The position numbers were made by a program, and so were the translations under genes. Source: Polynucleobacter sp. HIN7 (lineage in GTDB: Bacteria > Pseudomonadota > Gammaproteobacteria > Burkholderiales > Burkholderiaceae). Taken from it: a stretch of 64,000 nt of DNA. Under the pieces are notes generated by a model. It had not been told where the DNA came from. It did no database searches and was given only the letters and a program-made list of their open reading frames with translations. Below, in pieces: positions 1 through 64,000 of the stretch. The stretch spans positions 1,731,158-1,795,157 of the forward strand of contig NZ_AP028138.1 in the NCBI RefSeq assembly GCF_030297595.1, written 5' to 3'. The number at the start of each line of letters is the position of its first letter. Position 1 is the stretch's first letter.

Positions 1-1670
1 CTTCTAATTTCGGTACCCTGGTCAGCGAAAACATAAAGGCGACCTCCGCGAGCTTTGACCTCTTGCATATTCGATTTCAGTTTTTCGAGTAACAAGTCAT
101 TAGGCGCTACGGTAACAACCGGCATCGCCTCAGTCACTAAAGCAAGCGGTCCGTGCTTGAGCTCACCAGCTGGATAAGCTTCCGCATGGATATAAGAAAT
201 CTCTTTTAACTTTAGGGCGCCCTCAAGGGCGATCGGGAAATGCAAGCCGCGCCCCAAGAAAAGCGCATTTTGACAATTCGCGAATGCCTGGCTCCAGGCA
301 ATGATTTGTGGCTCTAATGCCAATACAGCATGAATGGCTTGTGGCAAATGGCGCAAATCATCGAATACTTTCTTCTCGGCCAGAAGTGATAAATGCCCTG
401 AGCGTTTGGCAATCGCATTAGCCAATAAATACAACGCAACCAATTGAGTAGTGAAGGCCTTGGTCGACGCTACTCCAACTTCAGTACCAGCGTGTGTCAA
501 AAAGTGCCATTTCGTTTCTCGCACCATCGCGCTCGACGCTACATTGCAAATTGATAAGCTTAGTGGGTGACCTAGCTCTTTGGCATGACGTAAGGCGGCT
601 AAGGTGTCTGCTGTTTCTCCAGATTGGGAGACAACCACAATCAAGGTTCTTGGATTTGGAATCGATTGTCGATACCGGTATTCGCTAGCAATTTCAACCT
701 GCGTCGGAATCTTTGCAATGTCTTCAAACCAATATTTAGCGACGCAGGCTGAGTAATAACTTGTTCCGCAGGCAAGGATCAATACCTGATCAAATTCCTG
801 CCACTCTTGCGGACCCGCAGCAAATAAAGCCGGGCCAAGTTCAGCAATATTTGCAATCGTGTCGGAGACCGCACGGGCTTGCTCAAATATCTCCTTTTGC
901 ATGAAGTGCTGATAGGGCCCCAATTCAACTGCTTGCGCCTGAACGGGCATCGGTGTAATTTCACGCGTCATCGCCTGACCAGTTCGATCCCAAACCTCAA
1001 ATCCATTAATAGTCATAGCAACCAGATCGCCCTCTTCTAAATAAGCCATGGTTTTGGCCTTACCGGCTAAAGCAAGCGCATCTGAAGATAAGTAGTGGCC
1101 ATCTTCACCGATTGCAATAATGAGCGGTGAGCCGGCACGAGCGCCCACTAAGAGATGGGGCTCGGCTTGAGCAATGACGGCAATCGCATAAGCACCTTTT
1201 AATTGTTCGATCGCTTGCGCAACTGCGTTCTTTAGATCTGGCTTAGCAAGCTTAATAAATTCCTGATGAACTAAATGGGCAATGACCTCGGTATCAGTTT
1301 CCGATTCAAACACATAGCCAGATGCTTTTAGCTGATCGCGCAATACTTCATAGTTTTCAATAATGCCGTTATGCACAACCGCTATTTGGCCATTCGAAAT
1401 ATGTGGGTGCGCATTATGCGTATCGGGTCTGCCATGCGTCGCCCAACGCGTGTGCGCGATCCCAACCTGACCACAAAACTCCTGTGCTTGCTTTGCCAAA
1501 TCAGCTACACGCGCAGTAGTTCTAGCTCGCTCGATCGGATGACCCGGTTGCTGACTATCAATCACGGCGAATCCGCAGGAATCATACCCACGATACTCTA
1601 AGCGTCGCAATCCCTCGATTAGGGTATCGACTACATTTGTTTTGGCAACTGCCCCAACGATTCCACACAT
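1..1670 (-). CDS. glmS: glutamine--fructose-6-phosphate aminotransferase (isomerizing), C-terminus outside window
   Basis: Makes glucosamine-6-phosphate from fructose-6-phosphate and glutamine, the first step towards UDP-GlcNAc for peptidoglycan and lipid A. The protein begins Met-Cys-Gly-Ile-Val-Gly, so the cysteine nucleophile of the class II glutamine amidotransferase domain sits at residue 2, which fixes the start. The sugar isomerase half carries a SQSGETADT motif near 593-640. About 556 codons are present against roughly 610 in the family, so some 50 C-terminal residues lie left of the window. It starts 9 bp after the glmU stop and is probably co-transcribed with it; no strong Shine-Dalgarno sequence is visible. 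Confidence 0.96.
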
Positions 1671-1679
1671 AAAAAGGAT

Positions 1680-3095
1680 TTACTTTCGAGCAATCTTTTT
1701 TGTTTTTGGCGACGCACTTTTCAATTTCGTGGGACGTTGCCATTCAATCGAAATTTGCTTTGCCCGCGATACCGTTAATTTTCCTGCAGGTGCATCCTTG
1801 GTGAGTGTAGTGCCTGCGCCTAGCGTGGCGCCTTTGCCTACCTTTACAGGGGCAACCAACTGCGTATCCGAGCCAATAAATACATCGTCTTCAATCACTG
1901 TTTGGTGCTTATTAACTCCATCGTAATTGCAAGTAATCGTGCCTGCGCCAATGTTGACGCGTGATCCAACAATCGAATCACCCACATACGCTAAGTGATT
2001 GGCTTTGCTCTGTGATGCAATTTTGCTATTTTTAACTTCTACAAAATTGCCAATATGAACATCGCTTGCCAATTCAGCGCCCGGCCGAATCCGTGCATAG
2101 GGTCCTATTCGATTAGCAGGGCCAATCCTAGCGCCGTCAAGATGGCTAAATGCTTCGATCGTGGTGCCCTCTCCAATGTTCGTATCTTTTAAGACGCAAT
2201 AGGGTCCGATGCGAACCTGATCAGCTAGGGTTACGATTCCTTCAAAAACACAACCGACATCAATCCATACATCCTTGCCACAGCGCAACTCACCGCGAAC
2301 ATCGATTCGATTAGGATCAAAAAGCGTGACACCATTCTCTAAAAGCGCTTGAGCGATCTGACGCTGCAACACGCGCTCTAACTCCGCTAATTGTATGCGG
2401 TCGTTTACCCCCAGAATCTCATAATCATCGATCGCTTGGGCGGATCGCACTGGCACACCCGCCTTAACCGCCATGGCGATGACATCCGTTAAGTAATATT
2501 CACCTTGCGCATTTTTAGCTTTAATCCCTTTAAGCCACTTGCCCAATTGCTTAGTGGGCAAAACCATGATGCCGGTATTAATTTCTGAAATCGAGCGAAT
2601 GGTCGAATTAGCATCCCTTTCCTCAACAATGGCTTGCACATTGCCATCAAGGTCGCGCACAATACGACCATAACCAAATGGATTTTGCATGCGGTGAGTT
2701 AGTAAACCAACTGCTCCATCGCTTAAGCGGGCAAGCTTATTTAAGGTTTCTTTAGAACATAGAGGTACATCGCCATACAACACGAGTGTGGGCAACGCAG
2801 GATTTAATTTTGGCAAAGCTTGCAATAGTGCATGGCCCGTTCCTTTTTGCTCTTTTTGCAAAACGGTCTTGACCTTATTAAAGCGCTGATCAAAATCAGC
2901 TAAATGGCCTAAGAATGTTTGAACCTGTTGTGCACCATGCCCAATCACAACAAGCGGCTGGGCCTTGGGCACAAGCGCTAATGCGGTTTCAAGCACATGC
3001 TGTAGTAACGGTTTTCCCGCTAGAGGCTGCAATACCTTTGGCAAAGCGGATTTCATACGCTTGCCTTGCCCAGCAGCCAAGATGACGATATTCAT
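1680..3095 (-). CDS. glmU: bifunctional GlcNAc-1-phosphate uridyltransferase / GlcN-1-phosphate acetyltransferase
   Basis: Catalyses the last two steps to UDP-GlcNAc in the cytoplasm. The N-terminal pyrophosphorylase domain shows LAAGQGKRM, a GTGHA motif and YGDVPL; the C-terminal half is a left-handed beta-helix acetyltransferase with [13 protein letters not shown]. The protein is 471 aa, close to the family's usual 450-460. I start at the ATG giving MNIVILAAG; an upstream in-frame codon would add nine unconserved residues. A TATAAT hexamer lies only 7 bp before this ATG, so a very short leader is possible. glmS follows after 9 bp, placing consecutive pathway enzymes in one unit. Confidence 0.96.
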
Positions 3096-3102
3096 GGGAT
3101 TA

Positions 3103-3108
3103 ATTATA
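3103..3108 (-). promoter_or_regulatory. candidate -10 box (TATAAT) for glmU-glmS
   Basis: The minus strand reads TATAAT exactly, 7 bp before the glmU ATG, in the 51-bp gap after ttcA. No good -35 hexamer lies 16-18 bp upstream. If used, the transcript would start at or next to the start codon. Confidence 0.35.
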
Positions 3109-3146
3109 GGGCTTAGAAGCAACCTAGTGATGCAGATGGACGTACT

Positions 3147-4058
3147 TTAGTCCTTATGGATCCAGGTTAGCGATGACCAAGCGGGCTCTGTTGCGACACA
3201 CACATCAATACCCTCATCGATTGCACGATCACCCTCATACGATTTAACGAAATGGGTCAAATCCGAGTGAATGGATAGATTCTGAAAATCAAAAGCGTCT
3301 TGGTCTAAAAGGTGAGATGGAACAATCTGATGTAAGGAACGAAACAGGTTTTCAATCCGACCAGGAAACTCCTTCTCCCACTCCCGTAGTAATTTTTTCA
3401 TGGCAGCCCTTTGCAAATTGGGCTGACTGCCACATAAATCACAAGGAATAATTGGAAACTGCATCGATTGTGCATAGCGCTCGATTAATTTTTCAGGAAC
3501 ATACGCTAAAGGCCGAATGACCAAATGACGTCCATCATCAGAGCGCAATTTAGGCGGCATTGCTTTTAACTTGCCTCCATAAAACATATTGAGTAGTAAT
3601 GTTTCTAAGATGTCATCGCGGTGGTGACCTAATGCGATCTTAGTTGCCCCCAGCTCATCGGCAACTCGATACAAAATCCCACGACGTAAACGAGAACATA
3701 ATCCGCAGGTTGTTTTCCCCTCAGGAATCACCCGCTTCACAATGCTATAGGTATCTTGCTCTTCAATATGAAAAGGGATATTGAGTTCGCGTAAATAATT
3801 AGGTAGCGTGTCACTGGGAAAGTTAGGTTGTTTTTGATCTAAGTTCACAGCAACCAGATCAAATGAAATCGGCGCCCGTTCACGTAACTTCAATAAAATA
3901 TCAAGTAAGGTATAGCTATCCTTACCGCCAGACAGACACACCATCACCTTATCACCATCGGCAATCATGCCAAAATCACCGATCGCTTGGCCAACCAGGC
4001 GACATAGTTTTTTATCTAGCTTATTCTCTTCAAATGCTTGCTTACGAGGGTCTACCAT
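3147..4058 (-). CDS. ttcA: tRNA 2-thiocytidine(32) synthetase TtcA
   Basis: ATP- and iron-sulfur-dependent enzyme that thiolates C32 of certain tRNAs. The 303-residue protein has the PP-loop SGGKDS near residue 45, a CGLCSR pair and a CDLCGS pair that supply the cluster-binding cysteines, and the family-typical [13 protein letters not shown] segment ([12 protein letters not shown]). Length matches known TtcA. It follows folB by 12 bp on the same strand, so SDR-folB-ttcA is probably one transcript. The stop is followed by 51 bp before glmU. Confidence 0.95.
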
Positions 4059-4070
4059 CGGCGGCTCCCA

Positions 4071-4472
4071 TTAGTCAGATGCTTGCTTCATCTTAAAGAC
4101 TTCAACACCAACCGCTTCACAATCCGGATAGACATCGGGCTTTGCAGTACTAACTCGTACCGCCATCACATTTGGATGCTCAAGAATTGCTGCCACGATC
4201 TCATCGCAGAGGGTTTCTTGTAAATGAATATGGCCGCGTTTAACGCGCTCTACGATGGTCTTTCGAATGAAATCATAATCAAGTACCTCTTCTAAAAGAT
4301 CTTGCTTCGGGGTATTTAGTTCCAGGGGAACATAAATCTCGACATTGAAGATCACCCTCTGCTCGGCGCGCTTCTCAAAATCATGAACGCCAATATTGAT
4401 ATAAACCTCGTAGTCTTTCAAAAAGAGACGTCGACAATGAATCAGGCTTGGATGAGATAGTAATGAGTGCAT
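4071..4472 (-). CDS. folB: dihydroneopterin aldolase family protein
   Basis: Likely converts 7,8-dihydroneopterin to 6-hydroxymethyl-dihydropterin in folate synthesis. The protein is 133 aa, a little longer than the usual ~120. Typical features are NIGVHDFEK near the N-terminus, a central EVLDYDFI segment, and a C-terminal V-x-V-x-x-AKPD stretch, all seen in FolB/FolX folds. It lies 8 bp after an SDR that resembles pteridine reductases, supporting a role in pterin metabolism. FolB and FolX (epimerase) are hard to separate by eye; FolB is the more likely. Confidence 0.85.
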   Translation of the reverse strand: MHSLLSHPSLIHCRRLFLKDYEVYINIGVHDFEKRAEQRVIFNVEIYVPLELNTPKQDLLEEVLDYDFIRKTIVERVKRGHIHLQETLCDEIVAAILEHPNVMAVRVSTAKPDVYPDCEAVGVEVFKMKQASD

Positions 4473-4480
4473 AGAAACTA

Positions 4481-5275
4481 TTATTTAATTTTGAACATCA
4501 CATCCCGATCGGATGCAAGTAAATGTTGTCCGCCATCAACATACAGCGTAGTCCCCGTAATCGACTTAGCATTGGCTAAGAAAAATGCGGCGCTCGCAAT
4601 ATCCTGTGCGGTAGATGATTGCCCCAGCGGAGTAGCTTGGTGGGCTTTCTCAAACTCGGATTGACTCTGATCACCCGATGGCAAGGTAATCCCTGGGGCC
4701 AAACCAACAGAGCGCATATATGGGGCGAAATCGCGAGCCATCATTTCGGTAGCGGTTAATAAGGCACTTTTAGAAAGCGTATACGAAAAATAATCCGGAT
4801 TTAAATTGATTAACTTTTGATCTAATAATTGAATGGTTGCGGGAACAAAGTCTTTGCTGATTGGCTGAGTCTTAAGATGATGAAACATTGCTTGAGCCAT
4901 CAGAATTGGGGCTGCAAGATTAATTTGGGCATGGCGCTCAATTAAGTTCGCACTCACCAAATGATCGTCCTGGCTGGGTCGATCGTATTCGAAAATTGCA
5001 GCACTATTAATTAGACAATCAATTCTTGAAAATTGATTGATGCTTTTTTCGATCAAAGATTCGACTTCTGCTTGATGCGACAAATTTGCCTGCAGCGCAA
5101 TCGCCTTCACTCCCAATCCATGAATCTCAGCAACCACGGCTTTTGCCTCTTGGGTAGATTGGCCATAATGAACAATGACATTCCAGCCTTCGCGAGCAAA
5201 ATACAGGGCGATTTCTCGACCAAGGCGCTTGGCTGCGCCGGTGACCAAAACTGTCCGATCTGCCATTGTTTTCAT
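4481..5275 (-). CDS. short-chain dehydrogenase, pteridine reductase-like (FolM/PTR1 type)
   Basis: NADPH-dependent SDR of 264 aa. The N-terminal nucleotide motif is TGAAKRLG, where the Arg two residues before the last Gly is typical of pteridine reductases and FolM rather than of generic TGxxxGxG SDRs. The active site is seen as YFSYTLSKSALL (Tyr-x3-Lys) with a preceding Asp/Asn-rich region and NSAA. The neighbour folB makes a dihydropterin product, so reduction of dihydropterin or dihydromonapterin is a reasonable inference. An ATG three codons downstream is an equally possible start. No Shine-Dalgarno sequence is clear for either. Confidence 0.75.
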   Translation of the reverse strand: MKTMADRTVLVTGAAKRLGREIALYFAREGWNVIVHYGQSTQEAKAVVAEIHGLGVKAIALQANLSHQAEVESLIEKSINQFSRIDCLINSAAIFEYDRPSQDDHLVSANLIERHAQINLAAPILMAQAMFHHLKTQPISKDFVPATIQLLDQKLINLNPDYFSYTLSKSALLTATEMMARDFAPYMRSVGLAPGITLPSGDQSQSEFEKAHQATPLGQSSTAQDIASAAFFLANAKSITGTTLYVDGGQHLLASDRDVMFKIK

Positions 5276-5310
5276 GTGCTGTAGAAAAAACTCACTTAGA
5301 CTAGCGAGCT

Positions 5311-6489
5311 ATGGATATTAACCTGACACGGGCGCAAGCGGAACATTTAGAGGCCATCCTAACCAAAATTTCCCAAGAAATTCAGGAAAAGGGTGGTTGG
5401 ATCCCCTTTTCACGTTACATGGAGCTCGCCCTGTATCAGCCTAGCCTGGGTTATTACACCAGCGCCCTAGAAAAATTTGGACGCTCTGGAGATTTCATAA
5501 CCGCTCCAGAAATCAGCCCATTTTTTGGCCAAACCATTGTTAATACGATTCTGCCCGTACTAGAAGGATTAAGAAAGCAGGGGCAACAGACCCGCATCAT
5601 CGAAATCGGCGCGGGGACAGGGCAGCTTGCCAAGACGATCCTATTGGATCTGCACCGTCGCGGCTTTAAACTCGATGAATATCACATCATTGATGTGTCA
5701 CCGAATTTAACTGAACGTCAACAAAAATTACTGCTAGACATATGTCGCAGTCATGGGATTGAAACGCATTGTCAGTGGCATTCAGAGGTATTGCCTTCTT
5801 TTCATGGCGTCGTTATGGCCAATGAAGTACTCGATGCAATTCCCTGTGAACGTATTGTGTATCAAGACCATGCTTGGCACTATGCTGGGGTTGGGCTTGG
5901 AACAGAGCCTGATCAATTTCTTATATCTGTACCCGGAGAAAAACTAGAGGTCCAACCATTGATCAACTGCGCGAGCAATGGGTATATGACTGAAATCCAC
6001 CCTCAGGCCGAGGCTTGGTTTGCAAAAGTGATTGATCGGCTCGATGAGGGTTTATTGCTGATAATTGACTATGGCTTTCACCAGCAGGAGTATTACCACC
6101 CCCAACGAAATACCGGCACACTCATGGCGCACTTTCATCATCAAGCGCTAAGCAATGTGCTAGCCTTACCCGGTATCTCGGATATCACCTGCCACATCAA
6201 TTTCTCGAAGCTTTTGCATTCAATAGAGAACAAAGAAAATGTACAGTCATTTTTTTCTAGCCAAGCATCGTACTTGTTGGATGCTGGCATTACCGATTTA
6301 GTATTGCAGCAATCTGATCCAAGCGACCCTCAGCAGATGATCGCCATATCGAATGGAATACAGAAATTAATTTCAGAAGCTGAAATGGGAGAGCTCTTCA
6401 AAGTATTGGCTTTCGGTAAACACCTAAAAGCTCTTGATTTGGATCTCTATGCACTCCCCGGCTTTGGGGGCCGTAACCGAGTTTATTAA
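5311..6489 (+). CDS. SAM-dependent methyltransferase, MidA/NDUFAF7 family
   Basis: The 392-residue protein carries a methyltransferase motif I (EIGAGTGQLA) around residue 110 and the family's N-terminal region with FSRYMELALYQPSLGYY, GDFITAPEISPFFG and later ANEVLDAIPCERI. These are hallmarks of COG1565, whose eukaryotic member NDUFAF7 methylates an arginine of complex I subunit NDUFS2. The bacterial substrate is unknown. An NDUFA9-like gene lies 1.1 kb away, which may be coincidental. It is divergent from the SDR and convergent with cca, sharing a TTAA that serves as the stop codon on both strands. Confidence 0.88.
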   Translation: MDINLTRAQAEHLEAILTKISQEIQEKGGWIPFSRYMELALYQPSLGYYTSALEKFGRSGDFITAPEISPFFGQTIVNTILPVLEGLRKQGQQTRIIEIGAGTGQLAKTILLDLHRRGFKLDEYHIIDVSPNLTERQQKLLLDICRSHGIETHCQWHSEVLPSFHGVVMANEVLDAIPCERIVYQDHAWHYAGVGLGTEPDQFLISVPGEKLEVQPLINCASNGYMTEIHPQAEAWFAKVIDRLDEGLLLIIDYGFHQQEYYHPQRNTGTLMAHFHHQALSNVLALPGISDITCHINFSKLLHSIENKENVQSFFSSQASYLLDAGITDLVLQQSDPSDPQQMIAISNGIQKLISEAEMGELFKVLAFGKHLKALDLDLYALPGFGGRNRVY

Positions 6490-7613
6490 GACAGCGCTTC
6501 TTGAATGGTGAAGAGGCGCACCCTCTCAAGCTCCGTATGAATTGCTTTACCTAACTCATTGACATCTGAGCGTTGGCTTACAGACTTCGCAATTTGTCCG
6601 GCATCAATACCTATCAATTTGCTAACCAGCTTTTGCCAAACTGCTATATCAATCCCTAGCACCTCAAAAAGACTAAGTAGTTCCATGATACGGTGAGGCT
6701 TTCTCCATAAGTCAGCCCGATTAAAAAATGCCAGAATATCGTTTGGAATTAATTTGGAGTGCACTGACTCAAAATCCGCCGCAATCTGGCAATATTCGGC
6801 AATCTCATTTGGCACCTTCGACCCACGAGCCCACTCCTGGATTTCGGCTGGAGGAATGGTTCTTGATAAACAGGCGATACGCTGATTTAGCTCGGGGCGC
6901 GCCGCGACAACTAAATGCATTGAATGCCGAATGCTCTTTTGAGCAGCTTCCTGATGCCACTGTTTCTCAAAGCTAGCTGGCAACACATCCGATAGGGCAT
7001 TGCACTGATTAAGTGTTTCGATAAAGCGGAGTGGATCTGTTTCTTCCATGGCACGCGCTAGCTCTTGCCAGATGCGCTCCTTTGATAAGGTTTCTAACTC
7101 ACGCGTGCGAACCATTCGCCCCATGAGAACGAGTGTCTCGGGCGCGATATGAAAATCTGGAAAACGTGCTGCAAATCGGGCAACGCGTAATACCCTTAAA
7201 GGGTCCTCTAAAAAGGCATTTGAGACATGTCGCAATATGCCCGCCCTCAGATCAACCTGACCGCCATAGGGATCAACGATCTCTCCGACCGGCTCACCGA
7301 CATCATTGACTGCTTCGGCCATGGCATTGATGGTCAAGTCGCGCCGTTGCAGATCCTCCTCTAGGGTCACGCTTGGATCTGCATGAAAAGTAAAGCCCTG
7401 GTGACCCGGCGCTGTCTTGCGCTCCGTCCTAGCTAGTGCGTATTCTGCATTGGTGATGGGATGCAAAAATACTGGGAAATGACTCCCCACCGGCCGAAAT
7501 CCTTTTTGCATCATTTCATCGGCAGTTCCGCCAACCACTACGTAATCGACATCATGAACCGCTCTTCCAAGCAAACGGTCCCGTACTGCCCCGCCGACTT
7601 GATAAATCTTCAA
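6486..7613 (-). CDS. cca: CCA tRNA nucleotidyltransferase with degenerate HD region
   Basis: Adds or repairs the 3' CCA of tRNAs. The head shows GGAVRDRLLG, the metal-binding DVDYVVVG and RRDLTINAMAEA, all diagnostic of class II bacterial CCA enzymes. Length is 375 aa against about 410 for E. coli Cca. In the C-terminal part the segment that should hold the HD phosphohydrolase motif (H-D-L-G-K and a following HH) is shortened and reads RIACLSRTIPPAEIQ, so the 2'3'-cyclic phosphodiesterase and phosphatase activities are probably lost. Its start overlaps the stop of the NDUFA9-like gene by 4 bp, indicating translational coupling. Confidence 0.93.
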   Translation of the reverse strand: MKIYQVGGAVRDRLLGRAVHDVDYVVVGGTADEMMQKGFRPVGSHFPVFLHPITNAEYALARTERKTAPGHQGFTFHADPSVTLEEDLQRRDLTINAMAEAVNDVGEPVGEIVDPYGGQVDLRAGILRHVSNAFLEDPLRVLRVARFAARFPDFHIAPETLVLMGRMVRTRELETLSKERIWQELARAMEETDPLRFIETLNQCNALSDVLPASFEKQWHQEAAQKSIRHSMHLVVAARPELNQRIACLSRTIPPAEIQEWARGSKVPNEIAEYCQIAADFESVHSKLIPNDILAFFNRADLWRKPHRIMELLSLFEVLGIDIAVWQKLVSKLIGIDAGQIAKSVSQRSDVNELGKAIHTELERVRLFTIQEALS

Positions 7614-8521
7614 GTCAGCAAACTCTCAATACGCTGTTTGGCAATCCTAAACTCATCAACCAAAGCGTCTTTTCCACCCGCAGGCAATATATTGGGGATA
7701 CTCATGGAGGCAATATTGTCACGGGACATTAAAGTGGGGCCTGGGCCAAACTCAAATGCCAATGCCTGAAGGTATCCAACCCAATTTGGCAATGAAACAA
7801 TGAGACGATCCTTACCCGCTTTGCGAGCCGCAAATTCAACCAATTGTTTCATCGTGAACACTTCAGGACCGACCAAATCATAGGTCTGATGAATGGTACT
7901 AAGGTGAGTTAATGCCATGACAAATGCACTGGCAACATCGTTTACGCTTACCGGCTGAAACTTGGCATGTGAATATGCCAATGGAATCACTGGGAATACC
8001 TTCGCTAGATTAGCAAATGTATTAATGAACTGATCATGCTCTCCAAAAATGACCGATGGTCTAAAAATGGTCCAATCTAAACCGCTGGCTAGCACCCGAT
8101 TTTCACCGTCGCCCTTACTGCGTTGATACATGGAAGGGCCATTCGAGTCGGCACCCAAAGCGCTCATGTGCAAATAGCGTCTGAGCTGTTTGGCTTTCAT
8201 GGCCTCAATGATCATCTGAGGTAAATCCACATGAACTCTTTTAAAACCAGGGCCATATGGTTTTGCTACTTGATCTTGCAAGATACCAACTAGGTTGATA
8301 ACCGCTCCGTGTGGCTTTACGTGTCCGCACAAGCGTTCAATAACTCCAGGCTGATTTACATCTGCTTCAACTAAGGTCACACTAGGTAATAGTCGTAGGT
8401 CTCGCATAGCGCTATAACGCCGCGATGGAATCAATACGGAGTAGCCTTTACTTTGCAGCTTCTGGCTAATCGCCTTGCCAACAAAGCCGCTCCCGCCAAT
8501 TAATAAAATGTCATGTTTCAT
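7610..8521 (-). CDS. NAD(P)-binding protein, complex I NDUFA9-like (atypical SDR)
   Basis: A 303-residue Rossmann protein beginning with LLIGGSGFVGKAI, the dinucleotide-binding motif of atypical short-chain dehydrogenases. The stretch FRPSVIFGEHDQFINTFA is characteristic of the NDUFA9-like group. In mitochondria NDUFA9 is an accessory subunit of NADH:quinone oxidoreductase; in bacteria the role is not settled. The catalytic Tyr-x3-Lys reads YQRSKGDGE. The gene overlaps slt upstream by 4 bp and cca downstream by 4 bp, forming a slt-NDUFA9-cca unit. Confidence 0.82.
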   Translation of the reverse strand: MKHDILLIGGSGFVGKAISQKLQSKGYSVLIPSRRYSAMRDLRLLPSVTLVEADVNQPGVIERLCGHVKPHGAVINLVGILQDQVAKPYGPGFKRVHVDLPQMIIEAMKAKQLRRYLHMSALGADSNGPSMYQRSKGDGENRVLASGLDWTIFRPSVIFGEHDQFINTFANLAKVFPVIPLAYSHAKFQPVSVNDVASAFVMALTHLSTIHQTYDLVGPEVFTMKQLVEFAARKAGKDRLIVSLPNWVGYLQALAFEFGPGPTLMSRDNIASMSIPNILPAGGKDALVDEFRIAKQRIESLLT

Positions 8522-10479
8522 GGTAGTTCACTCAATACGGCAGTTTTAGGGGCAATCACTCCCAGGCGTTGTTTCATGGGAGTGGTTTGTCCATCCATTA
8601 AAAGTGAATAGTAGCTCGCATTGGCGAGTACATTCTTCACATAAGTACGTGTCTCATTAAAGGGAATCGATTCCACAAAAATTGCTCCTTCAGTGGATTG
8701 GTTTAATCTCTCTCGCCACGATTTTGGCCGTGATGGGCCGGCATTGTAGGCGGCAGACGCCAATACCCAAGAGTCATCAAGGTCTTTTAAAACCATATTT
8801 AAGTAATGGCTTCCCAAGGTCAAATTTGTTTGCGTTTCTTTGAGACGTTCATTGGTATAGGAATTCATACCGATTTTCTTAGCAACATACTTGGCGGTAT
8901 TGGGCATCACCTGCATCAAACCCGAAGCGCCCACTGATGATGAGGCGTTGGTAATGAACCGAGACTCTTGACGGATCAAACCATAAGCCCAGGCTAAGTT
9001 CAAGTCGATGTTTTTAGCAATTGGACTGAGTTGATCTTTAAAGGGCGTTGGATAACGCAGGGCAAAATCATGCTCGCCTTTGGTACGATCGGCCGTATTG
9101 ACCGTACGATCATATAAATGGATGCGTTTGGCATATTCTGCAGCGGCTAATAACTGGCGATCGCTCATGCCACGTAACTCCCAGTTCCATTCACGATTTC
9201 CTTCAAAGCGAAGGTTCATGGCATAAAAACGCTCAGCCCGAGTAAACCCAGGGCGCTTACCCATCTCCTTAATTTCCCCGTCGCTAACTTTCACTTTGGG
9301 CGGAATCACAATAGGCTTACCCAACTCCTCGCGGGCTAACTGTCCATAAAAATTAAATTGGTCTTCCAGCAACTGAAACTGCACATTGGCTTTCTCTGGA
9401 TCGCCCAACTCTTTTAATGATCTGCCGTACCAATAAGTCCACGCTGGATCGCGTTCGCGAACGACCGGATTCATGGATTCAATCGACTCGCGCACCAGCT
9501 GCCAATCGTGAGCCCGTAAAGCCGTACGAACTTTCCATTCCTGAGTTTCTGCGGATAGTAAGGAATTAAAGCCCAATTGCTGTTGACGCCGATAGGCATC
9601 GTATGCGTTGCGATCTAAGCGTTTTGCTAAAAATTGCCCAATCACACCCCATGCCATCGCTTGATCTTCTTTGCTATAGCGCAAGCTAGTTTGCAAGAAG
9701 TCACGATACGTTTTAGTTGAGTCTGCTCTTGCGCTACGCACTATGCTAGCAATCGGATCCTCTCCGCCGATGCGTCGCCCTGCGGTTTCAAAATTCATTT
9801 CAGCAGCAGCGCGACCAAGCGCTCTTGCCTGAGAGTTGGATAGACCATTTGCCTGGACTAATGCAGGCACCAACTCTTGGCAAGCAGACCCAAACTGGCG
9901 AGGATCAACCATGATTTTGAGTGTATCTTGACCAACACGCTTTGCGTCCTCTTGCTTTATCAGCCGTGAATGAAGCGCATAACACTTCACATTCGTATCG
10001 TCATCCAAAACAAACTTTGGATACTCTCGATCAAATTGGGTCCAATCTTTTCGCTTGCCAAGAACTAGCAGCCAATCGTTACGCATGCGATCACCAATCG
10101 CAGTCCCCTCATAGGTTTTTAGAAAAGCCCCAACCTCTTCGTCGACCGAGGAATCTGCCCGCGCCTCATTTCCCCTATCAAACATTTGGGGTTTGATTCG
10201 AAAATACCTCACATAATCCGTATCCGGATAGTTACTTAATTGCGCTGAGAGCTGTTGGGTTTTTGGTACATCATTACGCCGTGCAGCATCGCGTAGCTCA
10301 ATAAATAATTTATCAGCTTCTGTGATCTCAAAAGGAGTTGGCTGACCTTGGGAGGATTTGTTGAGATTTGGCTTTTTAGCAAAGCCACTTTCCCAGGCTC
10401 CCAAGCAAAGTACTAGGATTGCAAAAAGAAGAAAATGCTTGATCGGAGGTTTTGGCATAAAAGCAAAATTTTGGGTCAT
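8518..10479 (-). CDS. slt: soluble lytic murein transglycosylase
   Basis: Periplasmic enzyme that cleaves peptidoglycan to 1,6-anhydro-muropeptides. The 653 aa start with a signal peptide (hydrophobic core FLLFAILVLCLGAW). A long alpha-helical superhelix occupies most of the protein. The C-terminal catalytic domain shows the GLIRQESRF motif with the catalytic Glu, then GASGLMQVMPNTAKYVA and AAYNAGPSR. A second ATG seven codons in would start directly at the signal peptide and may be the real one. The AmpG-like transporter at 19-20 kb would import the products for recycling. Confidence 0.93.
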   Translation of the reverse strand: MTQNFAFMPKPPIKHFLLFAILVLCLGAWESGFAKKPNLNKSSQGQPTPFEITEADKLFIELRDAARRNDVPKTQQLSAQLSNYPDTDYVRYFRIKPQMFDRGNEARADSSVDEEVGAFLKTYEGTAIGDRMRNDWLLVLGKRKDWTQFDREYPKFVLDDDTNVKCYALHSRLIKQEDAKRVGQDTLKIMVDPRQFGSACQELVPALVQANGLSNSQARALGRAAAEMNFETAGRRIGGEDPIASIVRSARADSTKTYRDFLQTSLRYSKEDQAMAWGVIGQFLAKRLDRNAYDAYRRQQQLGFNSLLSAETQEWKVRTALRAHDWQLVRESIESMNPVVRERDPAWTYWYGRSLKELGDPEKANVQFQLLEDQFNFYGQLAREELGKPIVIPPKVKVSDGEIKEMGKRPGFTRAERFYAMNLRFEGNREWNWELRGMSDRQLLAAAEYAKRIHLYDRTVNTADRTKGEHDFALRYPTPFKDQLSPIAKNIDLNLAWAYGLIRQESRFITNASSSVGASGLMQVMPNTAKYVAKKIGMNSYTNERLKETQTNLTLGSHYLNMVLKDLDDSWVLASAAYNAGPSRPKSWRERLNQSTEGAIFVESIPFNETRTYVKNVLANASYYSLLMDGQTTPMKQRLGVIAPKTAVLSELP

Positions 10480-10508
10480 TTTGTTATTTTCACCCGATAA
10501 TAAGTGCC

Positions 10509-11126
10509 ATGCATACCCCTATTCATCAAATTCGACAGGATCTTTTGAGGCGGCGCACGTCATTTGCTCAATCCCCCGAATTTGATCCTGCATATGCCCA
10601 TTTTTTATCGTATTTCAGTCAATTTCTACTTCAAGAAGCAGGGGCATATCAATCCATTGCATTTTGCTGGCCTTATCGTGACGAACTTGATCTACGCGAG
10701 CCCCTGCGTGAATGGCGATCCTCAAACCCGAATCGATACCTCCTATTACCCAAAGTTAGACCCGATCGGCAATTAAGCTTTTATACCTGGTCGGACTCTG
10801 ACCCCCTGATTCTCAATACCTATGGGATTGCGGAACCCGATCCGACTGCAAGCGGTGTGCAAAGCAAGACCCCCGACTGCATCCTGATTCCCTGTGTTGG
10901 GTGGCTCAATTATCAGAACCAATACTGGCGGCTTGGCTATGGAGGAGGTTATTTTGATCGTACCATTGCTTCCTTGAAGCAGACGGGGCATCGATTCACA
11001 ACGATTGGCATCGCATTTGACTGGCAGGCACTAGATCTTGATCGCTGGACCCCCGAGGTTCATGATCAGGCGCTTGATTTGGTGGTCACAAACTTTGGTA
11101 TCTATCGAAGCTCGATTAAGTCTTAG
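10509..11126 (+). CDS. 5-formyltetrahydrofolate cyclo-ligase family protein
   Basis: ATP-dependent conversion of 5-formyl-THF to 5,10-methenyl-THF, feeding the one-carbon pool used by the neighbouring metF. The 205-residue protein shows an N-terminal Arg-rich region, FCWPYRDELDLR, LLPKVRPDR, and the typical LGYGGGYFDRTIA motif near residue 150. In many proteobacteria the 6S RNA gene precedes this gene, but only 29 bp separate it from divergent slt here, so 6S RNA is not at this site. GATAAT lies about 8 bp before the ATG. Its 3' end overlaps metF by 11 bp in convergent orientation. Confidence 0.9.
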   Translation: MHTPIHQIRQDLLRRRTSFAQSPEFDPAYAHFLSYFSQFLLQEAGAYQSIAFCWPYRDELDLREPLREWRSSNPNRYLLLPKVRPDRQLSFYTWSDSDPLILNTYGIAEPDPTASGVQSKTPDCILIPCVGWLNYQNQYWRLGYGGGYFDRTIASLKQTGHRFTTIGIAFDWQALDLDRWTPEVHDQALDLVVTNFGIYRSSIKS

Positions 11127-11958
11127 ATGCTTGGTCCAATTGTAGATTCTGAGCAATACGAATCACGGGCTCTGCTTGGTTTAGCGAGTAAAAATGTAGT
11201 CCAGGCACTCCAGCAACGATAAGTTGCTCGCACAATGCGCTCACCACATCCTCGCCAAAGGCTTTAATCGAAGCGCTGTCATCGCCGTATGCCAAAAGAC
11301 GCAGACGAATCCAGCGCGGTATTTCTGCGCCGCATGCATCTGAAAAACGTAGCAATTGGGTACTACTGGTAATCGGCATAATGCCGGCAACCACAGGCAC
11401 ATCAACACCTAATTGATAAGCATCATCTACAAACCGAAAATACGCATCGCTGTTAAAAAAGTATTGGGTAATTGCTGAGTTAGCGCCCGCCTTAATTTTT
11501 TGGGCAAAGTAGGCGACATCCTTGCTGGGCGACTGCGCCTGCGGATGGGTCTCGGGATAAGCGGCTACCTCAATATGAAACCAGTCACCGGTCTCTTGGC
11601 GAATAAATTCCACTAACTGATTGGCATGCTGCAGCTCACCGTATTGCCCCATGCCAGAAGGTAAATCACCACGTAAGGCCACAATTCGTTTGATACCCAA
11701 GGCCTTGTATTGTGCAAGAAGTTTCCCAATTAATTCCTTAGAGCTACCCACACACGATAAATGAGGAGCTACTACCTCTCCCGCCCGATGAATTGCCTCA
11801 ACGGTCTGCAAGGTTCCCGATTGAGTCGAACCGCCCGCACCAAAGGTCACCGAATAAAAGGCGGGCTGCAGTGCCGCTGTGATTCGCTCTCGCGTTTGCA
11901 ACAAGCGTGCCTCCCCCTCCGGGGTTTTGGGGGGGAAGAACTCGACGCTTAATTCCAT
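11116..11958 (-). CDS. metF: 5,10-methylenetetrahydrofolate reductase
   Basis: FAD enzyme that makes 5-methyl-THF, the methyl donor for methionine synthase. The 280-residue TIM-barrel protein begins MELSVEFFPPKTPEGEA with the conserved catalytic Glu, then FYSVTFGAGGST and CVGSSKELI, and LRGD in the middle. Length matches bacterial MetF (~280-300). It lies 18 bp after ahcY on the same strand and is therefore probably expressed from the ahcY leader with its SAH riboswitch, which would couple methyl-group supply to SAH removal. Confidence 0.95.
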   Translation of the reverse strand: MELSVEFFPPKTPEGEARLLQTRERITAALQPAFYSVTFGAGGSTQSGTLQTVEAIHRAGEVVAPHLSCVGSSKELIGKLLAQYKALGIKRIVALRGDLPSGMGQYGELQHANQLVEFIRQETGDWFHIEVAAYPETHPQAQSPSKDVAYFAQKIKAGANSAITQYFFNSDAYFRFVDDAYQLGVDVPVVAGIMPITSSTQLLRFSDACGAEIPRWIRLRLLAYGDDSASIKAFGEDVVSALCEQLIVAGVPGLHFYSLNQAEPVIRIAQNLQLDQASKT

Positions 11959-11976
11959 AGCAAACCCTTTAGCTTT

Positions 11977-13416
11977 TTAATAACGATAAGTTTCGGGCTT
12001 AAATGGGCCTTCTTTCTTAACGCCAATGTAAGCCGCTTGTTGATCCGAAAGCTCCGTTAACTGTGCGTTCAATTTCTTCAGTTGCAAACGAGCAACTTTT
12101 TCATCTAAATGCTTAGGCAAGGTATAGACCCCAACAGGATATTTATTCGTCCCTGCCGCACCCCAGAGCTCGATCTGTGCAATCACTTGATTGGCAAACG
12201 AAGAGCTCATGACATACGAAGGGTGTCCAGTACCGCAGCCTAAGTTCACTAAACGGCCCTTGGCCAAAATAATCAGGCGCTTTTCTGGAAGACCGTTGGC
12301 CGCTGGGAAGATCACGTGGTCAACCTGTGGCTTAATTTCTTCCCATTGGTATTTTTCAATACTAGCAATATCAATTTCGTTATCAAAGTGGCCGATATTG
12401 CACACAATCGCCTGGTCTTTCATCTTCTTCATATGATCGTGCGTAATAACGTGATAGTTACCAGTGGCAGTCACAAAAATATCGGCTTTGTCGGCGGCAT
12501 ACTCCATCGTGACTACGCGATATCCTTCCATCGCGGCCTGAAGCGCACAGATTGGATCAACCTCTGTAACCCATACTTGAGCTGAGAGGGCTCGCAATGC
12601 TTGTGCAGAGCCTTTACCCACATCACCATAACCAGCCACAACGGCAATCTTGCCGGCAATCATCACGTCAGTTGCGCGCTTAATTGCATCGACTAAGGAT
12701 TCGCGGCAGCCGTACAAATTATCAAATTTGCTCTTAGTAACTGAGTCATTGACGTTAATGGCTGGGAAATGCAATTCGCCTTTGGCGTGCATTTGATAAA
12801 GACGATGCACACCCGTTGTGGTTTCTTCGGTAACGCCGTTAATCTTCGCTAACCGAGTTGAGTACCATGTTGGATCGATCGCCAATTTACTCTTAATCGC
12901 CGCAAAGAGAATACGTTCCTCTTCGCTCGTTGGATGGTTCAGAACGGCTTGGTCTTTTTCAGCCTTACTGCCTAGGTGTAGCAACAGGGTTGCGTCACCA
13001 CCGTCATCCAAGATCATATTGCTGTATCCACCATCGGCCCACTCAAAGATCTTATGAGTGAAATCCCAATACTGCTCGAGGGTCTCACCTTTAATCGCAA
13101 ATACTGGGGTGCCATTCGCAGCGATCGCGGCAGCAGCATGGTCTTGTGTTGAAAAAATATTACATGATGCCCAGCGCACTTCGGCACCCAAGGCCTCAAG
13201 CGTTTCAATCAGAACCGCAGTTTGAATGGTCATGTGTAGCGATCCGGTGATGCGCGCGCCGCGCAATGGCTGCTTGGCGGCAAACTCTTCACGAATCGCC
13301 ATCAAACCAGGCATCTCGGTTTCTGCAATTTTGATTTCTTTACGGCCAAAGTCGGCTAAGCCAATATCGGCAATTGCAAAATCGCCATTTAACTTTAAAT
13401 CAGCAACGGTATTCAT
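11977..13416 (-). CDS. ahcY: adenosylhomocysteinase (SAH hydrolase)
   Basis: NAD-dependent hydrolysis of S-adenosylhomocysteine to adenosine and homocysteine, clearing the inhibitor left by methyltransferases. The 479-residue protein shows the substrate-domain segment [18 protein letters not shown], the NAD-binding [25 protein letters not shown] and the C-terminal KPETYRY. Length fits the long form of the family with its extra insert. The ATG is preceded by GGAG at a 6-nt spacing, and the 150-nt leader carries an SAH riboswitch (see separate entry). metF follows after 18 bp. Confidence 0.97.
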
Positions 13417-13420
13417 GAAT

Positions 13421-13488
13421 AGCTCCAGCTAAAGAACGCCAGCGGAGCCAATAGTGACTCGCTAACCGCCAGCATTCGGGTTAGCGAG
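13421..13488 (-). promoter_or_regulatory. candidate expression platform of the ahcY SAH riboswitch
   Basis: Two hairpins follow the aptamer. CTCGCTAAC (13480-13488, minus strand) pairs perfectly with GTTAGCGAG (13458-13466) across a 13-nt loop; its 5' arm shares bases with the aptamer's pseudoknot strand, so the two folds exclude each other. Further down GCTCC (13444-13448) can pair with GGAGC (13422-13426), which contains the ahcY Shine-Dalgarno sequence. That the first switch controls exposure of the second is inference. Confidence 0.5.
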
Positions 13489-13569
13489 CGCAGTTGCAAT
13501 GAAGTTACTAAGTAACTCCCCTTCAAGCCTGGGGGGCGACGATGCGCCCCTTGCAACGCTCCTTGAAGG
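13481..13569 (-). promoter_or_regulatory. S-adenosylhomocysteine (SAH) riboswitch upstream of ahcY-metF
   Basis: On the minus strand the leader reads CCTTCAAG-GAGCGTTGCAAG, a GC-rich hairpin, CCCAGGCTTGAAGG, and later GCGCTCGCTAA. CCTTCAAG pairs with CTTGAAGG as P1. GAGCGT can pair with the distal GCGCTC as the pseudoknot, and the GCNTTGCAAG / CCCAGGCT elements match the SAH riboswitch consensus as I recall it. SAH riboswitches are known upstream of ahcY in beta- and gammaproteobacteria and switch expression on when SAH is high. The element begins about 10 nt after a TACAAT -10-like box at 13580-13585. Confidence 0.85.
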
Positions 13570-13579
13570 AATTGCCTAA

Positions 13580-13585
13580 ATTGTA
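13580..13585 (-). promoter_or_regulatory. candidate -10 box (TACAAT) for ahcY-metF
   Basis: TACAAT on the minus strand, placed so that transcription would start within a few bases of the SAH aptamer's 5' end. No convincing -35 hexamer is visible; it would overlap the metK 3' end. Confidence 0.35.
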
Positions 13586-13597
13586 ATCAATTTTGGG

Positions 13598-14764
13598 CTA
13601 GAGGCCTGCGCCAGCCTTCAAAGCAGCCGCCTTGTCCTTGCGCTCCCATGTGAATTCAGGCTCCTCGCGGCCAAAATGGCCATATGCAGCGGTCTTTTTA
13701 TAAATAGGCCGCAAGAGATCAAGCATTTTCACAATACCCTTCGGACGCAGATCAAAATGCTCAGATACAAGTTTTGCAATCTGCTCATCCGCAATCTTGC
13801 CAGTACCAAAGGTGCTAACCATCACCGATGTAGGACGAGCCACACCAATCGCATACGAGATCTGAATGAGGCATTTACTTGCCAGACCTGCAGCGACTAC
13901 ATTCTTAGCTACATAGCGGCCAGCGTAGGCAGCCGATCGATCCACCTTAGACGGATCTTTCCCAGAAAATGCACCGCCACCGTGAGGAGCTGCGCCACCG
14001 TAAGTATCCACAATAATTTTGCGTCCGGTGAGACCGCAATCGCCTTGGGGGCCGCCAATCACAAAACGACCGGTTGGGTTTACTAAATATTTAATATCGC
14101 CCTTGATTAAATGCTTAGGTAAAACGGGTTTGATAATTTCTTCAATCACCGCTTCACGTAATTTCTCCAAAGGAATATCCGCAGCATGCTGTGTCGATAG
14201 CACTACCGTATCAATCGAGTCAGGCTTTCCATCGACATAGCGCAAGGTCACTTGGGATTTTGCATCGGGGCGTAGCCAATTTAGACGCCCATCGCGACGC
14301 AATTGAGATTGGCGCTCGACTAGACGGTGCGACAAATAAATTGGAAGGGGCATTAACTCAGGGGTCTCATCGCAGGCATAACCAAACATTAATCCCTGAT
14401 CGCCTGCACCTTGATCTAAGCCATCATCGTGCGCTTTATCAACACCTTGCGCAATGTCTGGACTTTGTTTGTCATAAGCCACCAAAACTGCGCAGCCTTT
14501 GTAATCGATGCCGTATTCAGTGTTGTCATAGCCAATCTCGCGCAGGGTATTGCGTGCGACTTGAATGTAATCAACATTAGCATTGGTGGTAATTTCACCA
14601 GCGAGAACTACTAAGCCAGTATTACAAAGTGTCTCAGCGGCAACACGCGCCTTTGGATCTTGTGCCAAGATCGCATCTAAGATTGAATCTGAGATTTGGT
14701 CTGCAACTTTATCGGGATGTCCCTCAGAAACCGATTCTGAGGTAAAGAAATAATCATTAGCCAT
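13598..14764 (-). CDS. metK: S-adenosylmethionine synthase
   Basis: Makes SAM from methionine and ATP. The protein starts [19 protein letters not shown] and includes [12 protein letters not shown], the phosphate-binding [14 protein letters not shown] and a C-terminal region ending KAGAGL; 388 aa matches the family. I start at the second in-frame ATG because GGAG sits 6 nt before it; the ATG four codons upstream overlaps that same Shine-Dalgarno sequence. The 5' leader contains a SAM-II-like aptamer and an alternative helix (separate entries), suggesting feedback by the product. It lies directly upstream of the ahcY leader on the same strand but appears to be a separate unit. Confidence 0.97.
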
Positions 14765-14770
14765 TCTATT

Positions 14771-14861
14771 CTCCATTTAATTAAGCACTGACAACACCAC
14801 GTGCCGGGGAATACAACGGCGACGCTTTAGCAGATTTTTTTAATTCGCCCCGCAAGTTGTC
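14771..14861 (-). promoter_or_regulatory. candidate expression platform of the metK leader (anti-aptamer helix versus RBS masking)
   Basis: Minus-strand ATTCCCC (14806-14812) has two possible partners: the aptamer's GGGG plus AAT (14843-14851), and the Shine-Dalgarno segment GGAGAAT (14768-14774, six of seven pairs). In addition GACAAC in the aptamer loop (14856-14861) is complementary to GTTGTC (14790-14795). Without ligand the long helix could form and leave the ribosome site open; with SAM bound, ATTCCCC is freed to mask it. The pairings are visible in the sequence; the mechanism is inference. Confidence 0.45.
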
Positions 14862-14878
14862 TTTAACTCGGCGAATAA
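14821..14878 (-). promoter_or_regulatory. candidate SAM-II-type riboswitch aptamer in the metK leader
   Basis: On the minus strand ATTCGCC (14870-14876) pairs with GGCGAAT (14843-14849) as P1. The loop holds GAGTTAAAGAC and then TTGCGG just before the 3' arm of P1. An A-rich linker follows, then CTGCTAAAGCGTC (14821-14833). This order (P1, UUAA loop, UUGC, A-rich strand, GCUAAA tail) matches SAM-II aptamers. GAC in the loop can pair with the final GUC, and GCGG with CUGC, giving the H-type pseudoknot. One loop U of the known binding core is G here. Location before metK supports the assignment, but it was made by eye. Confidence 0.65.
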
Positions 14879-14882
14879 CCAA

Positions 14883-14912
14883 ATTCTATCGCATCTATGG
14901 ACTGGCCGCCAA
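14883..14912 (-). promoter_or_regulatory. candidate metK promoter (TTGGCG-18-TAGAAT)
   Basis: On the minus strand TTGGCG (14907-14912) is followed after 18 bp by TAGAAT (14883-14888), a reasonable sigma-70 promoter. Initiation about 7 nt downstream would fall at the first base of aptamer helix P1, which fits SAM-II leaders that begin close to the transcript end. Confidence 0.5.
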
Positions 14913-14942
14913 ATCGCATAGTGAATTGAATATCATTAGCAA

Positions 14943-15803
14943 ATGTCACAGTGGGCTTTGAATTTCATTCTAAAAGGTATCGCCAGTCTCCCCTTGAGTT
15001 TGGCTCAGATTCTGGGTGGCTTGGGCGGAATGATGGCCTATACCTTTTCCTCTCATTTTCGTGGCTTATTTCAAGAAAACTATCGCCATGCGATGCAACT
15101 TCATGGCAAGACAACTCATCCATGGAAAGCGGCTGCAGCCTCTGGCATGCTTTTTATCGACAGCCTTTGGATCTGGCATAACCCCCAAAAAGCACTTTCA
15201 CGCGCTCACATTCAAGACTGGAGCCCAGTCGATCAAGCAGTTCAAGAGGGCAAGGGCTTGGTGATGCTCACACCCCATCTTGGCGGCTTTGAAATCATTC
15301 CCCGCATATTGGCCAATCATTTCCCGGCCACCATCTTGTATCGGCCGGCCCGTCAAGAATGGTTAAATCATCTGATCGAAGAGCAACGCGCCTATCCCAA
15401 TATGCACTTTGTACCCACCAATCTGCAAGGAGTACGAAAAATGGTCAAAGCCCTTCAAGAGAGTGAGGCGATTGGCATTCTTCCAGATCAGGTGCCCAGT
15501 GGCGGTGATGGGGTGTGGGTAAAGTTTTTTAATCGCTATGCTTACACGACCCCACTGCCCGCTCGCTTAGCGAATCGCAATCAAACCCCTGTCATCTTGT
15601 TTTCAGCCATTCGCAAATCGCTTGGCCAAGGCTGGATCATTAAAGCGCAACGCCTAAAGGCATTTTCAGAGGATCCCTATCAGGCGGCCACTCAAATGAA
15701 CGAGGCGATTGAAGCAGTTATTCTTGAGGCTCCAGAGCAATTTATTTGGTCGTACAACCGTTATAAACACCCCGAGGGCGCCGAGCTTCCGCCCCAAGAC
15801 TAA
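14943..15803 (+). CDS. lipid A biosynthesis acyltransferase (LpxL/HtrB family), first copy
   Basis: Inner-membrane acyltransferase adding a secondary acyl chain to lipid A. The 286-residue protein has an N-terminal hydrophobic stretch and the HX4E catalytic motif as TPHLGGFEI around residue 115, followed by ILYRPARQ and GILPDQVPSGGDGVW, all typical of the family. A second homologue starts 7 bp downstream, so the two are co-translated and likely add acyl chains at different positions. Which is LpxL and which is LpxM-like cannot be told from sequence alone. It is divergent from metK. Confidence 0.9.
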   Translation: MSQWALNFILKGIASLPLSLAQILGGLGGMMAYTFSSHFRGLFQENYRHAMQLHGKTTHPWKAAAASGMLFIDSLWIWHNPQKALSRAHIQDWSPVDQAVQEGKGLVMLTPHLGGFEIIPRILANHFPATILYRPARQEWLNHLIEEQRAYPNMHFVPTNLQGVRKMVKALQESEAIGILPDQVPSGGDGVWVKFFNRYAYTTPLPARLANRNQTPVILFSAIRKSLGQGWIIKAQRLKAFSEDPYQAATQMNEAIEAVILEAPEQFIWSYNRYKHPEGAELPPQD

Positions 15804-15810
15804 TCACTCG

Positions 15811-16710
15811 ATGAGCTGGCTACATACCCTCCTCAATTACATTGGCCTGAGCATTCTTAAGCTTTTTGCTTTCCTGCCCTACGCATGGACCGTTCAAATT
15901 GGGTACGGCCTCGGATCACTATTTGGGCGACTGCCTCACCAACGTAAATATGTTGTTCTTCGTAATTTAGAACTGTGTTTTCCAAATCTCACTACCGATC
16001 AACTACAAACCTTAGCTAATGAGCACTGGCGCCTATTGGGGCGTGCAGTGATTGAGCGCAGCCGTGTTTGGCTTGGCAGTGCAGAGCAAATTTTCTCGAT
16101 GGTCGACATTGAGACCGAAATTCCTTTAGGAGATAACAAACCTCGGATTTTGGTGATCCCCCACTTTGTCGGCTTTGAATGTGGATTCATGGCGCTCTCC
16201 GCCCTTGGGGAAAAAAATGGCTGGCAGCGTGGTGCTGGCTTTTATCAAAATATGAAGAACCCATTTTTCAATCAAAAAATTATTGAATGGCGTAATCGCT
16301 TCGGCGCGAAGTCTATCAATCGACAAAATAGACTTTTTGACTTAATTCGAGAAATTCGTAAAGGCAATTTTGTCGTCATTGCTCCCGATATTGATCTTGG
16401 TCCTAAAGACTCGGTTTTTGTACCCTTTTTTGGCATACCAACCAATACAATCACTGCAATATCGCGTCTAGCAAAAGCATGTGATGCGGAAGTATGTTTG
16501 ATGATCACAACACTGAATGCGGATAAGAGTAAATACATTTGCAAAATCCATAAAGCGCTGCCCAATTTTCCAAGCGATGATCCGGTGTCTGACACTGCTC
16601 GGCTAAATCAATACTTTGAAGAAGAAATTCGTAAACGCCCCGCTGAATACTATTGGGTTCATAAACGCTTTAAATATCGCCCTCCAGGCGAAGCAAGCTT
16701 GTATGATTAG
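15811..16710 (+). CDS. lipid A biosynthesis acyltransferase (LpxL/HtrB family), second copy
   Basis: Paralogue of the preceding gene, 299 aa, with an N-terminal membrane segment (SILKLFAFLPYAWTV) and the HX4E motif as IPHFVGFEC near residue 115. VIAPDIDLGPKDSVFVPFFG corresponds to the substrate-binding region. I start at the ATG 7 bp after the previous stop (MSWLHTLLNY); the open frame extends further upstream but only as out-of-frame overlap with the first copy. The order acyltransferase-acyltransferase-dapF suggests one envelope-biosynthesis operon. Confidence 0.9.
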   Translation: MSWLHTLLNYIGLSILKLFAFLPYAWTVQIGYGLGSLFGRLPHQRKYVVLRNLELCFPNLTTDQLQTLANEHWRLLGRAVIERSRVWLGSAEQIFSMVDIETEIPLGDNKPRILVIPHFVGFECGFMALSALGEKNGWQRGAGFYQNMKNPFFNQKIIEWRNRFGAKSINRQNRLFDLIREIRKGNFVVIAPDIDLGPKDSVFVPFFGIPTNTITAISRLAKACDAEVCLMITTLNADKSKYICKIHKALPNFPSDDPVSDTARLNQYFEEEIRKRPAEYYWVHKRFKYRPPGEASLYD

Positions 16711-16734
16711 TCTCACAGATACTAAACACGTGTT

Positions 16735-17622
16735 ATGACCCGATTACGCTTTACCAAAATGCATGGCGCCGGCAATGACTTTATTGTGATTGACGCGACT
16801 CGCCAAGACATTCGATCGATTACCCCAAGCATTTGGCGCAAGCTAGCACATCGCCAACTTGGTATCGGGGCCGATCAAATCTTGCTCGTGGAGCAAAGTA
16901 ACCTGCCGGATATTGATTTTAAATACCGCATCTTGAATGCAGACGGCGGTGAAGTGGAGCAATGCGGCAATGGTTCAAGATGCTTTGTTCGCTTTGTTCA
17001 TGAAGAAGGCCTCAGTACTAAAGACCAAATCCGGGTTGAGGTGCGCAATGGTCTTCTAACGCTTAAACGCTTAACGAACGGGTATGTAGAAGTTGATATG
17101 GGCAGCCCCGTCTTTGCCCCTCACGATATTCCATTTGATCCCTCGGGCCTTACAAGCAAACAAGAATTACACGAAACTCTTTATGCGCTTCCACTTAGCC
17201 GCAATAGCGGTGCACATGCCGATTGGATTGCTGCTGTATCAATGGGTAACCCTCATGCCGTTCAAGTGGTCGAAGATATTGATAGCGCACCAGTATTAAC
17301 GGATGGTGCTCTCATTGAGTCACACCCTGCTTTTCCAAATCGAGTCAACGCTGGCTTCATGCAGGTGATGGATCGCCATTCAATTCGATTACGAGTTTAT
17401 GAACGTGGGGCAGGCGAGACCCTATCGTGCGGCACCGGAGCGTGTGCTGCAGCGGTATCGGGCATTCGACGCGGACTGCTAGATTCCCCCGTGAAGGTAA
17501 GCACCCGTGGCGGGGAGCTCGAAATTTTGTGGGATGGCTTTCAGAATCCCCATGCCCCCGTTTTGATGCGCGGACCCACTCAAACCGTGTATCAGGGCGA
17601 AATTGATTTAAATACGCTTTAA
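16735..17622 (+). CDS. dapF: diaminopimelate epimerase
   Basis: Interconverts LL- and meso-diaminopimelate for lysine and peptidoglycan. The 295-residue protein contains the two catalytic cysteines in the expected settings: [10 protein letters not shown] in the first half and SCGTGACAA in the second. The N-terminus reads [15 protein letters not shown], as in most DapF. Length is slightly above the usual 275-285. In many gammaproteobacteria dapF precedes DUF484 and xerC; here those genes lie about 10 kb away. Its TAA shares a TTAA with the stop of convergent pyrE. Confidence 0.96.
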
Positions 17623-18290
17623 ATTCCGTATCGAGCGCGGTAATTTTGAACTGCGGGTAGATGCGTTTGTAATTGCTGATCATTTGATTGCTGTAAATAA
17701 CGCATTAAGCTATCCAAATTAGCGATCGCAATTACTGGTAAACCAAATTCTTGCCCGACACTTTGTACCGCAGAATATTGGCCAATGTTGACTGCGTCTC
17801 CTGATTTTTCCATGCGATCGAGTGCAATTAATACCGCGCAGGGCTTGGCACCGACCCGCTCAATTAAATCAACCGACTCACGCACCGAGGTGCCCGCTGA
17901 AATCACATCATCAATAATGACAACCCGACCACAAACTGGAGCACCAATCAGGGTTCCGCCTTCACCGTGATCTTTAGCCTCTTTGCGGTTATAGGCAAAC
18001 GGGGTATTACGACCGGCATGCGCTAGTGCAATTGCTGTACTTGCCGCCAAAGTAATGCCCTTGTATGCGGGCCCAAAGAGCATATCAAAATCAATTTTGG
18101 ATTCCAGTAGTGCTTGGGCATAAAACTCACCCAGCCTTCCCAGATGTGCACCATCATTAAAGAGTCCGGCATTAAAAAAATAGGGGGACAGTCGCCCAGC
18201 CTTCGTTTTAAACTCCCCAAAGGACAGTACTTTTGCCTCAAGCGCGAATTGAATAAAGTCCGATTGAATTTGTTCTGAATTTACACTCAT
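17619..18290 (-). CDS. pyrE: orotate phosphoribosyltransferase
   Basis: Forms orotidine-5'-phosphate from orotate and PRPP in pyrimidine synthesis. The PRPP-binding motif is visible as [16 protein letters not shown], and [11 protein letters not shown] and [14 protein letters not shown] (flexible catalytic loop) are typical of PyrE. The length of 223 aa is normal. The start codon is only 8 bp from that of the divergent exonuclease III gene, so its promoter must lie inside that gene. Confidence 0.96.
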
Positions 18291-18298
18291 AGGTCTGT

Positions 18299-19081
18299 AT
18301 GTTACGCATCATTTCTGCCAATCTCAATGGTATTCGCTCAGCAGCCAAAAAAGGCTTTATGGAGTGGATGCAGGATCAGCGTGCTGATTTTATCTGTGTC
18401 CAAGAACTCAAGGCTCAAGAAGCTGACCTAGAAAGCACAATCCTCTCACCCGATGGACTAAATACCTATTTCCATTACGCCGAGAAAAAAGGGTATAGTG
18501 GCGCCGGGATCTTCACCCCTCATCCCATCGATGACTTACAAATTGGTTTTGGTAACCCTGAATTTGATGCCGAAGGGCGCTATGTCGAGATCTCGATAGG
18601 CTCCCTGTCAGTGGTCTCGGTCTACATGCCTTCTGGCTCAAGTTCTCCTGAACGACAAGAGGCTAAATTTCGTTTTCTAGATGCGTTTTTACCCCACCTC
18701 ATCAAACTTCGAAACAAAGGGCGGCAAATTGTTTTGTGCGGGGATGTCAACATTGCGCATCAAGAGATTGATCTTAAAAACTGGAAAGGTAATTTAAAAA
18801 ATTCTGGGTTCTTACCGGAAGAGCGCGCTTGGCTAACCAGACTGTTTACCGAAGAAGGCTATATGGACGTCTATCGACATCTCGAGCCTCATGCGAGTGA
18901 CACTTGTTATACCTGGTGGAGTCAGCGCGGCCAAGCGTATACCAATAATGTTGGATGGCGTATTGATTATCAAATCGCCACACCAGAGTTTGGCAAATCC
19001 GCTAAGAAGGCGAGTGTTTATAAAAAACAGCGCTTCTCAGACCATGCGCCGCTTATGATTGAATATGATTGGGCCCTTTAA
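18299..19081 (+). CDS. xth: exodeoxyribonuclease III (AP endonuclease family)
   Basis: Cleaves DNA at abasic sites and degrades 3' ends in base excision repair. The 260-residue protein shows [24 protein letters not shown] with the metal-binding Glu, [13 protein letters not shown], and the C-terminal [11 protein letters not shown] with the catalytic Asp-His. AGG lies 5 nt before the ATG. Its 3' end overlaps the convergent AmpG-like gene by 29 bp. The pairing with pyrE in divergent orientation is common in betaproteobacteria. Confidence 0.94.
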
Positions 19082-20378
19082 CCTGTATCCGAATCGCGAT
19101 CCCAATCAAGATGAGTACTGGGATGCCAATCAATGCGGTTGAAATAAAAAAGCTCTCATAGCCAAAGCGATCGACATACACCCCAGAAAATCCTGCCAGC
19201 CATTTTGGCAGCAACAGCATCATCGAACTAAATAATGCGTATTGCGTTGCTGAATATTGAACATTGGTTAATGAAGAAAGGTAGGCGATAAACGCAGCTG
19301 ACGCAATGCCGGAACTCAGATTATCGGCTGAGATCACCCAAATTAAACCGGTCAGATCATGGCCTCGCGTACTGAGCCACGCAAAAAGAAGATTGCTGGC
19401 CGCCGAGAGAATAGCTCCTAAAAATAGAATGCGCATCACTCCAAAACGCAGCGCCAGAACCCCACCAATAAATGCTCCCAATAGGGTCATGATGACCCCA
19501 AATACTTTGGTGACTGCCGCCACCTCATCCTTGGTATAGCCCATATCCACATAAAACGGGTTCGCCATAATCCCCATCACAACATCACTGATGCGGTAGA
19601 CCGCAATCAGTGCCAGAATCAAAAGAGCATGCCAGCGGTAGCGGCCAATAAAATCTGCAAATGGCTGAATCAGGGTTTGGTGCAACCACTCGCCTGCGGT
19701 ACGCGCTTTGGGTAGCTGAACCATTTGGGGCTCAGGGCTTAGTAAAGTGGTGATCACACCAACACCCATCGACAATGCCATTACCAAATACGCAAATTGC
19801 CAAGCGTTGGCAAAGTAGAGGCTGGTGCTTTCTTCAGCACGGGCCGCCAACCACAATGCTCCAGCTCCCGCCCAAATCATGGCTAAGCGATAGCCCGTTT
19901 GATAACTGGCTGCTAAAGCAGCCTGGTACTCTGGCTTAGCCGACTCGATCCGAAAGGCATCAAGTGCAATATCTTGTGTGGCTGAAGCAAAGGCAACCAA
20001 CAATGCAAACCAAATAATGATCTGTAAATCTTGTTTAGGATCGTTCATGGCCATACCAACTAGACCAATCATGATGAGCGCTTGAGCGAATAGCAACCAA
20101 CTGCGCCGACGCCCTAAGTATTTTGTAACCCCAGGAATTGGTACCCGGTCCACTAAGGGGGCCCAGAGCCATTTACCAGCATAGAACAGACCCACCCACG
20201 ATAAATAGCCAATGGTGCTGCGATCAATGCCAAGCTCCCTTAAACGAAAACTTAAGGTGCCCAATACTAAGAGAAGTGGAAGGCCGGCCGAGAATCCTAA
20301 AAAGAAAATACGAATACTAGGCCACTCAAAATAGACCCGTAAATCACTGAACCACGAGCGAATGCTATTTGGCTCCAC
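19053..20378 (-). CDS. ampG: major facilitator transporter, AmpG-like (muropeptide permease)
   Basis: Integral membrane protein of 441 aa with about 12 predicted transmembrane segments. The N-terminal FFLGFSAGLPLLLVLGTLSF and the following LSWVGLFYAGKWLWAPLVDR are typical of AmpG permeases, which carry anhydro-muropeptides into the cytoplasm for recycling. The slt gene at 8.5-10.5 kb would supply the substrate. The start overlaps the metW 3' end by 14 bp. Specificity is inferred from family resemblance and some AmpG homologues have other substrates. Confidence 0.82.
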   Translation of the reverse strand: MEPNSIRSWFSDLRVYFEWPSIRIFFLGFSAGLPLLLVLGTLSFRLRELGIDRSTIGYLSWVGLFYAGKWLWAPLVDRVPIPGVTKYLGRRRSWLLFAQALIMIGLVGMAMNDPKQDLQIIIWFALLVAFASATQDIALDAFRIESAKPEYQAALAASYQTGYRLAMIWAGAGALWLAARAEESTSLYFANAWQFAYLVMALSMGVGVITTLLSPEPQMVQLPKARTAGEWLHQTLIQPFADFIGRYRWHALLILALIAVYRISDVVMGIMANPFYVDMGYTKDEVAAVTKVFGVIMTLLGAFIGGVLALRFGVMRILFLGAILSAASNLLFAWLSTRGHDLTGLIWVISADNLSSGIASAAFIAYLSSLTNVQYSATQYALFSSMMLLLPKWLAGFSGVYVDRFGYESFFISTALIGIPVLILIGIAIRIQVKGPNHIQS

Positions 20379-20952
20379 GCACGCGGTAGATTGCTAAGCT
20401 ACCAAATAAATTAGGTAACCAGTGGACTGTCTTGCCATGATGCAAAACAACCCGCCCCAAAATCTCAATTCCTAATTTGTGTGCCAAGGCTTCAAAATCA
20501 GCAATGGTCAGAACTCGTACATTGGGGGTATTGAACCACTCATAGGGCAAGGATTTCGAAACAGGCATGCGGCCAAGCGCAACTGCATAGCGGTGCGACC
20601 AGTGTCCAAAGTTTGGGAAAGATACAACGCATTGCTTTCCAACCCGCACCACCTCACGCAAGATTCGCTCGGTTTGATGGATCGTCTGTAGAGTTTGAGA
20701 CAGCACAACAGTATCAAAGCTTTGATCCTTGAAAAGCGCTAAACCACCTTCCAAATCCTGCTGGATTACGTTTAAGCCCTTTTCCACACACGCCAATACC
20801 GCGCTATCTTTAATTTCAACACCATAAGTAATCGCTTGACGCTTTGCACGAATGAACTCGAGGAACGATCCATCACCACAACCCAAGTCTAGTAAAGAGC
20901 TGTTCGTTTCAACCCAATTAGCGATCGCATCAAAATCAGATCTTAATTGCAT
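20365..20952 (-). CDS. metW: methionine biosynthesis protein MetW
   Basis: Small SAM-methyltransferase-fold protein of 195 aa. It shows a motif [15 protein letters not shown] and later [12 protein letters not shown] and [11 protein letters not shown], which are hallmarks of MetW. The gene overlaps metX by 10 bp. In several proteobacteria MetX and MetW act together as the homoserine acyltransferase, so the coupling is functionally expected. Its exact catalytic role is not established. Confidence 0.93.
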
Positions 20953-22085
20953 TGCGCCTCCGCCATCGTCGCAAAATAGGCTCGCACTAGGCGATGGTAG
21001 CGCTCATCATTAAGTAAGAATGCATCATGTCCATGCGGTGCATCAATTTCAGCATAGCTCACATCTGCTTTGTTATTGAGTAGAGCTTGCACGATTTCGC
21101 GACTACGATCGGGTGAAAAGCGCCAGTCCGTTGAAAAACTGATGACTAAAAATTTAGCTTGAGCATGCGCTAGGGCTTGACTCAAGTCCCCCTGATGACG
21201 TTTTGCTGGGTCAAAATAGTCTAGCGCACGCGTAATTAGCAAATACGTATTGGCATCAAAATATCCCGAGAACTTATCGCCCTGATGCCGCAAATAACTC
21301 TCAACGGCAAACTCCACATCAAAACTAAAACGATATTCGTCTGGCGCGCCAGCTAAGCGCTGCAAATCACGCCCAAACTTTTCAGCCATATCATCGTCTG
21401 ATAGATAAGTAATATGTCCAACCATCCGCGCTAAGCGCAAGCCTCGCTTGGGAACGACGCCATGTTTGTAATAATCGCCGCCATAAAAATCAGGGTCTGA
21501 CAAAATTGCATTGCGCGCAACCTCATTAAATGCGATATTTTGTGCACTAAGCTTTGGCGTCGAGGCAATAACCACACAATGGGCAACACGCTCTGGATAT
21601 TGGATCGCCCATGACATGGCCTGCATACCACCTAAACTGCCCCCCATAACCGCCGCAAACTTCTCAATCCCCATCTGATCGGCTAAACGTGCTTGTGCGT
21701 TAACCCAATCCTCAACGGTGAGCACTGGAAAGCGCGCCCCATAGGGTTCATTGGTTTGTGGGTTAATGCTCATCGGGCCCGTTGAGCCAAAACATGAGCC
21801 TAGATTATTTACCCCAATCACAAAAAAGTGATTGGTATCGACTGGCTTGCCAGGTCCAACCATGTTGTCCCACCAACCCAACTCATTGGAACTGTCTGGA
21901 TCAATGCCTGCAACGTGATGCGATGCATTCAGCGCATGGCAAATTAGAACCGCATTGCTTGCATTTGCATTCAGCCGTCCATAAGTCTCAACGACTAAAT
22001 CGTATTGATCAATGCTAGCGCCGCTTTGCAACCTCAGCGGTGCATCAAAATGATAGGTTTTCTTTGAAAGATACAACTCACTCAT
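20943..22085 (-). CDS. metX: homoserine O-acyltransferase MetX
   Basis: Alpha/beta-hydrolase-fold enzyme that activates homoserine for methionine synthesis. The nucleophile elbow reads [14 protein letters not shown], and the Asp and His of the triad fall in the C-terminal part, with the His in [11 protein letters not shown]. The 380-residue length is standard. The acyl donor (acetyl- or succinyl-CoA) cannot be decided by eye; the linked metW makes succinyl-CoA possible. It overlaps slmA upstream by 4 bp and metW downstream by 10 bp. Confidence 0.95.
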
Positions 22086-22735
22086 GCAGTCAGCAGAATT
22101 CGTAGGCTTGGCTCAATTCCTTCGCTGGGTAACTTCTTAAAACCACTTCGAGCAAAGCGATGCCAGCGACCAACCACATAACTCATCAGAAGCGCAGACT
22201 GCAAGCCAGCCGTATCGGTAACAGCTCCATCCTGATGTTGACTCTGTGCAATCCGCAATGATTGCTTTAAGGATGTTTCGACGCGATCCAAAACTTGATT
22301 GATACGCTCTTGTAGCCGCTCGTCTTCCTGCAGCAATGCGTCGCCCAATAAAACGCGCACCATACCAGGATTTTTCTCAGCAAAAACCAAGAGCATTTGC
22401 ACCATCCCCTTCACTTGTGCAATGCCCAATTCCTCTTTTTGATTGATCTGATTAATCAGTCCAAAAATGGTTTGCTCGATAAATGCTATTAATCCCTCAA
22501 ACATTTGCGCCTTACTAGCAAAATGTCGATAGAGAGCAGCCTCTGAAACACCAATCTTGGCAGCCAAAGCGGCTGTGGTGACGCGATCCCCACTTGGGTT
22601 TTGCAACATCTCGGCCAAAATTTGCAGAATTTGTAAACGACGCTCGCCCGGGCGTGGGCGCTTACGCGTCTTGGTATCGCCCCCGCTAACCTCAGAAGCT
22701 GATTCTTGATGAAGGGGGCTACCGCTACTGTTCAT
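22082..22735 (-). CDS. slmA: nucleoid occlusion factor SlmA, TetR family
   Basis: DNA-binding protein that blocks FtsZ assembly over the nucleoid. The 217-residue protein has a polar N-terminal tail, then the TetR helix-turn-helix [32 protein letters not shown], which with the following IEQTIF is highly typical of SlmA. It sits between argB and metX, 10 bp after argB. In gammaproteobacteria slmA is next to dut or pyrE; pyrE is 4 kb away here. Confidence 0.88.
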
Positions 22736-22745
22736 GATTTATTTT

Positions 22746-23651
22746 TTATCTAGAACGTATCATGGTACCAAAAGCTTGTTCGGTCAGAATTTCTAAGAGT
22801 AGAGAGTGCTCAATACGCCCATCAATAATATGAACCGAGTTGACGCCGCTCTTGGCGGCATCTAACGCAGATGAAATTTTGGGTAGCATGCCCCCTGAAA
22901 TCGTACCGTCTGCAAAAAGCGCATCGATCTCGCGCGCACTTAAATCGGTCAAGAGCTTACCCGATTTATCCATGACGCCCGGTATGTTGGTCATCATCAC
23001 CAATTTCTCAGCTTTGAGGATTTCAGCCATTTTGCCCGCAACTAGGTCCGCGTTGATGTTGTAGGCCTGACCCTCTTCACTAAAGCCAATCGGTGAAATC
23101 ACGGGAATAAAGGCGTCATCTTGTAAGGCTTTCACCACGGCCGGATTAATCGATTCGATTTCACCGACAAAGCCGAGATCGATTGGGGCACCAGAGGGGG
23201 TTTGCTCATTAGGCACCATCATTTTCTTGGCATGAATCAAACCGCCATCTTTGCCAGTTAGACCAACCGCTTGACCGCCAAAATGATTAATTAACATCAC
23301 GATGTCCTGCTGCACTTCGCCGCCCAACACCCACTCAACCACTTCCATGGTCTCCTCATCCGTAACCCGCATTCCCTGAATAAAGGTGCCAGTCTTACCA
23401 ATTTTCTTGAGGGCCTCATCAATTTGAGGGCCGCCACCATGAACGACAACAGGGTTCATGCCAACTAGTTTTAGCAAAATCACATCGCGCGCAAAACTCT
23501 CTTTGAGACGCTCTTCAACCATGGCGTTGCCGCCGTACTTAATCACAATGGTTTTGCCATGGTATTGCCGAATATAAGGCAAGGCCTCGGCCAGAATCTC
23601 GGCCTTCAATAATGGGGGGATGTCAGCGAGTGTTGGTACTGCTTTAGTCAT
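22746..23651 (-). CDS. argB: acetylglutamate kinase
   Basis: Second step of arginine synthesis. The 301-residue amino acid kinase shows [11 protein letters not shown] with the phosphate-binding Lys and Gly residues, [14 protein letters not shown], and [20 protein letters not shown]. It carries the extended N-terminal helix typical of the arginine-regulated hexameric type, so feedback inhibition is likely. It begins a run of closely spaced genes argB-slmA-metX-metW-ampG reading leftwards. Confidence 0.96.
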
Positions 23652-23665
23652 GATGAATAGAAATC

Positions 23666-24151
23666 CTATTCACCAAATAACTTTTGGCGCAGCTCACGAC
23701 GCTCTTGAGCCTCGAGTGAGAGATTAGCGGTTGGACGGGCAATTAGGCGCGATAAGCCAATCGCTTCACCAGTTTCTTCGCACCATCCATAGTCACCCGA
23801 CTCAATCCTTGCCAACGCTTGCTCAACCTTCTTTAAGAGCTTACGCTCGCGATCTCGGGTTCGAAGCTCTAACGCATGCTCCTCTTCAATCGTCGCCCGA
23901 TCAGCAGGATCGGGGACCAGTATGTTTTCACGTAAGTGCTCGGTTGTTTCGCTCGCGTGCTTCAAGATATCTTCTTTGAGCGTCTGCAATTTGGTGCGAA
24001 AGAACTCCAACTGAGCGGCATTCATATAGTCCTTTTCAGACATCTTTAGTAAATCAGCCTCAGTTAGGGGGGCGCCCTTAGCGGACGATCCAGAAGCTTT
24101 CTTGCTGGACTCAGCAGACTTCGCTTTGGTACTCGCTTCTTTTGTCGTCAT
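23666..24151 (-). CDS. dksA: RNA polymerase-binding transcription factor DksA, one-cysteine type
   Basis: Binds the RNA polymerase secondary channel and with ppGpp adjusts transcription in the stringent response. The 161-residue protein has a Lys/Ser/Ala-rich tail of about 35 residues, the coiled coil with the tip motif DPADRAT, and a C-terminal globular domain. The Cys4 zinc site of E. coli DksA is replaced: only WCEETGE keeps one cysteine, with Thr, Ser and Ala positions elsewhere. I start at the ATG preceded by GAAGGA; the open frame extends ten codons further up. TACAAT at 24310-24315 may be its -10 box. Confidence 0.93.
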
Positions 24152-24335
24152 CGTTTTTCCTTCGTTCCAAATAATCAACACCTTAAACCCTAGAGCAAAA
24201 TCGCCAATCAGGGTTACTACTAAAAGTTACTTAATTGCACTTTCAAGGGTGCATTATTACGCTTTCTATAAAAGTTTCAATGGCTTTTTAAATGCAACCG
24301 TGGCGGCGCATTGTACAGTAATTCAATTAATTCAA

Positions 24336-25388
24336 TTAGTTAGCCAAGCAGCCTTCTAATCCGGCCAGCAAAGTATCTTTTGGTAGATCAATCCCAATAA
24401 ATACCATCCGAGTTTGTTTGGGCTCCGCCCCCCATGGGCCAGCCAAATCACTACCCATCATTTCATGAACGCCCTGAAGAACCACTTTGCGGGCCGAGCC
24501 CTTCACATACAAGACGCCTTTGTAGCGCAACATCTTCTCCCCAAACACGGACAAGACCCCTCCTAAGAAGTCCTCTAACTTGCGGTGATCAAAGGGTTTG
24601 TCGCTCTTAAAAACAAATGATTGAATCCGATCGGTATGACCATGGTGATTGTGATGATTGTGGCCATGGTCATGGTGATGCTCATGATCGTGGTGGTGAT
24701 CATGACCGCACTCGCTATGGTCGTGATCATCCTCTTCCAAAAAATGGGGGTCAATATCAAGCTTCGCGTTTAAATTAAATCCCCGCAAATCCAAGACGGA
24801 ATCGAGCGGCACAACACCCTTTGTAATTGTTTGGATAGGTGCTCTCGGGTTCATATGCATCAACCGATTTTTTAGAGCCGCAATTTCTTCTGGGCCTGCA
24901 AGGTCTGTTTTAGTAATGAAGATGCGATCGGCAAAGCCAACTTGGCGCTGCACCTCCTCGTGCTCGTTGAGCTGTTTCTGTCCGTGCTTAGCATCGACTA
25001 GCGTAACAACGGCATCTAACACGTAATGATTCGCAATGTCATCATCAATAAAAAACGTTTGCGCAACCGGACCAGGATTTGCCACACCAGTCGTTTCAAT
25101 GACAACCTGGTCAAACTGAATTTTTTTACTCTTGCGCTGCTCCCATAGCTGATTTAATGCTTCAACCAAATCGCCGCGGATTGAACAACAGACACAGCCA
25201 TTGCTCATTTGCACAATTTGCTCTTGCGTATCTTGAACCAAAATATCGTTATCGATATTCTCTTCACCAAACTCGTTTTCAATCACCGCAATTTTCTTGC
25301 CATGCTCACCGGTCAAAATATGCTTTAACAAAGTGGTCTTGCCGCTGCCTAAAAATCCCGTGAGAATCGTTACTGGTATTAATGCCAT
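24336..25388 (-). CDS. CobW/COG0523-family GTPase, probable zinc metallochaperone
   Basis: G3E-family GTPase of 350 aa. It has the Walker A motif GFLGSGKTTLL, the GCVCCSIRGDL metal-binding CXCC and the switch region ETTGVANPGPV. A very His-rich linker around residues 215-245 (SECGHDHHHDHEHHHDHG and onward) and a C-terminal CobW_C domain follow. His-rich COG0523 proteins are linked to zinc delivery. It lies upstream of dksA on the same strand, separated by dksA's 184-bp leader. I saw no clear Zur box. Cobalt or nickel handling is the main alternative. Confidence 0.87.
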   Translation of the reverse strand: MALIPVTILTGFLGSGKTTLLKHILTGEHGKKIAVIENEFGEENIDNDILVQDTQEQIVQMSNGCVCCSIRGDLVEALNQLWEQRKSKKIQFDQVVIETTGVANPGPVAQTFFIDDDIANHYVLDAVVTLVDAKHGQKQLNEHEEVQRQVGFADRIFITKTDLAGPEEIAALKNRLMHMNPRAPIQTITKGVVPLDSVLDLRGFNLNAKLDIDPHFLEEDDHDHSECGHDHHHDHEHHHDHGHNHHNHHGHTDRIQSFVFKSDKPFDHRKLEDFLGGVLSVFGEKMLRYKGVLYVKGSARKVVLQGVHEMMGSDLAGPWGAEPKQTRMVFIGIDLPKDTLLAGLEGCLAN

Positions 25389-25434
25389 CGTGATGTCATT
25401 TCTAAAAAGAATGGATAAAGAGCTATCTTACCGA

Positions 25435-26643
25435 TTATTGGGTACGCTGGAGCAGCAATCCCTTGAGATACTCCCCTTCCGGAAAACTAGCCAGAACCGG
25501 GTGATCCAATCCCGCCGCCAAACGCCGCATGACCCGGTAGCTTGTTCCATGATCTTGCATATGTGCCATGGCCTCATTCACGGATGAGGTGATCATTTGC
25601 TCAAAATGCTGGGGGCTAACAGCGCCCGAGCAGGAAAATGTGAATAGCAGACCGCCCGGGTTGAGCAATTGCAAGGCGGCACGATTAATCTCTTTATAAG
25701 CTTTTAGGGCACGCTCGAGATGCTGAGCCGATGGGGCAAACTTTGGGGGATCCAAGACGATTAAGTCAAATTTTTCTTGGGCGCTTCGTAATTCGCGAAG
25801 GGTAGAAAAGGCATCGGCATCATGCCAAGTGGCCAATTCCGGAGAATAGCCATTCATTGCCATCTGACGCTGTGCCAACGCTAGGGCATCCCCCGATGAA
25901 TCAACCGACATAACGCTCTTCGCCCCTCCTTGCAAAGCCGCCAAAGAGAAGCCGCCGGTGTAGCAAAACATATTGAGCACCCGGCGATTGCTTGCGAGCT
26001 CAGACACCAGCTTGCGGTTATCGCGCTGATCAATATAAAAACCGGTCTTATGACCTTCTAGCACATCGATTCCATACTGAACCCCATGCTCATTGACCAA
26101 AATGAGCTCTCCATCATGCTCGCCAGACAAAATACCACTCTGCTCAGCTAATCCCTCTCGGGCTCGCACTGCAGCATCCGATCGCTCGACCATCAAAGAG
26201 CACTGGGTTTGCTCTTGTAAGGCGCTGATGATGGCATCTCGCCAATATTCCACACCTGCACTTAGAAATTGACAAACAATTACGCGGTCATATTGGTCAA
26301 CAATCAGACCGGGCAATCCATCGGCCTCGCCAGCAATTAATCGAATTGCATTTGTGCCCTTTATCCATTGCTGCCGATGCTGTATTGCGGTACTAATTTT
26401 GCGCTTGAAGAAGGCATGATCGATGGCTTCGGTTTCATTCCATGACCAAACGCGCACACGGATCTTCGAGAGCGGACTGTAGGCTCCCTTAGCAATCCAA
26501 CGACCATCTTGACTAAGGATCTGAACTGTTGCACCCGCTTTTGGCTTTCCATCAACCCGCTTGATTGCAGTGGCATAGACCCAAGGGTGCCTGCGCACAA
26601 TGGGCCGCTCTTTTCCGGCCTCAAGGATGATGCTGTAGTTCAC
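25435..26643 (-). CDS. rlmI: 23S rRNA (cytosine) methyltransferase, RlmI-like
   Basis: SAM-dependent m5C rRNA methyltransferase of 402 aa. An N-terminal PUA-like domain (RRHPWVYATAIKRV, GATVQILSQDGRWIAKGAYSP) precedes an EEHD-like middle and a Rossmann methyltransferase with NMFCYTGGFSLAAL and VLDPPKFAPS; FTFSCSG provides a candidate catalytic cysteine. These match RlmI (YccW), which acts on C1962. Its start overlaps the xerC stop by 4 bp. Confidence 0.88.
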   Translation of the reverse strand: MNYSIILEAGKERPIVRRHPWVYATAIKRVDGKPKAGATVQILSQDGRWIAKGAYSPLSKIRVRVWSWNETEAIDHAFFKRKISTAIQHRQQWIKGTNAIRLIAGEADGLPGLIVDQYDRVIVCQFLSAGVEYWRDAIISALQEQTQCSLMVERSDAAVRAREGLAEQSGILSGEHDGELILVNEHGVQYGIDVLEGHKTGFYIDQRDNRKLVSELASNRRVLNMFCYTGGFSLAALQGGAKSVMSVDSSGDALALAQRQMAMNGYSPELATWHDADAFSTLRELRSAQEKFDLIVLDPPKFAPSAQHLERALKAYKEINRAALQLLNPGGLLFTFSCSGAVSPQHFEQMITSSVNEAMAHMQDHGTSYRVMRRLAAGLDHPVLASFPEGEYLKGLLLQRTQ

Positions 26644-27596
26644 GCTTTATTACTCTTCACTTTGGCACGGGGGTGAGCATTGTCGTAGGCTTTTGCTAGA
26701 TGCTGAAAATCCAGCGCAGTATAAATTTGCGTACTGGCAATACTCGCGTGACCCAGCATTTCTTGTACGGCTCGCAAGTCATGGGACGATTGCAGAACAT
26801 GGCTGGCAAAGCTGTGGCGCATCATATGTGGGTGCACATGAGTAGGCAAACCGGCACGAATAGCCATTGATCGCAAACGGGCCTGAACGGTTCGTGGCGC
26901 AAGCCGCTTACCCACAATAGATACAAATAAAGCCTGCTGATCCTGCAACGTTAATAAAGCGCGTTGCGATTTCCAACGCTGTAACGCTGCCATGGCAGGC
27001 TTTCCAACTGGAATGGTTCTGCGCTTATTGCCCTTACCAAGAACCGAAACCTCACTTGCAGTCCAATCAATCCAACCCAAAGAATCTCGACTGGGCTCAC
27101 TATCTAAGCCTAGGAGCTCTGAGAGGCGCAAGCCTGATGAGTACAAAAGTTCGATCAAAGCATGATCACGACTCAGTTCCCAATTGTCGTTTTCAGCCGC
27201 CTCCTTGGCAGCAAACTCAATGAGGGCTAGTGCTTGTTCTACCGATAATGCCTTTGGCAGTAACTTACTGCGTTTGGGAGCCTTGATATCAGCAACCGGA
27301 TTTGATCCTAGTTCGAGCTGACCTTTACATTCCAACAGGAGCCAGTCATAAAAACCGCGCCATGCTGATAAAACCCGAGCAATCGATCGCGCAGACAATC
27401 CCTTCGCATGAAGTGTTGCAGTCCAACGACGAATGAGCGCATGATTTATTTGATCGATCGCACACTTCTCGGCTTGCGCATTCTCGCAGAGAATTTTTAA
27501 ATCGGCGCGATACGCTTTAATCGTATGAACTGATAATTGCCGCACAACATGCAAGTTATTTAGGTAAGCCTCGATCTTTGCCGAGAGAGCGTCCAC
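26640..27596 (-). CDS. xerC: tyrosine recombinase XerC
   Basis: Site-specific recombinase that with XerD resolves chromosome dimers at dif. The 318-residue protein has the N-terminal core-binding domain and the catalytic set Arg157 (SSGLRLSELL), His257-x-x-Arg260 (HPHMMRHSFA), His283 (LGHASI) and Tyr292 (TQIYT). Its position next to a DUF484 gene is the classical xerC context, which supports XerC over XerD. It overlaps the rlmI-like gene by 4 bp and follows DUF484 by 21 bp. Confidence 0.94.
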   Translation of the reverse strand: MDALSAKIEAYLNNLHVVRQLSVHTIKAYRADLKILCENAQAEKCAIDQINHALIRRWTATLHAKGLSARSIARVLSAWRGFYDWLLLECKGQLELGSNPVADIKAPKRSKLLPKALSVEQALALIEFAAKEAAENDNWELSRDHALIELLYSSGLRLSELLGLDSEPSRDSLGWIDWTASEVSVLGKGNKRRTIPVGKPAMAALQRWKSQRALLTLQDQQALFVSIVGKRLAPRTVQARLRSMAIRAGLPTHVHPHMMRHSFASHVLQSSHDLRAVQEMLGHASIASTQIYTALDFQHLAKAYDNAHPRAKVKSNKA

Positions 27597-27617
27597 AATC
27601 GTTTACTTATCTTGAGC

Positions 27618-28259
27618 TTAACCGGCAACCCGCCGCAACGCTGCTGCAGCCAAACCAGCAATTTGTCTTAAATAAAACACGCCCATATCCTCTGTAAAAC
27701 GTTCACCGTCTTTACTAAGAAGGGCTAAGCCAGCAAAGCGATTTTGCTCCAATGGTATTGCTAATATCGCAACGCTCTGCCAATCATCATCGGCCTGTAA
27801 ATGGGCTAGCTTTTCTTTAAATACATCTGGGCATTTCGCGAAGGACTGGCAAATGGGGCGTTCTAGCAATGCCTCAAACGCAGAATCGATTGGCAATACT
27901 TTACAAACCTCGACCTCAAAGACAGAGGAAAGGCCACTCTCAATTGCGCTACTTACTTGCTGGCTATCTTGCGCTTCAATCAGCTTTTGTAACCAAGCAA
28001 CCATTGCTACTTGGGTCTTATCATTGCGACTGCCAAAACGCAGCATTTCGTTTAAGCGGGAGTTGAGTTCTTGATTTTGTGAACGTAACAAATGCATTTG
28101 CCGCTCTTGCAAGGAGATGGCTCGATCGCTATTGGGATCTTTTAGGCGAACCTCTTGCAACACTTCAGCATGACGCTCAAAAAAACCTGGGCAAGCTTTT
28201 AGCCATTGGGCCACTAAGGCTTCTTGTTCATCCTGACTAAGCTCCGGAGCACTCATCAC
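27618..28259 (-). CDS. DUF484 family protein
   Basis: A 213-residue protein with a short helical N-terminus (WLKACPGFFERHAEVL), the conserved SLQERQMHLLRSQNQELNSRL coiled region, and a GAF-like C-terminal domain. This is the DUF484 architecture (E. coli YigA neighbourhood). The family is almost always beside xerC but its function is not known. It follows gatB by 5 bp and is probably transcribed with gatCAB and xerC. Confidence 0.88.
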   Translation of the reverse strand: MMSAPELSQDEQEALVAQWLKACPGFFERHAEVLQEVRLKDPNSDRAISLQERQMHLLRSQNQELNSRLNEMLRFGSRNDKTQVAMVAWLQKLIEAQDSQQVSSAIESGLSSVFEVEVCKVLPIDSAFEALLERPICQSFAKCPDVFKEKLAHLQADDDWQSVAILAIPLEQNRFAGLALLSKDGERFTEDMGVFYLRQIAGLAAAALRRVAG

Positions 28260-28264
28260 ATTTC

Positions 28265-29740
28265 CTATCCATTTTGTAATTTCTTACGCAGTAACTCATT
28301 GAGTTGCTGAGGGTTTGCTTTACCTTGTGAGGCTTTCATCACCTGCCCAATTAAAGCGTTAAAGGCTTTCTCTTTGCCAGACTTAAACTCCTCAACGGAT
28401 TTTGCATTGGCCTGCAATACCCCATCAATAAGCGCCTCAAGGGCGCCAATATCGGTAATTTGCTTTAATCCCCGTTGCTCAATGATTTCATCAATTGAGA
28501 TGGCCGGTTTATTGGCAAGCGCATCTTCCCAAATGAAGATGAATATCTCTTTTGCAATCTTGTTGGAAATCGTTCCGTCTAAAGAACGATTAAGTAGCGC
28601 CTCGATCTGAGCAATATCAATTGGTAATTCATGAACAGATAAATTCGAACGATTTAACGCCGAGGCCAAATCACCTGCAATGAAGTTCGCAATGGTCTTT
28701 GCATGTTTTGCGCCTAAACGACGGACTAGCTCAATAAATAAATCGGCTGTGGCGCGATCCTGGCTGAGGATTTGACTATCGTAAGGGCTTAGTCCATATT
28801 CAGATTGCCATTGCGCGCGTAGCGTGGCTGGTAATGCTGGCATACCAGCACGAATTTCTTCAATCCAATCCGAATGAATGACGAGCGGTAATAAATCAGG
28901 GTCTGGGAAATACCGATAATCTTGTGCATCTTCTTTACTGCGCATGCTGCGCGTTTCCTGAAGATCAGGGTCATATAAACGTGTCTCCTGAATGACCGTA
29001 CCGCCATCTTCAATCAATTCAATTTGGCGACGCACTTCATACTGAATGGCCTCCTCTAAGAATCGGAAAGAATTTAAATTCTTAATCTCGCAACGCGTCC
29101 CGAATTCACTCTGTCCCATGGGCCGCACCGATACATTGGCATCGCATCGAAACGAGCCTTCTTGCATATTGCCATCGCATACCCCTAACCACACCACTAA
29201 GGCATGAAGGGCTTTGGCATAAGCAACCGCCTCAGCAGCACTGCGCATTACGGGCTCAGTGACAATTTCTAAAAGAGGAGTGCCGGCTCTATTTAAATCA
29301 ATCCCGCTAGCTGGTTCGCCATGAGGGCCAGCAAAGTTCTCGTGAACGGATTTGCCAGCATCTTCCTCTAAGTGGGCTCGCGTTAACTCAACCACCTTTG
29401 TCTGGCCATCGACAACGATTTCAATTTGTCCACCGACGACTACTGGTATCTCATATTGACTAATTTGATAGCCCTTAGGCAGATCGGGGTAAAAATAATT
29501 TTTACGAGCAAAAATACTGCGCGGAGAAATCTGGGCACCAATCGCCAAGCCAAAGCGAATCGCGTGCTCAACTGCTTGACGATTAAGAACGGGTAATACT
29601 CCCGGTAACGCTAAATCAACTGCACATGCTTGCGTATTTGGCTGAGCCCCAAATTGCGTACTCGCCCCACTAAATATCTTGGAATGGGTTAACAGTTGCG
29701 TATGCGTTTCAAGTCCGATGACAATTTCCCACTTCATCAT
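28265..29740 (-). CDS. gatB: aspartyl/glutamyl-tRNA amidotransferase subunit B
   Basis: The kinase and tRNA-binding subunit of GatCAB, which converts Glu-tRNA(Gln) and/or Asp-tRNA(Asn) to the amidated forms. The protein (491 aa) starts [16 protein letters not shown] and has [18 protein letters not shown] and [18 protein letters not shown], with a C-terminal helical YqeY-like tail domain. The ATG at 29740 overlaps the gatA TGA in an ATGA and has AAGGG just upstream; this start is preferred over an upstream codon inside gatA. Confidence 0.97.
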
Positions 29741-31248
29741 GCAATCCCTTCGGGTCTGCGCAAATGCCAATCGCTTGCTTGCTGATACTGGTGCGCAACT
29801 TGCAATAGTCGAGCCTCAGAGAAATAATTTCCGATCAATTGCATACCAATTGGCAATCCAGCGCTTGAGAATCCGCAGGGCGCACTCATCGCCGGCAAGC
29901 CCGCCAAATTCGCTGACAAGGTATAAATATCTTCTAAGTACATCTGTAAGGGATCTTTGGTCTTTTCACCCAGACCCCAAGCAACATCTGGGGCTACTGG
30001 CCCCAAAATCACATCACACTGAGTAAAGGCCTGTGCAAAATCTGCTGCGATGATGCGACGAATCTTCTGGGCTTGCAGATAGTAAGCGTCGTAATAACCG
30101 TGCGATAAGACATAACTACCAATTAAGATCCGTCGCTTCACTTCCGAACCAAAACCCTCACTACGGGAACGTTGATACATCTCTAATAAATCAGAGTACT
30201 CGCTCGCGCGATGACCATAACGCACCCCGTCGTAACGACTCAAGTTACTCGACGCTTCAGCGGGAGCTAAAACGTAATACACCGGGATTGATAGCTTAGT
30301 TTTAGGCAAACTCACTTCGCAAACAGCAGCGCCCAAAGACTGAAGCACCTCTTTAGCAGCTAGAACCGCTTGCGCTACATCGTGCGAAAGGCCTTCGGCA
30401 AAGAATTCTTTTGGCAAACCAATTCTTAGACCAGTTAAGGGATTTTTAGCATCTTCGCCCGACCAAGCTTGATTGAGAAAACGCCCATAGTCTTCGCCGC
30501 TATCAGCAAGGGATGTTGAATCGCGCGGATCGTGCGTCGACATCGCGCTTAGTAATAGGGCGCAATCCTCGGCAGTTTTTCCAATTGGGCCCGCCTGATC
30601 CAATGAGGAGGCGTAAGCAATCATGCCGTATCGTGAAACACGTCCATAGGTTGGCTTGATGCCGGTCAGGCCACAAAAAGCAGCGGGCTGGCGGATCGAT
30701 CCACCGGTATCGGTTCCCGTCGCAATTGGCGCCAAACCTGCGGCAACCGCGACCGCTGAGCCGCCTGAAGAACCACCAGCAACCCGTTGTGTATTCCAAG
30801 GATTAAGTGCCGGCCCAAATGCTGAGTTCTCATTGGAGGAGCCCATTGCAAATTCATCCATATTGGCTTTGCCTAGGCACACCATTCCTGCAGCCTTTGG
30901 ATTATCTGCGTCTGGCAAGCCCAAACTTGCCACCACGGCTGCATCAAAAGGGCTTTTATAGCCTGCCAACATTTTTGAGGCGGCTGTGGTGGCCCATTCT
31001 TTGGTAACAAAAACATCTTTGTGGGCAATCGGGATTCCGGTTAAGGGGCCAGCAACCCCTTGTGATATCAACTGATCAGCACGTCTGGCCTGCGCTCGCG
31101 TCTGATCTGGCAAAACATCAAGGTAGGCATTTAGATGCTGATATTTTGTCATCCGCCCCAGAAAAAATTCACATAACTCTAGGCTGGATATTTCCTTACT
31201 AATCAATGACTTAGATAAGCTTTTTAGGGTTTGGTGCTGCCAATTCAT
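29737..31248 (-). CDS. gatA: aspartyl/glutamyl-tRNA amidotransferase subunit A
   Basis: The glutaminase and amidase subunit of GatCAB. The amidase-signature catalytic triad is visible as Lys in IAHKDVF, cis-Ser in the [13 protein letters not shown] segment, and nucleophilic Ser in [17 protein letters not shown] start at [11 protein letters not shown], whose ATG overlaps the gatC TGA as ATGA; the open frame runs 29 codons further into gatC. Length 503 aa is slightly above the usual 485. The order gatC-gatA-gatB with 4-bp overlaps ensures equal synthesis. Confidence 0.97.
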
Positions 31249-31538
31249 TCGATCACCCTCGGGACCAAAAAGTAACCCTCGGCTTGGGCGGGTGCGTTCG
31301 CCATATTCTGTTCCCGCGTATTTGCCTCGGTGCATGCGTCGGCCCTCAAAGGCTGAGCCAAATCTTCTATAAACAAAATGGGGTGGGGCAAAGGCTCAAT
31401 CTGCTCAGTATTGACCGCTTGCATTTGTTCGACGAGAGCAAAAACGGCCTCTAATTGTGGCAGCACTACCTCGGCTTCTGAGGCGCTTAACTCCAGGCGC
31501 GAGAGCTTCGCTATACGGTGAACTTCATTTATATCCAT
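31245..31538 (-). CDS. gatC: aspartyl/glutamyl-tRNA amidotransferase subunit C
   Basis: Small stabilising subunit of GatCAB, 97 aa. It shows [18 protein letters not shown] at the N-terminus and a C-terminal FLVPRVIE, typical of GatC. First gene of gatCAB; mreB diverges from it 62 bp away, and the promoters of both must share that gap. Confidence 0.94.
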
Positions 31539-31576
31539 GGGGTGCTAGAGTATCATTTCATCTTTGAGCTAATTAA

Positions 31577-32644
<1,068 letters not shown>

Positions 32645-32667
32645 GCGGCTAAGCGCCGGAGCGGGCT

Positions 32668-33582
32668 GTGCAATATAGCGCCCCACCACTTTTCAAGCAA
32701 GGCATTCCAGCGCTTGCCAAATTAATTGCGTGCCTTGTAATTAGCCTGGCACTGATGATTATTGATTTTCAGATCAAATCGCTGGACTTTATTCGCAATC
32801 AAGTCAGCGTTGTTCTACGTCCATTGGAGCAGCTAATGCTCCTGCCTGGCTCGATGATTTCAGGAGGTAGTGACTATTTAACAAGTCGCAGCACGCTTGA
32901 AAAAGAAAATGAGGCTCTCAAGTTACGACAAGCAGAACTCTCCCTGCTAGCCAATCAATCCGCACTTCTGGCGATTGAAAATCAAAATCTTCGCAGCCTC
33001 TTAGATTTACAAAAGAAGGTGGCGTTCAAAACTGTCCCTGTGGAAATTTTATTTAATCCACCCAACCCCGTCTCACAACGCGTCGTGATCAATCGGGGTA
33101 AAAACCAAGGCCTTCGATTAGGCTCACCCATTGCCAATGACATGGGCATTCTCGGTCAAGTGGTTCGTCTGTATGACAATTCGGCCGAAGTATCTTTATT
33201 GGAAGATCGTGATTTTGCAGTCCCCGTTCTTGTCGCTCGCAATGGGCTTCGCGCTGCGGTGGTTGGAAGCGGACGTGGTCAATTATTGCAACTCCGTTAC
33301 TTACCCGTAGCCAGCGATCTGGAAGTGGGCGACATTCTTTTAACGTCAGGGGTTGATGGGGTATATCCCCCAGGGTTTGCGGTAGCAGTAATTACCAAGA
33401 TCGAGCGCAATCTTGATCAAAACTCAGCAAATGTCTTCTGTAGTCCGATTGCTGAGGTTAATCGTCACCTCCAAGCACTTGCCTTAATCTACGATCCGCA
33501 GTTAGACGCCAAGCCAGCGTCTAACAGTAATGCACCGTCATCGACCGGTCGACGACAAACGCGACCAAAGGGGCAGCTATGA
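32668..33582 (+). CDS. mreC: rod shape-determining protein MreC
   Basis: Bitopic membrane protein of the elongasome, 304 aa. An N-terminal membrane segment (ALAKLIACLVISLALMII) is followed by a coiled coil (TLEKENEALKLRQAELSLL) and the two periplasmic beta domains with RVVINRGKNQGLRLGSP. The start codon is GTG, giving MQYSAPPLFKQG, a typical betaproteobacterial MreC N-terminus. The end overlaps mreD by 4 bp. Confidence 0.95.
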   Translation: MQYSAPPLFKQGIPALAKLIACLVISLALMIIDFQIKSLDFIRNQVSVVLRPLEQLMLLPGSMISGGSDYLTSRSTLEKENEALKLRQAELSLLANQSALLAIENQNLRSLLDLQKKVAFKTVPVEILFNPPNPVSQRVVINRGKNQGLRLGSPIANDMGILGQVVRLYDNSAEVSLLEDRDFAVPVLVARNGLRAAVVGSGRGQLLQLRYLPVASDLEVGDILLTSGVDGVYPPGFAVAVITKIERNLDQNSANVFCSPIAEVNRHLQALALIYDPQLDAKPASNSNAPSSTGRRQTRPKGQL

Positions 33583-34103
33583 TTGATTATCAGAGCGGCT
33601 ATATTCTTCGCCCAGTCAAGCCACCCTTCATTTACTTTAGCCTACTCATTGCGCTGTTGCTAAATTTTTTACCGTGGGGCAATCATGCGTGGGTTCCAGA
33701 CTGGCTCATTATTTGCATTGTATTTTGGAATATTCATCAGCATCGCTTTGTTGGCGTGATTACCGCATTTGTATTTGGATTGGTGATGGATATTCATAGC
33801 GGGACCTTGCTCGGGGTTCATGCCTTTAGTTACTCTCTGGTGGCATACATTGCAATTGCCTGGCATCACCGCATTACTGCTTTGCCTGTGACCACTCAAA
33901 TCCTGAATGTATTTCCTATCTTTGCTTTAGTGTCTGTTTTTCCAGTCCTTGTGCTTTGGGCTCTAAATGAGCAAATCTATTGGTGGGGGCTTACAAGCCT
34001 TATCCAAGCGGCCATTGAAGCCTTGCTTTGGCCCCTAGCCAGCTATCTTTTGCTCTTGCCGCAACGACGACCGATTGATGTCGACCCACATCGACCTCTA
34101 TAA
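33579..34103 (+). CDS. mreD: rod shape-determining protein MreD
   Basis: Integral membrane protein of 174 aa with about five or six hydrophobic helices (for example PPFIYFSLLIALLLNFL and LIICIVFWNIHQH) and the VFGLVMDIHSGTLLGVHAFSYSL signature of MreD. It overlaps mreC by 4 bp and precedes mrdA by 5 bp. MreD links MreC to the membrane part of the elongasome; its detailed role is not known. Confidence 0.93.
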   Translation: MIDYQSGYILRPVKPPFIYFSLLIALLLNFLPWGNHAWVPDWLIICIVFWNIHQHRFVGVITAFVFGLVMDIHSGTLLGVHAFSYSLVAYIAIAWHHRITALPVTTQILNVFPIFALVSVFPVLVLWALNEQIYWWGLTSLIQAAIEALLWPLASYLLLLPQRRPIDVDPHRPL

Positions 34104-34108
34104 GCTTC

Positions 34109-36019
34109 ATGTCCTCAATTAAAAAACCCGATCTCTATTCGTTTCAGGAGCGAGCGCGGATCGCAATCATCTTCGTTGGCGTCTGTTTTGGCTTGCTCGT
34201 CGTCCGCTTATTTTGGTTACAAATTGTTAGTCACCAGCAATATTCAACGCTTGCTGAGAGTAATCGGATTGCGATTGTCCCAGTTCCCGCTAATCGTGGC
34301 TTACTGATTGATCGCAATGGCATTGTGATTGGACGTAATTATTCAGCGCTAACGCTAGAAGTAGATGCCTCCCAAATTAAAGGTAATGTTGATGATTTAA
34401 TTAATCAACTATCTGAGATTATTCAGATTAGCCCCAGAGATCGTCGCAACTTTAAGCGCGCCTTGGAAGATTCTCGAAACATGGGTACTTTTCCATTACG
34501 CTCCATGTTGACTGAAGCTGAGATGGCTCGATTTCTAGCAAATCGCTATCGCTTTCCGGGTGTCGATGTCAGTGCACGTAATTTTCGTGAATACCCATAC
34601 AACGAATTAGCCTCCCATCTGATTGGATACATCGGGCGAGTCTCACAAAAAGATAAGGAGCGGATGCAAAATGAGCTTGAGGCTACGAAAGGCAGTCAAG
34701 ACCCTTATGCACTTCAAGGCGCGTTCTTGCCTGGCATTCAATATGTTGGGAAGATTGGCATTGAACAAACGTATGAAAGGGTCTTACGCGGCGTTCCAGG
34801 CTACGACGAGGTTGAAATCACCGCTGGCGGCAAGCCTGTGCGCACTCTATCAAGTAGGCCATCCATCCCTGGCAAAAACGTCATTCTCTCGATTGACATT
34901 AAATTGCAAGCCTTGGTTGAGCAGCTTTACGGCAACTATCGTGGGGCATTTGTCGCCATTGAACCTGAAACGGGCGATATTCTCGCCTTCGTTTCAAAAC
35001 CGAATTTCAATCCCAATGATTTTGTCGAAGGCATTGATCCTGTGACTTGGAAGGAATTGAATGAATCCAAGGAAAAGCCGCTCTATAACCGACCTTTGAA
35101 AGGAATTTATCCTCCCGCATCAACCTATAAGCCCTTTATGGCACTCGCGGCCCTTGAGCTCAATAAGCGCAAGCCTGAAGATGCGATTGCCGATCCAGGG
35201 TTTTTTACATTTGGCAATAATACCTTTCGTGATATTAAGGTGGGTGGTCATGGGATGGTGAATATGGAGAAATCTCTAGTGGAGTCTTGCGATACCTACT
35301 ACTACCTGTTAGCGCGCGACATGGGCGTCAACATGATGCATGATTTTATGAAGCCATTTGGCTTTGGTCAGCTGACAGGAATTGACTTAGAAGGAGAAGC
35401 AAAAGGCGTATTACCGTCGACGGAATGGAAAAAAACTGCTTTTAAGAAGCCTGAACAACAAAAGTGGTTCGAAGGCGAAACCATCTCACTCGGAATTGGG
35501 CAGGGATATAACGCGTTTACGATTTTGCAATTAGCGCACGGACTCGCCAATATGCTCAACTACGGTGTCGTGATGAAGCCTCACATTGCAAAGGCGATTG
35601 AAGATCCATTTACACGCCAAAAAGAACTCACAACACCCAAAGAAAGTTATCGCATTACCCTCAAACCCGAAAATGTTGAAATCATCAAAAAGGCAATGGC
35701 GGAAACCAATAAAACGGGTACATCAGCATCATCATTCCGTGGCGCGGCCTACACCTCCGGTGGCAAAACGGGAACGGCCCAAGTCTTCAGTTTGAACTCA
35801 AAAAAGTATAACCATGCCTCAACCCCTGAGTTTCTGCGCGACCATGCTTTATTCGTGGCATACGCGCCTAACGACAAACCCAAAATTGCCATTGCAATGA
35901 TCGTTGAAAATGCGGGCTTTGGCTCTACGCAAGCCGCGCCGATTGCTCGCAAAGCACTTGATTACTACATCGATGGTAAATGGCCTAAGGAGATTCCGGA
36001 ATGGAAAAGAGTGCCTTAG
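34109..36019 (+). CDS. mrdA: penicillin-binding protein 2 (peptidoglycan transpeptidase)
   Basis: Class B PBP that cross-links peptidoglycan during elongation. The 636-residue protein has a cytoplasmic tail, one membrane helix (IAIIFVGVCFGLLVVRLFWL), a dimerisation region, then the transpeptidase domain with the active serine in PPASTYKPFMAL, SCDTYYY, and KTGTAQ. Length matches PBP2. The end overlaps rodA by 19 bp, coupling it to its glycosyltransferase partner. Confidence 0.96.
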   Translation: MSSIKKPDLYSFQERARIAIIFVGVCFGLLVVRLFWLQIVSHQQYSTLAESNRIAIVPVPANRGLLIDRNGIVIGRNYSALTLEVDASQIKGNVDDLINQLSEIIQISPRDRRNFKRALEDSRNMGTFPLRSMLTEAEMARFLANRYRFPGVDVSARNFREYPYNELASHLIGYIGRVSQKDKERMQNELEATKGSQDPYALQGAFLPGIQYVGKIGIEQTYERVLRGVPGYDEVEITAGGKPVRTLSSRPSIPGKNVILSIDIKLQALVEQLYGNYRGAFVAIEPETGDILAFVSKPNFNPNDFVEGIDPVTWKELNESKEKPLYNRPLKGIYPPASTYKPFMALAALELNKRKPEDAIADPGFFTFGNNTFRDIKVGGHGMVNMEKSLVESCDTYYYLLARDMGVNMMHDFMKPFGFGQLTGIDLEGEAKGVLPSTEWKKTAFKKPEQQKWFEGETISLGIGQGYNAFTILQLAHGLANMLNYGVVMKPHIAKAIEDPFTRQKELTTPKESYRITLKPENVEIIKKAMAETNKTGTSASSFRGAAYTSGGKTGTAQVFSLNSKKYNHASTPEFLRDHALFVAYAPNDKPKIAIAMIVENAGFGSTQAAPIARKALDYYIDGKWPKEIPEWKRVP

Positions 36020-37152
36020 TCCGACTCAAATTATTACTCTCGCAAGCCTTTAGTGGTTTTGATCCTCGTCTGGGCCTCATTTTCTTAGCCCTTGCCCTAA
36101 TTAGTTTCTTTGTCTTTTTATCGGCAGGCCAGGGAACGCCCGTAGCGCTTATCGATCAGGTCCGCAACCTGCTAATTGCCTTTGTGATTATGTGGCTGGT
36201 TTCACAGATTCCGCCCAAATGGCTAGAGATAGCTGCGATTTGGGTATACGGCATTGGCATTGCTCTGCTAATTGCTGTTGCTCTTTTTGGATTGGTTAAA
36301 AAGGGGGCAAGGCGCTGGATTAATGTTGGTATTGTGATTCAGCCATCCGAGATCATGAAGATCGCGGTACCGCTGATGCTCGCCTGGTATTTCCAGAAAC
36401 GCGAGGGCATTCGTTCGGGGTTTGATTATTTAGTGGCAGCGCTATTGTTGGCCTTACCAGTATTTTTGATTGCCCGTCAACCTGATTTAGGAACCTCTTT
36501 GTTGGTGCTTGCCTCTGGCCTTTATGTGATTATTTTGGCGGGCCTTCCTTGGCGTTGGATCATTCCTGTGGTGGCGATTGGCACAATTGCGATTCTTTTA
36601 TTAGTTGTATTTAGTGGCAGCATTTGTGCTCCTGACGTCAATTGGCCATTGATTCGGGAGTATCAAAAAAATAGGGTTTGTACATTGCTAGACCCATCAA
36701 GCGATCCCCTTGGAAAGGGCTTTCATACCATTCAGGCCGTCATTGCGGTTGGTGCTGGTGGGTTTTTTGGCAAAGGCTGGCGCGAAGGAACTCAATCTCA
36801 TTTGGAGTTTATTCCTGAAAAACATACTGACTTTGTGTTTGCCGTTTTTGCTGAAGAGTTTGGATTTCTTGGCAATGTTCTTTTGATCCTACTCTTTTTT
36901 GCACTGATTAAGCGTGGCTTGGCGATCTCAGTCAATGCACCTACTTTGTTTACGCGCCTCTTGGGAGGCGCTATCAGCATGATCTTTTTCACCTATGCCT
37001 TTGTCAATATCGGCATGGTCACTGGACTCCTACCCGTAGTAGGCGTCCCCCTCCCGCTCCTTAGCTATGGCGGCACAGCCCTTGTCACGCTTGGGTTTGG
37101 GGCTGGTATCTTGATGAGCATTCATCGCCATCGACGACTCGTACAAAGCTAA
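36001..37152 (+). CDS. rodA: SEDS peptidoglycan glycosyltransferase RodA
   Basis: Polytopic membrane enzyme of 383 aa with about ten transmembrane segments that polymerises lipid II together with PBP2. The family signature near the C-terminus reads VVGVPLPLLSYGGTALVTLG, and KGARRWINVGIVIQPSEIMKIA is the typical early segment. Its start lies inside the 3' end of mrdA. It is the last gene of the rod-shape operon and faces HU across a terminator hairpin. Confidence 0.96.
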   Translation: MEKSALVRLKLLLSQAFSGFDPRLGLIFLALALISFFVFLSAGQGTPVALIDQVRNLLIAFVIMWLVSQIPPKWLEIAAIWVYGIGIALLIAVALFGLVKKGARRWINVGIVIQPSEIMKIAVPLMLAWYFQKREGIRSGFDYLVAALLLALPVFLIARQPDLGTSLLVLASGLYVIILAGLPWRWIIPVVAIGTIAILLLVVFSGSICAPDVNWPLIREYQKNRVCTLLDPSSDPLGKGFHTIQAVIAVGAGGFFGKGWREGTQSHLEFIPEKHTDFVFAVFAEEFGFLGNVLLILLFFALIKRGLAISVNAPTLFTRLLGGAISMIFFTYAFVNIGMVTGLLPVVGVPLPLLSYGGTALVTLGFGAGILMSIHRHRRLVQS

Positions 37153-37169
37153 GTAGTAACAAAAAACGG

Positions 37170-37197
37170 CAATAAAAAACCCAGCCGAAGCTGGGTT
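37170..37197 (-). terminator. Rho-independent terminator of the HU gene
   Basis: Minus strand: AACCCAGC, UUCG loop, GCTGGGTT, followed by TTTTATT. The stem spans 37178-37197 with a C(UUCG)G tetraloop and the T-run follows only on the minus strand, so it ends hupB transcripts. It lies 20 bp after the HU stop codon. Confidence 0.88.
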
Positions 37198-37216
37198 GAT
37201 AAGAGATTGCTCTCGA

Positions 37217-37501
37217 TTACTTTTTACGCTTATTCACAGCGTCTTTAAATGCCTTGCCAGCAGAAAACTTCACAGTCTTGGAAGCGGCAATTTTGAGAGG
37301 CTCACCAGTTTTTGGATTGCGGCCCATGCGAGCAGCACGTTTGCCAGAAGCAAATGTTCCAAAACCAATTAATTGCACCGAGTCACCTTTGGTTACTGCT
37401 TTGATGATGTGCTCAATAGCAGAATTCAATGCGTACTCTGCTTTTGCTTTAGAAATCTCGGCATCGTCAGCAATTGCTGCGATTAAGTCTGCTTTATTCA
37501 A
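37217..37501 (-). CDS. hupB: HU family DNA-binding protein
   Basis: Nucleoid-associated protein of 94 aa that bends DNA non-specifically. The sequence [22 protein letters not shown] and the arm region [17 protein letters not shown] with the DNA-intercalating RNPKTG proline are typical of HU. The start codon is TTG, preceded by a perfect AAGGAG at 6-nt spacing. The gene is monocistronic with its own terminator. TACAAT at 37552-37557 could be its -10 box. Confidence 0.96.
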
Positions 37502-37625
37502 GTGAAGCTCCTTGTTGATTGTTCATTGTGTCGCGCACATGCGCTGACGCAATTGTAAACACAAAATGTTATAAAAATAAATAATCTTTTGAAAAAAATT
37601 GGCCGCGGAGCCTTTTAGGATATGA

Positions 37626-37988
37626 CTAATCCAAAACGACCAAGTCAACGACAAAATACTGGGTTTCTGCAAAACAATTCGTCGGTAAACCAACACGCTG
37701 CTCATACTGCAACGCAACTTTACGCCCCATATTGGCGTTAATCTTATTGGCAACGGCATCATCACGCACCGAAAAGAAGAACTTTTCAGACATGGTTCCT
37801 GGCATCGAGACCATCGCTAACTCGCCTTCCCAGGTCTTACAGAGCCAGCCCCGTTTAGAGAACTTTTGCACATAGCCGGCTCGTTCGCCCTCCGCATAGC
37901 TCCAATGAAGCATTAAATAGGTATAGCCGGCAGTTAAAACGCCGCCAATCAGAATTAAAATAAGGAGTGATCGAAAGAAACGTGCCAT
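37626..37988 (-). CDS. conserved hypothetical membrane-anchored protein
   Basis: A 120-residue protein I recognise only as a type seen in Burkholderiales without an assigned role. An N-terminal hydrophobic helix (SLLILILIGGVLTAGYTYL) is followed by a conserved HWSYAEGERAGYVQKFSKRGWLCKTWEGELA segment and a C-terminal VGLPTNCFAETQYFVVDLV. The layout suggests a membrane anchor with a small periplasmic domain. Two cysteines (in WLCKTW and TNCFAE) could form a disulfide. It is divergent from the cytochrome c gene and not obviously part of an operon. Confidence 0.7.
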   Translation of the reverse strand: MARFFRSLLILILIGGVLTAGYTYLMLHWSYAEGERAGYVQKFSKRGWLCKTWEGELAMVSMPGTMSEKFFFSVRDDAVANKINANMGRKVALQYEQRVGLPTNCFAETQYFVVDLVVLD

Positions 37989-38048
37989 ATAAGTTACTGA
38001 ATTAAAAAGCTATCTTACTGGATTAAATTGACCAAAGAGGATGAGTTC

Positions 38049-38444
38049 ATGATGCGCCCCATTACAGCTTCGTATTTATTTAGCGTCAGCACCTTGCTTA
38101 TATTTCCAGGTGTCTCATTGGCCAACACGGGTGAGTCGACTTATCAGCAAGTTTGCGCCAGCTGTCATACTCCCGGAGTGGCGGGGGCTCCGAGGCTGGG
38201 CGACAAAGCAAAATGGGCAAAGCTAATTAAAGAAGGTCAGGTTCAGATTACGGCCCATGGCTACGTTGGGGTTCGTGGCATGCCCGCCAAAGGGGGAAAG
38301 CCGGATTTGAGCGCCAGTGATTTTGCGGCATCGGTTGTCTATATGGCCAATCAGGCGGGTGCAAACTGGAATAATCCAGATGATGCCATGTTGAAAAAAA
38401 TCGATGCGGAAATCCAACGTCGACAGGCACAGCTTCGTAAATAG
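38049..38444 (+). CDS. c-type cytochrome (class I, c5-like)
   Basis: Periplasmic monohaem cytochrome c of 131 aa. A signal peptide (SYLFSVSTLLIFPGVSLA) precedes the haem site Cys36-x-x-Cys39-His40 (VCASCHTPG); GMPAKGG supplies a probable Met axial ligand near residue 82. This spacing resembles small soluble c5-type cytochromes that carry electrons to terminal oxidases. I start at the first of two adjacent ATGs, with GAGG upstream; a TTG seven codons earlier is also open. It precedes the lpxO-like gene by 8 bp. Confidence 0.85.
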   Translation: MMRPITASYLFSVSTLLIFPGVSLANTGESTYQQVCASCHTPGVAGAPRLGDKAKWAKLIKEGQVQITAHGYVGVRGMPAKGGKPDLSASDFAASVVYMANQAGANWNNPDDAMLKKIDAEIQRRQAQLRK

Positions 38445-38452
38445 GAATCGGC

Positions 38453-39355
38453 ATGGAGATTCGGCATAGTATTTTTCTGGTCTTTTTGGGGTCGGCACTA
38501 TTTATTTATTTTCGGGGTAAGGTACGCTTTGGTCTATTGCGCTCCCTCACTGATTATGTGGTGTTATTGGCGCCCATCAACACATTGATTTATTTGTTTT
38601 CAAAAGTAGGACGTAGCGCCTACCTACCCGTTAATCAATTCCCAGAATTACAGTCCCTAAAAGATCGCTGGCAAATCATCCGGGATGAAGCCTTGGCGCT
38701 TCAAGATAGCGGGCAAATTCGTCAAGCAACTGGCTATAACGATATTGGCTTTAATTCGTTTTTTCGTACTGGCTGGAAGCGTTTTTATTTATATTGGTAC
38801 GGCAAAGATCTCCCGTCGGCCGAAGAGTCCTGCCCCCAAACAGTAGCGCTCCTTAAATCGATCCCAAGCATCAAAGCGGCTATGTTTGCTTCATTGCCGC
38901 CTGGAGCAAAATTGGTTCGCCATCGGGACCCCTATGCCGGATCATTGCGCTACCACTTAGGGCTTGTAACCCCAAACAGCCCAAAGTGTTTTATTGATGT
39001 CGATGGTGAACCCTATTATTGGAAAGATGGCGAAGCGGTTGTATTTGACGAAACCTACATCCACTTTGCGGCCAACAATACTGAACATCAACGGATTGTC
39101 TTGTTTTGCGATATTGAAAGGCCATTGCATACCAAAATCATGCGAAGCTTTAATCGCTGGTTTGGTTTACAAGTGATGAGTGCGGCAGCCTCACAAAATG
39201 TTGAGGGCGAGTCACTCGGTTTTGTGAATGTTCTCTTTACCTATTTTTATCGGCTGCGGATGCAGACCAAAAAGCTGAAGGCCTCACACCGAGGGATCTA
39301 TTACATTGCTAAGTGGGTGTTAATTATTGGCCTTATTTGGTTGATTTTTTGGTAA
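38453..39355 (+). CDS. lpxO: aspartyl/asparaginyl beta-hydroxylase family protein, LpxO-like lipid A hydroxylase
   Basis: Fe(II)/2-oxoglutarate dioxygenase of 300 aa. An N-terminal helix and a C-terminal helix ([14 protein letters not shown]) give membrane attachment as in LpxO. The catalytic core shows the iron ligands in [15 protein letters not shown] and in [20 protein letters not shown]. LpxO adds a 2-hydroxyl to a secondary acyl chain of lipid A, and two acyltransferases for such chains are encoded at 15-16.7 kb. A protein-hydroxylating relative is the alternative. Confidence 0.8.
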
Positions 39356-40083
39356 TGGAAAAAATTCGGGTTTCCAAACTACTATCCGAACGTGGTTTGT
39401 GTTCAAGGCGGGAAGCAGATGCTTATATTGAACAGGGACTGGTAACCGTTGACGGAGAGGTTGTTCAAGAATTAGGTACGCGAGCCTTTCGGCATCAAAC
39501 GATTGAGTTACGCTCTGGCGCTAAACGCCAACAAGAGCAACGCCTCACGATTTTGCTTAATAAGCCAGTAGGCTATATTTCGCACTTAGATGATGAAGAG
39601 CAATATAAGCCAGCAGCGTCCCTCATCGTCCCTGAAAATCAATATGCGAACGCACCTCAACGAACCGAGCGCACCATCTTTAAAAGTCTCGCCCCTGCTG
39701 GACGGCTTGATATTGATTCCTCAGGTTTATTAGTACTTACCCAAGATGGGCGGATTGCCAAGCTATTAATCGGCGAGGATAGCCCGATTGAAAAAGAGTA
39801 TCTGGTTCGCGTCTGCGGCAAATTGTCGGATGCGGGTTTGCGCTCTTTGCAGCATGGGCTATCGCTTGATGGTAAGGCACTAAAACCAGCCAAAGTAAGT
39901 TGGCAAAATGAAGATCAACTTCGTTTTGTATTACGGGAAGGTCGTAAACGACAAATTCGTCGCATGTGTGAGCTCGTTGGGCTCACTGTTGTTGGTCTAA
40001 AACGAATCCGCATTGGCCAAATAAGTCTCGGATCACTGCCAAGCGGGCAGTGGCGCATCTTAGGCAAAGAAGAGCGCTTTTAG
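39355..40083 (+). CDS. 23S rRNA pseudouridine synthase, RluF-like
   Basis: Isomerises uridine in rRNA. The 242-residue protein has an N-terminal S4 RNA-binding domain ([21 protein letters not shown]) and the catalytic motif with Asp in [18 protein letters not shown], followed by [13 protein letters not shown]. The combination fits the RsuA/RluB/E/F group, and the RQIRRMCE and KRIRIG features most resemble RluF. The ATG overlaps the lpxO stop (TAATG). Its stop overlaps convergent DUF1330 by 4 bp. Confidence 0.85.
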
Positions 40084-40373
40084 ACCACCAGGGGGAAAAG
40101 TGTCAATTGCATTGCTCGCTCACGCACTGGAAGCAATGCTGCGTATTCAGGGCTGCCGGCCCAGCGGTTTGCATCCTCTAGACTTGAAAAACTAAGCTCA
40201 ACAAACGTATCAAAAGCTGCGGCGTTTAACTCGTTCCAAAACGGTTTCTCGCAAACTCCTCTGCGTAAAATCTTGCCGCCATACAGCTCGACCGTTGCAC
40301 TAACCTGGGCTCGATAATCATCAAAGTCTTTAGGGCTCTGTATTTTAAATATTCCGATGACATGAACGCTCAT
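40080..40373 (-). CDS. DUF1330 family protein
   Basis: A 97-residue ferredoxin-like alpha-beta protein. The segment [20 protein letters not shown] and the later [24 protein letters not shown] are typical of DUF1330, which belongs to the dimeric alpha-beta barrel superfamily. Function is not known. It lies 8 bp after carbonic anhydrase on the same strand. Confidence 0.82.
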
Positions 40374-40381
40374 GACCGTCC

Positions 40382-41038
40382 TTAACTAATTAACTGTGCA
40401 TGATATCGATCATGCAGCTCTTGGGGACCAGAGATACTAGTATGAAGGTCTTTAAGTAAGCCGTCATGCAATCGATAAATACATCCATGAATTGAAATAG
40501 TCTGTCCTTTTGCCCAAGCATCTTGCACAATATTAGTTTGTCCAATATTGATTACTTGCTCTAATACATTAAGCTCACAAAGACGATCTAACCGAGCATT
40601 CTCCTCCTCAATGGCACAAAGCTCATGATGATGCTTATCGTGCACATCTTTAATGTGTCGAATCCAGTTATCGGCGATTCCAATGCGGGTGTTATTCATG
40701 GCAGCAGCAATTCCTGAACAACCGTAATGGCCAACCACAATAATATGCTTAACTTTTAGGCGATCAATTGCGAATTGAATGACCGACAGCGCATTGAAAT
40801 CGGTATGAACGATAATGTTCGCGATGTTGCGATGAACAAATACCTCACCAGGCTTAAGTCCGACGATTTGATTGGCGGGAACCCGCGAATCCGAGCATCC
40901 AATCCATAAATACTCAGGATTTTGCTGATCAACCAATCGTGAAAAATAATCTGGATCTGCTTTTGTCACCGATTCGATCCACTGGCGATTTTGCTCAAAC
41001 AATCGCTCAAGATCGGGCTTTGAATTGTGATTACCCAT
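40382..41038 (-). CDS. can: beta-class carbonic anhydrase
   Basis: Zinc enzyme interconverting CO2 and bicarbonate. In the 218-residue protein the ligands are Cys48 and Asp50 in GCSDSRVPANQI and His104 and Cys107 in VVGHYGCSGI. The GxxxGxxFVHRN segment reads GLKPGEVFVHRNIAN. Length and motifs match proteobacterial Can. It supplies bicarbonate for carboxylases in a low-CO2 water column, by general knowledge. DUF1330 follows closely. Confidence 0.95.
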   Translation of the reverse strand: MGNHNSKPDLERLFEQNRQWIESVTKADPDYFSRLVDQQNPEYLWIGCSDSRVPANQIVGLKPGEVFVHRNIANIIVHTDFNALSVIQFAIDRLKVKHIIVVGHYGCSGIAAAMNNTRIGIADNWIRHIKDVHDKHHHELCAIEEENARLDRLCELNVLEQVINIGQTNIVQDAWAKGQTISIHGCIYRLHDGLLKDLHTSISGPQELHDRYHAQLIS

Positions 41039-41112
41039 TTTTATACCTTTGGTGGCAATGAAGTCTAATATACAAGATCTTGTTATTCCCTCATATATAT
41101 GTCAATGAAGTT

Positions 41113-41940
41113 ATGAGAATTTGTAGAACTCTATTCTGTGTATTTTCTTTTTTGTTTACTCAGTGCAGCTTTGCTCAAGATGAAGATACTGCGGGAGAAC
41201 CAGATAATCTCTTAAGACTAAAAACTGATTCGTTTAATTACAGCAAGGATTCGATTTTAGAGTTATGGGTTTATCAAAATGGATATGGTGATGGCAATCT
41301 GAGCGATATTTATCGACTTCGATTCTATCAACCACTATCGATTAATCAATGGAAGGGCATGATGCGGATTGACACTGCCTACAACTCCACTTGGGGGCCA
41401 GCAGCCCCGGGTCAAAGTAGTGGTCAATTTAGTGCAGGTAATACGATGCTCACCATCTGGGGTATGCCACCTGATTTTTTCCCCAAATGGAATCTAAACC
41501 TGGGCGGTCGAATTATTTTTCCGTTTGGTAATAATGGCCAGTGGGCGGTTGGCCCACAAGTGAGCGCATCATTTGTACCGCAATCGCCCAGTCAATCTCT
41601 ACTATCTGATTTTTCTCCGCTTGTTCGCTATATGTATGGATTTGATAGCAAAAATAATTCATTTGCAGTTAATCCATCGCAACCACCGTTATTGCGATCG
41701 CTTCAACTTTTTCCAACCGTAGGCCTGCAATTAACTCCAAGAACTCAAATCCGCTTTTGGGATGAAAACGGGATTCTGTATAACACCGCAGGTGGTGGTT
41801 GGTTTGTACCACTTGATGCGATGGTGACACACTCCATCAGCAAACATCTTTTATTTGCCGTTGGGGCCAGTAAGCAAGTAGTTCAAACCTTTAAGTCCTA
41901 TGATTGGTCCATCTATGGAAAGGTTTCTTTGCGATTTTGA
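41113..41940 (+). CDS. putative outer-membrane beta-barrel protein
   Basis: I do not recognise a named family. The 275-residue protein starts with a signal peptide (MRICRTLFCVFSFLFTQCSFAQ), then alternating aromatic and polar strands such as IYRLRFYQPLSINQWKGMMRI, and ends in a Phe (KVSLRF), as outer-membrane barrels often do. Some similar proteins are annotated as transporter family proteins. I chose this ATG because it places the signal peptide at the N-terminus; a TTG 11 codons upstream is open. Codon usage looks more AT-rich than in neighbouring genes. It is divergent from carbonic anhydrase. Confidence 0.65.
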   Translation: MRICRTLFCVFSFLFTQCSFAQDEDTAGEPDNLLRLKTDSFNYSKDSILELWVYQNGYGDGNLSDIYRLRFYQPLSINQWKGMMRIDTAYNSTWGPAAPGQSSGQFSAGNTMLTIWGMPPDFFPKWNLNLGGRIIFPFGNNGQWAVGPQVSASFVPQSPSQSLLSDFSPLVRYMYGFDSKNNSFAVNPSQPPLLRSLQLFPTVGLQLTPRTQIRFWDENGILYNTAGGGWFVPLDAMVTHSISKHLLFAVGASKQVVQTFKSYDWSIYGKVSLRF

Positions 41941-41968
41941 GCAATTTCTCTTTATTCAGTGGATAACA

Positions 41969-41992
41969 AAAAACCACCCGAAGGTGGTTTTT
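41969..41992. terminator. bidirectional Rho-independent terminator
   Basis: AAACCACC, CGAA loop, GGTGGTTT with T-runs on both sides. On the minus strand the loop is C(UUCG)G and a TTTTTT run follows, ending the 60-aa gene; on the plus strand TTTTTGTTT follows, ending the barrel gene. The same hairpin recurs at 46828-46849. Confidence 0.85.
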
Positions 41993-42009
41993 GTTTAAAA
42001 AAAGAGTGC

Positions 42010-42192
42010 TTAAGCCGCGGCCTTATTACCAGCCCCTAAAAATTCAACAATTTTCTTGGCAGTTTCAATATAGCGCTCATTCATTTTGCGGTATTGAGCT
42101 AATTCAGCCATTAATGGGTTCTCAACCTGCTCAAAAGACGCATCCTCATAACCAGGGTGATACGGCGCTTCATCAACCAGCTTGCTATTCAT
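42010..42192 (-). CDS. small hypothetical protein (60 aa)
   Basis: A 60-residue protein with a strong Shine-Dalgarno sequence (GGAGG, 5 nt before ATG) giving MNSKLVDEAPYHPGYEDASF, then a predicted amphipathic helix (MAELAQYRKMNERYIETAKKIVEFL) and a Gly/Ala/Lys tail. It has its own terminator. I do not recognise a family. The strong ribosome site, the terminator and a compact folded-looking composition argue that it is expressed. TGCTACATT upstream on the minus strand may be an extended -10 box. Confidence 0.65.
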   Translation of the reverse strand: MNSKLVDEAPYHPGYEDASFEQVENPLMAELAQYRKMNERYIETAKKIVEFLGAGNKAAA

Positions 42193-42347
42193 AGATCCTC
42201 CAAAAGTAAAAAAATAATTAGATGAGATCAATGTAGCATAGGAAATTACAAAATAAATCTATATAGATCAGTAGCTTATGTTATTAGCATTACTTACGGA
42301 TGGGTTTTTTGTAAGGCCTGTTTCATTTTTCAGCACACCATTTCGTA

Positions 42348-43340
42348 TTACGAAATATTCAGCGATTTATTGGCGCCCTTCTCAATTACCGCCATCCCCT
42401 CAGCCACCGAATATAGAGCGCGGTAGTCAAATGCAACTTTTGCCTTATTCATGGAGACGGAAAATGGATAGCCCATAGTACGCACTGCTTCACGTACAAG
42501 TGGTGGATCTCCTTTGAGTGGCAAATAATTCCATCCATTTTCTGTAAATCGTGCCAAAGGCCAAGCAATCGATAGTGGGATCGATAGGGTTGGTACTGCA
42601 TAGCCGCTGGCCTCAAGTCGTGCACTCAGAAATTCGCGCAGGGTCATTTGCTCCTCATCCCGAATAAAAAATGCTCCGCTAGGAACATTTGCTATAAGAA
42701 CTTGCAAGACTGCTTGGCATAAATTGCCGATATAACAGGTGGAATAGGGATAGCGACCGTGACCAAACCAACCAAACTGTCCACGATCTGCCGCGGGTCC
42801 GATTTGGCGATCGATGATGTCTCCATTACCCCAAACCAAGGCGGGTCGCAATGCGATTGCGGTAAAACGCTCTGATGCGCTCGATAGCACCAATTGTTCA
42901 GCTTGTGCTTTTGAGTGAGCATAATGCAATGAATCTTGATGGCAAATTGGCACGTCTTCTGTAGCATTTTCGATCGGCACCGAGTCATTGAGCGCCACAT
43001 TTGCACAGCTCATGTAAATAAATTTACCAACGCCCACTTGAGTCGCAGCCTCAAGCAGTCGTTTCGTCAACTGAATATTCAGCCTCCGATAGAGCGATTT
43101 GGGACCCCATAGCCCAACGTGGGCCGCACAATGAATCACGCAATCGTGACCACGAACCAAAGATTGCAAATCATTCGTCGACAGAAGATCGATCTGGGTC
43201 GTATTGACCCCACGCTGATTTAAAGATTTCGCATCCGCCTCAGATCTGGCGGTGCCACTGATCGAGTAACCCTCCTCTAATAGGCGACTTACTAAATGCC
43301 GCCCAATAAATCCCGTGGCGCCAGTGATCAATATTTTCAT
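42348..43340 (-). CDS. NAD(P)-dependent epimerase/dehydratase (extended SDR)
   Basis: Rossmann protein of 330 aa starting MKILITGATGFIGRHLVSRL, with the catalytic pair in DSLHYAHSKAQAE (Tyr-x3-Lys). The HCAAHVGLWGP and FIRDEEQMTLREFL segments resemble 3-beta-hydroxysteroid dehydrogenase/sterol dehydrogenase-like and hopanoid-associated SDRs, so a sterol-, hopanoid- or sugar-type substrate is possible. The start is chosen at the conserved N-terminal strand; ten further upstream codons are open. Confidence 0.8.
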   Translation of the reverse strand: MKILITGATGFIGRHLVSRLLEEGYSISGTARSEADAKSLNQRGVNTTQIDLLSTNDLQSLVRGHDCVIHCAAHVGLWGPKSLYRRLNIQLTKRLLEAATQVGVGKFIYMSCANVALNDSVPIENATEDVPICHQDSLHYAHSKAQAEQLVLSSASERFTAIALRPALVWGNGDIIDRQIGPAADRGQFGWFGHGRYPYSTCYIGNLCQAVLQVLIANVPSGAFFIRDEEQMTLREFLSARLEASGYAVPTLSIPLSIAWPLARFTENGWNYLPLKGDPPLVREAVRTMGYPFSVSMNKAKVAFDYRALYSVAEGMAVIEKGANKSLNIS

Positions 43341-43386
43341 CTTTGCTATGCTAGCGTAATTCACATACATGGATGATTAATTACTC

Positions 43387-43707
43387 TTGAGTATTTACTG
43401 GATCTCACTACTTCTCGCTGGCGCTTGTGAAATAGGCTGGCCCTTAGGTTTGAAACTCGCCGATCTTCCCAATATGAAAATTTGGGGCATTGGTATTGCT
43501 GTAATCAGCATGGCCCTTAGTGGGGTGCTGCTTTGGTACTCACTAAAGGAAATTCCGATTGGAACCGCCTATGCAGTTTGGACATCGATTGGAGCTGTGG
43601 GTACGTTTACTCTCGGAGTCTTAGTTTTTGGTGACCCTAATATTCCGATTCGCTGGATTGGTGTTGCGCTAATTTTGCTTGGGGTGATCCTGCTAAAAAT
43701 GGGCTGA
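43387..43707 (+). CDS. sugE: small multidrug resistance transporter, Gdx/SugE-type
   Basis: Four-helix membrane exporter of 106 aa. Glu15 in LAGACEIGWPLGLKLAD is the family's coupling carboxylate, and the W-x-SIGAVGTF segment (YAVWTSIGAVGT) with G-x-x-x-FG matches the Gdx/SugE branch that exports guanidinium or quaternary ammonium ions. The start codon is TTG with no clear Shine-Dalgarno sequence. No guanidine riboswitch is seen in the 46-bp gap to the divergent epimerase gene. Confidence 0.88.
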   Translation: MSIYWISLLLAGACEIGWPLGLKLADLPNMKIWGIGIAVISMALSGVLLWYSLKEIPIGTAYAVWTSIGAVGTFTLGVLVFGDPNIPIRWIGVALILLGVILLKMG

Positions 43708-43720
43708 TGCTTAATGCTTT

Positions 43721-44746
43721 CTAGCTCACAAACTCAATTTGCAACGCTTTCATGAGCTCACCAACTGTAAGAGTTCGGGCTTTATAAAAAGCGCTGCCAG
43801 CCCATAGACTCTGATGCTCTGCATTATGTGAGCGGGCTGCTGCTTGGCGTAATTGGCCAGTGAGTGTATTTTGGATTGGGAACGGTAATGTCGACTTAGC
43901 ATCCATGTGGCGAGTAAACATATTCTCAATCCCTCGAGCCCAGCGCCCCGAGAAGCCTTTTGTAAAAATACTTGGTCGCGGATTCTCGTCTAAGAGAAGG
44001 GCCTTATATTCAGAAGAGGCTCCCGATTCAGGGCAACACAAAAATGCGGACCCCATTTGCACAGCACTTGCTCCAAGATCCAAGGCCTTTCGAATATCAC
44101 GGCCATTCATCATGCCGCCGGCTGCAACCACCGGGATAGTGCAGCGCTTGACCAATTGATGCAAAAGATCAAATGTTGATAAACGCTCATCAGGACTATC
44201 GATCTCAAATGTTCCGCGATGGCCGCCCGCCTCAATGCCTTGAGCAACAATAAAGCTGGCACCCGCTTGCTCAATCTTTAGCGCCTCCTCAAGACTGGTT
44301 GCTGTAATTCCGATGGCGATACTAAGCGCCCTGGCCCGCTGCATAACCCATTCAGGCGGGATACCAAAATGAAAACTAAGAACCGCTGGCTGCAGCTGCC
44401 AAACGGGCTCTAATTGCGTTTCAAGATCGGGGAAAAAGGGTTGTGCTGGAATACTGAAATCAATGTCTGGCGCCAATTCTTGAAGAGGCTCTATCGCCAT
44501 CTTTACTGTTTTTAGATCTGGTAGTACAACATTTTGAAAGATGAAGAAATTAGCGTTAATTGGCCCCTGGGTCAGGGTCTTCACACAATTTAGATCTTGA
44601 TGAATCATTTGTGGGGAGCTATATGCAAACCCAAAACTACCCAAACCGCCTGCATTAGAAACCCCCGAAACCAAGGCTGGGGTGGTAATGCCCCCAGCCA
44701 TTGGGGCCTGAATCACAGGGATAGAAAGATTGGCGAATGAAAACAT
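43721..44746 (-). CDS. nitronate monooxygenase (2-nitropropane dioxygenase family)
   Basis: FMN-dependent TIM-barrel enzyme of 341 aa that oxidises alkyl nitronates. N-terminal PVIQAPMAGGITTPALVSGVSNAGGLGSFG is diagnostic. The central QGIEAGGHRGTF supplies the catalytic His and flavin contacts, followed by PVVAAGGMMNGRDIRKAL and LGASAVQMGSAFL. Length is normal. It detoxifies propionate-3-nitronate-like compounds by family knowledge; the substrate here is unknown. It is convergent with sugE across a 13-bp gap. Confidence 0.92.
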   Translation of the reverse strand: MFSFANLSIPVIQAPMAGGITTPALVSGVSNAGGLGSFGFAYSSPQMIHQDLNCVKTLTQGPINANFFIFQNVVLPDLKTVKMAIEPLQELAPDIDFSIPAQPFFPDLETQLEPVWQLQPAVLSFHFGIPPEWVMQRARALSIAIGITATSLEEALKIEQAGASFIVAQGIEAGGHRGTFEIDSPDERLSTFDLLHQLVKRCTIPVVAAGGMMNGRDIRKALDLGASAVQMGSAFLCCPESGASSEYKALLLDENPRPSIFTKGFSGRWARGIENMFTRHMDAKSTLPFPIQNTLTGQLRQAAARSHNAEHQSLWAGSAFYKARTLTVGELMKALQIEFVS

Positions 44747-44776
44747 ACTCTATCAATCCACCATGAATACAGCCAG

Positions 44777-45631
44777 CTAAAGTCGCTTGCCAACAACGAC
44801 TAATTTGGGGTCTCCATTGAGAGTGCCCCGCATTTGAGATCCATTCACTTGTCCATTAAACGAATATTTTTTTCCATTGCTCTCAAAATCAAACCGAATC
44901 CCATCCCCCCGAATTCGGCCATCCTCAAATGCAATCGAGCGCTTACCTTGTGAGGTAATACTGCCATCAAAGAACTGCTTTTTCTGGATAAACCGAATTG
45001 CGGTTTTATCTAAGCCAGGCAAACCCGCAAACTCCCATGTGCCATCAATATTTGCGGGCACAATCCATAAATAAATGGTTTCATTTAATGTGCCAATCGT
45101 GGTCTCGCTCGATCTGACCGACACCTCTTGATCAGGAATCCAAGATTCCATCCGAAATGTATTGGAAACCACTCGAGTCCCAGGTTTCATCTTCAAAATC
45201 GTTGGCATCAGTCTTAAATTTAGGCTTTCACCCAAAAATAAAGTTAGAACTGTTGCTGATGAAAAGTCTTCTACAAAAATATCGCCCTGTTTAAAGGTCA
45301 CCAAGTTTTGTACATTCTCACGAATCGCATTGCGCTTTGATAGCGCAACCAAATCGGGGTTGTATTCAATTCCAACGGCACGAACACTATAGCGCTTGGC
45401 TGCTTGTATTGGAATGACGCCATCACCCGAGCCAAGGTCATAGACTATATCACCAGGCTTTACTTGCGCTAGTGCGAGCATCTGCGTTGCTGTATCGACC
45501 CTCGTGGGTACCCACATAATGTCTTTTCCATGGGCGGCCATTCTCAATTGAAATTGGTCATCTCCATAGTTATGTAATGCACAACCGGTTGACAGTGAAA
45601 TGGTGGATATGATGATGGCTAAAAGGCGCAT
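44777..45631 (-). CDS. exported class I SAM-methyltransferase-like protein with C-terminal beta domain
   Basis: A 284-residue protein with a hydrophobic N-terminus ending LSTGCALH, which looks like a signal peptide with a degenerate lipobox. A Rossmann methyltransferase domain follows with WVPTRVDTATQMLALAQV, motif I VYDLGSGDGVIPIQAA and acidic post-motif GIEYNPDLV. After residue ~190 a beta-rich region (GTWEFAGLPG, FEDGRIRGDGIRF, RGTLNGDPKLVVV) resembles a small lipocalin-like or barrel-type domain. SAM is not known to be available outside the cytoplasm, so catalysis there is questionable. A start at Met31 would make it cytoplasmic but lacks a ribosome site. Confidence 0.72.
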   Translation of the reverse strand: MRLLAIIISTISLSTGCALHNYGDDQFQLRMAAHGKDIMWVPTRVDTATQMLALAQVKPGDIVYDLGSGDGVIPIQAAKRYSVRAVGIEYNPDLVALSKRNAIRENVQNLVTFKQGDIFVEDFSSATVLTLFLGESLNLRLMPTILKMKPGTRVVSNTFRMESWIPDQEVSVRSSETTIGTLNETIYLWIVPANIDGTWEFAGLPGLDKTAIRFIQKKQFFDGSITSQGKRSIAFEDGRIRGDGIRFDFESNGKKYSFNGQVNGSQMRGTLNGDPKLVVVGKRL

Positions 45632-45745
45632 AAATGTCCCAAAGGTTATTTTTGAGCATTGTATGGGGAAGCCATCTACCCGGAGACAATAACCCTCTAG
45701 TTTTTAGGTTGAGCCAGTCAATAGTGCTTATTTAAAACAGAGCGC

Positions 45746-46144
45746 CTAAATCATCAATTGATAGAGGGTCCAACATAAATTCAAGACCACCAGGGCAATT
45801 AATGTATTGAATGTAAATTTCATGCCGAGCACATGCAAACTGAAATCTGGAGGCGGAGTATTGATACCCTTGGCATGAATTAAACGTCCAATAATCAGAA
45901 AAATTCCTGGCGCAAGAACTAACCACCACGGTGCTTCGTTTAATTCCAAACAGGCAATCAGAATAATTCCGAAAGGGACATACTCAGCAAAATTGCCCTG
46001 CGCACGAATTGCCCTCTCCAAGTCCTCGTGGCCTCCACTACCCAAGCCGACCTTATTCTTTCTTCGCAAACTAATGACATTGAAAGACAGCTTGATAAAG
46101 ATAATGGTCAGAACAGCAGCAATGGTGGAGGTTACTAGTAGCAT
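45746..46144 (-). CDS. MAPEG family membrane protein
   Basis: A 132-residue protein with four hydrophobic helices. The conserved RAIRAQGNFAEYVPFGIILIACLELNEAP with the E-x-x-x-R-x-Q-x-N-x-x-E-Y-x-P pattern identifies the MAPEG family, which includes glutathione S-transferases of membranes. The bacterial YecN/YrdL-type function is not known. It lies in a run of leftward, apparently separate genes. Confidence 0.88.
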   Translation of the reverse strand: MLLVTSTIAAVLTIIFIKLSFNVISLRRKNKVGLGSGGHEDLERAIRAQGNFAEYVPFGIILIACLELNEAPWWLVLAPGIFLIIGRLIHAKGINTPPPDFSLHVLGMKFTFNTLIALVVLNLCWTLYQLMI

Positions 46145-46257
46145 ATTGAGATCCTAGATAAGCTAAAGACGTTAACGTAACCCCAAAAGATCTAGAAGAG
46201 TGGCATATGGTTAATATTTTGATAGGTCGGTATTAAAAATCCTATGACTTCTCTGAA

Positions 46258-46746
46258 CTAATTAGAACTAGATTCAGGGCTTTGGTTAACCGCTCTTATA
46301 TTGCGATAAGTTCGCATCATATCCATCATTACGGCCGTGCTCCAAGCAAAACAAAAAAGACTGCTCATAGAGAGAACCACAGCAAGAATGCGATATCGGC
46401 TTGGTAAATTTGAAACGGCCCCCTCTGCCCCAATAGTCGTGTAAATACTACCGATCACAAAAATTGCATGATCAATACTGGTTGCTACTCCATGCTTTAG
46501 TCCCAATATAGAAAGTATTCCAATTTCACTTAAATGAATTAAGGCAAGGGCGGATAGGCCCATGAAGAAAAAAATTTCCATTCTGAAGTATTGATTTTTG
46601 GCAATCAGTGTTTTAGCGTGCCGGTGATATATAGATTGAGCACCCCACAAACATAGTCCGTGATACACGATTAGTATGAAAAAGACTACGATAAATCCGA
46701 TCAACAAACCAAAGGAAGATAAATCATCAATTGAAATTTCTCTCAT
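46258..46746 (-). CDS. two-helix ion-channel-like membrane protein with altered filter
   Basis: A 162-residue membrane protein with an N-terminal helix (FGLLIGFIVVFFILIVYHGL), a second helix, a re-entrant pore-like segment FVIGSIYTTIGAEGAV, and a last helix (LSMSSLFCFAWSTAVMM). The order helix-pore-helix and SIYTTIG resembles potassium channel proteins, but the TVGYGD filter is TIGAEG here, so potassium selectivity is doubtful. I cannot name a subfamily. The stop is followed by 113 bp to the MAPEG gene. Confidence 0.6.
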   Translation of the reverse strand: MREISIDDLSSFGLLIGFIVVFFILIVYHGLCLWGAQSIYHRHAKTLIAKNQYFRMEIFFFMGLSALALIHLSEIGILSILGLKHGVATSIDHAIFVIGSIYTTIGAEGAVSNLPSRYRILAVVLSMSSLFCFAWSTAVMMDMMRTYRNIRAVNQSPESSSN

Positions 46747-46827
46747 TACGAGCTCTCCAATATGTAATTCTTGTCGCTTATTACACCATTAAATAATGAT
46801 GAAACTCTTGTTTGCTGTGTAAAAAGA

Positions 46828-46849
46828 AAAACCACCCGAAGGTGGTTTT
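46828..46849 (-). terminator. Rho-independent terminator of the tRNA-Phe transcript
   Basis: Minus strand: AAAACCACC, UUCG, GGTGGTTTT then TTCTTTTT. The stem (46828-46836 with 46841-46849) and C(UUCG)G loop are the same as at 41969-41992. It lies 10 bp beyond the tRNA 3' end. Confidence 0.85.
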
Positions 46850-46858
46850 AGTGTTTCT

Positions 46859-46934
<76 letters not shown>

Positions 46935-46944
46935 AAGAGTTGAG

Positions 46945-46950
46945 ATTATA
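46945..46950 (-). promoter_or_regulatory. candidate -10 box (TATAAT) before tRNA-Phe
   Basis: Exact TATAAT on the minus strand, 10 bp before the tRNA 5' end, directly after the ntrX stop. No good -35 is visible, so the tRNA may be co-transcribed with ntrYX instead. Confidence 0.4.
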
Positions 46951-46959
46951 TAGGATCAA

Positions 46960-47607
46960 TTACTCTTGCTTTTTGGTGACATCAATACCAAGTGCTTTTA
47001 GCTTGCGATAGAGATGGGTTCGCTCAAGGCCAGTGAACTCTGAGATACGGGTCATGCTACCCCCCGTGACCACCATTTGGTATTCAAAATAGGCCTTCTC
47101 AAAGAGATCGCGCGACTCACGAAGTGGCAGGGAGTAGTAGCTTTTTGCAATTCCGCTAATGTATTCATCCTGATTCGTAGTTTTAGGTAAATCAATTGAT
47201 TTGGGCTGGGCTTGAGGTTCTAGTTCGTCTGGTTTTTTCAGGGGGGCTCGCTCAAGAGCTTTGCTGACTGTCTTTAAAAGCTTCTGGAGCGCGATGGGCT
47301 TTTCCAGAAAATTAAGGGCGCCAATACGTGTTGCTTCAACAGCCGTATCAATAGTTGCATGACCAGACATCATGACCACTGGCATCGTTAGCAAATTATC
47401 TCGAGCCCACTCCTTTAATAAAGTGATGCCGTCAGTGTCTGGCATCCAAATATCGAGGAGTACCAAATCGGGCTCCATTTGCTCTCGCACTGCTCTTGCC
47501 TGATTGGCACTCTCAGCGGGATATACCGTATGACCCTCTTCGGTCAATATCTCGTGTAATAACTCACGGATGCCCATCTCATCATCAACTACCAAAATGC
47601 TCGCCAT
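46960..47607 (-). CDS. ntrX: NtrX-like response regulator lacking the AAA+ domain
   Basis: Two-component response regulator of 215 aa. The receiver domain (residues 1-120) has the phosphoacceptor Asp in [12 protein letters not shown], conserved DDE at the N-terminus and Lys in NFLEKPI. After a Pro/Gln-rich linker a Fis-type helix-turn-helix ([23 protein letters not shown]) ends the protein. The sigma-54 activating AAA+ domain of classical NtrX is absent, so it cannot act as a sigma-54 activator by the usual route. It follows its kinase gene by 2 bp. Confidence 0.88.
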
Positions 47608-47609
47608 CG

Positions 47610-49889
47610 TTAGGTCGCCTCTTTAGCAAGCTTTACAAACAAAATAGATACTTGGGCGCCCAATACATCGTCTCCTTGTTTGCGATTACGGATCTCAATT
47701 TTTGCACCATGATCATCAATAATTTTTTTCACGACCGCCAATCCCAATCCAGTTCCCTTAGCCTTGGTTGTTATATAGGGCTCAAATGCTCTTGCTAATA
47801 TCTTAGCCTGAAAACCAGGCCCACTATCAGTAATCGTCATGCGCACTGCAGATCTATTTTGATCGGCATCTTGAATTTGCACAAGCTCCGTTGTGATCTC
47901 GATAAGCTGTTGAGGACGATTGGTTTCTAGACTAGCATCTTGAGCGTTTTGTAAGAGATTATGAATTACTTGCCGCAATTGCGTTGGGTCGCCCATGACC
48001 CGCGGGCACCTAGAATCCAAACGAACCCCGATGTTGCTGCCCTCATACAAACCCATCACCTCTTGAATCAAACTATTTAAATCAAGGCTTCCCAAGGTTG
48101 GGCTAGGGGTCTTAGCAAAATCCCTGAACTCATTAACCATCTGCTTCATGGCTTGTACTTGACCAATAATAGTATTAGTGCTGCGCTCGATCATCTCGTC
48201 TTGGTCGGGGCTTAATTTGCCAACGAGCTTTTGCTGCAGGCGCTCTGCCGATAACTGAATTGGCGTGAGTGGGTTCTTAATCTCATGCGCCAAGCGCCTG
48301 GCGACTTCACTCCATGCGATCGAACGTTGTGCCGCAATCACGTCACTAATATCATCAAACACAATCATCCTTAGGCTAGGGGAAAGTTGGGTTCCACGTA
48401 CAAATAGGGTTGAGCCAAGATCGTTCTCGTACTCATTAACAGGGTGTACCTGAATTTGCTTTTGCCAAACTAACTCGGCTTTGTTAGCTTCCCCTGTTTT
48501 GGCAGAGGTAATTAAATTTTGGGTAGCAAAGCCCTCACGGACTGCGCCATCAAACTCAGCCAGCTCGGCAACCGAGTTAAGGGGCTTACCAGTAATGGAC
48601 AACAGGTCTTGCCCCAAAATCTTAGCCGCCCCGGGATTGCTAGATGCCAAATTAAAGTTGTTATCAAAGATACAAACGCCGGCTGTTAAGTTGCCCAGTA
48701 CGGTCTCCAAAAACGACTTTGATTCCTGGAGCGAATCGCGCGCATCCGAGAGCTGCTTGGTCATGACATTAAATTGACGGGTCAGCATACCCAGCTCATC
48801 GCCGGTATCAAGTTCAGGCTTGGGGCTTAGATCGCCCTGTGCCACCGCCTGGGTTCCACGTAAAAGCATTAACAGCGGTTGCGCCAACTGACGACCCAAG
48901 AGAAGCGCCAAAGTTACTGCAACAAATAAAGCAAAAAATAGTGTGAGAGTGAGCGTGCCGATATACATCTTGCGTAGCCCAATACGCCCCAGTGCTTTCT
49001 CTTGGTATTCGCTATAGGCAGACTCAACCGCATAAATATTTTTGGCTAATGGCTCCGGAATGAATCGAACCAGTTGTAAGAAGTACTTATCGTCAACGTA
49101 TCGTGAGGCACCGGTCTTGGTTGGGATGGCTTTTTGGCGAACAATGGGGACGATTGCGCGCACGCGGTATCCAGGCTGCCCCTTGGTAAGCTCAATTTCA
49201 TCGAGGAAGGTGATGCCGTTTTTCTGAAAGGCCTCAGCTACGACCTCAGCACTGGGCGCTGGGAAAAATTGTTTCGGTCTGGATTCAGTGCTGAGAATCA
49301 AGGTGCGCTGCATATTAAATAAGCTCACCTCCTGTATCCCAAACTGATTGCGTATCTTGGCAATCATGCTTCCCACCTGTTCGGAGCTCGTGCCCGACGG
49401 AACCTGAACTACCTGCTCCGCAATAAACTTTCCCTCCGCCAGAATTTCTTCTTGGGCAATGCGCAAGGTTACGCGTCCTAATTCCAAGCCGGAGTTCAGA
49501 GCAGACTCCACCTTGACGTCAAACCAGGTCTCAATACTTTTTGAAACGAATTGCCACGATACGCTATACAAAATAAGGCCTGGCACTACCCCAACCAAGG
49601 CAAAAATCATGGCGAGCTTCGCAATTAAACGCGTACCAAATCGACCCTTACGCCAACGAATGCTAATAACCACTACCAAAATAATGATGGTGAGTAAGAG
49701 CAAGATCCCCACCACAATATTGGCGGCATACAACCAAATGAAGTATTGATCAAAGAACTCAGTATTGGATGTAGCGGTTGATAAGAGAAGCAGCAAAATC
49801 AAGGCAATCAGACCGCTTAATAAAGTAACCAGCGGCAAGGCTCTGCGCTTAATAAAGTCTTTATTGCTGAGGGTAAATACAGGGCTCAT
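47610..49889 (-). CDS. ntrY: NtrY-like membrane sensor histidine kinase
   Basis: Sensor kinase of 759 aa. N-terminal transmembrane helices (ALPLVTLLSGLIALILLLLL, ANIVVGILLLLTIIILVVVI, LAKLAMIFALVGVVPGLIL) flank a large extracytoplasmic domain. A further helix, a HAMP domain (GRQLAQPLLMLLRGTQAVAQGD) and a PAS domain follow. The HisKA motif is VARRLAHEIKNPLTPIQLSAERL, and the ATPase domain has NLLQNAQDA and GTGLGLAVVKKI. It overlaps the DUF4390 gene by 1 bp. NtrYX systems are linked to nitrogen and redox responses; the signal here is unknown. Confidence 0.93.
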   Translation of the reverse strand: MSPVFTLSNKDFIKRRALPLVTLLSGLIALILLLLLSTATSNTEFFDQYFIWLYAANIVVGILLLLTIIILVVVISIRWRKGRFGTRLIAKLAMIFALVGVVPGLILYSVSWQFVSKSIETWFDVKVESALNSGLELGRVTLRIAQEEILAEGKFIAEQVVQVPSGTSSEQVGSMIAKIRNQFGIQEVSLFNMQRTLILSTESRPKQFFPAPSAEVVAEAFQKNGITFLDEIELTKGQPGYRVRAIVPIVRQKAIPTKTGASRYVDDKYFLQLVRFIPEPLAKNIYAVESAYSEYQEKALGRIGLRKMYIGTLTLTLFFALFVAVTLALLLGRQLAQPLLMLLRGTQAVAQGDLSPKPELDTGDELGMLTRQFNVMTKQLSDARDSLQESKSFLETVLGNLTAGVCIFDNNFNLASSNPGAAKILGQDLLSITGKPLNSVAELAEFDGAVREGFATQNLITSAKTGEANKAELVWQKQIQVHPVNEYENDLGSTLFVRGTQLSPSLRMIVFDDISDVIAAQRSIAWSEVARRLAHEIKNPLTPIQLSAERLQQKLVGKLSPDQDEMIERSTNTIIGQVQAMKQMVNEFRDFAKTPSPTLGSLDLNSLIQEVMGLYEGSNIGVRLDSRCPRVMGDPTQLRQVIHNLLQNAQDASLETNRPQQLIEITTELVQIQDADQNRSAVRMTITDSGPGFQAKILARAFEPYITTKAKGTGLGLAVVKKIIDDHGAKIEIRNRKQGDDVLGAQVSILFVKLAKEAT

Positions 49890-50476
49890 TATTTGCGCCC
49901 TGTTACAGAGGTCATCGATGTGTTAAACGGAAAGCGCAACCACTCCCCACTTAAAGACCAGTCTCGACTGTTGAGCGCGTCCACCTGAAAAGGTTTTGGT
50001 AGCTTTCCAAGATCTAAAGTCATTCGTAGTGCTGCCTCGTATTGCTTATCGACATCAATCGCTGCAGCCTCAATCACGCTCCAGCCACCAATCGTGCCAG
50101 CGATGCGCAATGCCTCCACTAATGAGCTCGCATTTAATGCCAACCCTCCAGCATTGATACGGTATTGATTAATCAGCGGTTGATGCGATAAGCGAACTTG
50201 ACGCTGAACATTGACCGCTTTTTCATCAAACCAATACCAACGGCTGCGGGTTAATTCAAACTGAACCAGAAAATGGAGCGTTACTCCCTTTTTTAAGGCA
50301 TTTTCTAGGCCGGGTGGCAATTCAATTCCAAAATTGGCGTTTAATAACCAAGCGCTTTCAACCTTTTCCAACTCTGCCTGCTTCACCTTGATGACTTGTG
50401 CTTGGGCAGGGCCAGTCACGCACACCGCGATCAGGCAAGCCAGTCCCCACAAAGAATGTCGTAAGAAGGTGGTCAT
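49889..50476 (-). CDS. DUF4390 domain protein, exported
   Basis: A 195-residue protein with a signal peptide (LWGLACLIAVCVTGPAQAQ) and a DUF4390 domain with LLNANFGIELPPGLENALKKGVTLHFLVQFEL. The function is unknown, but the family is almost always between rsmB and ntrY in betaproteobacteria, which suggests a periplasmic part of NtrY signalling or a shared transcript. Its start overlaps the rsmB stop by 4 bp. Confidence 0.85.
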   Translation of the reverse strand: MTTFLRHSLWGLACLIAVCVTGPAQAQVIKVKQAELEKVESAWLLNANFGIELPPGLENALKKGVTLHFLVQFELTRSRWYWFDEKAVNVQRQVRLSHQPLINQYRINAGGLALNASSLVEALRIAGTIGGWSVIEAAAIDVDKQYEAALRMTLDLGKLPKPFQVDALNSRDWSLSGEWLRFPFNTSMTSVTGRK

Positions 50477-51744
50477 GGTTGATGCTTTTTTAATAAGCCA
50501 TAAAAAAATCCATCGTGATACTCGCTTGGCAGCAACTGGCCTGGTGCTTCTAATCGTAAAGCATTTGGGTGGTCTTTCACAAACCGGGCGATCTGCTCTT
50601 CGCCCTCTTCAGGAAAAATAGAGCAGGTTAGATAAAGCAATGTGCCGCCGTTCTTTAACATCGCCCAGGCATTCTCAAGAATGGCTCGTTGAGTCTTGAC
50701 CAAGCGCGCAAGGTCCTCGGATCTGCGTAAAAAGACAATGTCAGGATGACGGCGCACAATTCCAGATGCGGAACAAGGAACGTCCAAAAGAATCTTGTCA
50801 AATAAATTGCCGTCCCACCAATCCTGTTGACCGGCATCGCCTGTTATTACGCGCACTTGATCATTAAGAAGCCGAAGTCGAGTAAGCGTATGCACTATTT
50901 TCTTTGCACGGTCTGCATCAATCTCCAGCGCAATCAATTCTGCGGGCTTGGCGTCAATTGTCTCTAAAAGATGTGCGGTCTTTCCTCCGGGAGCAGCACA
51001 TGCATCTAGGAGCCGTTCGCCTTTCTGTGGGCTAAGTAGAACTGGAGCAAGCTGAGCCCCGGCATCCTGAACGGATACAGCCCCCTTCATAAACTCGGGC
51101 AACTGGGAAACCGGTAGCGGGACATCAATGATCACAGCGCTCTCCAACGGGACATCAGCGAGCCCAGCAATGGTTTGATAAGCAATGCCCGAACCCTCTA
51201 ACTTCAAACCATAATCAGCACGCGTATTGACCATTTGATTGACCCGCAAGGTGAGCGGGGGTAGCGATTGTTGATGGCTACAAATGCTCTCCCACTGTTC
51301 TGGGTATGCTTTCCGAATCCGCCTTAACCACCAATCTGGGTAAGGAAGTCCGAACTGAATGTTCGGAGCGCCATTGTTTTGCACTGCAGTGGCGACTTTG
51401 CGCAATACAGCATTGATTAGCCCTTGGGCATGCCTTGTCTTAGGCGACATCCCTGCCGCCTTCACTGCCTCATTCACAATCGTTGGAACCGCGTATTGGT
51501 TTTGAGCGCGCCCTTGATTCATGATCAGCATTGCTGCAACCGTCAGGAGAACATCAAGTTCCTTGCTTGGCTTTTTGCTCACATACTTTGAAGTGAGCGC
51601 TTGGGAGCGATTCCAATTGCGCAAGGTTGCATAGGCTAGGCTTTGGATTGCGGGTCGCTCTGTTTCATTCAATTTATCAAGCAGCGTACTTAATGAGCGC
51701 CCCTCGTGCACAACTTGCATCACGATTTTTTTAGTCTCCAGCAT
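50473..51744 (-). CDS. rsmB: 16S rRNA (cytosine-967-C5)-methyltransferase RsmB
   Basis: SAM-dependent m5C methyltransferase of 423 aa. An N-terminal NusB-like helical domain (residues ~1-130) is followed by the methyltransferase domain with LDACAAPGGKTAHLLE, DVPCSASGIVRRHPD and YLTCSIFPEEGE; the cysteines in DVPCS and LTCS are the family's catalytic pair. Length matches RsmB (~430). rsmB commonly follows def-fmt; here fmt ends 172 bp upstream, so a separate promoter in that gap is likely. Confidence 0.94.
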   Translation of the reverse strand: MLETKKIVMQVVHEGRSLSTLLDKLNETERPAIQSLAYATLRNWNRSQALTSKYVSKKPSKELDVLLTVAAMLIMNQGRAQNQYAVPTIVNEAVKAAGMSPKTRHAQGLINAVLRKVATAVQNNGAPNIQFGLPYPDWWLRRIRKAYPEQWESICSHQQSLPPLTLRVNQMVNTRADYGLKLEGSGIAYQTIAGLADVPLESAVIIDVPLPVSQLPEFMKGAVSVQDAGAQLAPVLLSPQKGERLLDACAAPGGKTAHLLETIDAKPAELIALEIDADRAKKIVHTLTRLRLLNDQVRVITGDAGQQDWWDGNLFDKILLDVPCSASGIVRRHPDIVFLRRSEDLARLVKTQRAILENAWAMLKNGGTLLYLTCSIFPEEGEEQIARFVKDHPNALRLEAPGQLLPSEYHDGFFYGLLKKHQP

Positions 51745-51916
51745 TAGCTGGGCGAGAGGGGCGCTGCGTTTAGCGACCCCATCATGATTATTGATCTTAG
51801 ACAGGATAGCTTCCCGTTTGCGCCATCTTCGTCAGGATCGCTGTGCTGACTAAATTAAACATGACTTTATTTCCATTATTTTCAAACAGGCCAACCTGAA
51901 ATCCGCTCAAGACTTC

Positions 51917-52903
51917 TCAGGAAAAACATTGCGTCTTCTCTTTGGGCCTTCCTAAAAACCACTGCCGACCTGTGATCTTTTTACCCCCAGCATTTTGTAC
52001 CTCAAGCAGCTCAATCGCGCGATCCCCGCATTGGACCAGAACCCCTTGCTCACCCTCTCCCAAAATCGTGCCGGGTCTTGTATCAACTGCGTCTTTTGAG
52101 GTCTTCGGTACACGAGTAAGCCAGACTTTTACAAGCTCACCCTCAAGCTCTGTGCTTGCGCCAGGCGCTGGATTGAGCGCGCGCACCTTGCGATCAATCA
52201 GCTCGGCTGCGCTCGACCAATCCAGTTTTGCCTCACTCTTCAGAATCTTATGCGCATAGGTCACCCTATTTAGATCCTGAGGATGCAATATTAAGTCGGT
52301 AGTATCAGCAATTAATTTCAAGGCCTTAACAATTAACTCACCCCCCAGTTGGGCCAAACGGTCGTGGAGAGTTTGAGCAGTATCGTCATTTGTGATCAAC
52401 AATGCTTCGTCGATTAAGACAGGGCCAGTATCTAAACCTGGCTCCATTTCCATAATAGCTACTCCGGTCTTGGTATCACCCGCCTCAATCGCTCGCTGAA
52501 TGGGGGCCGCCCCGCGCCAACGTGGCAGTAGCGAAGCATGAATATTAAAACAGCCCCTGCGACCCGAACGCTTTGCCATATCCAAGAATGCTGCAGGCAA
52601 AATGAGGCCGTAGGCAACCACAACGATTACCTCGAAATCCATCCGGTCTATTGCGGCTAGTGTCTGCTTGGCCTCCTCTGACAGCTTTTCATCCTTATTC
52701 TGCAAATGCAGGCTTTGTGGTTGCAGTACCGGAATATGGTTGGCCTTCGCAAGACGTTTGACCGGGCTCTCTTGTAATTGCAAACCGCGTCCCGCAGGAC
52801 GATCGGGCTGAGTTAGAACAGCCACCACTTCGTGACCCGCTGAAAGTATCGCAGCCAATGCGGTAGCGGCAAAGTCTGGGGTGCCGGCAAAAATAATTTT
52901 CAT
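51917..52903 (-). CDS. fmt: methionyl-tRNA formyltransferase
   Basis: Formylates initiator Met-tRNA with 10-formyl-THF. The 328-residue protein starts MKIIFAGTPDFAATAL, and the catalytic segment NIHASLLPRWRGAAPIQRAI includes the Asn-His-SLLP-RGA signature; GLDTGPVL is also typical. The C-terminal OB-like domain follows. I start at the ATG 11 bp after the def stop; eight upstream codons are open but overlap def. The stop is followed by a 172-bp gap in which I see no gene. Confidence 0.96.
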   Translation of the reverse strand: MKIIFAGTPDFAATALAAILSAGHEVVAVLTQPDRPAGRGLQLQESPVKRLAKANHIPVLQPQSLHLQNKDEKLSEEAKQTLAAIDRMDFEVIVVVAYGLILPAAFLDMAKRSGRRGCFNIHASLLPRWRGAAPIQRAIEAGDTKTGVAIMEMEPGLDTGPVLIDEALLITNDDTAQTLHDRLAQLGGELIVKALKLIADTTDLILHPQDLNRVTYAHKILKSEAKLDWSSAAELIDRKVRALNPAPGASTELEGELVKVWLTRVPKTSKDAVDTRPGTILGEGEQGVLVQCGDRAIELLEVQNAGGKKITGRQWFLGRPKEKTQCFS

Positions 52904-52913
52904 GATGTCTCGC

Positions 52914-53429
52914 TTAGCGAAGACCAACCATTTCTTTTGCCCGCTTTTTGAGTTTTGCTGAAATCCGACTCTGTTTTAAGGGTGACAAATACTCAACAAA
53001 TACTTTGCCCTGCAAGTGATCCATTTCGTGTTGCAGACAAACTGCCAATAAACCATCGGCCTCAAGCTCAAATGCCTTACCATCTTGGTTTAAAGCCTTC
53101 ACTCGAATTCGCTCAGGGCGCTCTACCTCATCAAAAAATTCAGGAACGGATAAACATCCTTCGCGCCATGATTTCTTTTCAGGGCTTGCCCACACCACCT
53201 CTGGATTAATGAATACCATTAACTGATCCCGCTCCTCAGAGGTATCGATCACAATAATGCGCTCATGAATATCGACCTGAGTGGCCGCAAGCCCGATCCC
53301 TGGCGCCTCATACATGGTTTGTGCCATGTTCGCGACAATGGTTTGGATGCGCTCATCTACGGCAGCTACCGGCTTGGCAACCTTATGCAAGCGTGGGTCA
53401 GGGTAATGAAGGATGGGTAAGACAGCCAT
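52914..53429 (-). CDS. def: peptide deformylase
   Basis: Metal hydrolase that removes the N-formyl group of new proteins. The 171-residue protein has all three motifs: [16 protein letters not shown] with ligand Cys92, and HEMDH with ligands His134 and His138 and catalytic Glu135. It is the first gene of the def-fmt pair and divergent from dprA. Confidence 0.97.
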
Positions 53430-53500
53430 ATTCCAATTATCTTACAAACAAATCCGTTTGGCCCTCTAGTGAGGCCTTTTTACTATCGTAACAATGAGGG

Positions 53501-54196
53501 ATGCACAAGCAACTCCAAGCAAACGCCGATTTTCAAATTCAATCGATTGCGCAAGGCTCCTCGCTTTATCCAAAACGCTTATTGGATCTGAGCGACCCAC
53601 CAAAAAGGCTTTTTTATATTGGGGACATTGGGTTACTGACACAGCCGATGTTGGCGGTGGTGGGGGCGCGTAAAGCCTCGCCCTCTGGGCTCTTATTAGC
53701 GCAGTACTTTTCCAGTGCACTAGGTCTTGCCGGATATCACATCATTTCTGGGATGGCTTACGGGATTGATGGCGCCGCACACCGAGGCATCTTGGACATC
53801 GGGGCAAGCTGTAAAACCATTGCGGTTTGCGGGAGCGGGCTCGATCGAACCTATCCACCCGAACATCGCGAATTGGCCAGGCGTATTGCCACCAACGGCC
53901 TACTGCTCTCAGAATATCTTCCGGGAACCGGCCCAAAAGGCTTTCATTTTCCAAGGCGTAATCGACTCATCGCCGCTCTATCTTTAGGTGTTGTGGTGAT
54001 TGAGGCGGCCCAGAAATCTGGATCCCTAATTACAGCCTATCAGGCAAGCTCCCTCGGAAGAGAGGTTTTCGTTTTGCCTGGACCGATTACATCACCCCTT
54101 TTTGTAGGGTCTCACCAACTGATTCAGGAGGGGGCGAAATTAGTTAGGAGTGTTCAGGATGTGCTTGAAGAATTGCCCAATGTCCGCCCCCATTGA
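53501..54196 (+). CDS. dprA: DNA processing protein DprA, minimal Rossmann-only form
   Basis: Loads RecA on single-stranded DNA during natural transformation. The 231-residue protein shows LFYIGD, AVVGARKASPSG, SGMAYGIDGAAHRG, the GSGLDRTYPPEHREL segment and FPRRNRLIAALS, i.e. the complete Rossmann-like DNA_processg_A domain. Typical DprA is ~290-390 aa with an N-terminal SAM domain and often a C-terminal winged helix; both are missing. An in-frame TGA lies immediately before the ATG, and GAGGG serves as ribosome site, so the short start is real. The end is a normal TGA after VLEELPNVRPH. Confidence 0.88.
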   Translation: MHKQLQANADFQIQSIAQGSSLYPKRLLDLSDPPKRLFYIGDIGLLTQPMLAVVGARKASPSGLLLAQYFSSALGLAGYHIISGMAYGIDGAAHRGILDIGASCKTIAVCGSGLDRTYPPEHRELARRIATNGLLLSEYLPGTGPKGFHFPRRNRLIAALSLGVVVIEAAQKSGSLITAYQASSLGREVFVLPGPITSPLFVGSHQLIQEGAKLVRSVQDVLEELPNVRPH

Positions 54197-54267
54197 GAGT
54201 AAATCGATTAAGTTATTGAATTTAAACAGTTTTATCCTATCTTGTGCTTATGGATGCCGGGATTTGT

Positions 54268-54297
54268 TTGACTTTTTACAAAGACCTAGGCTAATAA
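54268..54297 (+). promoter_or_regulatory. candidate promoter upstream of topB (TTGACT-18-TAATAA)
   Basis: TTGACT at 54268-54273 followed after 18 bp by TAATAA (54292-54297). The -35 matches five of six, the -10 is weak. The ~100-nt leader beyond it has inverted repeats GAAGAC/GTCTTC (54311-54316 region with the copy near 54339) and CCCTAATAGGG. Confidence 0.35.
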
Positions 54298-54398
54298 TAA
54301 AAAAGGGGTGAAGACGAGCTCTTTTAAAAAACCGTTTAAATTAGTCTTCCTTTTAGCCCTAATAGGGGTGCAAAAAACTTATCTTGATTAGGCATAGT

Positions 54399-57023
54399 GT
54401 GGCAACCAGTACAAAGTCGAGCAGCAAAAAAAATTTAGTCGCTGAGCACCCAAAAGCGCTCATCATTGCTGAAAAACCATCGGTAGCAAACGACATTGCT
54501 AAGGCCCTGGGCGGCTTTACCAAGCATGACGAGTATTTTGAGAGTGATGCCTTTTTGATCTCTTCAGCTGTAGGCCATCTCCTTGAAATTGCCGCCCCTG
54601 ACGAATATGAAGTCAAACGGGGCAAGTGGTCCTTTGCTAATTTGCCGGTGATTCCCCCGCATTTTGATCTGAGACCGATTGCAAAAACGGAATCCCGCCT
54701 TAAGGTCTTACAAAAGCTCATTAAACGCAAAGATGTAAATCGGATTATTAATGCCTGCGATGCGGGCCGTGAAGGCGAGCTAATTTTTCGCTTGATTACC
54801 CAACACGCCAAAGCTCCGCAAAAAATTGAGCGCCTATGGCTTCAGTCGATGACACCCACTGCGATTCGGGAGGGCTTTAGTAAGTTGCGCTCGGACGATG
54901 AGTTAATTCCCCTTGCGGATGCGGCACGCTGCAGATCCGAGGCAGACTGGTTAGTGGGGATTAATGGCACCCGAGCCATGACCGCATTTAATAGTAAGAG
55001 TGGTGGATTTTTTCTAACGACGGTTGGGCGCGTTCAAACACCAACCCTATCGATTGTTGTCCAGCGCGAAGAACAAATTCGGAAGTTTGTATCCAAAGAC
55101 TACTGGGAGGTCCGCGCTGAGTTCATTGCCGCGGCCGGGGTTTATGAGGGTCGCTGGATCAATCCTGATTTTAAAAAGGATCCCACAGATCCTGACGCGC
55201 GAGAAAATCGCCTATGGAGCGAAGCTGCCGCCAAGAGCATTGTGGCCGCCTGCCGAGGAAAAAAGGGAAGCGTCTCTGAAGAATCAAAGCCCGCAACGCA
55301 ACTGGCGCCCCAACTTTTTGACCTCACGAGTTTGCAGCGTGAAGCGAACGCGCGCTTTGGTTTCTCTGCCAAAAATACCCTGGGGCTTGCACAAGCCTTG
55401 TATGAACGCCATAAGGTCCTAACCTATCCCAGAACAGATGCGCGTGCGCTCCCTGAAGACTATTTGGATACCGTTCAAAAAACTATTGAGCAGCTGGGAG
55501 AGCACACTCAAGAATACCGTTCTTTTGCGAACGCAATCCTCAAAGGTGATGGTAAAAAATCATGGGTCAAACCCAATAAGCGGATTTTTGATAACAGCAA
55601 AATATCGGATCACTTTGCCATCATCCCCACGCTCGAAGCGCCTAAAAGTCTAAGCGAGCCTGAACAAAAGCTGTATGACCTAGTGGTTCGTCGATTCTTG
55701 GCAGTGTTTTATCCTGCCGCCGAATATCGAGTCACCACTCGCATCACCGAAGTGTCTGGCCATCAATTTAAAACTGAGGGCCGCGTCCTTGTTGAGCCGG
55801 GCTGGTTGGCTGTTTATGGAAAATCGTCTCAGGCAGATGATGAACTAGTGCCCGTCCAAAAAAATGAGTCTGTTCAAAACGAAACCGTTGAACTGGTCCC
55901 TTTAAAAACCAAGCCACCAGCGCGCTACAGTGAAGCAACTTTATTGTCGGCCATGGAAAGCGCAGGGAAATGGGTCGATGATGACGAAATGCGTGAAGCA
56001 ATGGCCGAAAAAGGTCTTGGGACGCCCGCGACGCGCGCTGCGATCATTGAAGGTTTGTTGGCAGAAAAGTACATCGTTCGTGAAGCCCGCGAGTTAATAC
56101 CAACTGCAAAAGCATTTCAATTGATGACCCTTTTGCGGGGCCTAGACGTTGCTGAGCTCACCCAACCCGACCTTACAGGAACCTGGGAACATAAGTTAGC
56201 GCTGATTGAAGAAGGTAAGCTTGATCGCAACACCTTCATGCAAGAAATTGCACAGATGACACAAAAAATTGTCAAGCGTGCAAAAGAATTTAATAGCGAC
56301 ACCATTCCGGGCGACTATGCCACTCTAAAAACCCCCTGCCCGCATTGCGGCAAGGCCGTGAAAGAAAACTATCGACGCTTTGCCTGCGAATCCTGCGGTT
56401 TTACGATTAGTAAAACCCCGGGCGGTCGAGCATTTGAGTACGAAGAGGTTGAATCTTTGCTTAAAGAAAAAACCATCGGACCGTTACAAGGCTTTCGTAG
56501 CAAAATGGGTAGGCCCTTTGCGGCAATTATTCGTCTTACAGAAATACCACTTGATGATGCGGATTATCCCAACGCAGGCTTCAAGCTCGAGTTTGATTTT
56601 GGCAACTCAGGAGGAGAGGATGAGGAAGCCGTTGACTTCACCGGCAAAGAAGCGCTTGGAGTCTGTCCAAAATGTTCTGGTGCGGTATACGAGGATGGCA
56701 TGCGCTATGTTTGCGAACATAATACGGGTCCTGCTAAAACCTGTGACTTTAAAACTGGCAAAGTCGTCTTACAGCAAGAAGTGGGCTCTGATCAAATTAA
56801 GAAGCTCTTAAAAGAAGGTAAAACTGACCTCTTAACTAACTTTAAATCCAATCGAACCGGGCGTGGCTTTAAGGCTTACCTGGCCTTAGATCCCAAGGGG
56901 AAAATTGGTTTTGAGTTTGAGGCTAAAGCGCCTACCAAAAAACGCGCGGGCGATAAGAGCGAAAGTGTTTCGGAGTCCAAACCAAAACGCGCAAGTCGCT
57001 CCAAAGCAAAATCCGACGAATGA
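54399..57023 (+). CDS. topB: DNA topoisomerase III
   Basis: Type IA topoisomerase of about 874 aa. The TOPRIM domain begins ALIIAEKPSVANDIAKALGG and includes NACDAGREGELIFR; the active-site tyrosine lies in LTYPRTDARALP. C-terminal zinc ribbons follow (CPHCGKAVKENYRRFACESCG and CPKCSGAVYEDGMRYVCEHN), then a Lys/Ser-rich tail. TopB decatenates and resolves DNA intermediates. The start is uncertain: I prefer the GTG with TAGG 6 nt upstream; a TTG 15 bp earlier is the alternative. Its last 148 bp overlap the MnmC-like gene on the opposite strand. Confidence 0.93.
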   Translation: MATSTKSSSKKNLVAEHPKALIIAEKPSVANDIAKALGGFTKHDEYFESDAFLISSAVGHLLEIAAPDEYEVKRGKWSFANLPVIPPHFDLRPIAKTESRLKVLQKLIKRKDVNRIINACDAGREGELIFRLITQHAKAPQKIERLWLQSMTPTAIREGFSKLRSDDELIPLADAARCRSEADWLVGINGTRAMTAFNSKSGGFFLTTVGRVQTPTLSIVVQREEQIRKFVSKDYWEVRAEFIAAAGVYEGRWINPDFKKDPTDPDARENRLWSEAAAKSIVAACRGKKGSVSEESKPATQLAPQLFDLTSLQREANARFGFSAKNTLGLAQALYERHKVLTYPRTDARALPEDYLDTVQKTIEQLGEHTQEYRSFANAILKGDGKKSWVKPNKRIFDNSKISDHFAIIPTLEAPKSLSEPEQKLYDLVVRRFLAVFYPAAEYRVTTRITEVSGHQFKTEGRVLVEPGWLAVYGKSSQADDELVPVQKNESVQNETVELVPLKTKPPARYSEATLLSAMESAGKWVDDDEMREAMAEKGLGTPATRAAIIEGLLAEKYIVREARELIPTAKAFQLMTLLRGLDVAELTQPDLTGTWEHKLALIEEGKLDRNTFMQEIAQMTQKIVKRAKEFNSDTIPGDYATLKTPCPHCGKAVKENYRRFACESCGFTISKTPGGRAFEYEEVESLLKEKTIGPLQGFRSKMGRPFAAIIRLTEIPLDDADYPNAGFKLEFDFGNSGGEDEEAVDFTGKEALGVCPKCSGAVYEDGMRYVCEHNTGPAKTCDFKTGKVVLQQEVGSDQIKKLLKEGKTDLLTNFKSNRTGRGFKAYLALDPKGKIGFEFEAKAPTKKRAGDKSESVSESKPKRASRSKAKSDE

Positions 57024-58090
57024 GTAAGCGCCGGAATAAGGGCCGATGCAAGCGTTGACCAAAGTAATCCGCGCGAGCCAAGGGCGCTAGCAACATATAG
57101 GTTTGGTAAACCCGATACAGCACCTATGATCGGGAGTCGATCTTTGCTTACGCAACGCACGCCAACAAATTGATCAGTCACGGTTAGCTTGGTAGGATCA
57201 ATTATGTGTGGTCTCAATAGTCCCAGTGCCAGCCGACGATTGTGTTCATCGCTCGCGGCGCTTGGTTGTGTGCAATTCTGATTCTCATCATAAGTCGAGC
57301 CAACTAACCAACGATATGATTGGGTCTCTCGATTCCAAACCGGAGGAGTGCAATAGCCATCACCGGATAAGTTTATTTTGGGGATGTACTCTAACAAATC
57401 GGACTGTCGGTCAATTCTAAAAATGCTAAGCTGGCCCCGCACGGGCTTCAGATAAAGCTTTTGACCAAATGGGGTCAAAAGATCTTGGGCACCAAAGGCA
57501 TTTGCAAGGACAACTGTTTGTGCTGTCGCTATACAGCTGCCATTTTTATCCAAAGCGCACCAGAGGTCGCCTTTCCGCTCAAGGGATTCAATGGTCTTAG
57601 ACCAAATGGTCTGCAATCCCTTGCAAAACAGAATTCGTTCTTTACATAACTTCGCAAGATTGATAGAGCCGGCGCCAGGAAACCAAACGCCTGCACGCCC
57701 AATCCCAAAACGCTTTTGAGCATTCTCAGCCGAAATGTATTCCCCAATGTCAGCCGTAATGCCCAATTGAGTTAATTTGTTTTGCAATGCCTCTTCATCA
57801 AAAGAGGCCTCGATCTTAGCAAGGGCAAAAACACCGCGCTGGCCCCATGCGCCAGCACAGTCAAGCTCGACCATCCGATAGGCGGCCAAGGCTAAACGAT
57901 GTAATCTGCTAGCTGTGCGACCAAGAGCTGGATGTGTGATTGCGCCATCATGAGCCGATGTCGCTTGACCAGGTCCAGATGCACCATCGACAATACACAC
58001 TGAGATGCCAAGGCGGTGATATTGATTAGCAATCGAGGCGCCAGCAATGCCGGCACCGATCACTAAAACATCAACCGGCTTGGAAAGCAA
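56876..58090 (-). CDS. FAD-dependent oxidoreductase, stand-alone MnmC C-terminal domain type
   Basis: FAD/glycine-oxidase-fold protein of 404 aa. The N-terminal dinucleotide motif is VDVLVIGAGIAGASIANQ, and the C-terminal LYVASALGSRGLLWSTLASALIPAL plus SPARFLVGAL matches the FAD domain of MnmC, which removes the carboxymethyl of cmnm5U34 in tRNA. The methyltransferase domain of bifunctional MnmC is missing. mnmE, which makes cmnm5U, is 2 kb away. The start codon is TTG, 5 bp after the pckG stop, without a clear ribosome site. Generic D-amino-acid oxidase is the alternative. Confidence 0.75.
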   Translation of the reverse strand: MLSKPVDVLVIGAGIAGASIANQYHRLGISVCIVDGASGPGQATSAHDGAITHPALGRTASRLHRLALAAYRMVELDCAGAWGQRGVFALAKIEASFDEEALQNKLTQLGITADIGEYISAENAQKRFGIGRAGVWFPGAGSINLAKLCKERILFCKGLQTIWSKTIESLERKGDLWCALDKNGSCIATAQTVVLANAFGAQDLLTPFGQKLYLKPVRGQLSIFRIDRQSDLLEYIPKINLSGDGYCTPPVWNRETQSYRWLVGSTYDENQNCTQPSAASDEHNRRLALGLLRPHIIDPTKLTVTDQFVGVRCVSKDRLPIIGAVSGLPNLYVASALGSRGLLWSTLASALIPALTHSSDFALERLARFGLDSETLSLLSPARFLVGALASNSKPIFPLGSKAR

Positions 58091-58095
58091 GTTGC

Positions 58096-59964
58096 TTATG
58101 CTTGAAAGCGACTGGCAATCTTGGTTTTAATTTCGAGTAGCTCTTTTGGTAAGCGCTTAGCCAATTTATCAAAAAGCTCTTGATGTAAATCGAGTTCGAC
58201 TTTCCAATCATCAGCACGAACTGCAATAGATTGATTAAATTGCTCGGGCGACAAGGCTAAGCCATTCCAATTGAAATCTACATGACTTGGCGATAGGCCA
58301 AGTGGTGTTTCAGTTGCGCCCGCTTTGTTTTCGGTTCGGCCCAAGATCCACGCCAAGACGCGCATATTCTCACCAAAGCCCGGCCAAATAAACTTGCCAT
58401 TTTCATCTTTGCGAAACCAATTCACTAAATAAATTTTTGGCAAGGTGGCGCCTTCTGCCTCAAGCTTCTTGCCCATATTGAGCCAATGCTGAAAATAATC
58501 GCTCATGTTGTAGCCCGCAAACGCAATCATCGCAAACGGATCGCGCCGCACGACACCAACCTTACCGGTAATCGCAGCCGTGGTCTCTGAGCCCATTGTT
58601 GCGGCCATATAAACGCCCTCGGTCCAGTTTCGAGCCTCGCTAACCAAGGGAACTGTATTTGAGCGGCGACCCCCAAAAATAAACGCGTCTAATGGAACCC
58701 CTTCCGGGTTATCCCAATTTGGATCAACCGCGGGGTTGTTGGTTGCTGCCGTCGTAAAGCGTGCATTAGGATGCGCGGCTAAGCGACCGGCTTTGCCATC
58801 TTCAGGCGTCCAGTCCTTACCCTGCCAATCAATTAAGTGACTTGGTGGGGTCTCCGTTAAGCCCTCCCACCAAACATCGCCGTCATCCGTGAGCGCCACA
58901 TTGGTAAAAATGACATCTTCATTTAATGAGTCAAGGCAATTGGCATTGGTCTCGCGATTGGTGCCAGGGGCCACACCAAAATAGCCCGACTCAGGATTAA
59001 TTGCGTAAAGACGTACCTGGCCAGTTTTTGGATCTTTGCGAGGCTTAATCCAAGCAATGTCATCGCCAACCGTGGTTACCTTCCATCCTTCAAAACCCTT
59101 GGGAGGGATCATCATTGAGAAGTTGGTTTTGCCGCAGGCTGACGGAAAGGCTGCTGCCACGTGGTATTTTTTTCCTTCAGGAGAGGTGACTCCTAAAATC
59201 AGCATGTGCTCTGCCAACCATCCTTGTTCGCGCCCCATGGTTGAGGCGATACGCAAAGCAAAACATTTTTTTCCTAAAAGGGCGTTGCCACCATAGCCCG
59301 AACCAAACGACCAAATCTCTCGCGTTTCGGGGTAGTGAACAATATATTTAGTTGGGTTATTAGGCCAAACCACGTCTTTTTCACCGGGAGCCAATGGCTT
59401 ACCGACTGAATGAACGCAGTGAACAAACTCGCCATCGGCCCCCAATAACTCAAGAACCGATTTGCCCATGCGCGTCATGATGCGCATATTAATTGCGACG
59501 TATGGGCTATCGGATAGTTCAACGCCAATATGTGCGATTGGGGATCCGAGAGGTCCCATTGAAAAAGGAACGACATACATCGTGCGACCCCGCATGCAAC
59601 CCTCAAATAACGGGGTTAGAGTTGCGCGCATCTCGTTGGGATCTACCCAATGATTGGTTGGCCCTGCATCCTCTTGATGGGTTGAACAAATAAAAGTTCG
59701 ATCCTCAACGCGCGCCACATCCATTGGATCCGAAATCGCTAAATACGAATTCTTGCGTTTTTGCGGATTTAGCTTCTTGAGGCTACCAGCCTTAACCAAC
59801 AGCTCACACAACGCATCGTATTCGGACCGAGATCCATCGCACCAATGGATCTGATCGGGCTGGGTTAGGGAAGCAACTTCTTCAACCCATTGAATCAATT
59901 TTGTGTTCTTTACATATGGTGGAACATTCAAATTTACTGTGGCGGGATTGGCTGGTTTATTCAT
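58096..59964 (-). CDS. pckG: phosphoenolpyruvate carboxykinase (GTP)
   Basis: Converts oxaloacetate and GTP to phosphoenolpyruvate in gluconeogenesis. The 622-residue protein shows the active-site [15 protein letters not shown] (P-loop with the reactive Cys of the GTP class), and a nucleotide-binding [16 protein letters not shown]. The GTP class identity follows from length and these motifs. GAGGG lies a few bases before the ATG. An A/T-rich 100-bp leader (59965-60064) precedes it. It supports growth on organic acids, which fits a planktonic heterotroph. Confidence 0.96.
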
Positions 59965-60064
59965 GGGACCCTCAAACGTAACCGTTTAATTTTTAAGAAG
60001 ATTATTTAATGCCTGCGCAAAATTTATAACAATTTTAACATTTGTGTAACGTTAAATTGACTGA

Positions 60065-61447
60065 TTATTTGCCAATGCAAAACTCACTGAAGATCTTGCC
60101 CAATAGGTCGTCAGGCAGCAGTTTTCCAGTAATTTCGCCGAGACAATTTTGAGCGCAATGCAACTCCTCAGCAAATAATTCCAGGGCACGATTACCGCCA
60201 AATCCATGCATCATGGCTTTTTGTAAATGATCCTTTGCAAGCCCGATGGCGCGAAGATGGCGGGAGCGCGCAGTGTAAATTCCGCCGCCTGCGTTTCCTT
60301 CCCACCCTGCAAAACGTAAGATTGTTTCTTGAAGCCGACTAATGCCCTCACCCGTTTTTGCTGATATAAAAATTTGTTTTACGCCTAGCCCGATTTTTGT
60401 GTGACCTTCTTTTTGGCCCTCTAGCAAATCCAGCTTATTCATCACATCCAGAATATGAGCGCCTGGATGTACACGTTCCCTGACCGCCTTCTCAATGTCA
60501 ACAAAATTTGCTTCGGGCGCCTGTGTAGCGTCGTGTATTAATAAAACGATATCGGCTCTAGCAATTTCATCCCAAGTTTGGGCTACGCCGATTTGCTCTA
60601 CAACATCATTAGACTCGCGAATACCAGCGGTATCAATCACATGCACAGGTATGCCATCAATTGAAATGTTTTCAATGATTCGATCGCGTGTCGTGCCCGC
60701 AATTGGTGTGACGATTGCTCGCTCCTCCCCTACCAATGCATTTAATAAAGAGCTCTTGCCTACATTTGGAGAACCAACGAGTGCTAGACGAATACCATCG
60801 CGCAAAATTTTTCCTTGGCGCGATATATGAACAATTTGCTCCAGGTCGTTCATAATTTTTTCAAGGCGTTGCTGTGCGTTGGCGGCCTCAATAAACTCAA
60901 TTTCTTCTTCAGGAAAATCAAGGGTTGACTCGACCAAGATTCGTAACTGTGTAATTTGATCAATCAATTCATTAATCTGATCAGAAAAGCGCCCTTGCAA
61001 AGAAAGGTTTGCTCCTCGTATGGCAGCATCACTTTGAGCATTAATAAGATCAGCGATCGCCTCGGCCTGCACCAAATCAATCTTGCCATTTAAATACGCC
61101 CTCAATGAAAACTCGCCCGGCCCAGCGAGCATGATCCCTTCGGGGGCTCCAAGCTCCATGACGCGATTGAGAACCAATTGGGTGACGCGTTCCCCACCGT
61201 GACAGTGAAGCTCAAGCACATCCTCGCCGGTGAATGATGCGGGCGCTTTAAAGTACAACAATAAAACTTGATCTATTTGCTCTTGGTGTGCATCTTTTAA
61301 AACCAAGTAATGCGCAAAGCGGGGCTTGGGTTCAGAGCCGAGAAATGTTTTGGCAAGCCCAATAAGATCGGGACCAGAAACGCGAACAATCCCAACGCCG
61401 CCAGCGCCCCGAGGGGTTGCTATCGCAGCAATGGGATTTTTATGCAT
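60065..61447 (-). CDS. mnmE: tRNA modification GTPase MnmE
   Basis: With MnmG installs the carboxymethylaminomethyl group on U34 of tRNAs. The 460-residue protein has an N-terminal THF-binding domain (IAAIATPRGAGGVGIVRVSG), a helical domain and an inserted G domain with GSPNVGKSSLLNAL, DTAGIRES and NKLD. The C-terminal CIGK has the family's Cys457. It lies 21 bp after yidC in the usual order rpmH-rnpA-yidD-yidC-mnmE. Confidence 0.97.
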   Translation of the reverse strand: MHKNPIAAIATPRGAGGVGIVRVSGPDLIGLAKTFLGSEPKPRFAHYLVLKDAHQEQIDQVLLLYFKAPASFTGEDVLELHCHGGERVTQLVLNRVMELGAPEGIMLAGPGEFSLRAYLNGKIDLVQAEAIADLINAQSDAAIRGANLSLQGRFSDQINELIDQITQLRILVESTLDFPEEEIEFIEAANAQQRLEKIMNDLEQIVHISRQGKILRDGIRLALVGSPNVGKSSLLNALVGEERAIVTPIAGTTRDRIIENISIDGIPVHVIDTAGIRESNDVVEQIGVAQTWDEIARADIVLLIHDATQAPEANFVDIEKAVRERVHPGAHILDVMNKLDLLEGQKEGHTKIGLGVKQIFISAKTGEGISRLQETILRFAGWEGNAGGGIYTARSRHLRAIGLAKDHLQKAMMHGFGGNRALELFAEELHCAQNCLGEITGKLLPDDLLGKIFSEFCIGK

Positions 61448-61468
61448 TCAACCCCGATCCTTAGCGGC

Positions 61469-63187
61469 CTAATTGGCAGGTCGCTTAATAAACATTTGAT
61501 TAATTTGCCACTGCTGGGCAATTGACAAAATATTGTTAACCACCCAGTACAACACCAATCCTGCTGGGAAGAAAAAGAACATGACGGAAAAGATGATCGG
61601 CATCCACAGCATGATTTTTGCTTGAAGTGGGTCGGGTGGCGTAGGATTTAAGCGCGTTTGCACAAACATCGATACGGCCATAATGATTGGCAAAATGAAA
61701 TAGGGGTCGGGTACCGACAAATCCTTAATCCAAAGAATCCATGGTGCATTTCGCATTTCAACTGATGAAAGCAAAACCCAATAGAGAGCAATAAAAACAG
61801 GAATCTGCACAACCACCGGCAAGCATCCGCCTAAAGGATTAATTTTTTCTTGTTTATACAGGTCCATCATCGCGCGATTTAACTTCTGAGGATCGCCCTT
61901 AAATTGCTCGCGGAGATTCATTAATCTTGGTTGCACCTCTTTCATACGCGCCATCGATTTATAACTAGCCGCAGATAGCGGGAAGAAAATTAATTTAATG
62001 ATGAAGGTCAAAATAACAATTGACCAACCCCAGTTGGCTACGTAGGAATGGATTTGCTCTAAAAGCCAAAAAATGGGTTTGGCAATGACCGTGAGATAGC
62101 CGTAATCTTTAATTAAGTCAAAACCGGGGGCAATTTTTTCTAAAAGCGTTTCTTCCTGGGGGCCGATAAACAAGCGCGTGCTTTCAACATGGCTGGATCC
62201 GGATGCAATTGCGGCAATCGGGATTTGTAAACCAATTCGAAACAGGTTTTGCTCAACTTTTCCAACGTATACGTCTCTTGCTGACTTATCGCTTGGTATC
62301 CAGGCGCTTGCAAAATAATGTTGCACCATGGCAATCCAGCCAGGCTCTCCAGCAGGTATTTGCTTTGGAATATCCGCCTTATTTTTTTCGATATCAGAAA
62401 AATTAATCTTGATAAATTTATCTTTGTTGGTATATAGCGCCGGGCCAGTGAAGGTGCTGTAGAACTCACTGTCACTCACGGCCGAACTATCCCGTACGAT
62501 TTCGTTGTAGAGAACCAGGCCACTTGGATTGGCCTGGTTGAGCTGAGTAATGCGATGTTCGACCTCAATAACATAACTTCCATCGACCAGATAATAGGTT
62601 TTTTCAAGACGAACTCCGCCACGCTCATTCACAAACGTTACAAACGATTTGTTATCAACGCGTCCGCTTTTGCTCACTACAAAGGAAACTGTGTGATTGG
62701 GTAATTCGTTGCTGCCCGCCGAGATGAGGCCCGATCGAACAAAGTATTGGTTTTGTGGAGTAATTTGCAATAAAGCGACCGGTTTTTGGTCGGGCATTAG
62801 TTGTTTCAACAGTTTTGCGCTGACGACGCTTGCGCCCGTTGCATTAATTTCGAGCTCTAGGACATCATTTTTAATGGTGTGTTTTTCACCGGCGGCTAAA
62901 TTAGCCGCATTAAGCACTGGGGATTGCTGAGGAGCGGGTAGGCTCTCTGTCTTGGGAAGGTCGGCTGATTTTTGTGCCCGCCCTGGAGCAACGGCTGGGG
63001 GCTGAGTTGCGTTTGCGGCAGCGGGCAGGCTCTCGGGTACTTTAGATGGGCTTGGTGTTTGGCTCGAAGGCGTTAGTGGTGTTGGGCCAAAGAGCGCTTG
63101 GCGACCATCGTAGATAAGCCAATTGTTATAGAGCATTAAGCCCGAAATCGTTAATACCGCCCAAAGTAGTGTGCGCTTAATGTCCAT
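61469..63187 (-). CDS. yidC: membrane protein insertase YidC
   Basis: Inserts and folds inner-membrane proteins with or without SecYEG. The 572-residue protein has an N-terminal helix (LLWAVLTISGLMLYNNWLI), a Pro/Ser-rich linker, the large periplasmic P1 domain of Gram-negative YidC (to about residue 350), and the five-helix core with YKSMARMKEVQPRLMNLREQF and NPLGGCLPVVVQIPVFIALYWVL. Length is normal. It starts 2 bp after the yidD stop. Confidence 0.97.
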   Translation of the reverse strand: MDIKRTLLWAVLTISGLMLYNNWLIYDGRQALFGPTPLTPSSQTPSPSKVPESLPAAANATQPPAVAPGRAQKSADLPKTESLPAPQQSPVLNAANLAAGEKHTIKNDVLELEINATGASVVSAKLLKQLMPDQKPVALLQITPQNQYFVRSGLISAGSNELPNHTVSFVVSKSGRVDNKSFVTFVNERGGVRLEKTYYLVDGSYVIEVEHRITQLNQANPSGLVLYNEIVRDSSAVSDSEFYSTFTGPALYTNKDKFIKINFSDIEKNKADIPKQIPAGEPGWIAMVQHYFASAWIPSDKSARDVYVGKVEQNLFRIGLQIPIAAIASGSSHVESTRLFIGPQEETLLEKIAPGFDLIKDYGYLTVIAKPIFWLLEQIHSYVANWGWSIVILTFIIKLIFFPLSAASYKSMARMKEVQPRLMNLREQFKGDPQKLNRAMMDLYKQEKINPLGGCLPVVVQIPVFIALYWVLLSSVEMRNAPWILWIKDLSVPDPYFILPIIMAVSMFVQTRLNPTPPDPLQAKIMLWMPIIFSVMFFFFPAGLVLYWVVNNILSIAQQWQINQMFIKRPAN

Positions 63188-63189
63188 AG

Positions 63190-63438
63190 TTATTGATTCG
63201 TTTCAATTAAGTTTTGTTTCTTCTGCTCATGATCAACTGGATCGTAACCACCAGCCGACCAGGGGTTGCATCGCAAAATACGCCAACTGATTTTACCGAT
63301 GCTTTTTAACGTAGAGTGTTTCTTTAGGCATTCGCATGCATAGTCCGAGCAACTTGGCACGAAACGGCACTGCCCACCCACAAAAGGTGAAAATGTCAAT
63401 TGATATGCCCTTACTAAATAGCCCAGCAATCGGTTCAT
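63190..63438 (-). CDS. yidD: membrane protein insertion efficiency factor YidD
   Basis: An 82-residue protein with YQLTFSPFVGGQCRFVPSCSDYACECLKKH and ILRCNPWSAGGYDPV, the cysteine-rich signature of the YidD (haemolysin alpha-like) family, which helps YidC insertion. The ATG overlaps the rnpA TGA (ATGA), so the two are translationally coupled. Confidence 0.95.
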   Translation of the reverse strand: MNRLLGYLVRAYQLTFSPFVGGQCRFVPSCSDYACECLKKHSTLKSIGKISWRILRCNPWSAGGYDPVDHEQKKQNLIETNQ

Positions 63439-63749
63439 GAAACCAAACCTTGTAGTTGGCTCTTAAGCGCTTGGTATTCTCCGTTACGAAGTCTTCCGCG
63501 CGTTGATCCGCCTACGGGTTTTTTTAATCGAATGACAAGCTCTACGAAATTACCATGGGTCTTGTTGCGAGTCATTTCTCGCGCGGCTCTTTTGAGACGA
63601 TTGCGATCTACCGCCCGTTTGGCAAATTTTTTTGCAATTGCAAGGCCAAGGTCGGGGATGCCATCCTTCTTTGATTCCGCATATATGGCCCAGGCTCCAC
63701 TGCTTACTGGACTAGTTCGCAAAAGCGCCTGGATGCGTGCTGACTTCAA
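63435..63749 (-). CDS. rnpA: ribonuclease P protein component
   Basis: Protein subunit of RNase P that processes tRNA 5' ends. The 104-residue basic protein has the family motif FAKRAVDRNRLKRAAREMTR (the RNR motif) and a FVELVIRLKKP strand. It starts with TTG only 4 bp after the rpmH stop, so translation from rpmH is likely coupled; the nearby ATG at 63751-63753 is out of frame and meets a stop at once. The N-terminus MKSARIQALLRTS is short. Confidence 0.93.
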   Translation of the reverse strand: MKSARIQALLRTSPVSSGAWAIYAESKKDGIPDLGLAIAKKFAKRAVDRNRLKRAAREMTRNKTHGNFVELVIRLKKPVGGSTRGRLRNGEYQALKSQLQGLVS

Positions 63750-63753
63750 TTCA

Positions 63754-63888
63754 TTACACTGCTAGTCTTTTGCGACCTTTAGAGCGACGCGCATTGAGTA
63801 CGGCTCTGCCGCCTTTAGTTTTCATGCGCACCCTAAACCCGTGAGTTCTTTTACGGCGCGTTACAGATGGTTGATATGTTCTTTTCAT
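63754..63888 (-). CDS. rpmH: 50S ribosomal protein L34
   Basis: 44-residue, strongly basic L34. The reading frame gives [35 protein letters not shown] and SKGRKRLAV, matching the family essentially end to end. AGGA lies upstream of the ATG. It is the first gene of the rpmH-rnpA-yidD-yidC block; dnaA usually diverges from it, consistent with the window edge being near the origin. Confidence 0.98.
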
Positions 63889-63911
63889 GATTTGTCCTAA
63901 GAAAACCCTCT

Positions 63912-63940
63912 ATTTTCTCTATTTGCAAGGATAGCGTCAA
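63912..63940 (-). promoter_or_regulatory. candidate rpmH promoter (TTGACG-17-GAAAAT)
   Basis: TTGACG (63935-63940) and GAAAAT (63912-63917) on the minus strand with an exact 17-bp spacer, about 24-30 bp before the rpmH start. Five of six and four of six consensus matches. Confidence 0.55.
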
Positions 63941-64000
63941 CTTTATATCCGGGTTTTGCCTAATTATTTTCACTAAACACCCTAGGCGTTTGATTTAAAT

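Follow-up and report, generated by a model that had tools for sequence, protein, structure and literature searches.

A variant SAM-II-like pseudoknot before metK in Polynucleobacter and related bacteria, probably an OFF switch acting on translation

The SAM-II family (RF00521, SAM_alpha) has been described from various α-proteobacteria and a few bacteria elsewhere (Corbino 2005, PMC1273637), where Bordetella bronchiseptica appears in a figure legend and metK is unmentioned in the available part of the text. SAM-II elements with terminators are known in β-proteobacteria as well (PMC2258182). In the accessible text of PMC4239095 SAM_alpha is confined to Rhizobiales and Rhodobacterales, a metXZ element is described for β-proteobacteria, and β-proteobacterial metK is said to be under no known methionine regulator, a search for one having been unsuccessful. 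Bp2_Cand287 lies before methionine genes (PMC3521395), and a motif search covering Polynucleobacter leaves metK unmentioned in the part of the article that is available (PMC8632094). Our own search of the open literature, with subscription papers and supplements outside its scope, found no β-proteobacterial metK riboswitch.

Use of such aptamers at the level of translation has precedents. The SAM-bound form of the Sinorhizobium meliloti metA SAM-II has been reported to sequester the Shine-Dalgarno sequence (SD), which lies within the riboswitch, with the translation start 74 nt downstream (PMC9373788). In SAM-V of Pelagibacter the SD is masked directly in P2a, and a short P2a of 2 bp has been reported both for SAM-V and for a translational metX SAM-II (PMC6061858). 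Moreover, 44 tandem SAM-II pairs have been published, some of them a terminator-type aptamer followed by one apparently controlling the ribosome site, with no gene or taxon named in the available text (PMC9481103).

The window analysed here is the whole stretch of 64,000 nucleotides from Polynucleobacter sp. HIN7, in which metK, on the minus strand, follows a leader that by anatomy appears to be a translational SAM-II/SAM-V-like switch, and by Rfam score and the U10 rule a variant. We consider it quite probable that this leader, with a variant SAM-II pseudoknot as its aptamer, senses SAM and switches the translation of metK off, so that a cell well supplied with SAM would probably stop making more of it. 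The leader reads, on the minus strand, TTGGCG, TAGAAT, P1, GAGUUAA, GACAACUUGC, the P1 3′ arm, an 11-nt A-rich L3 and GCUAAAGCGUC, with 56 nt including the ribosome site between GCUAAAGCGUC and the metK start codon at 14764. Its features, all on the minus strand, are as follows.

13598..14764, minus: metK, methionine adenosyltransferase (TIGR01034, 607.6 bits, cut-off 309.4); start placed by homology, the ORF list opening at the in-frame ATG 14776
about 14760-14876, minus: metK leader pseudoknot element and ribosome site
14907..14912, minus: -35-like hexamer TTGGCG, by promoter matching
14883..14888, minus: -10-like hexamer TAGAAT, by promoter matching
14870..14876, minus: P1 5′ strand AUUCGCC, by alignment and covariation
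14863..14869, minus: L1 third strand GAGUUAA, equivalent to SAM-II G8-A14
14867, minus: G in place of SAM-II U10, numbered as in PMC3764141 and placed by alignment
14852-14861, minus: GACAACTTGC, the P2 5′ region
14859..14861, minus: P2a 5′ strand GAC, by pairing counts and covariation
14852..14855, minus: P2b 5′ strand UUGC (SAM-II U20 U21 G22 C23), invariant in the alignment
14843..14849, minus: P1 3′ strand GGCGAAU, by alignment and covariation
14832..14842, minus: L3, short and A-rich, from reading of the leader
14821-14831, minus: GCTAAAGCGTC, the P2 3′ region
14826..14831, minus: P2b 3′ strand GCUAAA (SAM-II G42-A47)
14829, minus: U44, predicted partner of the SAM adenine
14821..14823, minus: P2a 3′ strand GUC, its G and U common to P3
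14817..14825, minus: P3 5′ strand GCGU-c-GCCG, overlapping P2a and the anti-SD strand
14799..14806, minus: P3 3′ strand CGGCACGU
14806..14820, minus: anti-SD/anti-start strand GCCGUUGUAUUCCCC, its 3′ end being ATTCCCC, by hybridisation energy
14790..14795, minus: GUUGUC, candidate anti-P2 strand at genus level, complement of GACAAC at 14856-14861
14760..14774, minus: masked stretch GGAGAAUAGAAUGGC
14768-14774, minus: ribosome site GGAGAAT, with the SD GGAG at 14771-14774
14762-14764, minus: metK start codon

All the parts that the first-pass annotation had named, namely P1, the UUAA loop, UUGC, the A-rich strand, the GCUAAA tail, ATTCCCC, GGAGAAT and GTTGTC, lie in the metK leader where it had put them. 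With SAM-II (RF00521) the element shares P1 and the H-type pseudoknot, the GA.UU third strand, CUUGC/GCUAAA, 12 of 13 pocket nucleotides and a promoter, predicted here, just 5′ of P1, as well as a position before a methionine/SAM gene. In SAM-II, L3 adenines lie in the P1 minor groove; of L3 in the present element the alignment shows that it is A-rich. The element differs from SAM-II in its G10, its 3-bp P2a, its sub-cut-off score, its gene, metK, and an SD about 47 nt past P2a that is masked by a separate strand. The UUGC-to-GCUAAA distance is 20 nt here and ranges from 18 to 132 across 119 distinct metK leaders. The hexamers TTGGCG and TAGAAT make 9 of 12 promoter matches with a spacer of 18; shuffles average 0.7 such sites, so this pair is weak promoter evidence by itself. 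Among relatives, a -10-like TANNNT with at least 5 of 6 matches stands within 22 nt 5′ of P1 in 98 of 117 metK leaders, against 7.7% of mononucleotide shuffles, and from the position of this box transcription would start near the first base of P1.

Scanning of 14700-14980 with cmscan at E up to 10 returned one family only, SAM_alpha, at 20.8 bits (E 0.011), below the cut-off of 36 bits, and Rfam 15 gives the metK element in the window only as a sub-threshold match. The match above threshold on which the first-pass annotation had staked its SAM-II reading was hence not obtained; neither SAM_V nor SAM-II_long_loops (RF01726) matched the leader up to E 10, and the latter also gave no match in 17 metK loci up to E 1. 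Given the missed cut-off and the absence of a SAM_V match, the element is to be called a variant and no filed member of either family. SAM-V membership is ruled out on the same SAM_V result, and the SD, at 14771-14774, lies outside the P2/P2a strand that holds it in SAM-V. The leader is the top SAM_alpha match of its 1.8 Mb genome (20.8 bits, E 0.017; runner-up 16.9 bits). The runner-up (L002) lies before a 103-aa ORF which we take to be rpsJ. At E up to 10 the same model matches all 14 control genomes, so its score alone is weak. None of the 121 same-genus genomes reaches the cut-off, and a scan of 17 metK loci with E up to 1 gave a SAM_alpha match in L047 only (22.1 bits). The evidence against a chance resemblance rests on the relatives: chance is ruled out by covariation together with presence in 119 of 121 same-genus genomes. 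A like element was also considered at metX in the window (20943-22085), and was rejected as the metX start falls inside the end of the preceding gene.

To follow the element among named genomes, the 80 best MetK loci, chosen without element search and leaning to near relatives, were read upstream of metK. Sixty-seven of them carry it, 64 found by a first pattern and three (L044, L057, L069) added by a looser one. The 13 without it are two Gallionella, one each of Nitrotoga, Sideroxydans and Methylovorus, a member of Methylophilaceae, a Nitrosomonadales MAG, two ‘Burkholderiales’ MAGs, two ‘uncultured proteobacterium’ MAGs, one locus with only 3 nt present upstream (L051) and the endosymbiont Vallotia (L049). 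The metK of Vallotia retains only a 3′ remnant, a GCCAAAGCGUCGCCG stretch, and decay is possible there. Within the genus, search R2 was positive in 119 of 121 genomes, each best match being at least 62.7 bits; in the two others MetK was not found either at E 1e-10, while both control genomes gave MetK. Neither MetK nor the element was found in G033, which is rated 100% complete, and a gap or masked stretch is possible. Search R1 was positive in 145 of 300 genomes of the order (Burkholderiales) and in 9 of 229 sampled from the class, of which three belong to the own order. Among 249 genomes sampled from the phylum, R2 matched 20, namely 12 of the own order and 8 from a single other family of the class; not all matches of these three surveys are metK leaders. 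The P1 columns of R1 are one off, so that its searches act as a sequence profile and the order tally has to be read as such, while in R2, used for the genus and phylum searches, P1 is correct. The metK element is thus widespread and old, not an isolated oddity. The first-pass annotation had taken presence beyond α-proteobacteria as a possible sign of transfer or of wider spread; wider spread is what the genus and the named loci bear out, and the wide distribution among related genomes argues against a recent transfer from α-proteobacteria, a judgement from distribution rather than from a tree. To its picture of SAM-II as known mainly from α-proteobacteria one has to add the published β-proteobacterial cases (PMC2258182) and the 51 of 300 genomes of the order that pass the SAM_alpha cut-off (136 reach E 0.001).

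Conservation was measured on two alignments. The first (A1) holds 60 of 64 pattern-found cores including that of the window, with L022, L028, L030 and L037 omitted. The second (A2) holds 75 of 79 metK cores, which remained from 119 leaders after removal of cores longer than 95 nt and near-duplicates; L156, L169 and L178 (inserted loop) and L232 (type A-like) were omitted. The 119 leaders are distinct, and those beyond the 80 named loci were picked by R1 or RF00521 matches, which does not apply to the genus search. On A2 the covariation score is 0.243, while 500 shuffles give 0.112 and slid pairings no more than 0.077; the shuffle figures, like those of the rank tests, ignore kinship. In P1 both sides have changed at each of the 7 pairs and 88.6% of cells pair. 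Its outermost pair is broken in 37 of 75 sequences and the next in 12 of 75, leaving five to six pairs of P1 that hold firmly; pair 3 is unbroken in all 75 (UA 47, CG 27, GC 1). P2b shows no variation in A2, and the covariation evidence therefore comes from P1 and P2a alone. In P2a, 86.0% of cells pair over four columns, with both-side changes at two, and over the 119 leaders pair 1 forms in 119, pair 2 in 118, pair 3 in 116 and pair 4 in 56. The types of P2a in metK leaders are GAC/GUC, GAAC/GUUC (14), GGAC/GUUC (5) and GAGC/GUUC (2); among the 22 leaders with the 3′ strand GUUC the 5′ strand is one of the latter three in 21 and AAGC in one, which indicates that the extra base is matched on the opposite strand. 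Outside the metK set, P2a pairs 1-3 form in 24 of 24 further cores, whose genes were not verified singly, including the types CAGC/GCUG (4) and CAAC/GUUG (3). The search patterns fix UU at 11-12, UUGC, GC[UC]AAA and the G of P2a pair 1, so that invariance at these sites is partly by construction; positions 9 and 10, P1 and P2a pairs 2-4 are free in the looser pattern. In folding energy the leader as a whole surpasses its shuffles only by a modest margin (z -1.57). Conservation of the pairings in related metK leaders, which the first-pass annotation had looked to, is therefore borne out for P1 and P2a.

The SAM-II numbering was set on the window from a SAM-II sequence. It is consistent with the triples named in PMC3764141, where the fully conserved nucleotides are given as U10 U11 U12 U20 U21 G22 C23 G42 C43 U44 A45 A46 A47. 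Twelve of these 13 are kept in the window, including the whole sulfonium triple U11-A45-U21, which agrees with the first-pass reading of a SAM-II-like aptamer in which one core U is replaced by G; the exception is position 10, at 14867. This G is no peculiarity of the window, position 10 being G in 110 of 119 distinct metK leaders and U in nine; one leader, L064, combines U10 with C44. By alignment, U10, which is next to the adenine-binding U44, would correspond to U8 of SAM-V, a base that bonds to U47, which in turn is paired with the SAM adenine (PMC6061858).

The prevalence of G10 at such a base allows one to ask whether a SAM-II-derived aptamer has altered its specificity to sense SAH, SAM and SAH together, or another adenosyl compound, and a spermidine-binding close variant of a SAM aptamer has indeed been published (PMC10853860). 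We consider this quite unlikely: the triple facing the sulfonium is unchanged, U10 and G10 versions both occur before metK and both occur second in tandem pairs, metK itself makes SAM, and G would offer hydrogen-bond donors where U10 gives one. The last point makes it likelier that SAM binding is kept despite G10. There is, to the same effect, only a slim prospect that the metK-type RNAs form a separate SAM-II-derived aptamer class in which G10 rebuilds the adenine end and alters affinity or ligand choice, e.g. towards SAM plus SAH. The conserved leader could also be a protein-binding site with no riboswitch involved, as in autoregulation by MetK, which has been proposed to be an RNA-binding protein; however, the available text of the same paper reports no detected binding of MetK to SAM-II sRNAs (PMC9373788), it is the residues of the SAM-II pocket that are conserved, and similar cores also precede metZ, metX, a MATE gene and other genes, all of which makes this very improbable.

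Most of the parsed, gene-assigned elements fall into two types, a split that omits many loci without pattern match or gene. Type A aptamers (GAUUUG, CAGCUUGC) precede metZ and metX and take the first place in tandem pairs; type B aptamers (GAKUUA, AACUUGC, GCUAAAGCGUC) precede metK and take the second. Thirteen distinct tandem pairs were found, the first aptamer having GAUUUG in 12 and GACUUG in one, and the second GAUUUA in 8, GAGUUA in 3 and GAGUUG in 2; since the loci were chosen by matches, the number 13 gives no rate. These pairs mirror the published SAM-II/SAM-V and SAM-II/SAM-II tandems (PMC9481103, PMC11508383), SAM-V likewise standing second after a terminator-type SAM-II, whereas the metK element of the window is single. 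Of 20 loci chosen for other genes or doubtful matches, 15 have SAM_alpha at E up to 1 and three pass the cut-off (L207, L162, L196). In Bordetella ansorpii SAM_alpha has a single match with E up to 0.01; it exceeds the cut-off and lies before metX, while a type B aptamer lies before metK (L076).

The metXZ element (PMC4239095) and Bp2_Cand287/RF02424 (PMC3521395) resemble the present element as leaders of methionine genes in related bacteria, but belong to metX/metZ rather than metK and are not identified as SAM-II in the available text of either source; they are probably type A relatives of SAM-II. Matches to RF02424 (Burkholderia sRNA Bp2_287), none of which reaches its cut-off of 70, run antisense to the SAM-II-like element in each of seven loci (L198, L164, L149, L176, L174, L207, L205), and the family may have been modelled on the wrong strand of SAM-II leaders. 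SAM-II-like aptamers, several of them tandem, also precede a MATE transporter gene (L148, L149, L183, L187, L196, L197, L198, L207, L247), assigned by PF01554 for the L148 gene and for the others by blastx to it; in L148, L187 and L207 a small MYDC... protein, in L148 without Pfam match, precedes the MATE gene. Other aptamers of this kind lie before an AAA ATPase-like gene, named by eye and mutually similar by blastx (L150, L251, L254). In L159 and L161 a 347-aa ORF follows tandem aptamers at a distance of 171 nt; metK is present in the locus, but has no element within 400 nt of its start. Loci L297, L298 and L303, from eight genomes of one family outside the order, are type B-like with GAUUUA and an AGC/GCU P2a; in L298 and L303 the aptamer stands before a 106- and a 102-aa protein, that of L303 without Pfam match.

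Downstream of the aptamer, the strand GCCGUUGUAUUCCCC is complementary to the start region. In the window their helix reaches -18.4 kcal/mol, compared to -10.9 for shuffled sequence and -14.7 with the start regions of other leaders, and over 118 leaders the means are -18.95 (own), -14.54 (shuffled) and -14.78 kcal/mol (swapped), the own helix being better than shuffled in 105 and better than swapped in 104. When the test ends before the start codon, the mean is -13.4 kcal/mol vs. -10.2 shuffled and -10.3 swapped, and the window reaches only -6.5 kcal/mol (z -0.3). The first-pass annotation had given ATTCCCC two partners, of which the masking of the ribosome site stands; pairing with the aptamer GGGG/AAT was, by eye, not seen to be conserved, L010-L014 reading GTTCCTGG or ATTCCTGG at that site (the MetK matches of L010-L013 are 94-95% identical). 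These energies also bear on the possibility that the same aptamer acts on transcription, through a terminator or Rho, instead of on the translation start. SAM-II control is often transcriptional (PMC2258182), and all 13 tandem pairs have a U-run in the linker that follows their first aptamer, which is of type A; no terminator-like site was found within 14700-15000, and the anti-SD strand fits its own start region better than those of others, so for the metK leader we hold control through transcription unlikely and keep to translational control.

The competing structure best supported across lineages is a hairpin, P3, formed by GCGU-c-GCCG with CGGC-ACGU, whose 5′ strand is common to P2a. AACGC lies downstream in 21 of 22 leaders with GCGUUC (an extra U) and in 16 of 95 with GCGUC, so that a single insertion finds its counterpart in both of the competing helices; as the leaders with GCGUUC are kin, few independent events lie behind this. 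A loose P3 3′ pattern (GGC..ACGY-like), counted without a chance control, is matched by 55 of the 95 GCGUC leaders and not by 40. With the P2 strand free, the transcript ending short of the SD is more stable by 4.96 kcal/mol (3.59 in controls), and the gain exceeds that of the control in 87 of 118 leaders; in the window alone the P3 gain from the free strand is not above shuffled (-3.2 vs. -3.8 kcal/mol). The probability of downstream pairing of the P2a strand is hardly above shuffled, at 0.70 vs. 0.64, and exceeds 0.5 in 101 of 119 leaders compared to 110 of 119 shuffled means. The complementarity of GACAAC to GUUGUC, seen in the first pass, is kept in 30 of 30 same-genus loci (the best 30 of 119 matches, with 28 distinct tails) vs. 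2.2% in shuffled tails, and occurs in 0 of 104 other metK leaders, which makes it a genus-level addition. In 15 distinct near relatives GUUGUC is constant, with the loop GGCAAC in four and GACGAC in one, G-U pairing being retained.

Equilibrium folding of the finished leader, computed for 117 leaders, leaves the SD unpaired at 0.185 with the aptamer strand free and 0.177 with it held, a mean drop of 0.008 (p 0.52 vs. control), compared to 35% in shuffles; in these models masking of the SD is evident and switching is not. An ON state would then have to be held kinetically or with the aid of ribosomes. The OFF-switch model and the switching helix of the first-pass annotation come through in part: masking of the ribosome site is possible and some strands do have a choice of two partners, but folding masks the SD with or without the aptamer, and the best-supported competitor is P3, which that annotation did not contain.

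While the elements, their conservation, the covariation of P1 and P2a and the overlap between competing pairings are seen directly, we infer SAM as ligand, an OFF direction of control and a kinetically held ON state. At high SAM, P2 would dock by pairing of UUGC with GC.AA, SAM would be seated in the triple helix of U11/U12 with A45-U21/A46-U20, and the 3-bp P2a (GAC/GUC) would close the SAM-bound pseudoknot. Docked P2a would occupy bases that P3 needs, and with GCCGUUGUAUUCCCC then able to cover the SD and the start codon, metK would stay untranslated. At low SAM, P2a would be open and P3 (GCGU-c-GCCG/CGGCACGU), transcribed ahead of the SD, would hold the anti-SD strand; in the own genus GUUGUC may also pair with GACAAC, keeping P2 apart. 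Such a switch would be like S. meliloti metA in masking the SD in the SAM-bound form, and like SAM-V in employing this core, with its short P2a, to control translation; it would differ from the former in gene, in lineage (an α-proteobacterium there) and in the SD lying outside the aptamer.

Directly after metK, at 13479-13570 on the minus strand, lies an SAH riboswitch (RF01057, 61.2 bits), followed by ahcY and then metF. Two neighbouring genes of the window, metK and ahcY, would be governed by a SAM-type and an SAH switch, respectively. The occurrence of U10 and G10 versions before the same gene, metK, supplies natural material for testing the role of base 10, and if the separate G10 class were true, metK would be tuned to another signal than metX/metZ of related bacteria. 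For many β-proteobacteria, the metK element would fill the regulator gap described in PMC4239095.
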